This document shows, in pieces, positions 1 to 44,491 of a stretch of DNA of 44,491 nt (positions within the stretch are counted from its first letter, which is position 1; each line of letters opens with the position of its first letter). Under the pieces are notes generated by a model that ran no database searches, was not told the DNA's origin, and saw nothing but the letters and a program-made list of their open reading frames with translations. This DNA is from an uncultured Bacteroidales bacterium (lineage in GTDB: Bacteria; Bacteroidota; Bacteroidia; Bacteroidales; Muribaculaceae). The position numbers and the translations under genes were made by a program. The stretch spans positions 1 to 44,491 of the forward strand of contig CAMTKF010000018.1 of NCBI GenBank assembly GCA_947072905.1, in the 5' to 3' direction.

Positions 1-67
1 TTTGTTCATTTATTTAACATCTTTTTGGTTTTTCAAAGTTCTCTTTGCTTCGTTCCCGAAAGCGAGT

Positions 68-100
68 GCAAAGTTACGCCTTTTTTATTTACCCTCCAAA
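68..100 (-). promoter_or_regulatory. Strong Bacteroidales-type promoter firing leftward out of the window
   Basis: On the minus strand there is a -33 element TTTGG (100 to 96) and a -7 element TAACTTTGC (76 to 68), separated by exactly 19 bp. This is the consensus Bacteroidetes sigma-ABfr layout, with an A/T-rich tract upstream. The transcript would leave the window to the left with a leader of at least 60 nt, including a short hairpin (GCTT..AAGC arms around 47-63). The architecture resembles rRNA or tRNA operon promoters in this order, but no RNA gene is inside the window. Confidence 0.65.
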
Positions 101-258
101 TTTTTTAGCAACTTTTTTATGCTAAAAAACATACTTTTTTTAACTCGTCGTTGATTATCAGGGAGTTATATTTTTGAGATTTTTTGGGGAATTTTGGGAG
201 TATGGTGAGTTTTGGGATTTTTTGGGAAAAATGCGCGTTTTGAAAAAAATTAAAAAAA

Positions 259-292
259 GAGCGACTGCCGAATTATTTTACTGCAGTCGCTC
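259..292 (-). terminator. Rho-independent terminator of the 317-2769 operon
   Basis: Arms GAGCGACTGC (259-268) and GCAGTCGCTC (283-292) form a perfect 10-bp stem. On the minus strand it is followed by a long T-rich tract (complement of 240-258). It lies just past the stop codon of the gene at 317. Confidence 0.85.
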
Positions 293-316
293 CTGTATAC
301 TATATATTATAGTGAT

Positions 317-2296
317 TTATTCAATATATTCAAATGGCATACCTTCGTCGCCGTTTTTATATATGAGTTCAACCTCTGCGCGGAAATTTCGTCCAAACCA
401 GGTGAAGAATCCTTTTGTAACTATCCGATAGCCATAATCTGTTTTCTGTACATCACATTCCTCATGGTGGGTGAAGTTGCCGAGAGTCTTGAAATCAATG
501 CGCCGTCCGTCTATCACCATGAATTGATCATATAAACGGTATGACACTCCGGTTATATACTGACTCCAGCTCCAATCCGGATTACTTTCGGGCCATGGGT
601 GCAGCATTGCGTTCTTACCCCAATCATATGCAAAACTATTGAAATAGAAGCCCGACGGGCGCGAATCTTTAGGATGGTACTCTGAAGAAATGTCGGGCAC
701 ATCCTTACATGAGTCAAAGCCTATGTACATGCGGTCTTCCTCATAGGTACTCCAGTCATATAAATTATCACCAACCCACCCGTCTTGGAGAATCTCAAAA
801 TTCTTAAGCTCAAAGGGCTTTTCGGCACCATATAATGTTTTTGTAATCGACATGATACACAACGTATCCTGACCCAGATTTGTCATATACCCTTCCTCAT
901 AGCAATTAGAATTATCATATTGCTTGCGATCCATCTTGTATTCAGAATAACCATCTTCGGTTCTTGGTACTACGCACTCCCACTTATAACCTAATGTTCC
1001 TCCTTCTATAAATGCCGAATGTCCATAGTCAGAAAAAACATCAGTACGTACATCTCCGTTGGAGTAATGGCGGTATCGCTTAACTATAGGATAGAAACTG
1101 AGAATCATGTTGTGGTGCGGTTCTTCCCAACGGACGTCAGGCTCATACGACACAGCCACAATTTCGACCTGCTTACAGGCCAGGAAGCTCACCACATAGT
1201 ACACCTGCGCTTCGGCCGGCTCGGTGGTACGTACAGCCGTAGCTTTCTGCTTGAAGACAACAGTAACGCGGTGGAAGGCATAATCATGCTCGGGTGTGAT
1301 ATTATCGAGGGTAAGCGTGCCGTCCTGAAGCTGCTGATACACCTCCTGCGTGGCATCGGCTTCGCTCACCTCGACCACTTCCACATCATGCAGTTGCAGA
1401 TAGGGAAAGTCAACTCCATTTCGCTGAACAGGAATTTCATAGCTCCAGACTACGGGAATGGTCATGCCGCCTACGTTGAACACCTGTCGCTTTGACACGT
1501 CGGAACGCTTTTCTTCCGACACGAGCTGCCACTGAGTGATACCGTCAAAACTGTCGACGATTACAGCTTTGTTGGCATCAAACGAAACAGACACATCAGC
1601 ACGAGGTCTTTCAAAATATGGATTGTGAAGCTCTGAAACATAAACCGAACTCTGATCGAAGTATGCAGCCAAGTCGCCCGCACCCTCAGCAAGAATGACG
1701 CTGTCGCCCGTTACAAAAGAATTATTGTTATTGGAGCGCAACGACCAATTGAGGGTCGATTCGCCGGCATTATAGGGAGATTGCCTGATGGTGACGGCGC
1801 GTTCATAGCCGCCCGACCGTATGAATACGTCGGCTGAGCGTTCACCACCGGTATTGTTAGGCTCAAGGCTGAGCACGATTTCCGACTCACCGGCCTCGCC
1901 CGAATCTTTAACGAGAGTAATCCACCTGCGGTCGGAACGCGACTGCGGCATTTGCAGGTAAGCGAACCAAGGCAAATCAGAAGCAAAAGCGATGGTGAGC
2001 GTAGAGTCGCGTGCGTCGATAATCTTGTGCGCCGGCACATCAAAGAGCGGAGTATTGAACTCAACCGACTGTATATAGCCGGCAGCTCGGCCAATGCATT
2101 CACCATTCTTCAAGAATACATTAAACGAACCATCAGGCGAAATTGTCGTGCGGTCTATATCGGCATTGCTCAGGTCTACTACCGTATTATCTTTAAAATG
2201 TATATGGGTGGAAGGCTGTCCGGGGACAAAGCTTTTCAACACCAAAGGCACTGCAAGCAGCGCGGCTGTGAGGATATAGAGATATGATCGTTTCAT
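317..2296 (-). CDS. Secreted protein with BACON-like domain, function unknown
   Basis: A 659-aa protein with an N-terminal hydrophobic signal segment (residues 5-22), so probably exported to the periplasm or cell surface. Around residues 93-176 is a region with the features of a BACON (Ig-like) domain: a W near the start, a central N-x-T-x-x-x-R strand and a terminal VTIRQSP strand. BACON domains are usually binding or spacer modules in Bacteroidetes surface proteins. The remaining 480 residues (an aromatic-rich C-terminal half) match no family I recognise. Its start overlaps the stop of the upstream gene by 4 bp (ATGA), so the two are translationally coupled and probably act together. A strong terminator follows. 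Secretion and co-expression are well supported; the function is not known. Confidence 0.8.
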   Translation of the reverse strand: MKRSYLYILTAALLAVPLVLKSFVPGQPSTHIHFKDNTVVDLSNADIDRTTISPDGSFNVFLKNGECIGRAAGYIQSVEFNTPLFDVPAHKIIDARDSTLTIAFASDLPWFAYLQMPQSRSDRRWITLVKDSGEAGESEIVLSLEPNNTGGERSADVFIRSGGYERAVTIRQSPYNAGESTLNWSLRSNNNNSFVTGDSVILAEGAGDLAAYFDQSSVYVSELHNPYFERPRADVSVSFDANKAVIVDSFDGITQWQLVSEEKRSDVSKRQVFNVGGMTIPVVWSYEIPVQRNGVDFPYLQLHDVEVVEVSEADATQEVYQQLQDGTLTLDNITPEHDYAFHRVTVVFKQKATAVRTTEPAEAQVYYVVSFLACKQVEIVAVSYEPDVRWEEPHHNMILSFYPIVKRYRHYSNGDVRTDVFSDYGHSAFIEGGTLGYKWECVVPRTEDGYSEYKMDRKQYDNSNCYEEGYMTNLGQDTLCIMSITKTLYGAEKPFELKNFEILQDGWVGDNLYDWSTYEEDRMYIGFDSCKDVPDISSEYHPKDSRPSGFYFNSFAYDWGKNAMLHPWPESNPDWSWSQYITGVSYRLYDQFMVIDGRRIDFKTLGNFTHHEECDVQKTDYGYRIVTKGFFTWFGRNFRAEVELIYKNGDEGMPFEYIE

Positions 2297-2769
2297 AATT
2301 TCTGCACTTTAACCGTTTTACCACCAACTGTTACGAGATATGTGCCTGCCGGTAGCGCGGCATCGGCCACAGTATGCTCGCCGGACTGAAGCAGCTTGCC
2401 ATACACCTGCCGGCCTGCCAGGGTATAGACAGACACCTGAGTATCGCGGGCGAGCGACACAGATATATCGCTGCCGTCTACCCTGATACCGAGGTCGGCT
2501 ACAGAAACATCGTTTACGCCGCCCAAGTCGACATACACCGGGACGTACCTGAGCACATCGGCAGCATCTACAGTGACCGATGTGGTCTTATCGCCAAAAA
2601 CGATGGTATTTTCGGCATACTTGATGACGGGTTTATTGACAAAAAGAAGCGAGAGCGTTGAGCCGTCGGTCATTTCGACCGAGATACTGTTTGGTGGATT
2701 GTCCTGCGCATACGCCGATACCGCCAACAATCCCGCCGAAAGCAAGAAAGATTTTTGTAAGAAACGCAT
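2293..2769 (-). CDS. Small secreted protein with T9SS type A-like sorting domain
   Basis: A 158-aa protein with a clear signal peptide (MRFLQKSFLLSAGLLAVSAYA, cleavage after AYA). The middle third contains a short segment (EMTDGSTLSLLF and following) seen in small Bacteroidales secreted proteins. The last ~70 residues look like a Por/T9SS type A sorting domain: VYTLAGRQVYG, then LPAGTYLVTV and a basic end KVQKL. There is almost no room for a catalytic domain, so it is essentially a signal peptide, a short beta-rich domain and a sorting tail. It is the first gene of a two-gene operon, overlapping the BACON-like gene by 4 bp. Role unknown; a surface anchor or partner for the downstream protein is an inference. 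Confidence 0.8.
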   Translation of the reverse strand: MRFLQKSFLLSAGLLAVSAYAQDNPPNSISVEMTDGSTLSLLFVNKPVIKYAENTIVFGDKTTSVTVDAADVLRYVPVYVDLGGVNDVSVADLGIRVDGSDISVSLARDTQVSVYTLAGRQVYGKLLQSGEHTVADAALPAGTYLVTVGGKTVKVQKL

Positions 2770-2774
2770 TGGAG

Positions 2775-2862
2775 TTAGTGTTTAGAGTTTAGTGGAGAGT
2801 GGAGAGTGGAGAGGATTTAGGATTTAGAGTTTAGAATTTGGAGTTTAGAATTTGGAGTTTAT
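2775..2862. repeat. Iterated TTTAGA/GTTTAG/TTTGGAG short direct repeats
   Basis: The stretch is built of 7-14 bp variants of one word (GTTTAGAG, GTTTAGTGGAGAGTGGAGAG, TTTAGAATTTGGAG twice). It lies between the promoter and the start codon of the 2293-2769 gene, so it would form its 5' leader. Closely related words occur at 38071-38098 and 41708-41742. Confidence 0.7.
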
Positions 2863-2907
2863 TTGGTTGAGGTTAATTGCACTGCGATTTGAACTGTCTC
2901 ATAGGTT

Positions 2908-2916
2908 GCAAAATTA
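2908..2916 (-). promoter_or_regulatory. -7 element for the secreted-protein operon
   Basis: Minus strand TAATTTTGC matches the Bacteroidales TAnnTTTGC -7 consensus. It lies about 140 bp upstream of the start of the 158-aa protein. The expected -33 position falls at the C8/G8 tract (2935-2942), and no good TTTG is seen there. Confidence 0.5.
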
Positions 2917-2999
2917 CTCAAATAATATGGTTTACCCCCCCCATTTGTTAAAGTGTGTTAACACTCGAAATTTTTGCTCTATAGATATATAAAAAATGC

Positions 3000-3037
3000 A
3001 GCGAGGACGCCCGGAATGGTGTCGGGGCGTCCTCGCT
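3000..3037 (-). terminator. serS terminator
   Basis: Arms AGCGAGGACGCCC (3000-3012) and GGGCGTCCTCGCT (3025-3037) form a perfect 13-bp GC-rich stem. A T-rich stretch follows on the minus strand. It lies 24 bp after the serS stop codon. Confidence 0.85.
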
Positions 3038-3060
3038 GATTGCTGCTTTTATTTCAAATA

Positions 3061-4332
3061 TCAATTTATGATATCGAAGCCGGTGTATTTGCGCAGTACT
3101 TCGGGAACAACTATGCCTTCGGGGGTCTGGTTGTTCTCGAGCAGGGCTGCCATTATACGAGGCAGGGCCAGGGCCGAGCCGTTGAGGGTGTGGCAGAGGT
3201 GAGTTTTCTTGTCCTCGCCCTTGTAGCGGCACTTGAGACGGTTGGCCTGGTAGGTCTCGAAGTTAGAAACCGACGATACCTCGAGCCAACGCTTCTGGGC
3301 GGCGCTCCATACCTCGAAGTCGAAGGTGATGGCAGATGTGAACGACATGTCGCCGCCGCACAGACGCAGGATGTGCCAGGGCAGACCCAGGGCGTCGAGC
3401 AGGCTCTGCACGTGGTCTTTCATCTGCTCGAGCGCGGCGTATGAATCCTCGGGGCGTTCGATGCGTACGATCTCAACCTTGTCGAACTGGTGCAGGCGGT
3501 TGAGGCCGCGCACGTCCTTGCCGTAAGATCCGGCCTCGCGGCGGAAGCAGGCTGAGTAAGCACAGTTCTTGATGGGGAGCTTGTCGGCGGGAATAATCAC
3601 GTCGCGGTAGAGGTTGGTGACGGGAACCTCGGCGGTGGGGATAAGGTAGAGGTTGTCGAGAGTCACCACATACATCTGAGCTTCCTTGTCGGGGAGCTGT
3701 CCGGTGCCGTAGCCCGAAGCTTCGTTTACCACATAGGGGGGCTGCACCTCGAGGTAACCGGCCTCGGAAGCCTTGTCGAGGAAGAACTGAATGAGGGCGC
3801 GCTGAAGCTTGGCACCCTTGCCGAGATAAACGGGGAATCCGGCGCCGGTGATCTTCACACCGAGGTCGAAGTCGATGAGGTTGTATTTGCGGGCCAGCTC
3901 CCAGTGAGGCAGAGCATCGTCGGCCAGGTGGGGCATGGGTCCACCGGTCTTTTCAACCACATTATCTTCAGCGGTGAGGCCGCGTGGTACCATGTCGCAG
4001 GGTACGTTGGGCACATTGAGCAGAATCTCGCGGATGTTCTTCTCCACGGCGTCGAGTTGGTCGGCGATATCCTTCTGCGAAGCCTTAAGCTCGGCCACGC
4101 GGGCCTTGGCCTGTTCGGCGAGGTCGCGTTCGCCGGCTTTCATGTGAGCGCCGATTGTGGCGGCGAGCTTATTGAGTTCGGCGGCCTGGTTATCGTTGTT
4201 GAGCTGAAGTGCACGGCGCTCGTCGTCGAGCTTGAGCACACGGTCGATGACCTCTTTACCGTCGAAACCTTTAACTGCAAGGCGCTCGACAATACGGTCG
4301 GGATCAGCCTTGATTTGCTGTATGGTTAACAT
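3061..4332 (-). CDS. serS: Seryl-tRNA synthetase
   Basis: Charges tRNA-Ser with serine (class II aminoacyl-tRNA synthetase, cytoplasmic). The 423-aa length is typical. The N-terminal ~100 residues are the long antiparallel coiled-coil tRNA arm (LDDERRALQLNNDNQAAELN...). Next come TAEVPVTNLYRD, the motif-2 block CFRREAGSYGKDVRGLNRLH, and the motif-3 block NGSALALPRIMAALLENNQT near the C-terminus, which ends GIVVPEVLRKYTG. The start is ATG MLTIQQIKAD, the usual SerRS N-terminus. It lies 52 bp downstream of the YqeY-like gene on the same strand with no promoter element seen between them, so co-transcription is likely. A strong terminator follows. Confidence 0.97.
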   Translation of the reverse strand: MLTIQQIKADPDRIVERLAVKGFDGKEVIDRVLKLDDERRALQLNNDNQAAELNKLAATIGAHMKAGERDLAEQAKARVAELKASQKDIADQLDAVEKNIREILLNVPNVPCDMVPRGLTAEDNVVEKTGGPMPHLADDALPHWELARKYNLIDFDLGVKITGAGFPVYLGKGAKLQRALIQFFLDKASEAGYLEVQPPYVVNEASGYGTGQLPDKEAQMYVVTLDNLYLIPTAEVPVTNLYRDVIIPADKLPIKNCAYSACFRREAGSYGKDVRGLNRLHQFDKVEIVRIERPEDSYAALEQMKDHVQSLLDALGLPWHILRLCGGDMSFTSAITFDFEVWSAAQKRWLEVSSVSNFETYQANRLKCRYKGEDKKTHLCHTLNGSALALPRIMAALLENNQTPEGIVVPEVLRKYTGFDIIN

Positions 4333-4384
4333 TATTATATATTAATGTGTATTATTTACCTTAGTTAATTGGCGAGCCTGATGA

Positions 4385-4837
4385 TTATTTGGCAAGCATC
4401 TCGCGCACCTTTGCAGAAATTGCACGCCCGTCGGCGCGACCGGCCAGAGCCTTTGAAGCCACACCCATCACCTTGCCCATATCGGCGGGCGATGATGCGC
4501 CTACCTGAGCTATGATTCCGGTAAGGGCCTCGGTGAGCTCCTCGTCGGTGAGGGGCTTGGGAAGATAAGTTTCGATAACGGCAAGTTCGGCCAGCTCGCC
4601 CTCGGCGAGGTCGGCACGGTTCTGCTCGGTATAAATCTGCGCAGACTCGCGGCGCTGCTTAGCCATCTTGACGAGGATTTTCATGGCATCGTCGTCAGAA
4701 AGCTCGCCATTGGCACCGGGAGCAGATTTGGCTTCAAGAAATTCTTTCTTAATTCCACGCAGGGCTTCGAGACGCACTTTCTCGCGTGCGAGCATTGCAG
4801 CCTTTATATCGGCGTTGATAGTTTCAAAAAGACTCAT
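4385..4837 (-). CDS. GatB/YqeY domain-containing protein
   Basis: A 150-aa protein of the YqeY family, similar to the tail domain of the amidotransferase subunit GatB; the stand-alone form is thought to contact tRNA, but its role is not established. Hallmarks are MSLFETINADIKAAMLARE at the start, LEALRGIKKEFLEAK, KMAKQRRESAQIY, and the C-terminal GKVMGVASKALAGRADGRAI block. I chose ATG at 4837 over the upstream in-frame start at 4882. The upstream start would lie inside the promoter element (4879-4887), and family members begin MSLFE/MSLK. It precedes serS in a probable two-gene operon. Confidence 0.9.
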   Translation of the reverse strand: MSLFETINADIKAAMLAREKVRLEALRGIKKEFLEAKSAPGANGELSDDDAMKILVKMAKQRRESAQIYTEQNRADLAEGELAELAVIETYLPKPLTDEELTEALTGIIAQVGASSPADMGKVMGVASKALAGRADGRAISAKVREMLAK

Positions 4838-4878
4838 ATATAAAATTGTAGAAATTTGCAATGATGTATAAACTAAGC

Positions 4879-4887
4879 GCAAAGTTA
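4879..4887 (-). promoter_or_regulatory. -7 element for yqeY-like/serS operon
   Basis: Minus strand TAACTTTGC is a perfect match to the Bacteroidales -7 consensus. It is 42 bp upstream of the ATG at 4837 and supports that start choice. Confidence 0.7.
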
Positions 4888-4923
4888 CAAAAACTTGATG
4901 ACAAAACGGTGTGAAAATAACTC

Positions 4924-4960
4924 TAAGTTTGCCGATAAAGAAATAAATTAGTAAATTTGC
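4924..4960 (+). promoter_or_regulatory. Tandem -7 elements for gldE operon
   Basis: Plus strand TAAGTTTGC (4924-4932) and TAAATTTGC (4952-4960) both match TAnnTTTGC. They diverge from the yqeY promoter. The second lies just upstream of the gldE reading frame and makes an initiation codon at 4957 impossible for its own transcript. Confidence 0.6.
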
Positions 4961-4986
4961 AGCGTCTAATCAAATTTTTTATAGCT

Positions 4987-6327
4987 TTGGATATCGACCC
5001 TTTGCCGGCCACAGAGCCGCTTTATTTATTATTGGATGCAATGCCCGCCATGCAGGGCATGAGTGTATCTCAGATAATTGCATTGATACTTGCAATAGCA
5101 TGCCTTGTAGTCTCAGGCTTTGTTTCGGGCAGCGAGATTGCATTTTTTTCACTTAACGAGCAACAATGCGAGGAACTCGACGAATCGAGCTCCGGCCCTA
5201 CCGTGCGCTCGCTGCTGTCGGCCCCCGAACGCCTGCTGGCCACCATACTTATAGCCAACAACCTGGTGAACGTGACCATAGTGGTGCTGTGCAACTACGC
5301 GCTGGGACCGCTCTTCAACGGCATGTCGGCCGTGATGAGCTTCATCCTGCAGACCGTAATCCTCACGTTCCTGATTCTGCTCTTCGGCGAAATCCTGCCC
5401 AAACTCTACAGCACCAACTATCCCCTGGCCTGGGCACGCATGGCCGCGCCGGGTGTGAAGCTGATGACACGCATCTTCTCGCCCTTCTCCAAATTTCTGG
5501 TAGGCTCCACCTCGCTGGTCAACCGCGTGGTCACCAAGCAACCCGTAGCCATCACCACCGACGACCTCTCGCAGGCCCTCGAACTGACTGCCGGCACCAC
5601 CAAGAGCGACAAGGAGATACTGGAGGGAATACTTCGCTACGGCGACACCGAGGCATCGGCCATCATGACTCCACGCATCGACATCACCGACCTGAGCGTT
5701 GACCTGAGCTTCGACCAGGTGATGAAAACCGTCATAGAAACCGGATTCTCGCGCATCCCCGTCTACGAGAACAACCAGGACAACATACGCGGCATACTCT
5801 TCTCGCGCGACCTGCTGCCCTACATAGGCAAGGTGGAAGACGGATTTGACTGGACCAAGCTGCTGCGCGAGCCTTACTTCGTGCCCGAATCGCGACGCAT
5901 CGACGACCTGCTCGAGGACTTCCGCACCCGCAAGCAGCACCTGGCCATTGTGGTAGACGAATACGGCGGCACACAGGGCATAGTGACCCTCGAAGACGTG
6001 CTTGAGGAAATAGTGGGCGACATCGACGACGAGTACGACCAGCCCGAACTCACCTACAAGAAGCTGCGCGACAACACCTACGAGTTTGAAGGCCGCACCC
6101 TGCTCACCGACTTCTTCCGCATCACCGGACTAAACGAGGACGACTACAAGGATATGACCGAAGACGCCGAGACCCTGGCCGGTATGCTGCTGGCCATCAA
6201 GGGCGACTTCCCCAAGGATAAAGAGCCTCTGGTGTATGGCCGATGCCGATTCCTGGTGCTCGATGTCACAGACCACCGCATAGTGAATGTGCGGGTGAAG
6301 GTAATGCCCGAAATCCAGCAAGCATGA
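4987..6327 (+). CDS. gldE: Gliding motility-associated protein GldE (CNNM/HlyC-CorC family)
   Basis: Membrane protein of the DUF21-CBS-CorC family. After about 25 residues there are several hydrophobic helices ([19 protein letters not shown]..., [37 protein letters not shown]). Two CBS domains follow ([13 protein letters not shown]..., [20 protein letters not shown]..., [20 protein letters not shown]), then a C-terminal CorC/HlyC domain. GldE is retained in many non-gliding Bacteroidetes and is functionally linked to GldD. The start is uncertain. The frame is open from a TTG at 4957, which overlaps the promoter; TTG at 4987 gives an N-terminus (MDIDPLP...) like other GldE proteins; the first ATG is at 5041. 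Its stop overlaps the gldD start by 4 bp. Confidence 0.9.
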
Positions 6328-6899
6328 AGCTACTGCACGTCCTGACAGCCGCGGCAGCCATTGCCCTTGCCACATCGGCCGCCGGCTGCTCGGGTAAGAG
6401 CGACACACAGCCGCCCATACCGCGGCGCACAGCATATCCGCGCCCGCAGCTGCCCGACACCGTGCTTGCCGCTGCCGACGGCCTGCCGCTGAAATTCGAG
6501 GTAAACACCGGTGCTGCCGTAGAGCGTCCGCGCCCCGACTGGCTCAACATACGCTATCCCATGCTCGGAGCCACCATACACGTGACATTCACTGCCGCTG
6601 CCGACAGCAACACACTCGACGAGGTGCGCCGCAACCGCATGCAGCGGCTTATGCTCAACGCGGGCGACAAACCCTCGAATCACACCGAATTCACAAATCC
6701 CGACGGCTTCGACATACTCATCGTAGAGACCGAAGGCATATCCACCCCGCTGCAGTTCCTGGCCTCGGGCCCCGACCGGTGGGTGGTGAGCGGAGCAGCA
6801 TACCTCGACAGCTACAACGCCGCGGCCGACTCGCTGCGCCCGATAATCCAAGCCATACGGCACGACATAGAGCGCGCCATGCAACACCTGAGCCGATGA
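6324..6899 (+). CDS. gldD: Gliding motility lipoprotein GldD
   Basis: A 191-aa lipoprotein with signal peptide and SPII lipobox (ATSAAGC, Cys near residue 21). The family pattern is clear: YPRPQLPDT near the start, FEVN, the DWLNIRYP segment, then NHTEFTNPDGFDILIVETEG and the conserved FLASGPDRWVVSGAAYLD block. GldD is needed for gliding and chitin use in Flavobacterium and is conserved in non-motile Bacteroidetes, usually next to gldE as here. ATG at 6324 overlaps the gldE stop (ATGA) and gldD in turn overlaps the next gene by 4 bp, so this is a tightly coupled three-gene operon. Confidence 0.92.
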   Translation: MKLLHVLTAAAAIALATSAAGCSGKSDTQPPIPRRTAYPRPQLPDTVLAAADGLPLKFEVNTGAAVERPRPDWLNIRYPMLGATIHVTFTAAADSNTLDEVRRNRMQRLMLNAGDKPSNHTEFTNPDGFDILIVETEGISTPLQFLASGPDRWVVSGAAYLDSYNAAADSLRPIIQAIRHDIERAMQHLSR

Positions 6900-7444
6900 C
6901 AATCATAGAACTTGACGGCGCCACAATAGCGCTCTCCCCTATCGAAAGCAACACCGCCGGCACACGCCGCGACCACGAACGCCGCGCCATAAGGCAGCTG
7001 GCCGATGCCACCATAGGGGCCGATACAGAGATACTGCACCATGCCGACGGCTCGCCCTATCTGTCGGATACGGCCGCCGGCCACATATCCATAAGCCACT
7101 CGCGCCACGTGGCCGCGCTGCTCATAAGCCGCGAGCCGGGTTGGGGCATAGATATAGAAGAAGCGCGGCAAGAGCAGTTAAGCCGCATTGCCGCGCGTGT
7201 ACTTGGCGAAGATGAAATAAGTGCTTACAGCCACGACCTCGTACAGGCATGGACCCTGAAAGAAGCCGCCTTCAAGGCCGCCGGACTGCCGATAGCCGAC
7301 CTGCGCGAGATACACCTCGGCGCCAACGGCACCATCACAGCCCGCGGGCTGCGGCTAAGCATAGTCGAAAGCCGCGAGGTAGAGGCCGGCGCATACCGCT
7401 GCCGGCTGAGTGTGGTGAAGATTTCTCCCCTGATTACTCCTTGA
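6896..7444 (+). CDS. 4'-phosphopantetheinyl transferase superfamily protein
   Basis: Transfers the phosphopantetheine arm from CoA to a carrier protein (Sfp/AcpT-type superfamily, 182 aa). The diagnostic motifs are present: GHISISHSRHVAAL, the Mg-binding WGIDIEE, and WTLKEAAFKAAG (the WxxKEA motif). The start ATG at 6896 overlaps the gldD stop by 4 bp; a longer in-frame ORF from 6779 would lie inside gldD. A Sfp-like enzyme following gldE-gldD is a common Bacteroidetes arrangement. The 3' end overlaps the convergent upp gene by 11 bp (7434-7444). Confidence 0.92.
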   Translation: MTIIELDGATIALSPIESNTAGTRRDHERRAIRQLADATIGADTEILHHADGSPYLSDTAAGHISISHSRHVAALLISREPGWGIDIEEARQEQLSRIAARVLGEDEISAYSHDLVQAWTLKEAAFKAAGLPIADLREIHLGANGTITARGLRLSIVESREVEAGAYRCRLSVVKISPLITP

Positions 7445-8084
7445 TACCGTAGGCCAGATCGCCGGCATCGCCCAGACCGGGCACGATGTAAGAGTGCGAG
7501 TTAATCTCATCGTCAATAACACCCACCCACAGGGTGCAATCGTCGGGCATCACCGTATTCAGGTACTCCACAGCCTGCTTCGAAGCTATCACGGCAGCCA
7601 GGTGCAGCCCGGCGGGAGTGCCCTTGGTGAGCAGGGCGCGGTAGCTCAGCTCCATAGATGCACCGGTGGCCAGCATGGGGTCGACCAGCAGCAGGGTCTT
7701 GCCGTCGAGACGCGGCGAAGCGAGATACTCTATGCAGATATCAAAATTTTCTTTTTCCTTGAATTTGCGGTAAGCCGACACAAAGGCATTCTCGGCATTG
7801 TCGAAATAAGCGAGAAAACCCTGGTGGAAAGGCACACCGGCGCGGAAAATCGTACCCAGCACAATCTGATCATCGGGAGTGTCGCACTTGGCCACTCCGA
7901 GCGGAGTCTGCACCTCCACCTGCTTGTAATTCAACACCTTTGAAATCTCGTAAGCCATAATTTCGCCCACACGCTCCAGATTACGGCGAAAGCGCATGGG
8001 GTCGCGCTGAATTTCGGTAGAACGCATCTCGAGCAAATATCGGCTCATCAGCGACGGGTTGGCGGCAAAGTTTACAACTTTCAT
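7434..8084 (-). CDS. upp: Uracil phosphoribosyltransferase
   Basis: Pyrimidine salvage: uracil + PRPP gives UMP. The 216-aa length fits. It carries the PRPP-binding loop LLLVDPMLATGAS and the C-terminal uracil-binding segment YIVPGLGDAGDLAYG. The GTIFRAGVPFHQGF segment corresponds to the conserved LRAG(L/V)P block. Monocistronic, with its own promoter region that contains a duplicated element and a perfect palindrome (8110-8167). The 3' end overlaps the phosphopantetheinyl transferase gene by 11 bp on the opposite strand. Confidence 0.97.
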   Translation of the reverse strand: MKVVNFAANPSLMSRYLLEMRSTEIQRDPMRFRRNLERVGEIMAYEISKVLNYKQVEVQTPLGVAKCDTPDDQIVLGTIFRAGVPFHQGFLAYFDNAENAFVSAYRKFKEKENFDICIEYLASPRLDGKTLLLVDPMLATGASMELSYRALLTKGTPAGLHLAAVIASKQAVEYLNTVMPDDCTLWVGVIDDEINSHSYIVPGLGDAGDLAYGIKE

Positions 8085-8109
8085 TCTTATCCTGTATTAT
8101 GTTAGGTTA

Positions 8110-8167
8110 TATAAACGTACGAATCTACAAAACATTACGTAATGTATAAACGTACAAATTTACAAAA
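8110..8167 (-). promoter_or_regulatory. upp promoter with 23-bp direct repeat and palindrome
   Basis: Two near-identical 23-bp blocks (8110-8132 and 8145-8167, 21 of 23 equal, both beginning TATAAACGTAC) flank the perfect palindrome ACATTACGTAATGT (8132-8145). On the minus strand the distal copy contains TAAATTTG (8162 to 8155), a good -7 element; the proximal copy has the degenerate TAGATTCG at the same place. The period is 35 bp. Confidence 0.6.
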
Positions 8168-8205
8168 TTTTCATAAGAATCAAGCTCTGTTTAAATCATT
8201 TTATT

Positions 8206-8214
8206 TAACTTTGC
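8206..8214 (+). promoter_or_regulatory. -7 element for panB
   Basis: TAACTTTGC is a perfect -7 match, 55 bp upstream of the panB ATG, and diverges from the upp promoter. Confidence 0.7.
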
Positions 8215-8268
8215 ACAATTTTTAAAATATTTCCGAGTCTATCATACTCGGCATTCTTTAAAACAGAT

Positions 8269-9090
8269 ATGTCAACAAACACAACCGACAACGCTCGCAA
8301 GGTGACCACCATACGCCTGAGCGAGATGAAACAGCGCGGCGAGAAGATAGCAATGCTCACCGCATACGACTACTCACTGGCCCGCCTCGTAGACGAAGCC
8401 GGCATCGACGTAATCCTTGTGGGCGACTCTGCCTCAAACGTAATGATCGGCAACCCCACCACCCTGCCTATCACCCTCGACCAGATGATATACCACGCCA
8501 AGTGCGTGACCAACGGCACCAAGCGCGCCCTGGTGGTATGCGACATGCCTTTCGGCTCGTATCAGGGCAACTCCAAGGAAGCCCTCTCGTCGGCCATCCG
8601 CATAATGAAAGAAAGCGGGGCCGAAGCCGTTAAGATAGAAGGCGGCTCAGAGATACGCGAATCTATCGAACGCATACTCACCGCCGGCATTCCCGTAATG
8701 GGACATCTGGGCCTTACCCCCCAGTCAATCAATAAATTCGGCACATACAACGTGCGCGCCAAGAACGAAGCCGAAGCCGCCAAGCTGCTCGAGGATGCAA
8801 AAATGCTCGAAGAAATAGGATGCTTCGCGCTGGTGCTGGAGAAAATCCCCGCCAAGCTTGCCAAGCAGGTGGCAGAATCAATCTCGATTCCCGTAATCGG
8901 CATTGGCGCCGGCTCGGGTGTCGACGGACAGGTACTGGTGCTTCAGGACATGCTGGGCATCAACAAAGGCTTCTCGCCCAAGTTCCTGCGCCGCTATGCC
9001 GACCTTGCCACAGTGATAGACGACGCCATCACCTCTTACATCTCAGATGTGAAAAGCGTCGACTTCCCCAACGAAAACGAACAATATTAA
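8269..9090 (+). CDS. panB: 3-methyl-2-oxobutanoate hydroxymethyltransferase
   Basis: First step of pantothenate synthesis: ketopantoate from alpha-ketoisovalerate and methylene-tetrahydrofolate. The 273-aa TIM-barrel enzyme shows [32 protein letters not shown] (metal-binding Asp), [11 protein letters not shown], the AVKIEGG segment with catalytic-region Lys/Glu, [10 protein letters not shown], and the terminal [22 protein letters not shown]. Single gene with its own promoter and followed by a terminator hairpin; the other pan genes are not in the window. Confidence 0.97.
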
Positions 9091-9111
9091 TCTTAGACCT
9101 GATAAAGCTCC

Positions 9112-9145
9112 AATCCATGTATCTCCAATGCGGGATACATGGATT
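9112..9145 (+). terminator. panB terminator hairpin
   Basis: Arms AATCCATGTAT (9112-9122) and ATACATGGATT (9135-9145) form a perfect 11-bp stem with a 12-nt loop, followed by TATTTTGT. Confidence 0.7.
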
Positions 9146-9214
9146 TATTTTGTCCTGTTTGGAAAATTTGTTAGCAAAAAATGTGATTTTTTACTAACAA
9201 CAGAATAAAATGAC

Positions 9215-9223
9215 TAAATTTGC
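9215..9223 (+). promoter_or_regulatory. -7 element for the phospholipase A gene
   Basis: TAAATTTGC lies 20 bp upstream of the ATG at 9243. It overlaps the reading frame if the upstream ATG at 9210 were used, so it argues for 9243. Confidence 0.65.
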
Positions 9224-9242
9224 AGCATATAAACGGAAAATA

Positions 9243-10085
9243 ATGAAACGCATTGCTCTTATAATCTTTTTTGTGGCCGCAATCTTAGCGCCCTACTCCA
9301 TACAAGCCCAGATAATATCTGATGACAGCGAACGTTTCAATCCCGACAGCATACGCCGCGACTTCAAGAATCAGCCTTATTTCGGCTTGTACAAGGACAA
9401 CTACTTCATTTTCGGTCCGCCTATAGGGCCAAAACCCACCAAGGAGAATACCAACATCAAATTCCAGATATCCATAGCGCAGCGACTCACCAATGCCACG
9501 CTGCCCGGCGGTACATTCCTGTATCTGTTTTATTCGCAGAAATGCTTCTGGAACGTTCTCGAGAACTCCATGCCCATGACCGACCTCAACTTCAACCCGG
9601 GTATCGGTATTACCAAGCCCCTGTTTGTGAAAAACAGGTATGTGGGTAAGCTGAGCCTGATACTCGAGCACGAGAGCAACGGCCGCGACAGTATATGGTC
9701 GCGCTCATGGAACAAGGTGTCGCTCGCGGCCAATATCATAGTAGACCCTCACCTCAGTGTGGCCGGCAAGGTATGGATTCCCATTATCGACGGACAGAAC
9801 AACCGCGACATCCTGCACTACTGCGGCATATATCAGACCTCGGTGCAGGTAAACAGCACCAACCGCAAGTTCTCGGGCTCGCTCACGCTGGTGAAGCGTC
9901 TGGGCAACTTCTTCAATTACAACACCATACTCGAATTGGCCTACCGCTTCTCGCGCAAGAGCAACCAATACCTTTTCCTGCAATACTACAACGGCTACGG
10001 CGAGGGACTGCTCGACTACAAGGTGTGGAAATCGCAGGTGCGCATAGGCATAGTGATCAAGCCACAACTGTTCAGCGACTTCTAA
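9243..10085 (+). CDS. pldA: Outer membrane phospholipase A (PldA/OMPLA family)
   Basis: A 280-aa outer-membrane beta-barrel phospholipase that hydrolyses phospholipids reaching the outer leaflet. It has a signal peptide (IALIIFFVAAILAPYSIQAQ). The active-site block LEHESNGRDSIWSRSWNKV carries the OMPLA motif HxSNGxxxxxSRSWN, with catalytic His and Ser. The second hallmark YYNGYGEGLLDY carries the conserved NGYGE..xDY calcium/active-site region. The protein ends in Phe, as barrels often do. I chose ATG at 9243 over 9210 because the promoter element covers the latter. Stand-alone gene; a palindromic repeat region follows at once. Confidence 0.92.
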   Translation: MKRIALIIFFVAAILAPYSIQAQIISDDSERFNPDSIRRDFKNQPYFGLYKDNYFIFGPPIGPKPTKENTNIKFQISIAQRLTNATLPGGTFLYLFYSQKCFWNVLENSMPMTDLNFNPGIGITKPLFVKNRYVGKLSLILEHESNGRDSIWSRSWNKVSLAANIIVDPHLSVAGKVWIPIIDGQNNRDILHYCGIYQTSVQVNSTNRKFSGSLTLVKRLGNFFNYNTILELAYRFSRKSNQYLFLQYYNGYGEGLLDYKVWKSQVRIGIVIKPQLFSDF

Positions 10086-10090
10086 GTGCT

Positions 10091-10279
10091 GTACATACCC
10101 GGTAAGCGATACCATACAAAAAATGGCATTCGCAGAAAGCCGATTATACAGTAGGGCAAACTCTTCCTATTTAGACGGCTTTCTACGAATGCCCTATGTT
10201 GGGGTACGACCGTCCGGGCATGTCCTCCCTACGGTCGTACATACCCGGCTACTAGCTTACAGGCTTCCTTCGGATGCCA
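10091..10279. repeat. Palindromic intergenic repeat, copy A
   Basis: A 18-bp inverted pair (10125-10142 with 10176-10193, 17 of 18 paired) forms a long hairpin. A second inverted pair follows: GTACGACCG (10204-10212) with CGGTCGTAC (10232-10240). It ends in an outer-arm block (10252-10278, CTTACAGG...CGGATGCC) that matches the right arm of copy C. Fragments of 'CATACCCGG' occur at both ends. The outer left arm is missing, so this copy looks partial. Confidence 0.75.
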
Positions 10280-10433
10280 ACTTCCCGACAACCAAGGCAT
10301 TCCCCCCTATCCAATAAAAAACACGCCCAAAATGATGGTACTGCAGCTCAGGGCATGAGCTTCCTCGAGATACCATGCTGTTATAATCTCACCATCAATA
10401 TCGAAGTTCTGACATACCATCTTAATAACACAG

Positions 10434-10465
10434 TCGGCGCGGATTCATGCAAGAGTCCGCGCCGA
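10434..10465 (-). terminator. glgB terminator hairpin
   Basis: Arms TCGGCGCGGA (10434-10443) and TCCGCGCCGA (10456-10465) form a perfect 10-bp GC-rich stem 23 bp after the glgB stop. The downstream T-run is weak. Confidence 0.6.
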
Positions 10466-10488
10466 TTGTATCTATCTATGTATCTGTC

Positions 10489-12570
10489 TTATTTCTTGGC
10501 CGAACTGCGGCGTCCGGGTTTGTGCTTTTTGAGCACCATGGCGCTGCGGGCCGGTATGTACAGGCGCAGCCATTCTACGCCGGCGGGCGAGTAAAGCTCA
10601 TCGGGTTGGGTGAAGTGCTCAACATGCTCGTCGATGTTGCCATATCCGCCAAAGGCGGGATTGTCGGTGGACAGCACTACATCGTACACACCGCCGGGGG
10701 CGAGGATGCCGTAGCCGTCAAACGACTTGAATGGATTGAAGTTGAACACAAACACGAGGTCGCCGCGCATGAATGCCAGCACCTGGTCGTCGTCCTTCTC
10801 CCACAACTTGCGCATGGGCAGTGACTGGAAGTTGTACACACCCGACACAAGCTCTACCATGGCATTGTCGAAGGCATTGAGATACTTGTACTTGAGGTCT
10901 TCACGGTCTACGAGGTCCCACTGTCGGCGGGCATACTTGTAGCTCCATCCGTTGCCCTCGCGCGGGAAGTCAATCCACTCGGGATGTCCGAATTCGTTAC
11001 CCATGAAGTTGAGGTAACCGCCGTTGATAGAGGCCAGGGTCACCAGGCGAATCATCTTGTGCAGAGCCATGCCGCGGGCTACGGTCATATCGTCGTCGTC
11101 CACACTCATGTGCCAGTACATCTTATCGTCTATAAGGCGGAAAATAACAGTCTTGTCGCCTACAAGCGCCTGGTCGTGGCTCTCGACGTATGAAATGGTC
11201 TTCTCGTCGGCGCGGCGGTTGGTGAGTTCCCAATATATTGAAGTCGGATGCCAGTCTTCGTCTTTCTTCTCCTTGAGTGTCTTGATCCAGTAGTCGGGTA
11301 TACCCATGGCCATACGGTAGTCGAAGCCTATGCCGCCGTCGGCAAAGGGCAGAGCCAGGCCGGGCATACCGCTCATTTCCTCGGCAATGGTGATGGCTCG
11401 CGGATTCAGCTCGTGTATGAGCTTGTTGGCCAGTGTGAGGTAAGTGATGGCATTCACATCCTGACCGCCGTTGTAATAATCGCCATAGCCGCCGAATGCC
11501 TGTCCGAGGCCGTGGTTATAGTAGAGCATTGAGGTAACACCGTCGAAACGGAAACCGTCAAAACGGAACTCCTCAATCCAGTATTTGCAGTTTGAGAGCA
11601 GGAAGTGCATCACCTCGTCCTTGCCGTAGTCGAAGCAAAGCGAGTCCCATGCCGGGTGCTCGCGGCGTCCGTCACCGTAGAAGTATTGGTCATACGAACC
11701 GTCGAGGCGGCCGAGGCCCTCGTTCTCGTTCTTCACCGCGTGCGAGTGTACAATGTCCATTATCACGGCTATTCCCTCGGCATGGGCGGCGTCGATAAGG
11801 CGGCGCAGCTGGTCGGGGGTACCGAAACGGCTCGACGGAGCATAGAAGCTCGATACGTGGTAGCCGAACGAGCCGTAGTAGGGATGCTCCTGTATGGCCA
11901 TTATCTGTATGGCGTTGTAGCCGTCCTTGGCTATGCGGGGCAATACATTCTCGCGGAATTCATCGTAGGTGCCCACGCCCTCGCGGTTCTGGGCCATGCC
12001 TATGTGACATTCGTATATGAGCAGGGGCTTGGTATCGGGCTTGAAATCGGTCACAGCCCACTTGTAGGGTTCTTTGGGCGCCCACACCTGTGCTGCGAAC
12101 AGATGGGTTACGGGGTCTTGTATCACACGGTCGGCGTATGCGGGGATGCGCTCGCCGCTGCCGCCTTCCCATTCCACAAGCATCTTGTAGTTCTGGCCGT
12201 CCTTGAATGCACGGGGTCCCCAGCTGCCTTCCCACACACCGTTGTCGATGCGTTTGAGGGTATATTTGGCAGTAGACTGCCAATCTGAGAAATCGCCTAT
12301 AAGGGTGATTTTGGTGGCGTTGGGAGCCCATTCGCGGAACACCCAGCGACCCTCGGCTGTGCGGTGCAGCCCGAAATAGCGGTGGGCGTTGGCAAACTCG
12401 CTCAGCGAGCCTGAGGCTGAAGTAAGACGTTTTTCGGCATCAATGGCATCCTTATGGCGCCCGGTGATAGCATCGGCGTATGGTTCGAGCCATGGGTCGT
12501 TCTTTATGATAGGCAGAACTTTGGGACGGCGCTTGCGCTTTGCCGTGCCCCGGGTTGAATCTGTTGGCAT
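10489..12570 (-). CDS. glgB: 1,4-alpha-glucan branching enzyme, eukaryote-like (GH13_8) type
   Basis: Introduces alpha-1,6 branches into glycogen. The 693-aa protein has an N-terminal helical segment, a CBM48 (around 65-165, with FREWAPNATKITLIGDFSDW), a GH13 barrel and a C-terminal beta domain. Catalytic features are FDGFRFDGV (nucleophile Asp343), TIAEEMSG (Glu397/398) and VESHDQALVGDK (Asp466). The VESHDQALVGDK, NGGYLNFMGNEFGHPEW and IDFPREGN strings are those of the eukaryotic branching enzyme group rather than of E. coli GlgB. The first 20 residues are Lys/Arg-rich. Single gene with a minus-strand promoter at 12609-12617 and its own terminator; no other glycogen genes are nearby. Confidence 0.95.
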   Translation of the reverse strand: MPTDSTRGTAKRKRRPKVLPIIKNDPWLEPYADAITGRHKDAIDAEKRLTSASGSLSEFANAHRYFGLHRTAEGRWVFREWAPNATKITLIGDFSDWQSTAKYTLKRIDNGVWEGSWGPRAFKDGQNYKMLVEWEGGSGERIPAYADRVIQDPVTHLFAAQVWAPKEPYKWAVTDFKPDTKPLLIYECHIGMAQNREGVGTYDEFRENVLPRIAKDGYNAIQIMAIQEHPYYGSFGYHVSSFYAPSSRFGTPDQLRRLIDAAHAEGIAVIMDIVHSHAVKNENEGLGRLDGSYDQYFYGDGRREHPAWDSLCFDYGKDEVMHFLLSNCKYWIEEFRFDGFRFDGVTSMLYYNHGLGQAFGGYGDYYNGGQDVNAITYLTLANKLIHELNPRAITIAEEMSGMPGLALPFADGGIGFDYRMAMGIPDYWIKTLKEKKDEDWHPTSIYWELTNRRADEKTISYVESHDQALVGDKTVIFRLIDDKMYWHMSVDDDDMTVARGMALHKMIRLVTLASINGGYLNFMGNEFGHPEWIDFPREGNGWSYKYARRQWDLVDREDLKYKYLNAFDNAMVELVSGVYNFQSLPMRKLWEKDDDQVLAFMRGDLVFVFNFNPFKSFDGYGILAPGGVYDVVLSTDNPAFGGYGNIDEHVEHFTQPDELYSPAGVEWLRLYIPARSAMVLKKHKPGRRSSAKK

Positions 12571-12608
12571 ATATTGTTATAGGGTTATGGTTGTCTGTTT
12601 TGAATAAC

Positions 12609-12617
12609 GCAAACTTA
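12609..12617 (-). promoter_or_regulatory. -7 element for glgB
   Basis: Minus strand TAAGTTTGC, 38 bp upstream of the glgB ATG. Confidence 0.6.
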
Positions 12618-12743
12618 ATCAAAAAAATCGGAATAATGTATGATTTAACATTTCTTAAAATGCCAAATCCAATATTTTTTATACAATAAGTCATAATTTA
12701 TGAAAAATTTCACAAAAACTGCGGTTATTACAATTATTTGATA

Positions 12744-12752
12744 TAACTTTGC
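12744..12752 (+). promoter_or_regulatory. -7 element for the phospholipid gene cluster
   Basis: TAACTTTGC is a perfect match, 29 bp upstream of the phosphatidylserine decarboxylase ATG. It diverges from the glgB promoter across a very AT-rich spacer. Confidence 0.7.
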
Positions 12753-12781
12753 ATTTGGTTATAACCTGATTTGACACACTG

Positions 12782-13450
12782 ATGAGAGTAAAAATTCACC
12801 ACGAAGGCACTAACATTCTTGTCGTATCCGCTATAGCGATAGCTGTAGTGGTGCTACCTTTGTGGCTGTGGGTTAGGCCGATGGTATGGCCCATATCAGT
12901 CACTGCAGTGCTTGGTGTGCTGTATCTGCTCACGGTCAATTTCTTCCGTTCGCCCCGCCGCCACTTTGAAGGCGACCCCCACAATGCAGTGGTGGCAAGC
13001 GCCGACGGCACTGTGGTAGCTCTCGAAGAGGTCTACGAGCCCGAGTATCTGAAGTGCCGCTGCCTGCAACTGTCTATTTTCATGAGCGTACTCAACGTTC
13101 ACGCCAATTGGTTTCCGGTAAACGGCGAGGTGATTCATACCGCCCACCATTCGGGCCGCTTCATGGGCGCATATCTGCCCAAGTCGAGCACCGAGAACGA
13201 GCGTTCTACCGTGGTAATCCGCACACCCGAGGGCCAGCTGGTACTTGTAAGGCAGATTGCCGGAGCCATCGCCCGCCGCATAGTGACTTATGCCGAAAAA
13301 GGCACCGAAGCTTGTATCGACGACCACATGGGCTTCATCAAGTTCGGCTCAAGAGTAGATATATATCTGCCCCTTGGCACCGAAACTTACGTGAACCTGG
13401 GCGACAAGACCACCGGCGGAGTCACCCTCATCGGGCGTCTAAGGCCATAA
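12782..13450 (+). CDS. psd: Phosphatidylserine decarboxylase family protein
   Basis: Makes phosphatidylethanolamine from phosphatidylserine at the inner membrane with a pyruvoyl cofactor. The 222-aa length is that of the short 'PSD-related' type. It has N-terminal membrane helices (about residues 11-52), VNFFRSPRR, a central SIFMSVLNVHANWFPVNG block with the conserved His, and the self-cleavage site GFIKFGSRVD (Gly189-Ser190; equivalent of the LGST site). It starts the lipid operon and is followed 45 bp later by pssA, which supplies its substrate. Confidence 0.95.
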   Translation: MRVKIHHEGTNILVVSAIAIAVVVLPLWLWVRPMVWPISVTAVLGVLYLLTVNFFRSPRRHFEGDPHNAVVASADGTVVALEEVYEPEYLKCRCLQLSIFMSVLNVHANWFPVNGEVIHTAHHSGRFMGAYLPKSSTENERSTVVIRTPEGQLVLVRQIAGAIARRIVTYAEKGTEACIDDHMGFIKFGSRVDIYLPLGTETYVNLGDKTTGGVTLIGRLRP

Positions 13451-13495
13451 CTGCTTGAAATCTTCCGGTTTTAACGCACTCTAACACAAAGACAC

Positions 13496-14200
13496 ATGCC
13501 CAATAAAATAATAGGATCAGTACCAAATCTCATCACCCTTTGCAACCTCCTTTCGGGCTGCGTTGCCATATATATGGCATTTCATCTCGATGTGGAGTTC
13601 GGTCCCCTCACCGGCTTGCATTGGTGTTGGATAGCAATAGCGGCCGCAGCGGTGTTTGACTTCTGCGACGGCGCCACAGCCCGACTGCTCAAGGCTTATT
13701 CTGAAATAGGCAAGGAGCTCGACTCGCTCAGCGACCTCGTGAGCTTCGGCGTAGCACCGGGAATGATGATTCTCAACCTTATACTCGGCTACTCCATGCA
13801 CCCCTGGCTATGCTTCGCAGCCCTTCTGATACCGCTGCTGGGTGCATACCGATTGGCCAAATTCAACGTTGACACCACACAGACAACCTCGTTCCGCGGC
13901 TTGCCAATCCCGGCCAACGCCATATTCTGGATAGGACTTGCCGCCTGGATAGGACGCTACGGATACCCCGGCACCGCGGCTATGGTGCTGCTGATTATAG
14001 TGATGTCGTCGATGATGGTGTGCAACATGCGCATGTTCTCGCTGAAATTCAAGAATTTTGACTGGCACGAGAACTTCCGGCGCTACATACTCATACTTGC
14101 AGCCATCTGCTTTGTCATCGTATGGCAGGTTTCAGGCTTTGTATGGGTTATAGCCCTCTATATTTTCATCTCGGCTCTCGGTCGCAAGGAAGCCGAATAA
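13496..14200 (+). CDS. pssA: CDP-diacylglycerol--serine O-phosphatidyltransferase
   Basis: Makes phosphatidylserine from CDP-diacylglycerol and serine. A 234-aa polytopic membrane protein with the CDP-alcohol phosphatidyltransferase signature DGx2ARx8Gx3Dx3D, read here as DGATARLLKAYSEIGKELD followed by SLSD (about residues 61-83). About seven hydrophobic helices. It lies directly downstream of psd in the same orientation, so the two consecutive steps to phosphatidylethanolamine are co-expressed. Confidence 0.96.
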   Translation: MPNKIIGSVPNLITLCNLLSGCVAIYMAFHLDVEFGPLTGLHWCWIAIAAAAVFDFCDGATARLLKAYSEIGKELDSLSDLVSFGVAPGMMILNLILGYSMHPWLCFAALLIPLLGAYRLAKFNVDTTQTTSFRGLPIPANAIFWIGLAAWIGRYGYPGTAAMVLLIIVMSSMMVCNMRMFSLKFKNFDWHENFRRYILILAAICFVIVWQVSGFVWVIALYIFISALGRKEAE

Positions 14201-14224
14201 TTTCCAAGTTTTTTCTCTCCAATA

Positions 14225-14566
14225 ATGGGTACATTCATACTACTTCTTGTAATATTTTTTATAATCATACCGCTGGGTAAGGCTCTTTGGCGCGGATATC
14301 AGTTCCATAAACAATGGAAAAAGGCTACCCGTGGCATGCGCGATGCCTTCAACCAAAGCACTCGCCAACAGTCGGCCGGCGCAGGCTCACAAAAGTCGCA
14401 GTCGTCTCGCTTCAAAAAGAAGAAGATCAATCCCGACGTGGGCGAATACGTGGTATTCGAGGAAATATCGTGCAACGTAGGCCAAAGCTCGGCCGAAGCC
14501 GGCTCTGAAACCCGCTACAGCTCTGAGTCGCAGGTTGAAGACGCCGTGTGGGAAGACATCAAATAA
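14225..14566 (+). CDS. DUF4834 family small membrane protein
   Basis: A 113-aa protein with one N-terminal transmembrane helix (residues 3-20, FILLLVIFFIIIPLGKA), then a charged region with RFKKKKINPDVGEYVVFEE. This layout matches the DUF4834 family, a Bacteroidetes-specific group of unknown function often found just after pssA. It lies 24 bp after pssA and 12 bp before the DUF2461 gene, so it is in the same operon. Confidence 0.85.
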   Translation: MGTFILLLVIFFIIIPLGKALWRGYQFHKQWKKATRGMRDAFNQSTRQQSAGAGSQKSQSSRFKKKKINPDVGEYVVFEEISCNVGQSSAEAGSETRYSSESQVEDAVWEDIK

Positions 14567-14578
14567 GCCGATTGACCT

Positions 14579-15244
14579 ATGACACCCGAATACATCAGAT
14601 TCCTGCGCGAATTGCGCGACAACAACAACCGTCCCTGGTTCAAGTTGCATAAAGACGAGTTCGACGCTCTGCGCGCTCAGTGGATTGCCGACATCGATAC
14701 CCTTATAGCCAAGTGCTCGCAGTGGGAGCCGGCTTTCGGTATGCTCTCGGGCAAGGAGTGCGTATACCGCATCTACCGCGACACTCGTTTCTCGCTCGAC
14801 AAAACTCCCTACAAGACTCACTTCTCGGCCGGCCTGTCGCCCAAAGGACGCACCAACGCCGTGGCCGGATATTACATATCGGCCGGTTTTGAAGAAGGGT
14901 TCACCGGCATATACGGCGGTATCTGGAATCCCGACGCTGCCATGCTGCGCAAGCTGCGCCACGCCATTGCCGACAACGACGACGAATTCAACGAAATAAT
15001 AAACAATCCCGAATTTGTAAGCGCATTTCCCGCATGGTGCGGACGCTCGCTCAAGACCATTCCCAAAGGCTGGCCCAAAGACCACCCCATGGCTCATGCC
15101 CTGAGGCTGATAGACATAGGCCGCGAACACCTTGTGGCACCGGAGTTTTTCACACAACCCGACTGGACCGACCAAGCCTCGCACCTGATGCAGATATTCA
15201 AGCCGCTCAACGACTTCATAAACTACTCCCTCTTTGAGGAATAA
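14579..15244 (+). CDS. DUF2461 (TIGR02453) family protein
   Basis: A 221-aa protein with the features of the widespread DUF2461 family of unknown function: FLRELRDNNNRPWFKLHKDEFD at the N-terminus, VYRIYRDTRFSLDKTPYKTH in the middle, and GFYIS-like YYISAGFEEGFTGIYGGIW after it. No catalytic function is established for the family. Last gene of the psd-pssA-DUF4834-DUF2461 cluster. No clear terminator was found after it. Confidence 0.9.
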   Translation: MTPEYIRFLRELRDNNNRPWFKLHKDEFDALRAQWIADIDTLIAKCSQWEPAFGMLSGKECVYRIYRDTRFSLDKTPYKTHFSAGLSPKGRTNAVAGYYISAGFEEGFTGIYGGIWNPDAAMLRKLRHAIADNDDEFNEIINNPEFVSAFPAWCGRSLKTIPKGWPKDHPMAHALRLIDIGREHLVAPEFFTQPDWTDQASHLMQIFKPLNDFINYSLFEE

Positions 15245-15340
15245 TTGACCTGACCCGCTGATTATTCGGCATATAGAAATCTTAAAAAATCTGAATATTG
15301 GCGTAATTCCAACACTTATTTCCGTTTTACTCCAAAAGTT

Positions 15341-15386
15341 TGTCCGTTTTGAAAACTTCAAAATGGACATTTTTTTGTAATTTTGC
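15341..15386 (+). promoter_or_regulatory. RND operon promoter with palindromic operator candidate
   Basis: An inverted repeat TGTCCGTTTTGA (15341-15352) / TCAAAATGGACA (15358-15369), 11 of 12 paired with a 5-nt spacer, sits just upstream of the -7 element TAATTTTGC (15378-15386). A further copy of TCCGTTTT at 15321-15328 is 22 bp upstream (two helical turns). The palindrome covers the -33 zone, so a bound protein would block the polymerase (inference). No regulator gene is adjacent. Confidence 0.65.
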
Positions 15387-15444
15387 ATGTTACAAATTTT
15401 AGAGACTCATTATCAAGATACAAATCTTACAGTAAATATAAATT

Positions 15445-16629
15445 ATGAAGCGTAAATCGTTTACCTTTACCTGCCTCACACTATCGGCTATGGCAATCGC
15501 CTCACTGGCCTCGTGTTCAAACAAGCAGGATGCCGCACCGCAGGCTCAGGCTCCCTCTCTGCAAGTTCTCACCGTTGAGCCTTCAAACTCTGAACTGTTC
15601 AAAAACTACCCGACAACCCTTAAGGGTAAGACCGACATCGAAATCCGTCCTCAGGTAAGCGGATTCATCACCCGTGTACACGTAGACGAAGGTCAGCGCG
15701 TGCGCAAGGGGCAAGCTCTCTTCACCATCGACCAGGTGCAGTACCAGGCCGCCGTTGACCAGGCACAGGCTTCGGTAAACGCAGCCAAGACTGCCGTTGC
15801 CAACGCCCAGATCAATGCCGACAACAACAAGGCACTCTACGACCGCAACATAATCAGCGAAAACACATGGCAGGTGAGCTTCAACCAGCTCCAGCAGGCC
15901 AAAGCTCAGCTCGCACAGGCTCAGGCTATGCTCACCAACGCCAAGAAGAACCTGTCGTACACTGTAGTTACCGCTCCCAGCGATGGTGTTGTAGGAACCA
16001 TTCCCTCGCGCGAAGGCTCGCTCGCATCGCCCTCGTCGGTGACTCCCCTCACCACCATCTCCGACAACTCTGAGATGTACGCCTACTTCTCGCTCACCGA
16101 GAAAGACCTCCTCGATATGACCGACAACGGCACCACCAAGCTCGATGCCGCCATCAAGGCCATGCCCGCTGTGTCTCTCACCCTGGCCGACGGCACCAAA
16201 TATCCCATCCAGGGTAAGGTAGCCACCGTATCGGGTATCATTGACAACTCAACCGGTGCTGCATCGGTCCGCGCCCTCTTCGACAATCCCTCGGGCATGC
16301 TCCGCAGCGGTAACACCGGTATGGTCAACATCCCCGTCACCGCCGAAAACGCCATCGTTATCCCCCAGAAGGCCACTTTCGAAATCCAGGACCTCAAGTA
16401 CGTATTCGTGCTCAACGATTCAAACATGACCGTAAACACACCCATCGAGGTACTTCCCCTCAACGACGGTAAGAACTACGTGATTACCTCGGGCCTCAAG
16501 GCCGGCGACCGCGTGGTTATTGAAGGTGTCGGCACAAGCGTACGCGCAGGCATGCCCGTAAACCCCGTTGACGCCAAGGCTGCCGCAGCCGAAGCACAGC
16601 AGCAACAGCAGGCTCCCGCTCAGAAATAA
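15445..16629 (+). CDS. RND efflux transporter periplasmic adaptor subunit
   Basis: Membrane-fusion (AcrA/MexA-type) lipoprotein of 394 aa linking the inner-membrane pump to the outer-membrane channel. Signal peptide with lipobox LASC (Cys24). It shows the biotinyl-lipoyl half-motif (TDIEIRPQVSGFITRVHVDEGQRVRKGQALF), a long Ala/Gln-rich alpha-hairpin (about 110-165), the second lipoyl half (TVVTAPSDGVVGTIPSREGS), then beta-barrel and membrane-proximal domains. The C-terminus is Ala/Gln-rich. First gene of the efflux operon, downstream of the operator candidate. Substrates cannot be inferred. Confidence 0.95.
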   Translation: MKRKSFTFTCLTLSAMAIASLASCSNKQDAAPQAQAPSLQVLTVEPSNSELFKNYPTTLKGKTDIEIRPQVSGFITRVHVDEGQRVRKGQALFTIDQVQYQAAVDQAQASVNAAKTAVANAQINADNNKALYDRNIISENTWQVSFNQLQQAKAQLAQAQAMLTNAKKNLSYTVVTAPSDGVVGTIPSREGSLASPSSVTPLTTISDNSEMYAYFSLTEKDLLDMTDNGTTKLDAAIKAMPAVSLTLADGTKYPIQGKVATVSGIIDNSTGAASVRALFDNPSGMLRSGNTGMVNIPVTAENAIVIPQKATFEIQDLKYVFVLNDSNMTVNTPIEVLPLNDGKNYVITSGLKAGDRVVIEGVGTSVRAGMPVNPVDAKAAAAEAQQQQQAPAQK

Positions 16630-16745
16630 TTCTTACAAACCATATCAGCGAATATGAAACAAAGCGTTAAGGCCACGCTGACTGTCGTGCCTGACCTTTG
16701 TTCTCTCACAAGCTACAAAAATTAATTTAATAAAATCTCCTATAG

Positions 16746-19700
16746 ATGAAACTTGATACCTTTATTAACCGTCCGGTGCTTTCGACGGTTATCTCGATTT
16801 TCATCGTGCTGCTGGGTCTGCTGGGATTGGTTTCGCTACCTATCACGCAATATCCCGACATTGCACCTCCGACAATCAACGTCTCCACCACATATACCGG
16901 TGCAAACGCACAGGCTGTGATCAACTCTGTGATCCAGCCTCTTGAAGAATCAATCAACGGTGCCGAAGGCATGCAATACATGACTTCTACCGCCACCAAT
17001 ACCGGTTCGGCCACCATCACCGTAACCTTCGAACAGGGTTTCGACCCCGACATGGCTGCCGTAGACGTGCAGAACCGTGTGGCCAAGGCTGCCAACCTGC
17101 TGCCCTCTGAAGTAAACCAGGTGGGTGTGCTCACACAGAAGCGCCAGACATCTATGCTCGTAGGTGTGTCGCTCGTTGACACTACAGGCCGATACGGCGA
17201 GGAATTCCTCGACAACTACATGAAGATCAACGTTGTGCCCGTTATCCAGCGTGTGCATGGTGTGGGCGACGTGATGAGCTTCGGTGCCGACTACTCTATG
17301 CGAGTATGGCTCAAGCCCGACGTACTGGCCCAGTACAACCTCATGCCCAGCGACGTGGCCGCAGCTCTGGCCGAACAGAACGTTGAAGCCGCTCCCGGTG
17401 CTTTCGGTGAACAGGGCGACCAGTCGTTCCAGTACACAATGCGCTATCGCGGACGTCTCACCACTCCCGAAGAATTCGGCGACATTGTGGTGCGCGCCAC
17501 TCCCAACGGCGAAGTTCTGTATCTTAAGGACATCGCCGAACTCGAACTCGGCCGTGTGACCTACGGCTTCCACAACAAGCTCAACGGACATCCCTCGTCG
17601 ATGGCAATGGTGTTCCAGACCGCCGGCTCCAACGCCACCCAGATCATCAACGACGTGCTTGCCGAGGTAGAAAAGATGAAAGCCGACCTTCCCGAAGGCC
17701 TCGCTTTCGAAATACCTATGAACAACAACGAATTCCTCTATGCCTCGATACACAACGTAATCCGTACACTTATCGAAGCCTTCGTGCTGGTGTTCTTCGT
17801 TGTATATATCTTCCTGCAGGATATCCGCTCCACCATCATCCCAGCCATCGCCATCCCCGTGGCCTTGATCGGTACATTCTTCGTGCTTAACCTCATCGGT
17901 TTCTCAATCAACCTCATCACCCTCTCGGCTCTTGTGCTTGCGATTGCGATTGTGGTCGACGACGCCATTGTGGTGGTGGAGGCCGTGCATGCCAAACTCG
18001 ACCAGGGTTATAAGTCGGCACGACTGGCCTCTATCGACGCCATGAACGAAATCGCATCGGCACTTATCTCGATTACCCTTGTGATGATGCTTGTGTTCAT
18101 CCCCGTATCGTTCATGCCCGGTACCGCAGGTGTATTCTACCAGCAGTTCGGTCTCACCATGGCCATCGCCATCGGTTTCTCGGCTGTCAACGCTCTTACC
18201 CTGTCGCCTGCGCTCTGCGCCGTGTTCCTCAAGGCCAAGGACGATGACTCTTCGCTCAAGGAACGCATGGGCAAGGCTTACGAGGCTACCGGCGAAGTAC
18301 TCAAGAAGAAATATGCCCGCAGCTTCGGCCTCAACTTCCCGCCCATCATCACATTCGTACTGCTTTGCGCCACCATCACCTTCATGGTACTCGACTGGTA
18401 CGCATTCGAGAACGTGGTAGAGAGCATCATCGCCTGCGTTGTGGCCCTGCTCGCTGTGCTCGGCCTCTTCGGCGAACGCTTCCACCGCGCCTTCGAGAAC
18501 GGCTACGGCAAGCTTCTGGGCATATATCGCAAGTGCGTAAACTGGATGTGCGCACACCGCATCACTTCGTTTGCCACCGTACTGGTTGCTGTAGTGGTTC
18601 TGGTATGGCTCATGATGCGCACACCCTCGGCCATGGTACCTGATGAAGACACAGGCTTCTTCTTCGGTATGGTCGACATGCCCCCGGGCACATCTCAGGA
18701 ACGTACCACCGAGGTGCTCGATGAACTCGAAAAGGTTGTGATGAGCGTACCCGCCGTTGAAGTATGCCAGACCATCAACGGTTACTCGTTCCTCGCCGGT
18801 CAGGGTGCCACATACGGTACACTGCTCATCAAGCTCAAGAACTGGGATGACCGTTCCAAGGAAGAAAGTGTCACCAACATCATACGCCAGCTCTACGGCA
18901 TGACTGCCCACGTCAAGGACGGCCGCGTAGTGTTCTTCGCTCCGCCTATGATTACCGGTTACTCGGTGACCAACGGTTTCGAACTCAAGCTGCAGGATAA
19001 GACCGGCGGCGATATCAACCAGTTCTTCGCCGTAACCCAGGCATTCCTGGCCCAGCTCAACGCCCAGCCCGAAATAGCCCAGGCATACACCACCTTCAAC
19101 CCCACCTTCCCGCAGTATCTGGTAGACATCGACGCTGCCAAGGCCAAGAAGGCCGGTATCAGCCCCTCTACCATTCTCTCTACCCTGCAGGGTTACTACG
19201 GCGGTATGTATGTGTCAAACTTCAACCGCTTCGGTAAGATCTACCGTGTGATGATGCAGGGTAATCCCGAAAGCCGCGTTAGCCCCGAGACTCTCAAGAA
19301 CATCAAGATACGCAACGGCGCCGAAATGGCTCCCATCGAAAACTTTGTGAAGCTCACCCGCGTATACGGTCCTGACCTTCTCAACCGTTTCAACCTGTTC
19401 AACTCAATCAGTGTCAACGGTAGCCCGGCTCCCGGCTACTCGTCGGGTGACGCCATCGCCGCAATCGAGCGCGTGGCCTCGCAGAGCCTGCCCCAGGGCT
19501 TCGGCTTTGAATACGCCGGTATGACCCGCGAAGAAGCCGGTTCGTCGAGCGGTAGCTCTACAGCCATGATCTTCGGTCTGTGTCTGCTCTTCGTTTACCT
19601 GCTGCTCTCGGCTCAGTACGAATCATATCTGCTGCCATGGGCCGTTATCTTCTCGATTCCCTTCGGTCTTATGGGTGCGTTTATCTTTGCCGACATCGCA

Positions 19701-20120
19701 GGCATCAACAACAACATCTATCTGCAGATCGCGCTCATCATGCTTATCGGTCTTCTGGCCAAGAACGCCATCCTTATCGTTGAGTTCGCCCTTGAACGCC
19801 GACTCACCGGCATGAGCATCTTCAACGCAGCCGTAGCCGGCGCCGCCGCCCGTCTGCGTCCTATCCTCATGACATCGCTCGCCATGGTTATCGGTCTTCT
19901 GCCCATGATGCTGGCCAGCGGTGTAGGTGCCAACGGTAACCGCGCTCTCGGTACCGGCTCGGTAGGCGGTATGCTCATCGGTATGGTGCTTCAGGTACTT
20001 GTGGTGCCCGCACTGTTCTGCGTATTCCAGGCTATTCAGGAAAAGATCTCGCCCATCAAGTGGCAGAACGAAGAAAAGCATGGTAATATTGAAAACGAAA
20101 TCGAACAATACGCCCGATAA
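16746..20120 (+). CDS. RND multidrug efflux permease (AcrB/HAE1 family)
   Basis: Inner-membrane proton-driven pump of 1124 aa, somewhat longer than AcrB (1049). It starts MKLDTFINRPVLSTVISIFIVLLG, typical of HAE1. The TM4 proton relay Asp pair is present (AIAIVVDDAIVVVEA), as is the TM10 Lys (IGLLAKNAILIVEFALERR). Large periplasmic loops follow TM1 and TM7. An extra insert of about 50 residues between TM6 and TM7 (KERMGKAYEATGEVLKKKYAR... plus hydrophobic helices) explains the length and is common in Bacteroidetes homologues. It lies 116 bp after the adaptor gene. Confidence 0.96.
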   Translation: MKLDTFINRPVLSTVISIFIVLLGLLGLVSLPITQYPDIAPPTINVSTTYTGANAQAVINSVIQPLEESINGAEGMQYMTSTATNTGSATITVTFEQGFDPDMAAVDVQNRVAKAANLLPSEVNQVGVLTQKRQTSMLVGVSLVDTTGRYGEEFLDNYMKINVVPVIQRVHGVGDVMSFGADYSMRVWLKPDVLAQYNLMPSDVAAALAEQNVEAAPGAFGEQGDQSFQYTMRYRGRLTTPEEFGDIVVRATPNGEVLYLKDIAELELGRVTYGFHNKLNGHPSSMAMVFQTAGSNATQIINDVLAEVEKMKADLPEGLAFEIPMNNNEFLYASIHNVIRTLIEAFVLVFFVVYIFLQDIRSTIIPAIAIPVALIGTFFVLNLIGFSINLITLSALVLAIAIVVDDAIVVVEAVHAKLDQGYKSARLASIDAMNEIASALISITLVMMLVFIPVSFMPGTAGVFYQQFGLTMAIAIGFSAVNALTLSPALCAVFLKAKDDDSSLKERMGKAYEATGEVLKKKYARSFGLNFPPIITFVLLCATITFMVLDWYAFENVVESIIACVVALLAVLGLFGERFHRAFENGYGKLLGIYRKCVNWMCAHRITSFATVLVAVVVLVWLMMRTPSAMVPDEDTGFFFGMVDMPPGTSQERTTEVLDELEKVVMSVPAVEVCQTINGYSFLAGQGATYGTLLIKLKNWDDRSKEESVTNIIRQLYGMTAHVKDGRVVFFAPPMITGYSVTNGFELKLQDKTGGDINQFFAVTQAFLAQLNAQPEIAQAYTTFNPTFPQYLVDIDAAKAKKAGISPSTILSTLQGYYGGMYVSNFNRFGKIYRVMMQGNPESRVSPETLKNIKIRNGAEMAPIENFVKLTRVYGPDLLNRFNLFNSISVNGSPAPGYSSGDAIAAIERVASQSLPQGFGFEYAGMTREEAGSSSGSSTAMIFGLCLLFVYLLLSAQYESYLLPWAVIFSIPFGLMGAFIFADIAGINNNIYLQIALIMLIGLLAKNAILIVEFALERRLTGMSIFNAAVAGAAARLRPILMTSLAMVIGLLPMMLASGVGANGNRALGTGSVGGMLIGMVLQVLVVPALFCVFQAIQEKISPIKWQNEEKHGNIENEIEQYAR

Positions 20121-20129
20121 TCCCATTAC

Positions 20130-20174
20130 TGAATCCTCGCCCCGGAGCACTCGCTCCGGTGGCTCATGGATTCA
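20130..20174 (+). promoter_or_regulatory. Two-tier stem-loop between pump and channel genes
   Basis: Outer arms TGAATCC (20130-20136) / GGATTCA (20168-20174) enclose inner arms CCGGAGC (20142-20148) / GCTCCGG (20153-20159). There is no T-run after it, so it more likely tunes mRNA stability or read-through than acts as a full terminator (inference). Confidence 0.55.
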
Positions 20175-20192
20175 TCTTTAAACAATTAAGAT

Positions 20193-21581
20193 ATGAAACT
20201 GATTAAGATCGCACTGGTTATCGGACTCACCGCCTCACTTTCCAGTTGCCATATATACAAGAAATACGAGACTCCTACCTCTACCGCCATCACCAAGGAG
20301 TATGCCGAGGCCCTGAAGCAGCCCACCGATTCTACAGCATTCGGCAACCTCGCATGGCAGGATGTATTCACCGATCCCATTCTGGTAGATCTCATCAACC
20401 GCGCCCTGGTGGCCAACACCGACCTGCGCAACGCCCAACTCAATGTTGAAGCCGCCCAGGCCCAGCTGCTCGGCGCCAAACTTGCCTATCTGCCCTCGCT
20501 GGCCATCGCACCCAACGGTGCCGGCTCGCGCTTCGGCAACCGCTACACCGACGGCAGCTGGTCGTGGAGCTATCAGCTCCCCGCTCAGGCTTCGTGGGAA
20601 GTAGACATCTTTGGCAAGCTCCTCAACTCAAAGCGCGGAGCCAAAGCCGCCCTGCTGCAGAGCGAGGCTTACGCCCAGGCCGTACGCTCGCAGATAATCT
20701 CGGCCGTTGCCACCACCTACTACACTCTCGCGTCAGTTAAGCAGCAGCTCTCACTCTCGCGCAATACCTCGGCCCTGTGGCTCGAAACCGTTGAAAAGAT
20801 GCGCGACCTCAAACTGGCCGGACGCACCAACGAGGCCGGTGTGATGCAGAGCGAAGCCAACTACTACAACATTCTTGGCTCTATCACCGACCTTGAAGCA
20901 TCTGTAGACCGCCTCAACAATACAATGTCGCTCCTGCTCAACACCATGCCGCAGGAATGGGCAGTAAGCGAGAACGCCGTGCTGCTGGCTCCTGAAAACG
21001 CCCGCAACGGCGTGGCCATGGCTACTTTGGCCGCACGTCCCGACGTAGCCGCCGCCGAACAGTCGCTGGCTCAGGCATACTACGCCACCAACTCGGCCCG
21101 CGCCGCTTTCTACCCCGGCCTTACCATCTCGGTTAACGGCGGTTTCACCAACGCGCTTGGCTCGGCCATCCTCAACCCCGGCGACTGGTTTGTACAGCTG
21201 GCCGGCTCGCTGGTGGCTCCCATCTTCTCGCGCGGTCGCAACATCGCAAACCTTAAGGCAGCCAAAGCTTCGCAGCAGAAGGCCATGAACTCGTTTGAGT
21301 ACACCCTGATGAACGCTGCCGCCGAGGTATCAGACGCTCTCACCGTATATCAGAAGAGCCAGGAAAAATCGGTATTCCTCGACAAGCAGGTAGAAGACCT
21401 GTCAAAGGCCGTGGATATGACCCAGGACCTCTTCACCTACTCAAACGGCGACGTAAACTACCTCAACGTTATCACCGCACAACAGAGCCTGCTCAGCGCC
21501 CAGATCTCACGCATAGCATGCTCGCAGGCTGCAAGCCTTGCCGTAATCAACCTCTATCAGTCGATGGGCGGCGGAAGATAA
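20193..21581 (+). CDS. Outer membrane efflux channel (TolC/OprM, NodT-type)
   Basis: A 462-aa outer-membrane lipoprotein forming the exit duct of the pump. Lipobox LSSC (Cys19) after a short signal peptide. It carries two repeated outer-membrane efflux protein halves, with LVDLINRALVANTDLRNAQLNVEAA early on, the SWEVDIFGKLLNSKRGAKA segment, and AARPDVAAAEQSLAQAYYATNSARAAFYPGLT starting the second half. Last gene of the complete adaptor-pump-channel operon; a strong terminator follows. Confidence 0.95.
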   Translation: MKLIKIALVIGLTASLSSCHIYKKYETPTSTAITKEYAEALKQPTDSTAFGNLAWQDVFTDPILVDLINRALVANTDLRNAQLNVEAAQAQLLGAKLAYLPSLAIAPNGAGSRFGNRYTDGSWSWSYQLPAQASWEVDIFGKLLNSKRGAKAALLQSEAYAQAVRSQIISAVATTYYTLASVKQQLSLSRNTSALWLETVEKMRDLKLAGRTNEAGVMQSEANYYNILGSITDLEASVDRLNNTMSLLLNTMPQEWAVSENAVLLAPENARNGVAMATLAARPDVAAAEQSLAQAYYATNSARAAFYPGLTISVNGGFTNALGSAILNPGDWFVQLAGSLVAPIFSRGRNIANLKAAKASQQKAMNSFEYTLMNAAAEVSDALTVYQKSQEKSVFLDKQVEDLSKAVDMTQDLFTYSNGDVNYLNVITAQQSLLSAQISRIACSQAASLAVINLYQSMGGGR

Positions 21582-21619
21582 TTATGTGACATAAATTCGT
21601 TATATTTACGAAAAATATG

Positions 21620-21648
21620 GAAGCAAGCGCTAAAAAAGTGCTTGCTTC
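21620..21648 (+). terminator. Terminator of the RND operon
   Basis: Arms GAAGCAAGC (21620-21628) and GCTTGCTTC (21640-21648), followed by TTTGTTTTTTT. A textbook intrinsic terminator. Confidence 0.9.
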
Positions 21649-21672
21649 TTTGTTTTTTTAGATTTTTTATAC

Positions 21673-21681
21673 TACATTTGC
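21673..21681 (+). promoter_or_regulatory. -7 element for the LpxA-like gene
   Basis: TACATTTGC, 49 bp upstream of the ATG at 21730 and downstream of the RND terminator, showing that the gene is a separate unit. Confidence 0.55.
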
Positions 21682-21729
21682 TTTCAATCAATATAACCCT
21701 GATTGAATAAAAACCTAATCTGATATAAC

Positions 21730-22515
21730 ATGATAAGCCCTCTTGCATACGTCGATCCCGCAGCCAAGCTCGGCCAAGACGTTATAATCCATCCATTCGC
21801 TTTCATTGACAAGAATGTTGAAATAGGCGATCGTTGCGAAATCATGCCTTACGCCTCTATCATGAAGGGCGCCCGCCTTGGCAAGAATACCAAAGTTTAT
21901 CAAGGTGCCATAGTCAGCGCCGACCCGCAAGACTTCCGCTGGAAGGGCGAAGATACCTATTGCTACGTTGGCGACAATGTGGTCATACGCGAGCATGTGA
22001 TCATAAACCGCGGCATACACCCCGATGCCGGCACCCGTATCGACAACAACTGCGCCATCATGGCCAACTCCCACATAGGACACGACTCGCACATAGCTCC
22101 ATACTGCGTGCTGGGCAACGGCGTTACCATTGCGGGCGATGTAAAGGTGGAGCACGGCACCATCCTGTCGTCAAACGTTATACTGCACGAGGACGTGCAT
22201 GTAGGCTCATACGTTCTGATCAAGGGCGGCTGCCGCATATCGTCTAACGTACCCCCATACATCATCATTGCCCATAACCCGGCATCATATTATGGTGTGA
22301 ACGCCATAATCCTGGGCAAGCACGCCGGATTCACCCCCGAGCAGATAGATGATATAGCCAAGGCTTACCGCCACATATACCAGTCGTCGACCTCGCTGTT
22401 CAACGCCATGCGCCGCATCGAGACCGATATCGAGGCCAGCGACCACCGCGACGAGATACTGCGCTTCATACGCGAGTGCAACTCGCGCATCGTGGCAAAC
22501 CGCATCGAAGAATAA
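21730..22515 (+). CDS. lpxA: LpxA-family acyl-ACP--UDP-N-acetylglucosamine O-acyltransferase, possibly a divergent paralogue
   Basis: A 261-aa left-handed beta-helix protein: about nine hexapeptide rungs, then a C-terminal helical domain (HAGFTPEQIDDIAKAYRHIYQS...). Family: LpxA, the first acylation step of lipid A. The catalytic His is present in SHIGHDS (His118, counterpart of E. coli His125) and another His at 153. By eye, the counterpart of E. coli His144 is Asp137 (TIAGDVKV), and the usual AIPQDLKFKGE and HQFC blocks are altered (SADPQDFRWKGE, LHEDV). It is not next to lpxD or lpxC-fabZ, with which Bacteroidales lpxA normally clusters. It may therefore be a second, diverged copy rather than the housekeeping LpxA. 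Confidence 0.8.
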   Translation: MISPLAYVDPAAKLGQDVIIHPFAFIDKNVEIGDRCEIMPYASIMKGARLGKNTKVYQGAIVSADPQDFRWKGEDTYCYVGDNVVIREHVIINRGIHPDAGTRIDNNCAIMANSHIGHDSHIAPYCVLGNGVTIAGDVKVEHGTILSSNVILHEDVHVGSYVLIKGGCRISSNVPPYIIIAHNPASYYGVNAIILGKHAGFTPEQIDDIAKAYRHIYQSSTSLFNAMRRIETDIEASDHRDEILRFIRECNSRIVANRIEE

Positions 22516-22545
22516 GCTGAAACTCTCATATAATTAATAAAGAAA

Positions 22546-22585
22546 GACTCTGCAACGGCAGTATCAAAGCTGCCCTTGCAGAGTC
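22546..22585. terminator. Bidirectional terminator between lpxA-like and fimbrillin-like genes
   Basis: Arms 22546-22561 and 22570-22585 (GACTCTGCAA.GGCAG with its complement; one mismatch) lie between two convergent genes, with A-rich sequence on the left and T-rich on the right. Confidence 0.8.
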
Positions 22586-22612
22586 CTTCGTTTAGAAACT
22601 ATAACTGAGGTA

Positions 22613-23647
22613 TTACATATCTTCGATAACGTAATCATCTACTGTTACGTCAAACTCAATCTTGTCGAGTACATCAGGATTGTTGATGGCGATGTTGTAG
22701 ATATATTCATGACCCTGTTCCCAAGATTTAACCTTATCGGAAGTGGTGGGGTATACAATGCGGCCGCAATCGGTTTCGGGCACGAGCATGTATGCGGGTG
22801 TATTGCTGTTAGGCCACAGCTTCACGCCACTGGCGGTGTCGTAGATTTCGCAATCGACCTGGATATAAGTGCCGGCGTAGTCGTCGCCCACAAGGCTGAC
22901 CTCGGTAAGAGGCTGCGGAATCACGTAATTGTAGTTAAGGTTGCCCTCGGTGTAGTCGGTGGGCACCGAAGTAAGGGTTACCTGATCCTCAGCGCCTATG
23001 GCGTAGAATATCAGAGGCTTGTTGAGGGCCTTGTACTTGGTCCATGTGCCCTTGACATCGGGAGTCGAGGCCAGGGTGGATTCATTCGGGAAGTTGAATG
23101 TACCCTGCAGATAGACGTTGCACAGCGAGATGTGATTTACCTTCACAGTGATGCGCTGATTGGTACTGCTCATCATCACCTTCACACGCGAGAGCGCATG
23201 ACGGAAGTTAAGCAATACAGGTGCGGCCTGCTGCTTCACACCGGTCTTTACCGAGTAAAGCAAGTCCACATTACCGGGGCTCTGGTAATCGGGAATATTA
23301 CCGCCCTCCATGCCTTTGATATCAGGCGAATTGGTGATATCGGGGCTGAATGCGTAGAAGTTCACCGGCTCCACGGGCCAGTAGGCTGCGGGCGAATAGG
23401 TCCAGCTGCCACCGGTCTTGGTGACGGTGGCTCCGTCAATCAGCGTGCTACCCTCTGTGAAGGCATATACCACGAATTTGTTCAGAGTGGCTGTTGTGGT
23501 AGGTTCTGTACGCGAGCCGTTGGGTGTAACAGCACTGAAGTTGATGACGCTGCCGTCAACGGGAGCATCCATCTTTTCGTCGCTGCTACATGATGCGAAC
23601 GCGACAGACATGCCTAACATGCCAAGAGTAATTAATTTGATGTTCAT
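22613..23647 (-). CDS. Fimbrillin family lipoprotein
   Basis: A 344-aa lipoprotein (lipobox FASC, Cys20). The post-Cys region, then SVINFSAVTPNGSRT...TTATLNKFVVYAFTEG and WTYSPAAYWPVEPVNFYAFSPD, is the characteristic start of the fimbrillin-like / Mfa1-type family: the NFS..T..sR element, a 'Y.P..yWP....v.FyAysP' block, and a following HALSRVKV strand. Such proteins are subunits or tips of type V pili or related surface structures, matured at the outer membrane. It lies 84 bp downstream of the DUF5119 lipoprotein gene on the same strand. Confidence 0.88.
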   Translation of the reverse strand: MNIKLITLGMLGMSVAFASCSSDEKMDAPVDGSVINFSAVTPNGSRTEPTTTATLNKFVVYAFTEGSTLIDGATVTKTGGSWTYSPAAYWPVEPVNFYAFSPDITNSPDIKGMEGGNIPDYQSPGNVDLLYSVKTGVKQQAAPVLLNFRHALSRVKVMMSSTNQRITVKVNHISLCNVYLQGTFNFPNESTLASTPDVKGTWTKYKALNKPLIFYAIGAEDQVTLTSVPTDYTEGNLNYNYVIPQPLTEVSLVGDDYAGTYIQVDCEIYDTASGVKLWPNSNTPAYMLVPETDCGRIVYPTTSDKVKSWEQGHEYIYNIAINNPDVLDKIEFDVTVDDYVIEDM

Positions 23648-23731
23648 AATTTTCTGTGTGTTTTTATATTATTACAGTTCTTATTTTTTCGGTTATTTTA
23701 TTCTTGTACCTCCTTTTAATGAAAACGTTTT

Positions 23732-24736
23732 TTAACCATTAATGTTTATCACAACAGTGGTCCAACCGTCAACATTAACATCAAAAGCGCCCGAATCGGC
23801 TGGATCAGACTCTTCGAGCTTAAGGCCGCGCAGCTCCACATGCACATTCAGCGGGTCGGGAGCACGGCGCACCTGGTCGGTGACATTGAACTCGTAGTTG
23901 AATTTGCGTCCGTCGGTGAGCTGCACCAGCAGCGACAGCACATTGTCGGTATCGGGCTGCGGCGGAAGGCCGAATGTTATGAAATTGCCCGATATGGATG
24001 TATCAGATGCCTTGACTGCCTTGGAGGGCAAGGCCGAGGGATAATCGCCCGTGGCTCCGGTGGCAAGGTTGAGCGAACCCGCCAGGCCGCCAAACATCGC
24101 ACTCATCTGCTTGACTCCGGCCAGATTCTCCACATCGTGGATTATGAAACTGTAGCGGGCCGTGAGCTGTCGCTGGTGCACGGTGAGCACCTTGGCCGAC
24201 GACGTGACCGGCTCGGCATCCTCGGCGGTGATATAGCTCAAAACACTCTCGGCAAGGTCTACATGCCTATACGAGCATCCCCACATCATATCGGGACACT
24301 TTACCAGCGGTTGCTCGCTCAGAGCCATACGCTGAGGCAATGCCGTAGCTGACGTGTCAGAAGCAATATTGAAGGCAACACGCTCGGCAGCGTCAGTATA
24401 GGCCACATAGCCGCTGTAGCCGTCGCCCTCTTTGAATCTTACGTTATAGGTATCGTCGTTATAGCTCAAGAAACTGTATGAGCCATGCTGCAGGTTAACA
24501 GCGCCGGCTTCGCGACCCGGAAAGTCATATCGCCAAGTGGCTCCGCCATCGTCCGGAAAAAATAAATATGCCATACCCTCGGGGTCGGCATCAGGCGCCG
24601 CTGTCCAATCATTGACTATTGTAAGCTGATTGTCGGGCGGACAATTATCATATTCATAAATAAAATTACAGGATGACAGCCCGAGCAAAATCCCGGGTAG
24701 CAACAACATTACTATCAGTCTGCACTTGGATGACAT
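23732..24736 (-). CDS. DUF5119 / FimB-Mfa2-like lipoprotein
   Basis: A 334-aa lipoprotein with lipobox LSSC (Cys23) followed by NFIYEYDNCP. The pattern TIVNDWTAAPDADPEGMAYLFFPDDGG is typical of DUF5119-type proteins, which are relatives of the Mfa2/FimB anchor subunits of Bacteroidales type V pili. The paired fimbrillin-like gene downstream suggests a minimal two-gene pilus or surface locus, with this protein as the anchor (inference). No obvious -7 element was seen upstream. Confidence 0.82.
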   Translation of the reverse strand: MSSKCRLIVMLLLPGILLGLSSCNFIYEYDNCPPDNQLTIVNDWTAAPDADPEGMAYLFFPDDGGATWRYDFPGREAGAVNLQHGSYSFLSYNDDTYNVRFKEGDGYSGYVAYTDAAERVAFNIASDTSATALPQRMALSEQPLVKCPDMMWGCSYRHVDLAESVLSYITAEDAEPVTSSAKVLTVHQRQLTARYSFIIHDVENLAGVKQMSAMFGGLAGSLNLATGATGDYPSALPSKAVKASDTSISGNFITFGLPPQPDTDNVLSLLVQLTDGRKFNYEFNVTDQVRRAPDPLNVHVELRGLKLEESDPADSGAFDVNVDGWTTVVINING

Positions 24737-24825
24737 ATTTTATCAACAAACAAAACAGACGTATGTTTATCAAATATCTGTTCACCCCCGATGTACCGAC
24801 AGCAAGACAGTAAAAATTTCAACAA

Positions 24826-25240
24826 GGATGTCATATTCTTGGGAGCGTAATCCGGTGGGTGACGCAGTTGCCTATGCCGCATCCTTACCGGATGCCACTC
24901 CTTATGGCCACTTTCCGGGCATGCCCTCGCTACGCTCGTGCATACCGCGGTTACTGTATTTGCAGACATCCTCAACCGGATGTCACATTCCGATATTCGG
25001 TATCTACCCATCCTCCATAGACGGACTCCTGCCGTACCACGTTTTCGGGAAGATGGCTTCCGCCAAGGAAGCCTGCCACACCGTAACCCGGTATGCACGA
25101 GCGCAGGCGTAGCCGTAGCACAGGGCATGCCGGGTAGGTAAACGGTCACGTGGTGGCATCCGACAGGATGCGGTATAGGCAACCCGGTGCACAGTGCATA
25201 AGCCTTATCGGGAATGTGACATCCGCCACGTGGTATCGGA
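24826..25240. repeat. Palindromic intergenic repeat, copy B (large imperfect palindrome)
   Basis: Outer arms TTGCCTATGCCGCATCC (24868-24884) and 25166-25182 pair at 16 of 17. Inner arms 24935-24954 (GCTCGTGCATACC...GGTTAC) and 25083-25102 pair almost fully. CCGGGCATGCCC (24915-24926) has its partner at 25122-25133. The 22 bp at 24826-24847 recur inverted in copy D (44366-44387). The total span is about 400 bp, larger than copy C and with a different middle. Confidence 0.75.
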
Positions 25241-25266
25241 AATTTTTAGAAGATACCCTTCAAAAT

Positions 25267-25313
25267 ATAAAACGAGACTGTCGGATTATGATTGTCCGGC
25301 AGTCTCGTTTTAT
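25267..25313 (-). terminator. pnp terminator
   Basis: Arms ATAAAACGAGACTG (25267-25280) and CAGTCTCGTTTTAT (25300-25313) form a perfect 14-bp stem ending in A/U pairs, so the U-tract is part of the stem. It is 20 bp after the pnp stop codon. Confidence 0.85.
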
Positions 25314-25332
25314 AATATTATTTCAAGTCGTC

Positions 25333-27573
25333 TTATTGATGACGGGGTCCGCGGGGACCACGGTCGCCACCTTCGCGGCGGGGTCCGCGGTTTTCGCGAC
25401 GTTCACCGCCTTCGGGGCGTTCGCGACGGGGTGCGCGTTCGCGGCGCTGGGGTTCTACGTAGCCTTCGGGCTTGGGCAGAAGGGCGCGCATTGACAGACG
25501 GAACTTGCCGGTCTTCTTGTCAACCTCGATGAGCTTGACTTCAACCTGGTCGCCTTCCTTAAGGCCGCTGGCAGCCATGTCTTCAAGACGATCCCATGAA
25601 ATTTCTGAGATGTGGAGCAGACCATCGCGGTTGGGCATGAATTCAACGAATGCACCAAAGTCCATGATGTTGCGCACGGTGCCGTGGTAGGTCTTGCCTT
25701 CTTCGGGAAGCTCAACAATGGCGTTGATGAGTTCAAGTGCCTTGTCGATAGAAGCCTTGTTAGCAGCAGCCACTTCGATGTAACCGCCTTCGGGAATTTC
25801 GTCGATGGAAACAGTAGCACCGCTGGCTTCCTGAATACCCTGGATAACTTTTCCGCCCGGGCCAATGACTGCACCGATAAGCTCTTTGGGAATGAGCATG
25901 GTGACAATGCGGGGTACGTGGGGCTTGTAGTCTTCGCGGGGTGCGGGAATGGTCTCGTTGATGATGTTGAGGATGTGGAGACGTCCGTCGCGGGCCTGCA
26001 TGAGGGCCTTTTCGAGGATTTCGTAGCTAAGGCCGTCGCACTTGATGTCCATCTGTGTGGCGGTGATACCGTCTTTGGTACCGGTAACCTTGAAGTCCAT
26101 ATCGCCCAGGTGGTCTTCATCGCCCAGGATGTCGCTGAGGATGGCATACTTGCTGCCGTCGCTTATCAGACCCATGGCGATACCTGCAACGGGCTTCTTC
26201 ATCTTAACACCTGCATCGAGCAGGGCAAGAGTGCCGGCACATACTGTGGCCATTGAAGACGAACCGTTTGATTCAAGTATATCGCTCACAATGCGGCATA
26301 CGTAGGGGAAGTCTTCGGGGAACATGCTCTTGAGGGCGCGGTGTGCGAGGTTGCCGTGACCGATTTCACGACGGCCTACGCCGCGTACCGGACGAGCTTC
26401 GCCGGTTGAGAAGGGGGGGAAGTTGTAGTGGAGAAGGAAACGTTCGCGACCCTGCATGAGTACTTCGTCGAGAATCTTTTCGTCGAGCTTTGTACCGAGG
26501 GTAACAGTAGCGAGCGACTGAGTCTCACCGCGGGTGAATACAGCCGATCCGTGGGGGCCGGGCAGATAGTCGACCTCGCACCAGATGGGACGGATTTCGG
26601 TGGTCTTGCGGCCGTCGAGACGGATGCCTTCGTCGAGCACGCAGCGGCGCATGGCTTCTTTTTCCACATCGTGGTAGTAGCGCTTCACCAGAGGAGTCTT
26701 CTCGTCGCGTTCTTCTTCGGGAATTGATTCGATATAATCGTTGCAGATTTTTTCGAAAGCTTCGATGCGCCAGTGCTTGTCGGCCGAGCCGGTCTTGGCA
26801 ATGGCATAAGCCTTGTCGTAGCACTTGTCGTGAACGTCCTGACGGAGTTCTTCATCGTTCACCTCGTGGCAATATTCGCGTTTCACGGTCTTGCCGGCGG
26901 CTTCGGCCAGTTCGAGCTGCACCTTGCACTGCTCCTTGATGGCATCGTGGGCAGCCTTGAGGGCGCCGAGCAGGTCGGCTTCGCTCACTTCGTTCATTTC
27001 GCCTTCCACCATCATGATGTTGTCGTAGGTGGCGCCGACCATGAGTTCCATGTCGGCCTTTTCGAGCTGTTCGAAGTTGGGGTTGATGACATATTCACCA
27101 TTAATGCGGGCCACGCGCACCTCAGAGATAGGACCGTTGAAGGGTATATCAGAGCAAGCGATGGCAGCAGAAGCTGCAAGACCTGCAAGGGCATCGGGCA
27201 TTTCAATGCCGTCGGCCGAATACATGGTGATGTTTACGAATGTATCTGCGTGATAATTGTCGGGGAAAAGGGGACGGAGCACGCGGTCAACCAGACGTGA
27301 GGTAAGGATTTCGTAATCGCTGGCACGGCCTTCGCGCTTAAGGAAACCACCGGGGAAACGACCGTTGGATGAAAATTTCTCTTTGTATTCTACTGTCAGA
27401 GGCATGAAGTCAACACCTTCGCCTGCTTCCTTGGCCGAAACTACAGTGGCCAGCAGCATGGTGTTGCCCATGCGAAGTTCTACCGCTCCATCGGCTTGCT
27501 TTGCAAGTTTCCCGGTCTCCAATGTGATGGTACGACCGTCAGCAAGCGTGATGGTTTTTTTAACTGGATTCAT
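25333..27573 (-). CDS. pnp: Polyribonucleotide nucleotidyltransferase
   Basis: 3'-5' phosphorolytic exoribonuclease of mRNA turnover. The 746-aa protein has two RNase PH domains (the second with [29 protein letters not shown] and [29 protein letters not shown]), a KH domain ([17 protein letters not shown]), and an S1 domain ([18 protein letters not shown]). It ends in an unusually Arg/Gly-rich tail of about 37 residues after PKPEGYVEP. Single gene with its own promoter and terminator. Confidence 0.97.
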
Positions 27574-27615
27574 ATAAGCTTATATAATAATTGTGTTTTC
27601 TTGTCGATAAATCGT

Positions 27616-27624
27616 GCAAAGATA
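27616..27624 (-). promoter_or_regulatory. -7 element for pnp
   Basis: Minus strand TATCTTTGC, 43 bp upstream of the pnp ATG. Confidence 0.65.
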
Positions 27625-27699
27625 CAAAAATAATTCTACATATGCAAATCATAATCACACCCCCCATTTCATGTCATACGCCACACCGGTTTGCAGGTA

Positions 27700-28137
27700 T
27701 CAGGACTTGTATTTTTCTTCGAGCTCGTGCTTGGGGATGGTGACGAAGCTGCGCAGGTGCGCCCGGGGGTGTGGCAGGGTGAGGCGCGGTGTGTTGAGGG
27801 TGATGGAGTCGATGTCGATAATGTCGATGTCGATGGGGCGGTCGCGGTATGTGCCATCGGGGTTGCGGTGAGGCGCCCCCTGCCCCACTTGCTGTTCCAC
27901 TTGCTGCGTGAGGTCGAGCATGGCGTGCGGATCCATGACCGCGTCGGTAATGATCATCAGCCCTATGTTGAGGAATGGGTTGGGCGAGTCGAACCCCCAC
28001 GGCTCCGATTCTATGTATTCCGACCGATACACGGTGGCCGTGCAAGGCAGGCTATGGGATAAAAGAGCGATCGCCCGCTCTATCAGAGCATGGCGATCGC
28101 CTGTATTTGAACCTATGTTCAGGTGTATCTTAGACAT
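27700..28137 (-). CDS. folK: 2-amino-4-hydroxy-6-hydroxymethyldihydropteridine diphosphokinase
   Basis: Folate synthesis: pyrophosphorylates 6-hydroxymethyl-dihydropterin. The 145-aa protein shows the HPPK pattern: HLNIGSNTGDR near the start, SEPWGFDSPNPFLNIGL, and the signature RDRPIDIDIIDID (RxxRxIDxD). The ATG at 28137 overlaps the infB stop by one base (TGATG), indicating translational coupling. A longer in-frame ORF from 28230 lies inside infB and is rejected. Last gene of the rimP-nusA-infB operon. Confidence 0.93.
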   Translation of the reverse strand: MSKIHLNIGSNTGDRHALIERAIALLSHSLPCTATVYRSEYIESEPWGFDSPNPFLNIGLMIITDAVMDPHAMLDLTQQVEQQVGQGAPHRNPDGTYRDRPIDIDIIDIDSITLNTPRLTLPHPRAHLRSFVTIPKHELEEKYKS

Positions 28138-31106
28138 CAGAGCGATGTGCGGGCTACTTCCACTTCTTCGAAGCCTTCCACAAAGTCGCCTACCTTGATA
28201 TCGTTGTAGCCTGCGATAGACAGACCGCAATCGTAGCCGGAGGTAACTTCCTTGACGTCGTCCTTGAAGCGCTTGAGCGAACCGAGCTCGCCGGTGTAGC
28301 GCACGATACCGTCGCGTATGAGGCGCACGCGGTTGCCGCGCTTGAGTTTGCCTTCGCGCACGATGGCACCGGCAATGGTGCCCACCTTGGAGATGTGGTA
28401 GGTTTCGAGTACTTCGGCCGAACCGGTGATTTCTTCCTTGATTTCGGGGGCGAGCATACCGGCCATAGCGTCTTTCACTTCCTCGATGGCCTGATAGATC
28501 ACCGAGTACAGACGTATCTGTATGCCCTTGGCCTCGGCTGTGCGGCGGGCGGCGATAGAGGGACGCACCTGGAAGCCCACGATGATGGTGTGGTCGTCGG
28601 CCGATGCGAGTACTACGTCGCTCTCTGAGATTTCACCCACAGCCTTGTGGATGACGTTAACCTGGATTTCCTCGGTAGAGAGCTTGATAAGCGAGTCAGA
28701 CAGTGCTTCGATAGAGCCGTCCACGTCGCCCTTGACGATGATGTTGAGCTCGTGGAAGTTGCCGAGAGCCTTGCGTCGTGCAAGTTCTTCGAGGGTAAGG
28801 CCCACCTGTGTGCGCAGACCCTGCTCGCGCTGCAGCTGCTCGCGCTTGGATGCGATTTCGCGTGCTTCCTGTTCGGTTTCGAGCACGTTGAATGTATCGC
28901 CGGCCTGGGGCGCGCCGTTAAGGCCGAGAATCAGGGCGGGAACGGCCGGACCGGCTTCCTTGATACGCTGGTTGCGCTCGTTGAACATGGCCTTCACACG
29001 GCCGAAGTGGTTGCCGGCGAGCACTATGTCGCCCACGCGCAGTGTGCCGTTCTGCACCAGTACGTTTGCCACATAACCGCGGCCCTTGTCGAGCGACGAT
29101 TCGATGATTGTACCCACGGCGCGGCGGTTGGGGTTGGCCTTGAGCTCGAGGAGTTCGGCTTCGAGCAGCACTTTCTCCATAAGCTCTTCCACACCTATAC
29201 CCTTCTTGGCCGAGATGTCCTGGCTCTGGTACTTACCGCCCCAGTCTTCAACGAGGTAGTTCATGGCGGCCAGTTCTTCCTTGATCTTGTCGGGATTGGC
29301 GTGGGGTTTGTCTATCTTGTTGATTGCGAAAATCATGGGCACACCGGCGGCAGCGGCGTGGTTGATGGCTTCAACGGTCTGGGGCATCACGTTGTCGTCG
29401 GCGGCAACTATGATGATACAGAGGTCGGTAACCTTGGCACCACGGGCACGCATGGCGGTGAACGCTTCGTGACCGGGAGTGTCGAGGAATGTGATGTGGC
29501 GGCCGTCGGGCAGAGTCACCGAGTACGAACCGATGTGCTGTGTGATACCGCCGGCCTCGCCTGCGATAACGTTGGCCTTGCGGATATAGTCGAGCAGCGA
29601 GGTCTTACCGTGGTCTACGTGACCCATCACAGTGACGATGGGCGGACGAGCAACGAGGTCTTCTTCAGAGTCTTCCTCTTCGTGAATGGCGTCGGCTACT
29701 TCGGCCGATACGTATTCGGTGGTGTAGCCGAATTCGTCGGCCACGATGTTGATGGTCTCGGCATCGAGACGCTGGTTGATAGACACCATCACACCGAGGT
29801 TCATACATGTGGCGATAACCTGATTGACAGGCACATCCATCATGATGGCGAGGTCGTTGGCGGTAACAAACTCGGTGAGTTTGAGTACGCGGCTTTCGGC
29901 TGATTCGGCTTCGAAGGCCTCGCGCTGACGCTCTGAGGCGGCCTCACGTTTTTCCTTACGCCACTTGGCGCCTTTTTTCAGACCTTTTTCCTTGGCTGTA
30001 AGGCGTGCAAGTGTTTCCTTAACCTGCTTCTGTACGTCTTCTTCGGTAACCTCGGGAGCGGGAGCCGGACGGCGCTGCTGTCCACGGCCGCCGCGGTTGT
30101 TGTTATTGCCGCCACGACCCTGGCCATGGTTATTGTCGCCTCGGCGGCCCTGACCGTTGTTGTTGCCGCCGTTGCCATCGCCGCCTTTGCGACCCTGGCC
30201 GTTGTTTTCGCCGGCAGCTTTACCGGCCTTTTCAATATCGACCTTGTCTTTGCCGATGCGCTGACGTTTCTTGCGTCCTTGCTCGTTGTTCTGGCCGGCG
30301 GCATTATTCTGCGCGCCGCCTTTACCGTTTCGGCGTTCGTCTTTACCCTTCTTTTTGGGGCGGGTAGTCTGGTTGATTGCATCAAGGTCAATTTTACCTA
30401 CAATGTTGAGCGACACGGCAGGTTTGGGAGAAGAAGGTGCAAAAATTTCAGCTTCCTTCTGTTCCTTGGGTGCGGCGGGTGCTTCGGCTTTGGGTTCAGG
30501 TTTCACTTCCGTTTTTGGTTTGGTTTCTGAAATAGGCTGTGCGGTTTTTGAGTGTTGTTTAGGCTGTTCGGCCTTAGGAGCATCTGCTTTGGGAGCGGGA
30601 GCCTGAGCGGGCTTCACCTCTGCCTTTGCGGGTTCGGCTTTGGGGGCTTCCGCCTTAGCAGGTTCGGGTTTTGGAGCTTCGGGCTTCGGAGCCTCGGCCT
30701 TGGGGGCTTCGGCACGTGGGGCCGGCTTGGGAGTCTCGCGGGGCTTGGCCGGCACGGGATTACCATTCTTGTCGAGCTCTATCTTACCGATGATCCTTGG
30801 TTTTTGCAATGGCGAATCAGAAGGCACGGTGTGTTGCGCTATACCAGCATCGTCGGCATCAGGAGCTTTAGTTGTTGCAGGGGTGTCGGCAGCCGCACGA
30901 CGCTGAGTCGCGGTGGCACCGGCGGGTTTGTTCTTTTTATCTTTATCGGACTTGAAATTGCTTACCAGCAGCTCGACGACGTTGTCCTCAACACGTGTGT
31001 TGGGACTTTCCTCGATGCTGATGCCTTTATCGCGCAGGAAACTGAACACGGTAGGCAGAGCCAGGTTCAATTCCTTTGCAAGAGTGCTGATTTTTGTTTT
31101 CGCCAT
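28137..31106 (-). CDS. infB: Translation initiation factor IF-2
   Basis: GTPase that brings initiator tRNA to the 30S subunit. 989 aa. The N-terminal IF2 module ([25 protein letters not shown]) is followed by about 330 residues of low-complexity linker, first Ala/Pro/Lys/Glu repeats and then Gly/Asn/Arg-rich ([16 protein letters not shown]). Then come the G domain with [14 protein letters not shown] (G1), [15 protein letters not shown] (G3) and NKIDKP (G4), and domains II-IV. The long linker is usual for Bacteroidetes IF-2. It lies 72 bp after nusA in the same operon. Confidence 0.98.
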
Positions 31107-31178
31107 ATATTGCTGTTAAATTAATAATAAAATAAGTTGATGCGGTGGGACCTTTAGAGTTTGTTTAATAACAAGCTC

Positions 31179-32438
31179 TTAATCTTCAAATTCGGCCTTG
31201 AGCACCTTGATCACGTTGTCGACGGTGTCTTCTTCGAGGTCGGCTTCTTCGATGAGCATCTCGCGGGGAGCGTTGAGCACGTTCTTGGCGGTGAGGCAGC
31301 CTATGTTCTTCAGGGCCTCGATTACCCATTCGTCGATTTCGTCCTTGAATTCGTCGAGATAGATGTCTTCTTCGGCTTCGGTCTCGGTGGCATCGCGGTA
31401 AACGTCGATCACATAACCGGTGAGCATCGAAGCGAGCTTGATGTTGAGACCGTTCTTACCGATGGCCAGCGATACTTCCTCGGGCTTGAGGGTAACCTCG
31501 GCCTTCTTCTCTTCCTCGTCGATGCGTATTGTGGTGATGCGTGCGGGCGAGAGGGCGCGCTGGATGAAGAGCGACGGATTGGCGGTGAAGGGAATCACGT
31601 CGATGTTCTCGTTGCGCAGCTCGTGCACGATGCCGTGTATACGCGAGCCTTTCACGCCTACACACGCGCCTACGGGGTCGATGCGGTCGTCGTAAGACTC
31701 AACGGCAATCTTTGCGCGCTCGCCGGGGATGCGGGCAATGGCGCGTATGCTGATAAGACCGTCGTGTATTTCGGGCACTTCAAGCTCGAAAAGGCGGCGC
31801 AGGAAGGCGTTGCTTGTGCGCGATACGGTGATCTTGGGATTGTTGTTCTTGTTGTCGACATTGGCGATTACGGCGCGCACGGTCTCGCCCTTGCGGAAGA
31901 AGTCGCCGGGAATCGACTCGCTCTTGGGCAGCAGAAGCTCGTTTTTCTCATCATCGAGCAGCAGGGTCTCGCGCGACCATGTCTGGTACACTTCGCCGCT
32001 TACGAGGTCGCCTTCGCGTTCCTTGAACTTGGCATAGATAGCTTCTTTCTGCAGGTCGAGAATCTTTGACTGAAGAGTCTGACGCAGGGTAAGGATGGCA
32101 CGGCGTCCGAATTTCTCAAAGAAAATTTCCTTGGTGTGTTCCTCGCCCACTTCGGCCTCGGGGTCGTTGTCGGCACGGGCATCGCTCAGCGAAATCTGCA
32201 GATTGGGGTTTTCCACCTCACCATCGGGTACTACGGTGAGATTCTGGAAAATCTGCACATCACCCTTGTCGGGGTTGAGAATGACATCGAGATTCTCGTC
32301 GGTGCCAAACATCTTTGCGAGCACGTTGCGGAATGATTCTTCGAGCACGCTTATCATTGTGGTCTTGTCGATGTTCTTGAGTTCTTTAAACTCGGCGAAC
32401 TGTTCGACCATATTGGGGGTTTCCTCTTTCTTTGCCAT
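31179..32438 (-). CDS. nusA: Transcription termination/antitermination factor NusA
   Basis: RNA polymerase-associated elongation factor. The 419-aa protein has the N-terminal domain (ISVLEESFRNVLAKMFG), an S1 domain (around DLVSGEVYQTW), and KH1/KH2 (VGACVGVKGSRIHGIVHELRNE and VSLAIGKNGLNIKLASMLTGY). A C-terminal acidic helix-hairpin-helix-like segment ends LEEDTVDNVIKVLKAEFED. It lacks the two long acidic repeats of E. coli NusA, as is normal outside gammaproteobacteria. Second gene of rimP-nusA-infB-folK. Confidence 0.97.
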   Translation of the reverse strand: MAKKEETPNMVEQFAEFKELKNIDKTTMISVLEESFRNVLAKMFGTDENLDVILNPDKGDVQIFQNLTVVPDGEVENPNLQISLSDARADNDPEAEVGEEHTKEIFFEKFGRRAILTLRQTLQSKILDLQKEAIYAKFKEREGDLVSGEVYQTWSRETLLLDDEKNELLLPKSESIPGDFFRKGETVRAVIANVDNKNNNPKITVSRTSNAFLRRLFELEVPEIHDGLISIRAIARIPGERAKIAVESYDDRIDPVGACVGVKGSRIHGIVHELRNENIDVIPFTANPSLFIQRALSPARITTIRIDEEEKKAEVTLKPEEVSLAIGKNGLNIKLASMLTGYVIDVYRDATETEAEEDIYLDEFKDEIDEWVIEALKNIGCLTAKNVLNAPREMLIEEADLEEDTVDNVIKVLKAEFED

Positions 32439-32461
32439 GGGGAAATGGATGATGGGGTATA

Positions 32462-32932
32462 TTATTTAAAATTTATAACGTATTTCACAGATTTGCAATC
32501 ATCGGGGGCCATGGTGGTATCTACCTCAACGAGTGTCGGACGCTTGGCACCGGGCTCTTTCACCTTGGTGGGTACAGCCACGGTGAAGTCGCCGTTGTCG
32601 GCCACCTCTTTCAGTATACCCTTGAACTTGCGGCCGTCGCGGGTGAGTACTTCCACCTCGTTGCCTATATTCTTGAGATACTGTCCGCGCACCTTGAAGG
32701 GTGAGGTAAGGCCGGCCGAGCCTACTTCGAGCTCGTAGTCTTCTACATCGCGGTCAAATACCGACTCAATCTTGCGGGTGATGGCAGCGCAGGAATCTAT
32801 ATCCACGCCGGTGGGAGAATCTATTTCCACTACTATCTCATTGGCGGGCGACACACGCACCTCCACCACAAATGCGTCGGTGCCTGATATGGCCTCTTCA
32901 ACGGTCTGTGTAAGTAATTGCTTGTCAATCAT
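32462..32932 (-). CDS. rimP: Ribosome maturation factor RimP
   Basis: Assists 30S maturation. A 156-aa protein with the two-domain RimP pattern: VEVRVSPANEIVVEIDSPTGVDIDSCAAITRKIE in the N-terminal domain, DYELEVGSAGLTSPFK (conserved EV-SPG-like turn), then the SH3-like C-terminal domain (VEVLTRDGRKFKGILKEV). The start ATG at 32932 is preferred to the one seven codons upstream because it gives the usual MIDK... N-terminus. First gene of the nusA-infB operon, with a terminator-like hairpin in its leader. Confidence 0.94.
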   Translation of the reverse strand: MIDKQLLTQTVEEAISGTDAFVVEVRVSPANEIVVEIDSPTGVDIDSCAAITRKIESVFDRDVEDYELEVGSAGLTSPFKVRGQYLKNIGNEVEVLTRDGRKFKGILKEVADNGDFTVAVPTKVKEPGAKRPTLVEVDTTMAPDDCKSVKYVINFK

Positions 32933-32960
32933 AATAAAAATATAATACCGCAACGAATCT

Positions 32961-32992
32961 AAAACAAAGGAGGAAGCCGCCCGGCCCCCTCC
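32961..32992 (-). terminator. Attenuator-like hairpin in the rimP leader
   Basis: On the minus strand, GGAGGGGGCC (32992-32983), loop GGGC and GGCTTCCTCC (32978-32969) form a continuous 10-bp stem with two G-U pairs, followed by TTTGTTTT (32968-32961). It lies between the promoter (33009-33017) and the rimP start (32932), so a terminating polymerase would never reach the operon. Confidence 0.7.
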
Positions 32993-33008
32993 AACTCGTT
33001 GAAGTTAT

Positions 33009-33017
33009 GCAAAGTTA
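33009..33017 (-). promoter_or_regulatory. -7 element for rimP-nusA-infB-folK
   Basis: Minus strand TAACTTTGC, a perfect match, 77 bp upstream of the rimP ATG. The resulting leader of about 70 nt contains the attenuator-like hairpin. Confidence 0.75.
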
Positions 33018-33526
33018 CGAAAAATCGGCTGATAAAGCAATTTATTAATGTGAAAATATGATATTTGAGCAGTTAATATAACATTAATAAATTTATTTTA
33101 GCATAATTTAACCCGACTATTTCCGAATTCTGCGATAATCATAGTATTGATGATAGGAATATAACAACATGGCATCCGAAGGAAGCCTGTAAATTAGCAG
33201 CGGGTATGCACGACCTCAGGGAGGGCATGCCCGGAGAGTTTCCCACAACGAAAAGGCATCCGGAGGAAGCCGACGATATAGGCCGGTTAACTGTCATAGA
33301 CGGCTTTCTACGAATGCCTGATTCTTTTGTGATACGTTTACCGGGCATGCACGCGCTACGTTTACAACTTCGCGCGTGCATACCCGGTTACTAATTTACA
33401 GGCCTCCTACGGATGCCATATTACGGGAGTGAAATTTTGGATTCTCAGAGTCCCAAATATTCAACTCTCAAAGACCAATTTGAGTGAGGTTCTGTAACTC
33501 CTTCGGCTATAATTGTTCAAGGGATA
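33018..33526. other. Intergenic region holding repeat copy C
   Basis: About 500 bp without a gene between rimP and the end of korB, both on the minus strand. It contains AT-rich sequence upstream of the rimP promoter (33018-33168), palindromic repeat copy C (33169-33419), a small hairpin CTCAAA/TTTGAG (33467-33484), and a block at 33486-33502 that matches part of copy D inverted (15 of 17). No clear korB terminator is visible. Confidence 0.65.
33169..33419. repeat. Palindromic intergenic repeat, copy C (251 bp, 29-bp terminal inverted repeats)
   Basis: The terminal arms 33169-33197 (starts ATGGCATCCG) and 33391-33419 (ends CGGATGCCAT) pair at 27 of 29. Inside are GGGTATGCACG (33202-33212) with CGTGCATACCC (33374-33384), and GGCATGCCCGG with CCGGGCATGC. 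A central hairpin is built from GGCATCCGGAGGAAGCCG and CGGCTTTCTACGAATGCC, the same unit as in copy A. It is thus a nested palindrome. No target-site duplication is evident and there is no ORF of substance. Confidence 0.85.
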
Positions 33527-34540
33527 TTATTCCACTGTCCAGGTCTCGCCGGCGAGAATCATGTCGCGCAGGGTTGAGAAGCCCTTCTTGGCGCGCACTT
33601 CTTCTACCTGTTGGCTTACGCCCTCGTCGTAAGTGGGTGCATCCACATCGCGGATGATACCTATTGCAAGAGGCAGGGTTTCGCCGTCCATCATGGCAAG
33701 CTGCTGGTGCAGGAAGTTGCTGGGAGTGTGGGCGTCGTGAACGAGTACATCGTCAATGGTGTAGCCGTCCTGTCCTACAGTCACAGCCTTGAGCAGGAAG
33801 CCGTCCTGTACCAGACCCTTTTCGAGATTCTTGCCAAAGAGCATCTTCTCGCCGTGGCGCAGGTGTATGGTCTTCTCGGCGCGCACTTCCTTGTCGGTGA
33901 TGGGGTTGTGTATGCCGTTGTTCCAGATAACGCAGTTGGTGAGGATTTCGACTACCGATGTACCCTTGTGCAGCTGGGCGGCAAGGAGTACTTCCTGGTT
34001 CACCTTAAGCTCTACGTCGATGCTGCGGGCAAAGAAGTTGCCACGTGCGCCAAATACGAGTTCGGCGGGGATAAAGGGGTCTTCAGTAGTGCCGTAGGGC
34101 GAAGACTTCGATACGAAACCGCGAGGCGAAGTGGGTGAGTACTGACCCTTGGTAAGGCCGTAGATCTTGTTGTTGAACAACAACATGTTGATGTCGATGT
34201 TGCGGCGCACTGCGTGAATGAAGTGGTTACCGCCGATGGCAAGGCCGTCGCCGTCGCCCGATATCTGCCAAACGGTCATTTCGGGATTGGCCACCTTGAA
34301 TCCGGTAGCTATGGCGGCTGCGCGTCCATGAATGGTGTGGAAACCGTAAGTATTCATGTAGTAGGGCAGACGCGATGAACATCCGATACCCGAGATTACG
34401 GCCATCTGATGAGGTGCTACACCGGCCTCGGCCATAGCCTTGTGGAGAGTGTTGAGAATTGCGTGGTCGCCACAGCCGGGACACCAGCGCACGGCCTGGT
34501 CGCTCTTATAGTTTGCGGGGATATATTTCAGGTCTTCCAT
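33527..34540 (-). CDS. korB: 2-oxoacid:ferredoxin oxidoreductase subunit beta
   Basis: Thiamine-diphosphate subunit of 2-oxoglutarate (or related 2-oxoacid):ferredoxin oxidoreductase, making acyl-CoA and reduced ferredoxin in anaerobic metabolism. The 337-aa protein shows the Fe-S/TPP region VRWCPGCGDHAILNTL, GIGCSSRLPYY, and the TPP-Mg motif ISGDGDGLAIGGNHFIHAVRRN with NNKIYGLTKGQYSPTS after it. It starts 2 bp after the korA stop, so the two are tightly coupled. The exact substrate is inferred from subunit type. Confidence 0.95.
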   Translation of the reverse strand: MEDLKYIPANYKSDQAVRWCPGCGDHAILNTLHKAMAEAGVAPHQMAVISGIGCSSRLPYYMNTYGFHTIHGRAAAIATGFKVANPEMTVWQISGDGDGLAIGGNHFIHAVRRNIDINMLLFNNKIYGLTKGQYSPTSPRGFVSKSSPYGTTEDPFIPAELVFGARGNFFARSIDVELKVNQEVLLAAQLHKGTSVVEILTNCVIWNNGIHNPITDKEVRAEKTIHLRHGEKMLFGKNLEKGLVQDGFLLKAVTVGQDGYTIDDVLVHDAHTPSNFLHQQLAMMDGETLPLAIGIIRDVDAPTYDEGVSQQVEEVRAKKGFSTLRDMILAGETWTVE

Positions 34541-34542
34541 AA

Positions 34543-36390
34543 TTATTTGCCCTCCATTATTTTGTTTACACCGTCAACGATTTCCTGTACCAGGAAGGGC
34601 TGGCCTTGGATCTTGTTGATACGACGGATGTCGAGGTTGGGGAATTTGGATTGCAGATAGTCGGCAAACATGCCGGTGTTGAGTTCGGCCACAATGATGG
34701 TCTTGTAGCGGCTGAGGATTTCGCCGGTATTGGCAGGCAGGGGATTGATGTAGCGGAACTGAGTGAAAGCCACACGGCGGCCGGCGGCGTTGAGCTCTTC
34801 GGCTGCGGTGTAGATGTGGCCGTATGTGCCGCCCCATCCTATGATGAGAGTGTCGGCATCGACATCGAGAAGCACCTGCTGCTCGGGTATGTCGTTGGCA
34901 ATGCGTTCTATTTTCTCCTTGCGCAGCATCACCATCTTCTCGTGGTTGACGGGATCGGTGGAGATAGCGCCTGTGTTTGAGTCTTTCTCAAGGCCACCGA
35001 GGCGGTGTTGCAAGCCTTCAGTGCCGGGGATAGCCCAGTAGCGGCTCAGAGTCTCGGGATTGCGCAGGTAGGGCTTCCATGATTCCTTGACCTCGGCGGG
35101 CACGTAGGGCACCTTGATTTCAGGATAGTCGCCTTCTTCGGGTATGCGCCATGCCGATGAGCCGTTGCCGATGAATGCGTCGGTAAGAAGCACTACGGGA
35201 GTCATGTGCTCGATGGCTATGCGCGAGGCTTCGAAAGCCATAGTGAAGCAGTCGGTGGGCGAAACGGGAGCCAGAACGGCCAGGGGCGATTCGCCGTTGC
35301 GGCCATAGAGAGCCTGCATCAGGTCGGTCTGTTCAGTCTTGGTGGGCAGGCCGGTTGAGGGACCGCCGCGCTGCACGTCTACAATCACCAGGGGCAGCTC
35401 GGCCATTACGGCCAGGCCTATACCTTCGCTCTTGAGGGCGAGACCGGGACCCGAGGTAGATGTAACGGCGAGGTCGCCTGCAAATGAAGCGCCTATTGCC
35501 GAGCATACGGCAGCAATCTCGTCTTCCATCTGGCAGGCCTTCACGCCGAGGTCCTTGCGCTTGGCAAGCTCGTGGAGGATGTCGGTGGCGGGGGTGATGG
35601 GGTATGAACCCAGGAAGAGGGGACGACCCGACTTCTCAGAGGCCATGATGAAGCCCCATGCGGTGGCAGTGTTGCCGTTGATATCGGTGTAGACACCCGG
35701 GCGGATGTCGTCAGATTCGATACGATAGGTAGAAACCGAAGCGTGGATATTGTGACCGTAGTCGTAGCCGGCCTGTATTACCTTGGCGTTGGCTTCGTAT
35801 ACGGCGGGCTTTTTGGCAAATTTGTTCTTGAGGAGCTTGAGGGCGCCTTCAACCGGACGGTCGAAGAGCCAGCAAACCAGACCCAACGCAAATATATTGC
35901 GGCATTTGAGTACCGATTTTGCATCCATGCCGCTGTCGGCCAGGGCGGCCTTGGTCATGGAGGTAACGGGGGCCTCGATCACCTGCGCGTTGATACCGAG
36001 CTCTGTAAAGGGATTGTCGGTGGTGAATTCAGCCTTCTTGAGACCGGATTCATTGAACGAGTCGATGTCAACGATGATGACACCGCCGGGCTTCAGAATC
36101 TTGTAGCCGCGTTTGAGGGCAGCCGGATTCATCGCTACCAGCACATCGCACTTGTCGCCGGGAGTGTGTACGCCTTTACCTACACTTGCCTGGAAGGCCG
36201 ATACGCCGCTGAGCGAACCTTGTGGTGGACGCATGTCGGCCGGATAATCGGGGAAAGTGGATACAGCATTGCCCAGACCGGCAGATACATTTGTGAAGAT
36301 GTTTCCTGCCAGCTGCATACCGTCGCCTGAGTCACCCGAAAAGCGTACTACCACCTTGTCGAGGACTTTAACATTGGTTTTCTCTAACAT
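34543..36390 (-). CDS. korA: 2-oxoacid:acceptor oxidoreductase subunit alpha (gamma-alpha fusion)
   Basis: Partner of KorB. The 615-aa protein has an N-terminal gamma-type domain (VVVRFSGDSGDGMQLAGNIF... about residues 1-190) fused to the alpha pyrimidine-binding domain (LFLGSYPITPATDILHELAK, CQMEDEIAAVCSAIGASFAG, TSTSGPGLALKSEGIGLA, and VQRGGPSTGLPTKTEQTDL). It ends with the transketolase C-terminal domain. This fused architecture is the normal KorA of Bacteroidetes. First gene of the korA-korB operon, divergent from the capsid-like cassette. Confidence 0.96.
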   Translation of the reverse strand: MLEKTNVKVLDKVVVRFSGDSGDGMQLAGNIFTNVSAGLGNAVSTFPDYPADMRPPQGSLSGVSAFQASVGKGVHTPGDKCDVLVAMNPAALKRGYKILKPGGVIIVDIDSFNESGLKKAEFTTDNPFTELGINAQVIEAPVTSMTKAALADSGMDAKSVLKCRNIFALGLVCWLFDRPVEGALKLLKNKFAKKPAVYEANAKVIQAGYDYGHNIHASVSTYRIESDDIRPGVYTDINGNTATAWGFIMASEKSGRPLFLGSYPITPATDILHELAKRKDLGVKACQMEDEIAAVCSAIGASFAGDLAVTSTSGPGLALKSEGIGLAVMAELPLVIVDVQRGGPSTGLPTKTEQTDLMQALYGRNGESPLAVLAPVSPTDCFTMAFEASRIAIEHMTPVVLLTDAFIGNGSSAWRIPEEGDYPEIKVPYVPAEVKESWKPYLRNPETLSRYWAIPGTEGLQHRLGGLEKDSNTGAISTDPVNHEKMVMLRKEKIERIANDIPEQQVLLDVDADTLIIGWGGTYGHIYTAAEELNAAGRRVAFTQFRYINPLPANTGEILSRYKTIIVAELNTGMFADYLQSKFPNLDIRRINKIQGQPFLVQEIVDGVNKIMEGK

Positions 36391-36497
36391 ATTGATTTAG
36401 GGTTAGGTTAGAAGTAAATCGCCAAAATTACTTATAATTTTAATTTTTTCTATTCAGTCGTTGACTCACACGAAGTGTGTCATTCCGTGTGGGTGTC

Positions 36498-36506
36498 GCA
36501 AAGGTA
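36498..36506 (-). promoter_or_regulatory. -7 element for korAB
   Basis: Minus strand TACCTTTGC. It would give a leader of about 100 nt that includes the CACAC/GTGTG hairpin. A second weaker candidate lies closer to the gene (36422-36430). Confidence 0.55.
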
Positions 36507-36611
36507 CTGAAAAGTTTTGGATTTAATATAACATTTCAATCAAATCTTGCCACTTTTTACGAAATACGGTGATGATTACGCGATTTCTCAACCGCAGGGG
36601 CTTCCGGGCCA

Positions 36612-36620
36612 TAACTTTGC
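36612..36620 (+). promoter_or_regulatory. -7 element for the capsid-like cassette
   Basis: TAACTTTGC is a perfect host-type match, 37 bp upstream of the 57-aa gene start. The cassette therefore has its own Bacteroidales promoter. A second TTTGC follows at 36627-36631 without a good TA. Confidence 0.7.
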
Positions 36621-36657
36621 AGTGCATTTGCAACATCATTTTTTAATCCCATACAAT

Positions 36658-36831
36658 ATGCAGCAAGAAGAATTCCCCGAAACCACACCCGCAACCGAGG
36701 CTGCCGAACAACAGGAAGACACAGCCATGTATCAGTCGCGCCGGCAGGCTCAGGCGCAGCCCGAGTCGGAAGACCCCAACGACACTTTCCTCAGCCAATT
36801 CAAGCAATCACCATCTTTTTTCTTTCTTTAA
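36658..36831 (+). CDS. 57-aa acidic protein with aromatic C-terminus, upstream of capsid-like gene
   Basis: Not recognised as a family. The first ~40 residues are polar, acidic and low in complexity (MQQEEFPETTPATEAAEQQE...), likely disordered, with 11 Asp/Glu against 3 Arg/Lys. The end is short and hydrophobic: NDTFLSQFKQSPSFFFL. I chose ATG at 36658; an in-frame start at 36547 would lie upstream of the promoter. It ends 3 bp before the capsid-like gene, so the two are surely co-translated. The layout (disordered body plus short hydrophobic tail) would suit a scaffold, a capsid-docking or cargo peptide, or a membrane-touching peptide; all of these are inference. Confidence 0.7.
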   Translation: MQQEEFPETTPATEAAEQQEDTAMYQSRRQAQAQPESEDPNDTFLSQFKQSPSFFFL

Positions 36832-36834
36832 AAT

Positions 36835-38079
36835 ATGACTTACACCAAAGCAAGCGGTGCCGACGGAGGCACCCACGTAGCGGCAGCTCCGCTCACCACC
36901 GAGGCAACCAAAGAAATAGTGCCCGACCTGCTCACCTCGGCCATCGACAGGCGTATCACCCGCATCAGGCCCGCATCAACACCTCTCGACCAGATTTCGC
37001 GCCTTGGCGGCAGCCGCCATTGCAACTCCATGAAGGTTGAATTCTACAGCGTCGATACCAAGAAGACCGAGAGCCGCCTGGCCGCAGACTGCGACCCCGA
37101 AGACAGCACCATACCTCAGGGCGACGGCTCGCGCATGATCAGAATCACTGTCGAAGACCCCTCTATATTCGACGTGTCGGAAACCATCCTGTTTCCAGGC
37201 GTGAAAGACCGCGATGGCAAGGCCGATATAGTGGCATACGTGATGGATACCGGCGAGGCCGGCGAAATCACTGTGTTGCCCACAGCCGAGATTCCCGACA
37301 CGGTCATACCCAAGGGTACTCCCGTGGTGCGTATGGGACGTGCAGCCACAGAGCTTGATGTGCAGACCGCGCAGTTCCAGGCTCTGCCCACCAAGGCCTT
37401 CAACTTCTGCCAGATTTTCAAGATGCAGGTGGAGCAGTCAACCCTGCAGAAACTGGCTTCAAAGGAAGTGGCATGGACCCTGAACGACCAGGAAGAGGCA
37501 GCCGTGATAGACATGCGCCTGGGCATGGAGAAGTCGTTTCTTTTCGGCACCCGCACCAGCTTCACCAACACCCGCAAGGGCGAGGACGTGTACCTCACCG
37601 GCGGCATCTGGAACCAGGCCACCGAGACATTTGAGTACGACGTGAACAACCTCACCCACGAGACCATAGTGGAAATATGCGCCCGTGCATTCACCGGCAA
37701 CGGCGGCTCCAAGAAGCGCATACTGCTTGCCGGCACCGGACTGGTGACAGCTCTGTCAAACCTCGACTTCAACAAGTCGGTAGACATGCGCGATCCTCAT
37801 GTGAAGTGGGGTATCGTGGCCCGCGAGATTTTCACCAACTTCGGTCAGCTCTACCTCGTCACCTCCGAGATTTTCGACCAGTGCGGCCACAAGAACGACG
37901 GATTTATCATAGATCCGGCATACATTTCGAAGTATGTGCATATCCCCTTCCATGCCGAGAAGCTCGATCTGCGTGCCTCGGGCCAGCGCAACACCGATGC
38001 CGTGGTGCTCACCGAAGCCTCGTGCCTCGTTCTCCGCTATCCCAAGTGCCACCTGCGCCTTGTCGACAAAGGAATTTAA
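36835..38079 (+). CDS. Phage-type major capsid-like protein (SU10/DUF5309-like, HK97 fold suspected)
   Basis: A 414-aa protein with the look of a tailed-phage major capsid protein of the SU10/DUF5309 group. Seen: an N-terminal arm (1-45); FNFCQIFK (189-196) followed by a long spine-like helix (200-238) containing the EKSFLFGTR block; YLTGGIWNQ (253-261); the strand-turn KRILLAGTG (294-302); WGIVAREIFTNFGQLYLVTS (325-344); and GFIIDPAYISKY (356-367). This order (arm, spine helix with 'xxGxR', 'TGGI', 'LLAGTG', 'WGI...FG.L.L', 'DP.Y') is what I know of that family; fold membership is inferred by eye. The frame is intact with host-like codon use. No terminase, portal, protease or tail genes are nearby, so it is a solitary capsid gene. 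Confidence 0.75.
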   Translation: MTYTKASGADGGTHVAAAPLTTEATKEIVPDLLTSAIDRRITRIRPASTPLDQISRLGGSRHCNSMKVEFYSVDTKKTESRLAADCDPEDSTIPQGDGSRMIRITVEDPSIFDVSETILFPGVKDRDGKADIVAYVMDTGEAGEITVLPTAEIPDTVIPKGTPVVRMGRAATELDVQTAQFQALPTKAFNFCQIFKMQVEQSTLQKLASKEVAWTLNDQEEAAVIDMRLGMEKSFLFGTRTSFTNTRKGEDVYLTGGIWNQATETFEYDVNNLTHETIVEICARAFTGNGGSKKRILLAGTGLVTALSNLDFNKSVDMRDPHVKWGIVAREIFTNFGQLYLVTSEIFDQCGHKNDGFIIDPAYISKYVHIPFHAEKLDLRASGQRNTDAVVLTEASCLVLRYPKCHLRLVDKGI

Positions 38080-38098
38080 AATTTAGAATTTAGAATTT
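38071..38098. repeat. AT-rich TTTAGAATT-type short repeat
   Basis: Three tandem variants of 'AATTTAGA/AATTTAAA' straddle the stop of the capsid-like gene, like the words at 2775-2862 and 41708-41742. Confidence 0.55.
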
Positions 38099-38099
38099 T

Positions 38100-38129
38100 C
38101 CCATGCCGCCGTATATATGGCGGCATGGG
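38100..38129 (+). promoter_or_regulatory. Strong hairpin between capsid-like gene and the third cassette gene
   Basis: Arms CCCATGCCGCC (38100-38110) and GGCGGCATGGG (38119-38129) form a perfect 11-bp GC-rich stem with an 8-nt loop. It lies 21 bp after the capsid-like stop and 15 bp before the next start. There is no T-run, so it is more likely an RNA-stability or partial attenuation element than a full terminator (inference). Confidence 0.7.
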
Positions 38130-38143
38130 GCATTTATAAAATC

Positions 38144-38698
38144 ATGAAAACTTACACTAAAACAGAAATGCTGACCATCTGGCGCAATGCGCTGGGACTC
38201 ACACCGGTAAACGACAACTGCAACATAAGCAGTGTGGAAAGCCTTGACATAGACCGCTGGCTGTGCCGGCACATGCGGCAGTGGTACCTGAATATACTTG
38301 ATACGGCCGATCCGTGGCTGTGCCCGGTCACCAACGCCGCCCGTCAGGCCGACCTGAGCCGGCGCGGCCTGTTCGGGCTGATCACTCTTCCCGAAGGCAC
38401 ACGCCGTGCGCTGTCGGTGAAGATGTCAGAGTGGATAAACCCGGTGCAGGTGCAGCCATACGTAGACGTGATGGACAGGGTGCGCCGCATGGCCTCGGCC
38501 TTTGCCCGTCCGGGCTGCCACGAGCCTCTGGCCTACAAAGGCGCGCAGGGCGTGATGGTGGCTCCGGTGCAGGGCACCGTAGAGCACCTCTCGGTAATAG
38601 CAGACCCCGGCGAGGAGCTTTACATCCTCGACGAGGTCCTTTTATCTACCATCCCCAAGTGCCTTATGCACGTACGTGACGACGGAAATTGTCTTTGA
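38144..38698 (+). CDS. 184-aa protein of unknown function, third gene of the capsid-like cassette
   Basis: Not recognised. Cytoplasmic-looking: no signal peptide or membrane helix. It starts MKTYTKTEMLTIWRNALGL, has an aromatic segment MRQWYLNILDTADPWLCPV, a basic stretch RRGLFGLITLPEGTRRALSVKMSEW, and ends with VQGTVEHLSVIADPGEELYILDE. Six Cys are present. The ATG at 38144 is preferred to one at 38117 that lies in the hairpin. In phages the gene after the major capsid gene often encodes a head-completion or connector protein, so a connector-like role is possible, but nothing in the sequence proves it. Its 3' end overlaps the convergent Na/Pi transporter gene by 35 bp. Confidence 0.75.
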   Translation: MKTYTKTEMLTIWRNALGLTPVNDNCNISSVESLDIDRWLCRHMRQWYLNILDTADPWLCPVTNAARQADLSRRGLFGLITLPEGTRRALSVKMSEWINPVQVQPYVDVMDRVRRMASAFARPGCHEPLAYKGAQGVMVAPVQGTVEHLSVIADPGEELYILDEVLLSTIPKCLMHVRDDGNCL

Positions 38699-40484
38699 TG
38701 GTGTCTACTACATTGATGATATAGTCGCCGGTGCGTTCGAGGTCGGAGATGATATCCATGTAATAGATACCGGCCTGATACTGGTATACACCGTCGTTGA
38801 TGTTCTTGAGGTTCTGCGAGCGCAGCGAGTTGCGCATGTTGTTGATTTCGCGTTCCTTGTTGTAAGAAGCCACAAGCGGACGCTCGGCCACGTTCTCCAG
38901 GTCCTTCAGCTCGGCGAGCATCAGCTCCATGGCTTCGTGGATGTAGCGGTACATGGTGTCGATATTGTTGTATATCTCTTCGTTGAACTCGGCGTGGCTC
39001 TCTATCTTGCGGTTGAGAATCTTGCCTATGCCGGCGCAGCAGTCGGCTATGCTCTCTATTTCGCTGATAATGCCGAGCATGGCTGCGATGCGGGCCTTAC
39101 CTTCGTTAGAAAGGCGTCCTTCGGCGCATCGGTTGAGGTAGCGGGCTATCTCCAGTTCCATGCGGTCTGATATGTCCTCATATTTCTCAAGTCGCGAATA
39201 CAGGGTGTTGAATTCCTCGCTCTCGGCCTTGGTGTGTATGAGTGTCTGAGCCATGTCGACCATGCGGTAAACTCGCTCGGCAAATACGCTGATTTCTTTT
39301 TCGGCCTGGGTGATATTGAGTTCTGAAGCGTTGAGCAGACCGCCCGAGATGAACTTGAGTGTGAATTCGTCGTCCTGCTTCTTGCCGGGAACGAGCCATT
39401 CAACGAGCTTCACATATACATTGGTAAGCCATATCATTATACCCACGTTCACTATGTTGAATGTGGTATGGAATATCGACAGGCCGAACGACACGCTCAT
39501 CTGCATGATGCCTATCTGGCGTATCACATCGTGGCCGGCGGGCAGCGAATTGTCAAACAGATGGTTGTAGATTTCGGGCTGAGTCTGTTCTATACCCGTT
39601 ACAAACATATAGAGGTCGTTGGGGTTGCCCTGGCCTATTTTCTCGGTGAGCCATGCGTTGAAGTCGGCGAAAGGCACGAAGATACAGATGCACCACACAG
39701 TACCCAGCAGGTTGAAGAGCAGGTGGCCCATGGCGGTGCGCTTGGCGGCCACGTTACCGCTCATAGAGGCGAGCAAGGGGGTGATGGTGGTACCGATATT
39801 TGAACCGAGCACCACGGCGCATGCCAGGTCGAATGTAATCCAGCCCTTGGTACACATTATAAGTACTATGGCAAATGTAGCAGCCGAGCTTTGTATGATG
39901 GCTGTGACTACAACACCTACTATAAGGAACAGGAATATGGAGCCAAGGCCCATCGAGGCATAATTGCGCAGAACGGCAAACATCTCGGGATTGGACTGAA
40001 GATCGGGCACATAGCTCGAAATCATGTTCAGGCCCATAAACAAGAAAGCAAAGCCTATGAGAAATTCACCTATACTCTTGGCTTTGCTTTTGTTTGAGAA
40101 TAACAGTACTACGGCTATGCAAATCATCGGCAGCACGGCCACCGACACATCTACTTTAAAGCCGAACAAGGCTATGATCCATGCCGTGAACGTGGTACCG
40201 ACATTGGCACCGAATATTACGGCCATCGACTGGGCCAGTGTCATAAGACCGGCGTTAACGAAGCTCACCACCATTACCGTGGAGGCCGAGGAGCTTTGTA
40301 TAAGCGCAGTAATCGCACAACCGGTGATGAGGCCGGTGAAGCGGTTGCGGGTCATTACAGAGAGGATATTGCGCAGGCGGTCGCCGGCGGCTTTCTGAAG
40401 GCCTTCGCTCATAACTTTCATTCCGTACAGGAACAAGCCTACAGCTCCGAGAAGACCTAAGAAGTCTAATAGTGTATAGTCCAT
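38664..40484 (-). CDS. Na/Pi cotransporter family protein with PhoU-like domain
   Basis: Sodium-dependent phosphate transporter-like membrane protein of 606 aa. It has two Na/Pi-cotransporter repeats with the QSSS signature (TALIQSSSAST, residues 63-66 in the motif) and its second version (AIIQSSAATF). About nine membrane helices are followed by a cytoplasmic C-terminal PhoU-like helical domain (from about residue 380, with NLDTM-like helices and NNMRNSLRSQNLKNIND). The ATG at 40484 is chosen because the in-frame start at 40535 lies upstream of the promoter (40524-40532). Its 3' end overlaps the capsid cassette's third gene by 35 bp on the other strand. Confidence 0.94.
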   Translation of the reverse strand: MDYTLLDFLGLLGAVGLFLYGMKVMSEGLQKAAGDRLRNILSVMTRNRFTGLITGCAITALIQSSSASTVMVVSFVNAGLMTLAQSMAVIFGANVGTTFTAWIIALFGFKVDVSVAVLPMICIAVVLLFSNKSKAKSIGEFLIGFAFLFMGLNMISSYVPDLQSNPEMFAVLRNYASMGLGSIFLFLIVGVVVTAIIQSSAATFAIVLIMCTKGWITFDLACAVVLGSNIGTTITPLLASMSGNVAAKRTAMGHLLFNLLGTVWCICIFVPFADFNAWLTEKIGQGNPNDLYMFVTGIEQTQPEIYNHLFDNSLPAGHDVIRQIGIMQMSVSFGLSIFHTTFNIVNVGIMIWLTNVYVKLVEWLVPGKKQDDEFTLKFISGGLLNASELNITQAEKEISVFAERVYRMVDMAQTLIHTKAESEEFNTLYSRLEKYEDISDRMELEIARYLNRCAEGRLSNEGKARIAAMLGIISEIESIADCCAGIGKILNRKIESHAEFNEEIYNNIDTMYRYIHEAMELMLAELKDLENVAERPLVASYNKEREINNMRNSLRSQNLKNINDGVYQYQAGIYYMDIISDLERTGDYIINVVDTIKDNFRRHVRA

Positions 40485-40523
40485 TATGTATGTGGCTTTA
40501 AGTAGATATCTACAAGTCGCACC

Positions 40524-40532
40524 GCAAAGATA
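40524..40532 (-). promoter_or_regulatory. -7 element for the Na/Pi cotransporter
   Basis: Minus strand TATCTTTGC, 40 bp upstream of the ATG at 40484. It supports the shorter protein. Confidence 0.65.
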
Positions 40533-40577
40533 CACAGAATTTTGAAAATTTCGCTGCTATTTTCTTAAATATTTTCA

Positions 40578-40586
40578 TACCTTTGC
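40578..40586 (+). promoter_or_regulatory. -7 element for the SGNH hydrolase gene
   Basis: Plus strand TACCTTTGC, 31 bp upstream of the ATG at 40617, divergent from the Na/Pi promoter (back-to-back, 46 bp apart). Confidence 0.7.
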
Positions 40587-40616
40587 GGAAAATATGAATC
40601 TACCTGAACACACATC

Positions 40617-41717
40617 ATGAAAAAAGCTCTTTTTATCTTAATGCTTATGGCTTTGCTGTCGCCGGCATGTCTCTTTGCCGACGACTTCAAGCTCGTCAAC
40701 GCGCTCGACCTGCGCATCATCAACAAGGGCTTCGACAACACCGAACGCCCGTATTGGAGACTCCCGGCCAATCTGAAAGACTCGTGCCGCGCCGACCTCT
40801 GGAACCGCCAGCAGTGCTCGGCCGGAATTGCTGTGCGATTCGCCACCGACTCGCGCAGCATCGGCGTGAAATACAGCCTGCTCTTCAATGCCCACATGCT
40901 GCACATGGCCGACACCGGCATCAAAGGCACCGACCTGTATATTCTCGAGGGCGACTCGGCATGGCGACACGTCAACACCAACCGTCCGCGCATAGTCAAC
41001 GACTCGCTCAAGCTCGTTGAGGCCACCTATGTATCAAACCTCGACGGCGCCATGCACGAATACATGATATATATGCCGCTGTATGACGGCGTGGAGGAGC
41101 TGTATGTCAAGGTCGACAAGGACGCCCGCATCACCGCCGGCAACCCGGCCGTGATTGACGGCTCGCGCAAAATCATGGCTTACGGCACCAGCATACTGCA
41201 GGGCGGATGCGCCTCGCGCACCGGCATGGCCGCCACAAACATCATCGGACGCGAGCTCAATGCCGAGGTAGTTAACCTTGGCTTCTCGGGCGAGGGCAAG
41301 ATGGACTCTTACATAGCCTCTACATTTGCCGAAATGGACGATATTGACCTGTTTCTGCTCGACCCCATTCCCAACTGCACCGAGATGATGTGCGACACCC
41401 TTACATACGACTTCGTGAAGACCATAGCAGCCGCCCACCCCACCACTCCGGTGGTATATGTGGCCGGTCCAATATACCCATACGCCCGCTACGACTCGCA
41501 CTTCGGCAATTATCTCCCCAAGAAGAATGCCGCCGCCCTGCGCAATATAAAGCGTCTGCAGGACGAAGGTTTCAAGAATATCTACTGGATTGACTCGGTA
41601 AACCTCGACGGACCCGAAGACGACGGCACCGTTGACGGCATACACCTCACCGACCTCGGATTCCGCCACTACGCCGACCATGTGCTGCCGCTGCTCAAGC
41701 AACTTTTGAAAATTTAG
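40617..41717 (+). CDS. SGNH/GDSL hydrolase (GxDLY plus Lipase_GDSL_3-like domains)
   Basis: Secreted esterase of 366 aa with a signal peptide (ALFILMLMALLSPACLFA). The N-terminal beta domain (about 24-180) ends with GTDLYILEGDSAWRHV, the 'GxDLY' module. The C-terminal SGNH domain has block I as MAYGTSILQGGCASRTG (catalytic Ser192), NLGFSGEGKM (block II Gly), LLDPIPNCTEMM (block III Asn), and DGTVDGIHLTD (block V Asp and His). Such enzymes de-esterify glycans or lipids; the substrate is unknown. The endonuclease gene follows 37 bp later. Confidence 0.9.
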   Translation: MKKALFILMLMALLSPACLFADDFKLVNALDLRIINKGFDNTERPYWRLPANLKDSCRADLWNRQQCSAGIAVRFATDSRSIGVKYSLLFNAHMLHMADTGIKGTDLYILEGDSAWRHVNTNRPRIVNDSLKLVEATYVSNLDGAMHEYMIYMPLYDGVEELYVKVDKDARITAGNPAVIDGSRKIMAYGTSILQGGCASRTGMAATNIIGRELNAEVVNLGFSGEGKMDSYIASTFAEMDDIDLFLLDPIPNCTEMMCDTLTYDFVKTIAAAHPTTPVVYVAGPIYPYARYDSHFGNYLPKKNAAALRNIKRLQDEGFKNIYWIDSVNLDGPEDDGTVDGIHLTDLGFRHYADHVLPLLKQLLKI

Positions 41718-41742
41718 AATTTAAAGTTTAGAATTTAGAATT
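41708..41742. repeat. AT-rich TTTAGAATT-type short repeat
   Basis: Iterated 'AATTTAGAATTTA' words in the 37-bp gap between the hydrolase and the endonuclease. It is the third place in the window with this word. Confidence 0.55.
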
Positions 41743-41754
41743 ACTACCATATAT

Positions 41755-44136
41755 ATGAACCATGCATTCCTTATGAGCTGCGCAGCTGCAGCTTGTCTTT
41801 CATTCACATCGAATGCCGCCGAACCTTCGGGTTACTATTCTTCCTGCGAAGGAAAAAGCGGCGCCGCCCTACTGTCTCAGCTGCATCAGGTTGTCGGAAA
41901 TCCCCATGTGGTGAGCTACGACGGCTTGTGGACTCTTTTCAACACCTCTGATATCACCCCCAACGGCTACATCTGGGATATGTATTCCACCAAGCAGTGG
42001 TCTCCCGGCAAGTCGAAGTGCGGAAACTACCAGAACGTGGGCGATTGCTACAACCGCGAGCACTCCATGCCCAAGAGCTGGTTTGACGACGCCAAGCCCA
42101 TGTACTCCGACGCTTACCACCTGTACCCCACCGACGGTAAGGTGAACGGACAGCGAGGCAACCATCCCTTCGGCGAATGTGCCAACGGCACCACCCTGCC
42201 CGGCAACGGCAACGTTAAGGCCCTCGGCAAACTCGGCACATCTACCTTCTCCGGTTATTCAGGCACAGTATTCGAACCCGACGACCAGTACAAAGGCGAC
42301 TTTGCCCGCTCTTACTTCTACATGGCTGCCGCCTACAACAGCAAGATAAGCAACTGGAACTCAGACATGCTCGCCCACAACAAATATCCCGTGTTTTCCA
42401 CATGGGCTTGCGAGCTGCTGCTCAAATGGCACCGCCAGGACCCTGTGAGCCAGAAGGAACTCGACCGCAATGAGGTGGTGGCTGCCAAGCAAGGCAACCG
42501 CAACCCCTTTATCGACCATCCCGACCTGGTGGAGCACATCTGGGGCGACAAGAAGACTACAGGTTGGTCTGTAAATATCTCACAGACACCTGAGCTTACA
42601 CTGCCCGTAGAGGGATATGTCCTCGACCTCGGCGCCACCGTCGCAGGCCACTCTGTAAGCGCGCCTGTGACCATCAAGGGCTTGGCTCTGGAAGGCAACG
42701 TATCGCTGGCTGCCTCGGGCAACGGATTCAGTGTTTCGCCTGCGAGCCTGTCGTCTTCGGCTGTTTGCTCCACCGACGGAGCCGTTGCCACCGTGACCTA
42801 TGATGCTTCCGCCTCAGGCAAAGCCTCGGGACAACTCACAATCAAGGCCGGCGACATCACCCGCACCGTAGCACTCAGCGCTACCGTCACCACCTCGCTG
42901 CCCGCCGGACCCGTGACTGCCGTTAACGACGAAATGTTTGTGGCCACATGGTCGTACATAGGCGATGCCGACGCCCAGGGCAAGTACACCCTCGATGTGC
43001 GCACCGCCAACACTTCGCTGGCCGGCTATCCCCGCAAGGTCGATGCCACAAATGCGTCGTTCACCGTCACCGACCTCGAACCCTCAACCACATACGTATA
43101 TACCGTAAGTTCTCAGAATCTGGTATCAGAGCCTGTAAGCGTCACAACTCTGGCTCCGCAGACCTCAATCGAGCTGCTCTTTGACGGCGAACTCAGTTTC
43201 ATCGCCACCTCGGGCACTCCCTCTGATGTGGCCGAACTGCTCGTGGAAACCAAGAATATCAGTGGCACTATCGACGTTAAGGTAGCCGAGCCTTTTGAAG
43301 TCTCCACCGACAAGCACAGCTGGGCCACAACAACATCGCTGGCCCTTGACGAAGACCGCTTCTACCTGCGTGTCAACGCCTCACAACCCGGTAACTACAT
43401 GAGCTCTATCGTGGTATCGTGCGGCAGCTACTCTAACGACGATGCCGAATGCTTCGCCACCGTAACCAACGAAAGCGGTTTCACCGAAGACTTCTCTACC
43501 GACGATCCTCAGGGCACATACAACACCCACGACCAGCAATGTCGCTATCTGTGGCGCTTCAGCAATGCCGGTATGTGGGATAATGAAGGTGTCACCGGCC
43601 AGGGTGTGCGCATGGGTAAGAACAGCGATTCGATGATCGAAATGCTCGAGAATTATCCCTACGGATTCGGCGTTGTTACCCTCTACACACGCATGTGGAG
43701 TGCCAAGGAAGGCGCATGCACCTACGAACTCGAATACTCTGCCGACAACGGCAGCACATGGAAATCGGCCGGTACAGGCAATGTGACCACCACAGACTAT
43801 GCCGCTCAGAACTTCACAGTGAACGTGGCCGGAGAAGCCCGTCTGCGTGTGCGTCAGACCTCGGGAGCACGCTTCCTCATCGACGACATCGAGGCAAGCA
43901 AGTACAGCATGCTCGTACCCGACTTTGCCGCCGACTACCACAGCTGGGATGCCTACTGCCTTAACGGCATGCTCGTGATTGAGTCGTCAAGCGACATCGA
44001 CATCAAGATCTACGCCCTCGACGGCACCGAAATCGCCCACGAACCCATCTCCGCCGGTACCGTGAGCATCGACCTCCCCGCCGGCCTCTACATCGTAGCC
44101 GCCGACAACTTCGCCCGCCGCGTGGTGGTGAAGTGA
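41755..44136 (+). CDS. Secreted endonuclease I with C-terminal adhesive and sorting domains
   Basis: A 793-aa exported nuclease. A signal peptide is followed by an endonuclease I (EndA/NucM) domain at about 25-270 with the catalytic strings NREHSMPKSWF (His103) and YHLYPTDGKVNGQRGNHPFG (Asn136). The rest consists of Ig-like beta domains (about 280-380), a fibronectin III-like region (about 385-470: ATWSYIGDADAQGKYTLDVR, LEPSTTYVYTVSSQN), and a jelly-roll-like segment (600-720). The C-terminal tail IKIYALDGTEIA...LPAGLYIVAADNFARRVVVK has the T9SS type A sorting pattern. Likely a surface or released DNase for extracellular DNA use (inference). Confidence 0.92.
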   Translation: MNHAFLMSCAAAACLSFTSNAAEPSGYYSSCEGKSGAALLSQLHQVVGNPHVVSYDGLWTLFNTSDITPNGYIWDMYSTKQWSPGKSKCGNYQNVGDCYNREHSMPKSWFDDAKPMYSDAYHLYPTDGKVNGQRGNHPFGECANGTTLPGNGNVKALGKLGTSTFSGYSGTVFEPDDQYKGDFARSYFYMAAAYNSKISNWNSDMLAHNKYPVFSTWACELLLKWHRQDPVSQKELDRNEVVAAKQGNRNPFIDHPDLVEHIWGDKKTTGWSVNISQTPELTLPVEGYVLDLGATVAGHSVSAPVTIKGLALEGNVSLAASGNGFSVSPASLSSSAVCSTDGAVATVTYDASASGKASGQLTIKAGDITRTVALSATVTTSLPAGPVTAVNDEMFVATWSYIGDADAQGKYTLDVRTANTSLAGYPRKVDATNASFTVTDLEPSTTYVYTVSSQNLVSEPVSVTTLAPQTSIELLFDGELSFIATSGTPSDVAELLVETKNISGTIDVKVAEPFEVSTDKHSWATTTSLALDEDRFYLRVNASQPGNYMSSIVVSCGSYSNDDAECFATVTNESGFTEDFSTDDPQGTYNTHDQQCRYLWRFSNAGMWDNEGVTGQGVRMGKNSDSMIEMLENYPYGFGVVTLYTRMWSAKEGACTYELEYSADNGSTWKSAGTGNVTTTDYAAQNFTVNVAGEARLRVRQTSGARFLIDDIEASKYSMLVPDFAADYHSWDAYCLNGMLVIESSSDIDIKIYALDGTEIAHEPISAGTVSIDLPAGLYIVAADNFARRVVVK

Positions 44137-44141
44137 TCGGG

Positions 44142-44164
44142 AGCGTAAGCCTAAGGCTTGCGCT
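44142..44164 (+). terminator. First stem-loop after the endonuclease gene
   Basis: Arms AGCGTAAGCC (44142-44151) and GGCTTGCGCT (44155-44164) pair fully with one G-U and a 3-nt loop, 5 bp after the stop. There is no T-run. Confidence 0.5.
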
Positions 44165-44191
44165 GAATAAGAAATAATAAAAACATAAATT

Positions 44192-44240
44192 AACTATCGC
44201 AAGTCTTTTGAGCGTAAGTCTCCGGCTTGCGATAGTTTTT
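44192..44240 (+). terminator. Terminator of the hydrolase-endonuclease operon
   Basis: Arms AACTATCGCAAG (44192-44203) and CTTGCGATAGTT (44226-44237) form a perfect 12-bp stem followed by TTT. The loop contains AGCGTAAGTC, a near copy of the first hairpin's left arm. Confidence 0.75.
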
Positions 44241-44271
44241 AATTATTACTGTCCGCTAAACAGTAATAATT
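44241..44271. repeat. Third stem-loop, AT-rich
   Basis: Arms AATTATTACTG (44241-44251) and CAGTAATAATT (44261-44271) form a perfect 11-bp inverted repeat with a 9-nt loop. Its function is unknown. Confidence 0.6.
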
Positions 44272-44313
44272 GACAAAGTATTTCCGTTTTTCCGAAAACA
44301 AATTACATCGCAA

Positions 44314-44491
44314 GGCATACACGGAAAGCCGTCTCAGTCAATCGTGGGTGGGTGTTGCAGAACCTCGCTCCCAAGAATATGGCATCCGCAGGAAGCCTGT
44401 AAACTCGTAGCGCGGGCATGCCCGGTAGTGTATCCAAAAGTTTTGAGGCATTCGCAGAAAGCCGATTATAAAGGCAACCCCTATATAGACG
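44314..44491. repeat. Palindromic intergenic repeat, copy D (truncated by window end)
   Basis: It contains the block CGCTCCCAAGAATATGGC... (44366-44387), which is copy B's 24826-24847 inverted (21 of 22). Next is an outer left arm as in copy C (44379-44407, GGCATCCGCAGGAAGCCTG), then GGGCATGCCCGG. The unit 44447-44470 is identical over 24 bp to 10125-10148 of copy A. Confidence 0.75.

What the first reader, a model, noticed from the sequence alone, without database searches (positions are those of the whole stretch)
36547..38698. Solitary phage-type capsid gene cassette embedded between housekeeping genes
Seen: three intact, closely spaced plus-strand genes (57, 414 and 184 aa) behind a host-type promoter, flanked by korA and a Na/Pi transporter. 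The 414-aa product has the motif order of SU10/DUF5309-type major capsid proteins. Known: phage heads need terminase, portal and usually protease genes, and none is in this 44 kb. Inference: the capsid has been domesticated, for example as an encapsulin-like compartment, a defence or gene-transfer particle, or is a remnant preserved by selection. I know of no described function for such a solitary Bacteroidales capsid.
Basis: partly seen in the sequence, partly recalled or inferred. Interest (0 to 1): 0.85.

Follow-up and report, generated by a model that had tools for sequence, protein, structure and literature searches.

The report
Scattered virus-derived DNA-packaging gene set
A virus shell gene found alone between ordinary bacterial genes turns out to be one piece of a scattered, jointly controlled virus-derived DNA-packaging kit that a large family of gut bacteria seems to have kept as its own, possibly to move pieces of its DNA between cells.

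Summary
The cassette is real: scaffold remnant (57 aa), SU10-type major capsid protein (414 aa), adaptor-like protein (184 aa), between korA-like and Na/Pi-cotransporter genes. It is not solitary. The same genome carries an intact terminase large subunit behind a virion gene at one further site and a P22-like portal at another; most relatives keep the portal directly behind the adaptor. The capsid gene occurs in 174 of 225 genomes (25 of 26 genera) of the window's family (apparently Muribaculaceae). In 11 of 11 genomes chosen from six Bacteroidales families capsid, portal and terminase are all present; in four single-contig ones capsid and terminase lie 31 to 955 kb apart. The genes are under purifying selection and the capsid tree shares 9 of 20 splits with rpoB. 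All three sites in the window genome share a 25-bp sequence exactly 25 nt upstream of their own -7 boxes, matched nowhere else in the sequence held; in 12 of 24 congeneric genomes capsid and terminase operons share their own version. Best reading: an ancient domesticated, dispersed, co-regulated, short-tailed-phage-derived packaging system that works like a gene transfer agent. Domestication is well supported; packaging and transfer of host DNA are inferred. My literature searches found no such system reported in Bacteroidota.

The parts
36562..36586 (+). 25-bp shared operator-like sequence
   Evidence: Related sequence upstream of the portal gene and of the p831-terminase operon on contig C6 of this genome, each exactly 25 nt before a TANNTTTGC box; no other position of 6.87 million held scores as high
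36612..36620 (+). -7-type promoter box TAACTTTGC of the cassette
   Evidence: Pattern search; the meaning of the box is recalled knowledge of Bacteroidota promoters
36658..36831 (+). 57-aa acidic protein: shortened scaffolding protein (inferred)
   Evidence: Position before MCP; counterparts in many relatives hit the C-terminal part of the prophage scaffold-like profile and share, by eye, a C-terminal FLxxxRxSxWD-like motif that is degenerate here
36835..38079 (+). 414-aa SU10-type major capsid protein (MCP)
   Evidence: Pfam PF17236 E 2.3e-49; PHROG 26635 8e-76; family profile matches a solved major capsid chain, 9in6, E 5.7e-10
38144..38698 (+). 184-aa adaptor-like (head-to-tail) protein
   Evidence: Conserved between MCP and portal in relatives; counterpart in another family matches PHROG 22135, function unknown. 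The adaptor role is inferred from position
34543..36390 (-). korA-like host gene (left flank)
   Evidence: Pfam POR_N, POR
38664..40484 (-). Na/Pi cotransporter host gene (right flank, convergent, overlaps the adaptor frame by 35 bp)
   Evidence: Pfam Na_Pi_cotrans

Best explanation
The cassette is the capsid module of an ancient domesticated short-tailed phage whose head and packaging genes have been split over several chromosomal sites and kept by the host lineage as one co-regulated system. Shown: in this genome the set is scaffold remnant + MCP + adaptor (window), an ~800-aa virion protein + terminase large subunit (frames at C6:1126-5399) and a portal (C6:31068-32402, minus strand), each intact, each site behind its own -7-type box and a related 25-bp sequence. 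Inferred: one regulator switches on the three sites together; MCP and the short scaffold build a small head on the portal; terminase fills it with host DNA, since no phage genome block was seen around the sites; adaptor and the ~800-aa protein close it with a stub tail. The particle would then work like a gene transfer agent. Release and entry (lysis, ejection, fibres) are not identified in this genome.
For: Terminase in G000 at C6 with the residues that align with the T4 gp17 motor and nuclease kept; portal PF16510 6.6e-18. Of 49 congeneric genomes 38 have the domesticated-type MCP, 38 the portal, 37 the terminase, 44 at least one (tally, recounted; pieces at contig ends counted); rpoB, which all must have, was found in 33 of 49. 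MCP in 174 of 225 family genomes, 25 of 26 genera. MCP, portal and terminase in 11 of 11 selected genomes of 6 families, e.g. single-contig G202 at 0.94 (terminase), 1.36 (portal) and 1.89 Mb (MCP). dN/dS 0.10-0.37. MCP and rpoB trees share 9 of 20 splits, at most 3 in 2000 label shuffles. 279 relatives in genome contigs against 9, 5 of them close, in 2.9 million viral contigs; none in plasmids. Shared operator in the window genome; within-genome sharing between MCP and terminase operons in the genus, 0 of 20,000 permutations as high. An endolysin-type gene lies in the MCP locus of three genomes of other families (PHROG 894, 1.2e-18, tested for one). A fumarate hydratase gene borders the MCP locus in four families.
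Against: No particle, expression or packaged DNA was seen. Profiles of two ejection-like genes, a fibre-like gene and the endolysin-type gene found nothing in 484 kb of the 2.69 Mb window genome; the rest was not examined for them. A five-genome clade has only prophage-type hits; G030 (99% complete) shows no terminase and a broken portal, and the G092 portal is in two frames, so the set is dispensable. Distance correlation of terminase with rpoB is not significant (rho 0.14, 290 of 2000 permutations as high; MCP 0.30, 63 of 2000). Support for one domesticated group in the MCP tree is only 80. The shared-operator test found nothing in other genomes outside the genus (0 of 69 pairs). The window's scaffold has lost the common C-terminal motif.
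Confidence: 0.7

Rival explanations
1. Same domesticated particle, but it kills or signals rather than transfers genes: heads are released by lysis of some cells and act on kin or competitors, as PBSX is reported to do.
For: Same parts list; no ejection-like genes were found near the sites held from the window's family. PBSX as a non-transferring, bacteriocin-like element is described in passages of PMC7667829.
Against: A conserved terminase with intact motor and nuclease residues would not be needed by a killer without DNA; no contractile tail genes were noticed, though I ran no search for them.
Confidence: 0.15
2. Decaying remnants of an old prophage, scattered by rearrangement and not functional.
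For: Genes dispersed; scaffold and portal shortened; some lineages lost or broke parts.
Against: Intact frames through most of a family, dN/dS 0.10-0.37, nuclease and motor residues invariant in 17 of 17 aligned terminases, shared operators.
Confidence: 0.05
3. Repeated recent integration of a common family of temperate phages or satellites that carry these genes.
For: Prophages of the parent type occur in some of the same genomes (G029, G004).
Against: Separate sites, tree agreement with rpoB, named phage relatives only 36% identical, same host neighbour (fumarate hydratase) in four families. Flanks of the other sites read as host genes by eye; I made no integrase search.
Confidence: 0.04
4. 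Encapsulin-like or other protein compartment built from the capsid alone.
Against: Portal, terminase and adaptor are conserved with it and the sites share an operator; no cargo gene is fixed beside it in the maps read.
Confidence: 0.03

Closest known systems
FpGTA of Faecalibacterium (PMC12946183; outline, passages and sections 7 and 9 read)
   Different: Gram-positive host; a 10.5-kb operon plus a 5.5-kb operon with lysis genes; particles and 8.4-8.9 kb host DNA shown. Here: Bacteroidota, two or three sites, SU10-type capsid, shared operator, no particle shown
Alphaproteobacterial gene transfer agents such as RcGTA (recalled; mentioned in passages of PMC12946183)
   Same: Vertical inheritance, purifying selection, genes at several sites under host control
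   Different: Long-tailed particle with a main cluster; other capsid arrangement; Alphaproteobacteria
Bacteroides phages BF1-TP2, BKO1-TP3, BS-TP4 (64-68 kb)
   Same: The only named phages in the 50,697-record collection matched by the MCP (36%), best for the terminase (about 36%) and for the p831 counterpart of another family, G434 (25-27%)
   Different: Complete phage genomes; the 40 kb of BF1-TP2 that I viewed carry methyltransferases, regulators and many other genes; longer scaffold-like, portal and capsid proteins
PBSX of Bacillus subtilis (passages of PMC7667829)
   Same: Resident phage-like element reported to package random 13-kb host DNA
   Different: Defective prophage in one block, reported to act as a bacteriocin, not to transfer DNA
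Encapsulins (recalled)
   Same: HK97-type shell
   Different: Work without portal and terminase; carry enzyme cargo

Membership tests
Gene transfer agent | Phage-derived head, portal and terminase genes resident in host genomes | tested here: met
Gene transfer agent | No phage block with replication or integration genes around the window site; pieces cannot move as a unit | tested here: met
   Six genes near the cassette are host genes by Pfam; other sites judged by eye only; sites far apart in single-contig genomes. No integrase search was made
Gene transfer agent | Vertical inheritance across a host lineage | tested here: met
   9 of 20 splits shared with rpoB; 25 of 26 genera. Distance correlations are weaker, terminase not significant
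Gene transfer agent | Purifying selection on the structural genes | tested here: met
   dN/dS 0.10-0.37; two of 24 set-gene pairs had saturated synonymous sites
Gene transfer agent | Coordinated control of all sites | tested here: met
   Shared operator-like sequence in the genus; not found outside it
Gene transfer agent | Particles that package short pieces of host DNA | not testable with these tools
   Needs particles and sequencing
Gene transfer agent | Delivery of DNA to recipient cells | not testable with these tools
   Needs a transfer assay
Gene transfer agent | Lysis genes for release | tested here: inconclusive
   Endolysin-type gene in the MCP locus of three genomes of other families; not found in the 484 kb of the window genome examined
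SU10-type (DUF5309) major capsid protein | Pfam PF17236 match above cut-off over most of the protein | tested here: met
   168.9 bits against 24.1, residues 35-411 of 414
SU10-type (DUF5309) major capsid protein | HK97 fold | not tested
Encapsulin | Shell gene acting without portal and terminase | tested here: not met
   Portal and terminase conserved with it
Complete prophage at this site | Terminase, portal and phage block around the capsid | tested here: not met
   Host genes on both sides; terminase and portal on another contig

The most novel reading that the evidence does not exclude
This is a working gene transfer agent of Bacteroidota: an ancient, short-tailed-phage-derived particle, its genes scattered over two or three sites and tied together by species-specific operators, present in most members of the Muribaculaceae and in five further Bacteroidales families, and a standing route of DNA exchange among dominant gut bacteria.
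Probability: 0.55. Interest if true: 0.95.

Novelty: new variant of a known kind. Interest (0 to 1): 0.88.

Why it matters
[quoted passage not shown] A resident packaging system in nearly every genus would add another route. [quoted passage not shown] I did not see which of the 46 are). It shows how such systems hide: each piece alone looks like a stray phage gene, and pieces are filed as viral contigs. The fast-changing shared operators offer a handle for finding the regulator.

Tried and rejected
Solitary capsid or encapsulin: dropped once terminase and portal were found in the same genome. Recent prophage or satellite: dropped after the maps of single-contig genomes, the tree comparison and the phage, plasmid and viral-contig searches. 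Defence system: no PADLOC match for 5 proteins at E 0.01. NCBIfam named none of 10 proteins above a cut-off.

Led nowhere: adaptor and p831 profiles against solved structures (no credible match); a first motif comparison had a slicing fault for loci cut at a contig end and was replaced; shared operators in genomes outside the genus (0 of 69 pairs at 15 or more identities, but also 0 of 520 between-genome pairs, so the test had little power there); palindromy of the shared 25-mers is clear in some genomes (G064 0 of 2000 shuffles, G019 5 of 2000) but not in the window genome, so 'dimeric regulator' is only a suggestion. The null's pairwise alignments could overlap the sites themselves; I rely on the profile scan instead. 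The endolysin-type gene of other families gave nothing in Pfam; PHROGs says endolysin.
Full report
OBSERVATION. The 414-aa product is an SU10-type major capsid protein (Pfam PF17236, E 2.3e-49; PHROG 26635). It lies between korA-like and Na/Pi-cotransporter genes behind a TAACTTTGC box (the meaning of that box as a Bacteroidota -7 element is recalled).

NOT SOLITARY. Of 61 genomes first searched, the window's own included, 34 have a match; nearly all are congeners, the intact domesticated-type ones at 48-59% identity. In the neighbourhoods fetched, a third gene of about 440 aa follows the adaptor-like gene; the copy tested is a portal protein (PHROG 156 4e-34, Pfam P22_portal 4e-17). The window's cassette lacks the portal, but the genome has one: C6:31068-32402, minus strand, between host genes (Pfam 6.6e-18). 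A terminase profile built from seven loci, six of them congeneric, finds an intact terminase at C6:3579-5399, directly behind a gene of about 800 aa (p831). p831 has relatives in two full prophages of the genus (E 3.5e-9 and 1.2e-4); its counterpart in another family, G434, matches phage tail and virion PHROGs weakly and Bacteroides phages; the window genome's own p831 matched no PHROG. Terminase keeps the residues that align with the T4 gp17 motor and nuclease.

DISTRIBUTION. In 49 genomes of the genus the domesticated-type MCP is in 38, portal in 38 and terminase in 37; 44 have at least one and 29 all three (rows sorted by me into domesticated and prophage type by score, recounted; pieces at contig ends and the broken G030 portal counted). 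rpoB was found in 33 of 49, so absence in these fragmented assemblies means little. MCP and portal are adjacent in 33 of the 38, on different contigs in 2 (the window genome and G071) and unresolved in 3 (same calls). The five genomes with only prophage-type hits form one clade in the rpoB tree, which suggests one loss. In the family, 174 of 225 genomes at least 90% complete have an MCP at E 1e-60 or better, 25 of 26 genera; five of the 174 score in the range of the prophage type (E 1e-96 to 1e-112) and may be that. Of the 80 relatives, record titles give Muribaculaceae for 32, Porphyromonadaceae 16, Prevotellaceae 4, two others, 26 without a family. In the order, 26 of 296 genomes have the terminase at E 1e-60 or better, in families f1, f22, f28, f53, f60 and f93 with single hits in four others (the non-matching genomes were mostly not listed). 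In 11 of 11 genomes that I chose from six families, all known beforehand to have the MCP or the terminase, MCP, portal and terminase are all present, one portal (G092) in two frames. Single-contig genomes, terminase / portal / MCP in Mb: G202 0.94 / 1.36 / 1.89; G454 1.43 / 1.15 / 1.40; G434 2.759 / 2.773 / 2.726; G174 0.334 / 0.377 / 0.382. A single cluster may be the ancestral or a regained state; I cannot tell which.

ORIGIN. The only named phages matched by the MCP are Bacteroides phages BF1-TP2, BKO1-TP3 and BS-TP4 at about 36% identity, and they are the best for the terminase. In the MCP tree of 48 rows the domesticated proteins of six families form one group (support 80, not strong) beside BF1-TP2 and a resident prophage; IMG/VR contigs L205 and L208 fall inside the window's family and L209 among the other families, so they look like chromosome fragments. 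Other families keep more parts: longer scaffold and portal, a small gene between MCP and adaptor, a pair of genes beside terminase or portal whose smaller member also occurs in two full prophages, and an endolysin-type gene. A fumarate hydratase gene borders the MCP locus in four families (Pfam in 4 of 4). In the family the frames picked upstream of MCP are mostly about 46-161 aa (script picks, not all of them the scaffold) against about 250 aa in prophages, and the portal of the genus is about 430-480 aa.

SELECTION AND INHERITANCE. Nei-Gojobori dN/dS for close pairs: MCP 0.10-0.19 (5 of 6 pairs finite), terminase 0.10-0.23 (5), portal 0.16-0.29 (4 of 5), adaptor 0.17-0.37 (4), p831 0.22-0.29 (4), rpoB 0.02-0.03 (3); synonymous sites are near saturation in many pairs. 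MCP and rpoB trees of 23 genomes share 9 of 20 splits; label shuffles reach at most 3 in 2000. Distance correlations with rpoB are weaker: adaptor 0.41, p831 0.32, MCP 0.30, portal 0.26, terminase 0.14, the last not significant.

ONE REGULON. Upstream of the cassette, the portal and p831-terminase in the window genome lies a related 25-mer, ending exactly 25 nt before the -7-type box in all three. A profile from the first two sites scores the third higher than any other of 6,871,648 positions of all loci then held (copies of the window aside); in 967,878 positions of this genome (484 kb, both strands) the next site is far lower, 16 against 29 or more with the three-site profile. In 24 congeneric genomes with both upstream regions, MCP and terminase operons share a 25-mer at the same register with 16 or more identities in 12 of 24 within-genome pairs against 12 of 552 between-genome pairs (one of the 24 had no box). 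In the 23 with boxes the diagonal sum is 359 against a permuted mean of 249, none of 20,000 as high. The sequence differs between species, as expected of a fast-evolving regulator. Outside the genus the test found nothing.

HOW IT LIKELY WORKS. Shown: a head-and-packaging parts list (capsid, portal, motor, and by inference scaffold remnant, adaptor and tail-like protein), selection on it, and signs of joint control. Inferred: induced particles with small heads filled by the terminase with chromosomal DNA, as in gene transfer agents. Not shown: particles, packaged DNA, release, entry, transfer. The names scaffold, adaptor and tail-like protein rest on position and weak family matches.

KNOWN WORK. 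Searches for gene transfer agent with Bacteroidales, Muribaculaceae, Bacteroidota plus domesticated, Porphyromonas, domesticated capsid terminase Bacteroidales, podovirus-like with Bacteroidetes, and related terms gave no report of such a system in Bacteroidota that I could see in the listings; the library holds open-access papers only, no preprints. The nearest published system is FpGTA of Faecalibacterium (PMC12946183).

CHECK. On recounting I corrected the spread of the sites in single-contig genomes, added the broken G092 portal, the possible prophage-type hits in the family count and the limits of the flank and scaffold evidence, and confirmed the fumarate hydratase.

VERDICT. Domesticated, dispersed and co-regulated: well supported. 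Works like a gene transfer agent: likely. Membership in the proven sense: untested.

Noticed in passing
L152, L165, L170, L173, L175, L181, L184 and others (N-terminus of MCP); phage BF1-TP2 protein P0004: Many MCPs of this family, of other families and of phage BF1-TP2 start with a hydrophobic, membrane-like segment (by eye) that the window's MCP lacks. A capsid protein with a membrane anchor would be odd; function unknown.
   Followed up: partly
L205, L206, L207, L208 (IMG/VR contigs): These contigs classed as viral carry the domesticated genes; L205 and L208, the two put in the tree, nest among chromosomal genes of the window's family, so they are probably misfiled host fragments.
   Followed up: partly
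PQ571263, PQ571269, PQ571277 (Bacteroides phages): The gene matched by the terminase is annotated 'tail spike protein' in all three records; it looks like a terminase large subunit.
   Followed up: no
G030:C11:224172-225451 (L039 10673-11955): Portal is in two frames and no terminase was found in this 99% complete genome, while MCP and adaptor are open: a lineage apparently losing the system.
   Followed up: partly
L060, L061 (G029, G004) and G022:C51: Prophage-type relatives (G022: terminase and portal seen) live in the same genomes as domesticated genes, so cross-talk between the two is possible.
   Followed up: no
L208 556-9551: Contig with two inverted copies of MCP-adaptor-portal facing each other; assembly artefact or inverted duplication.
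   Followed up: no
window, whole length: TANNTTTGC boxes are over-represented: 23 found, 5.2 expected, including one at 36498-36506 on the minus strand upstream of the korA-like gene.
   Followed up: no
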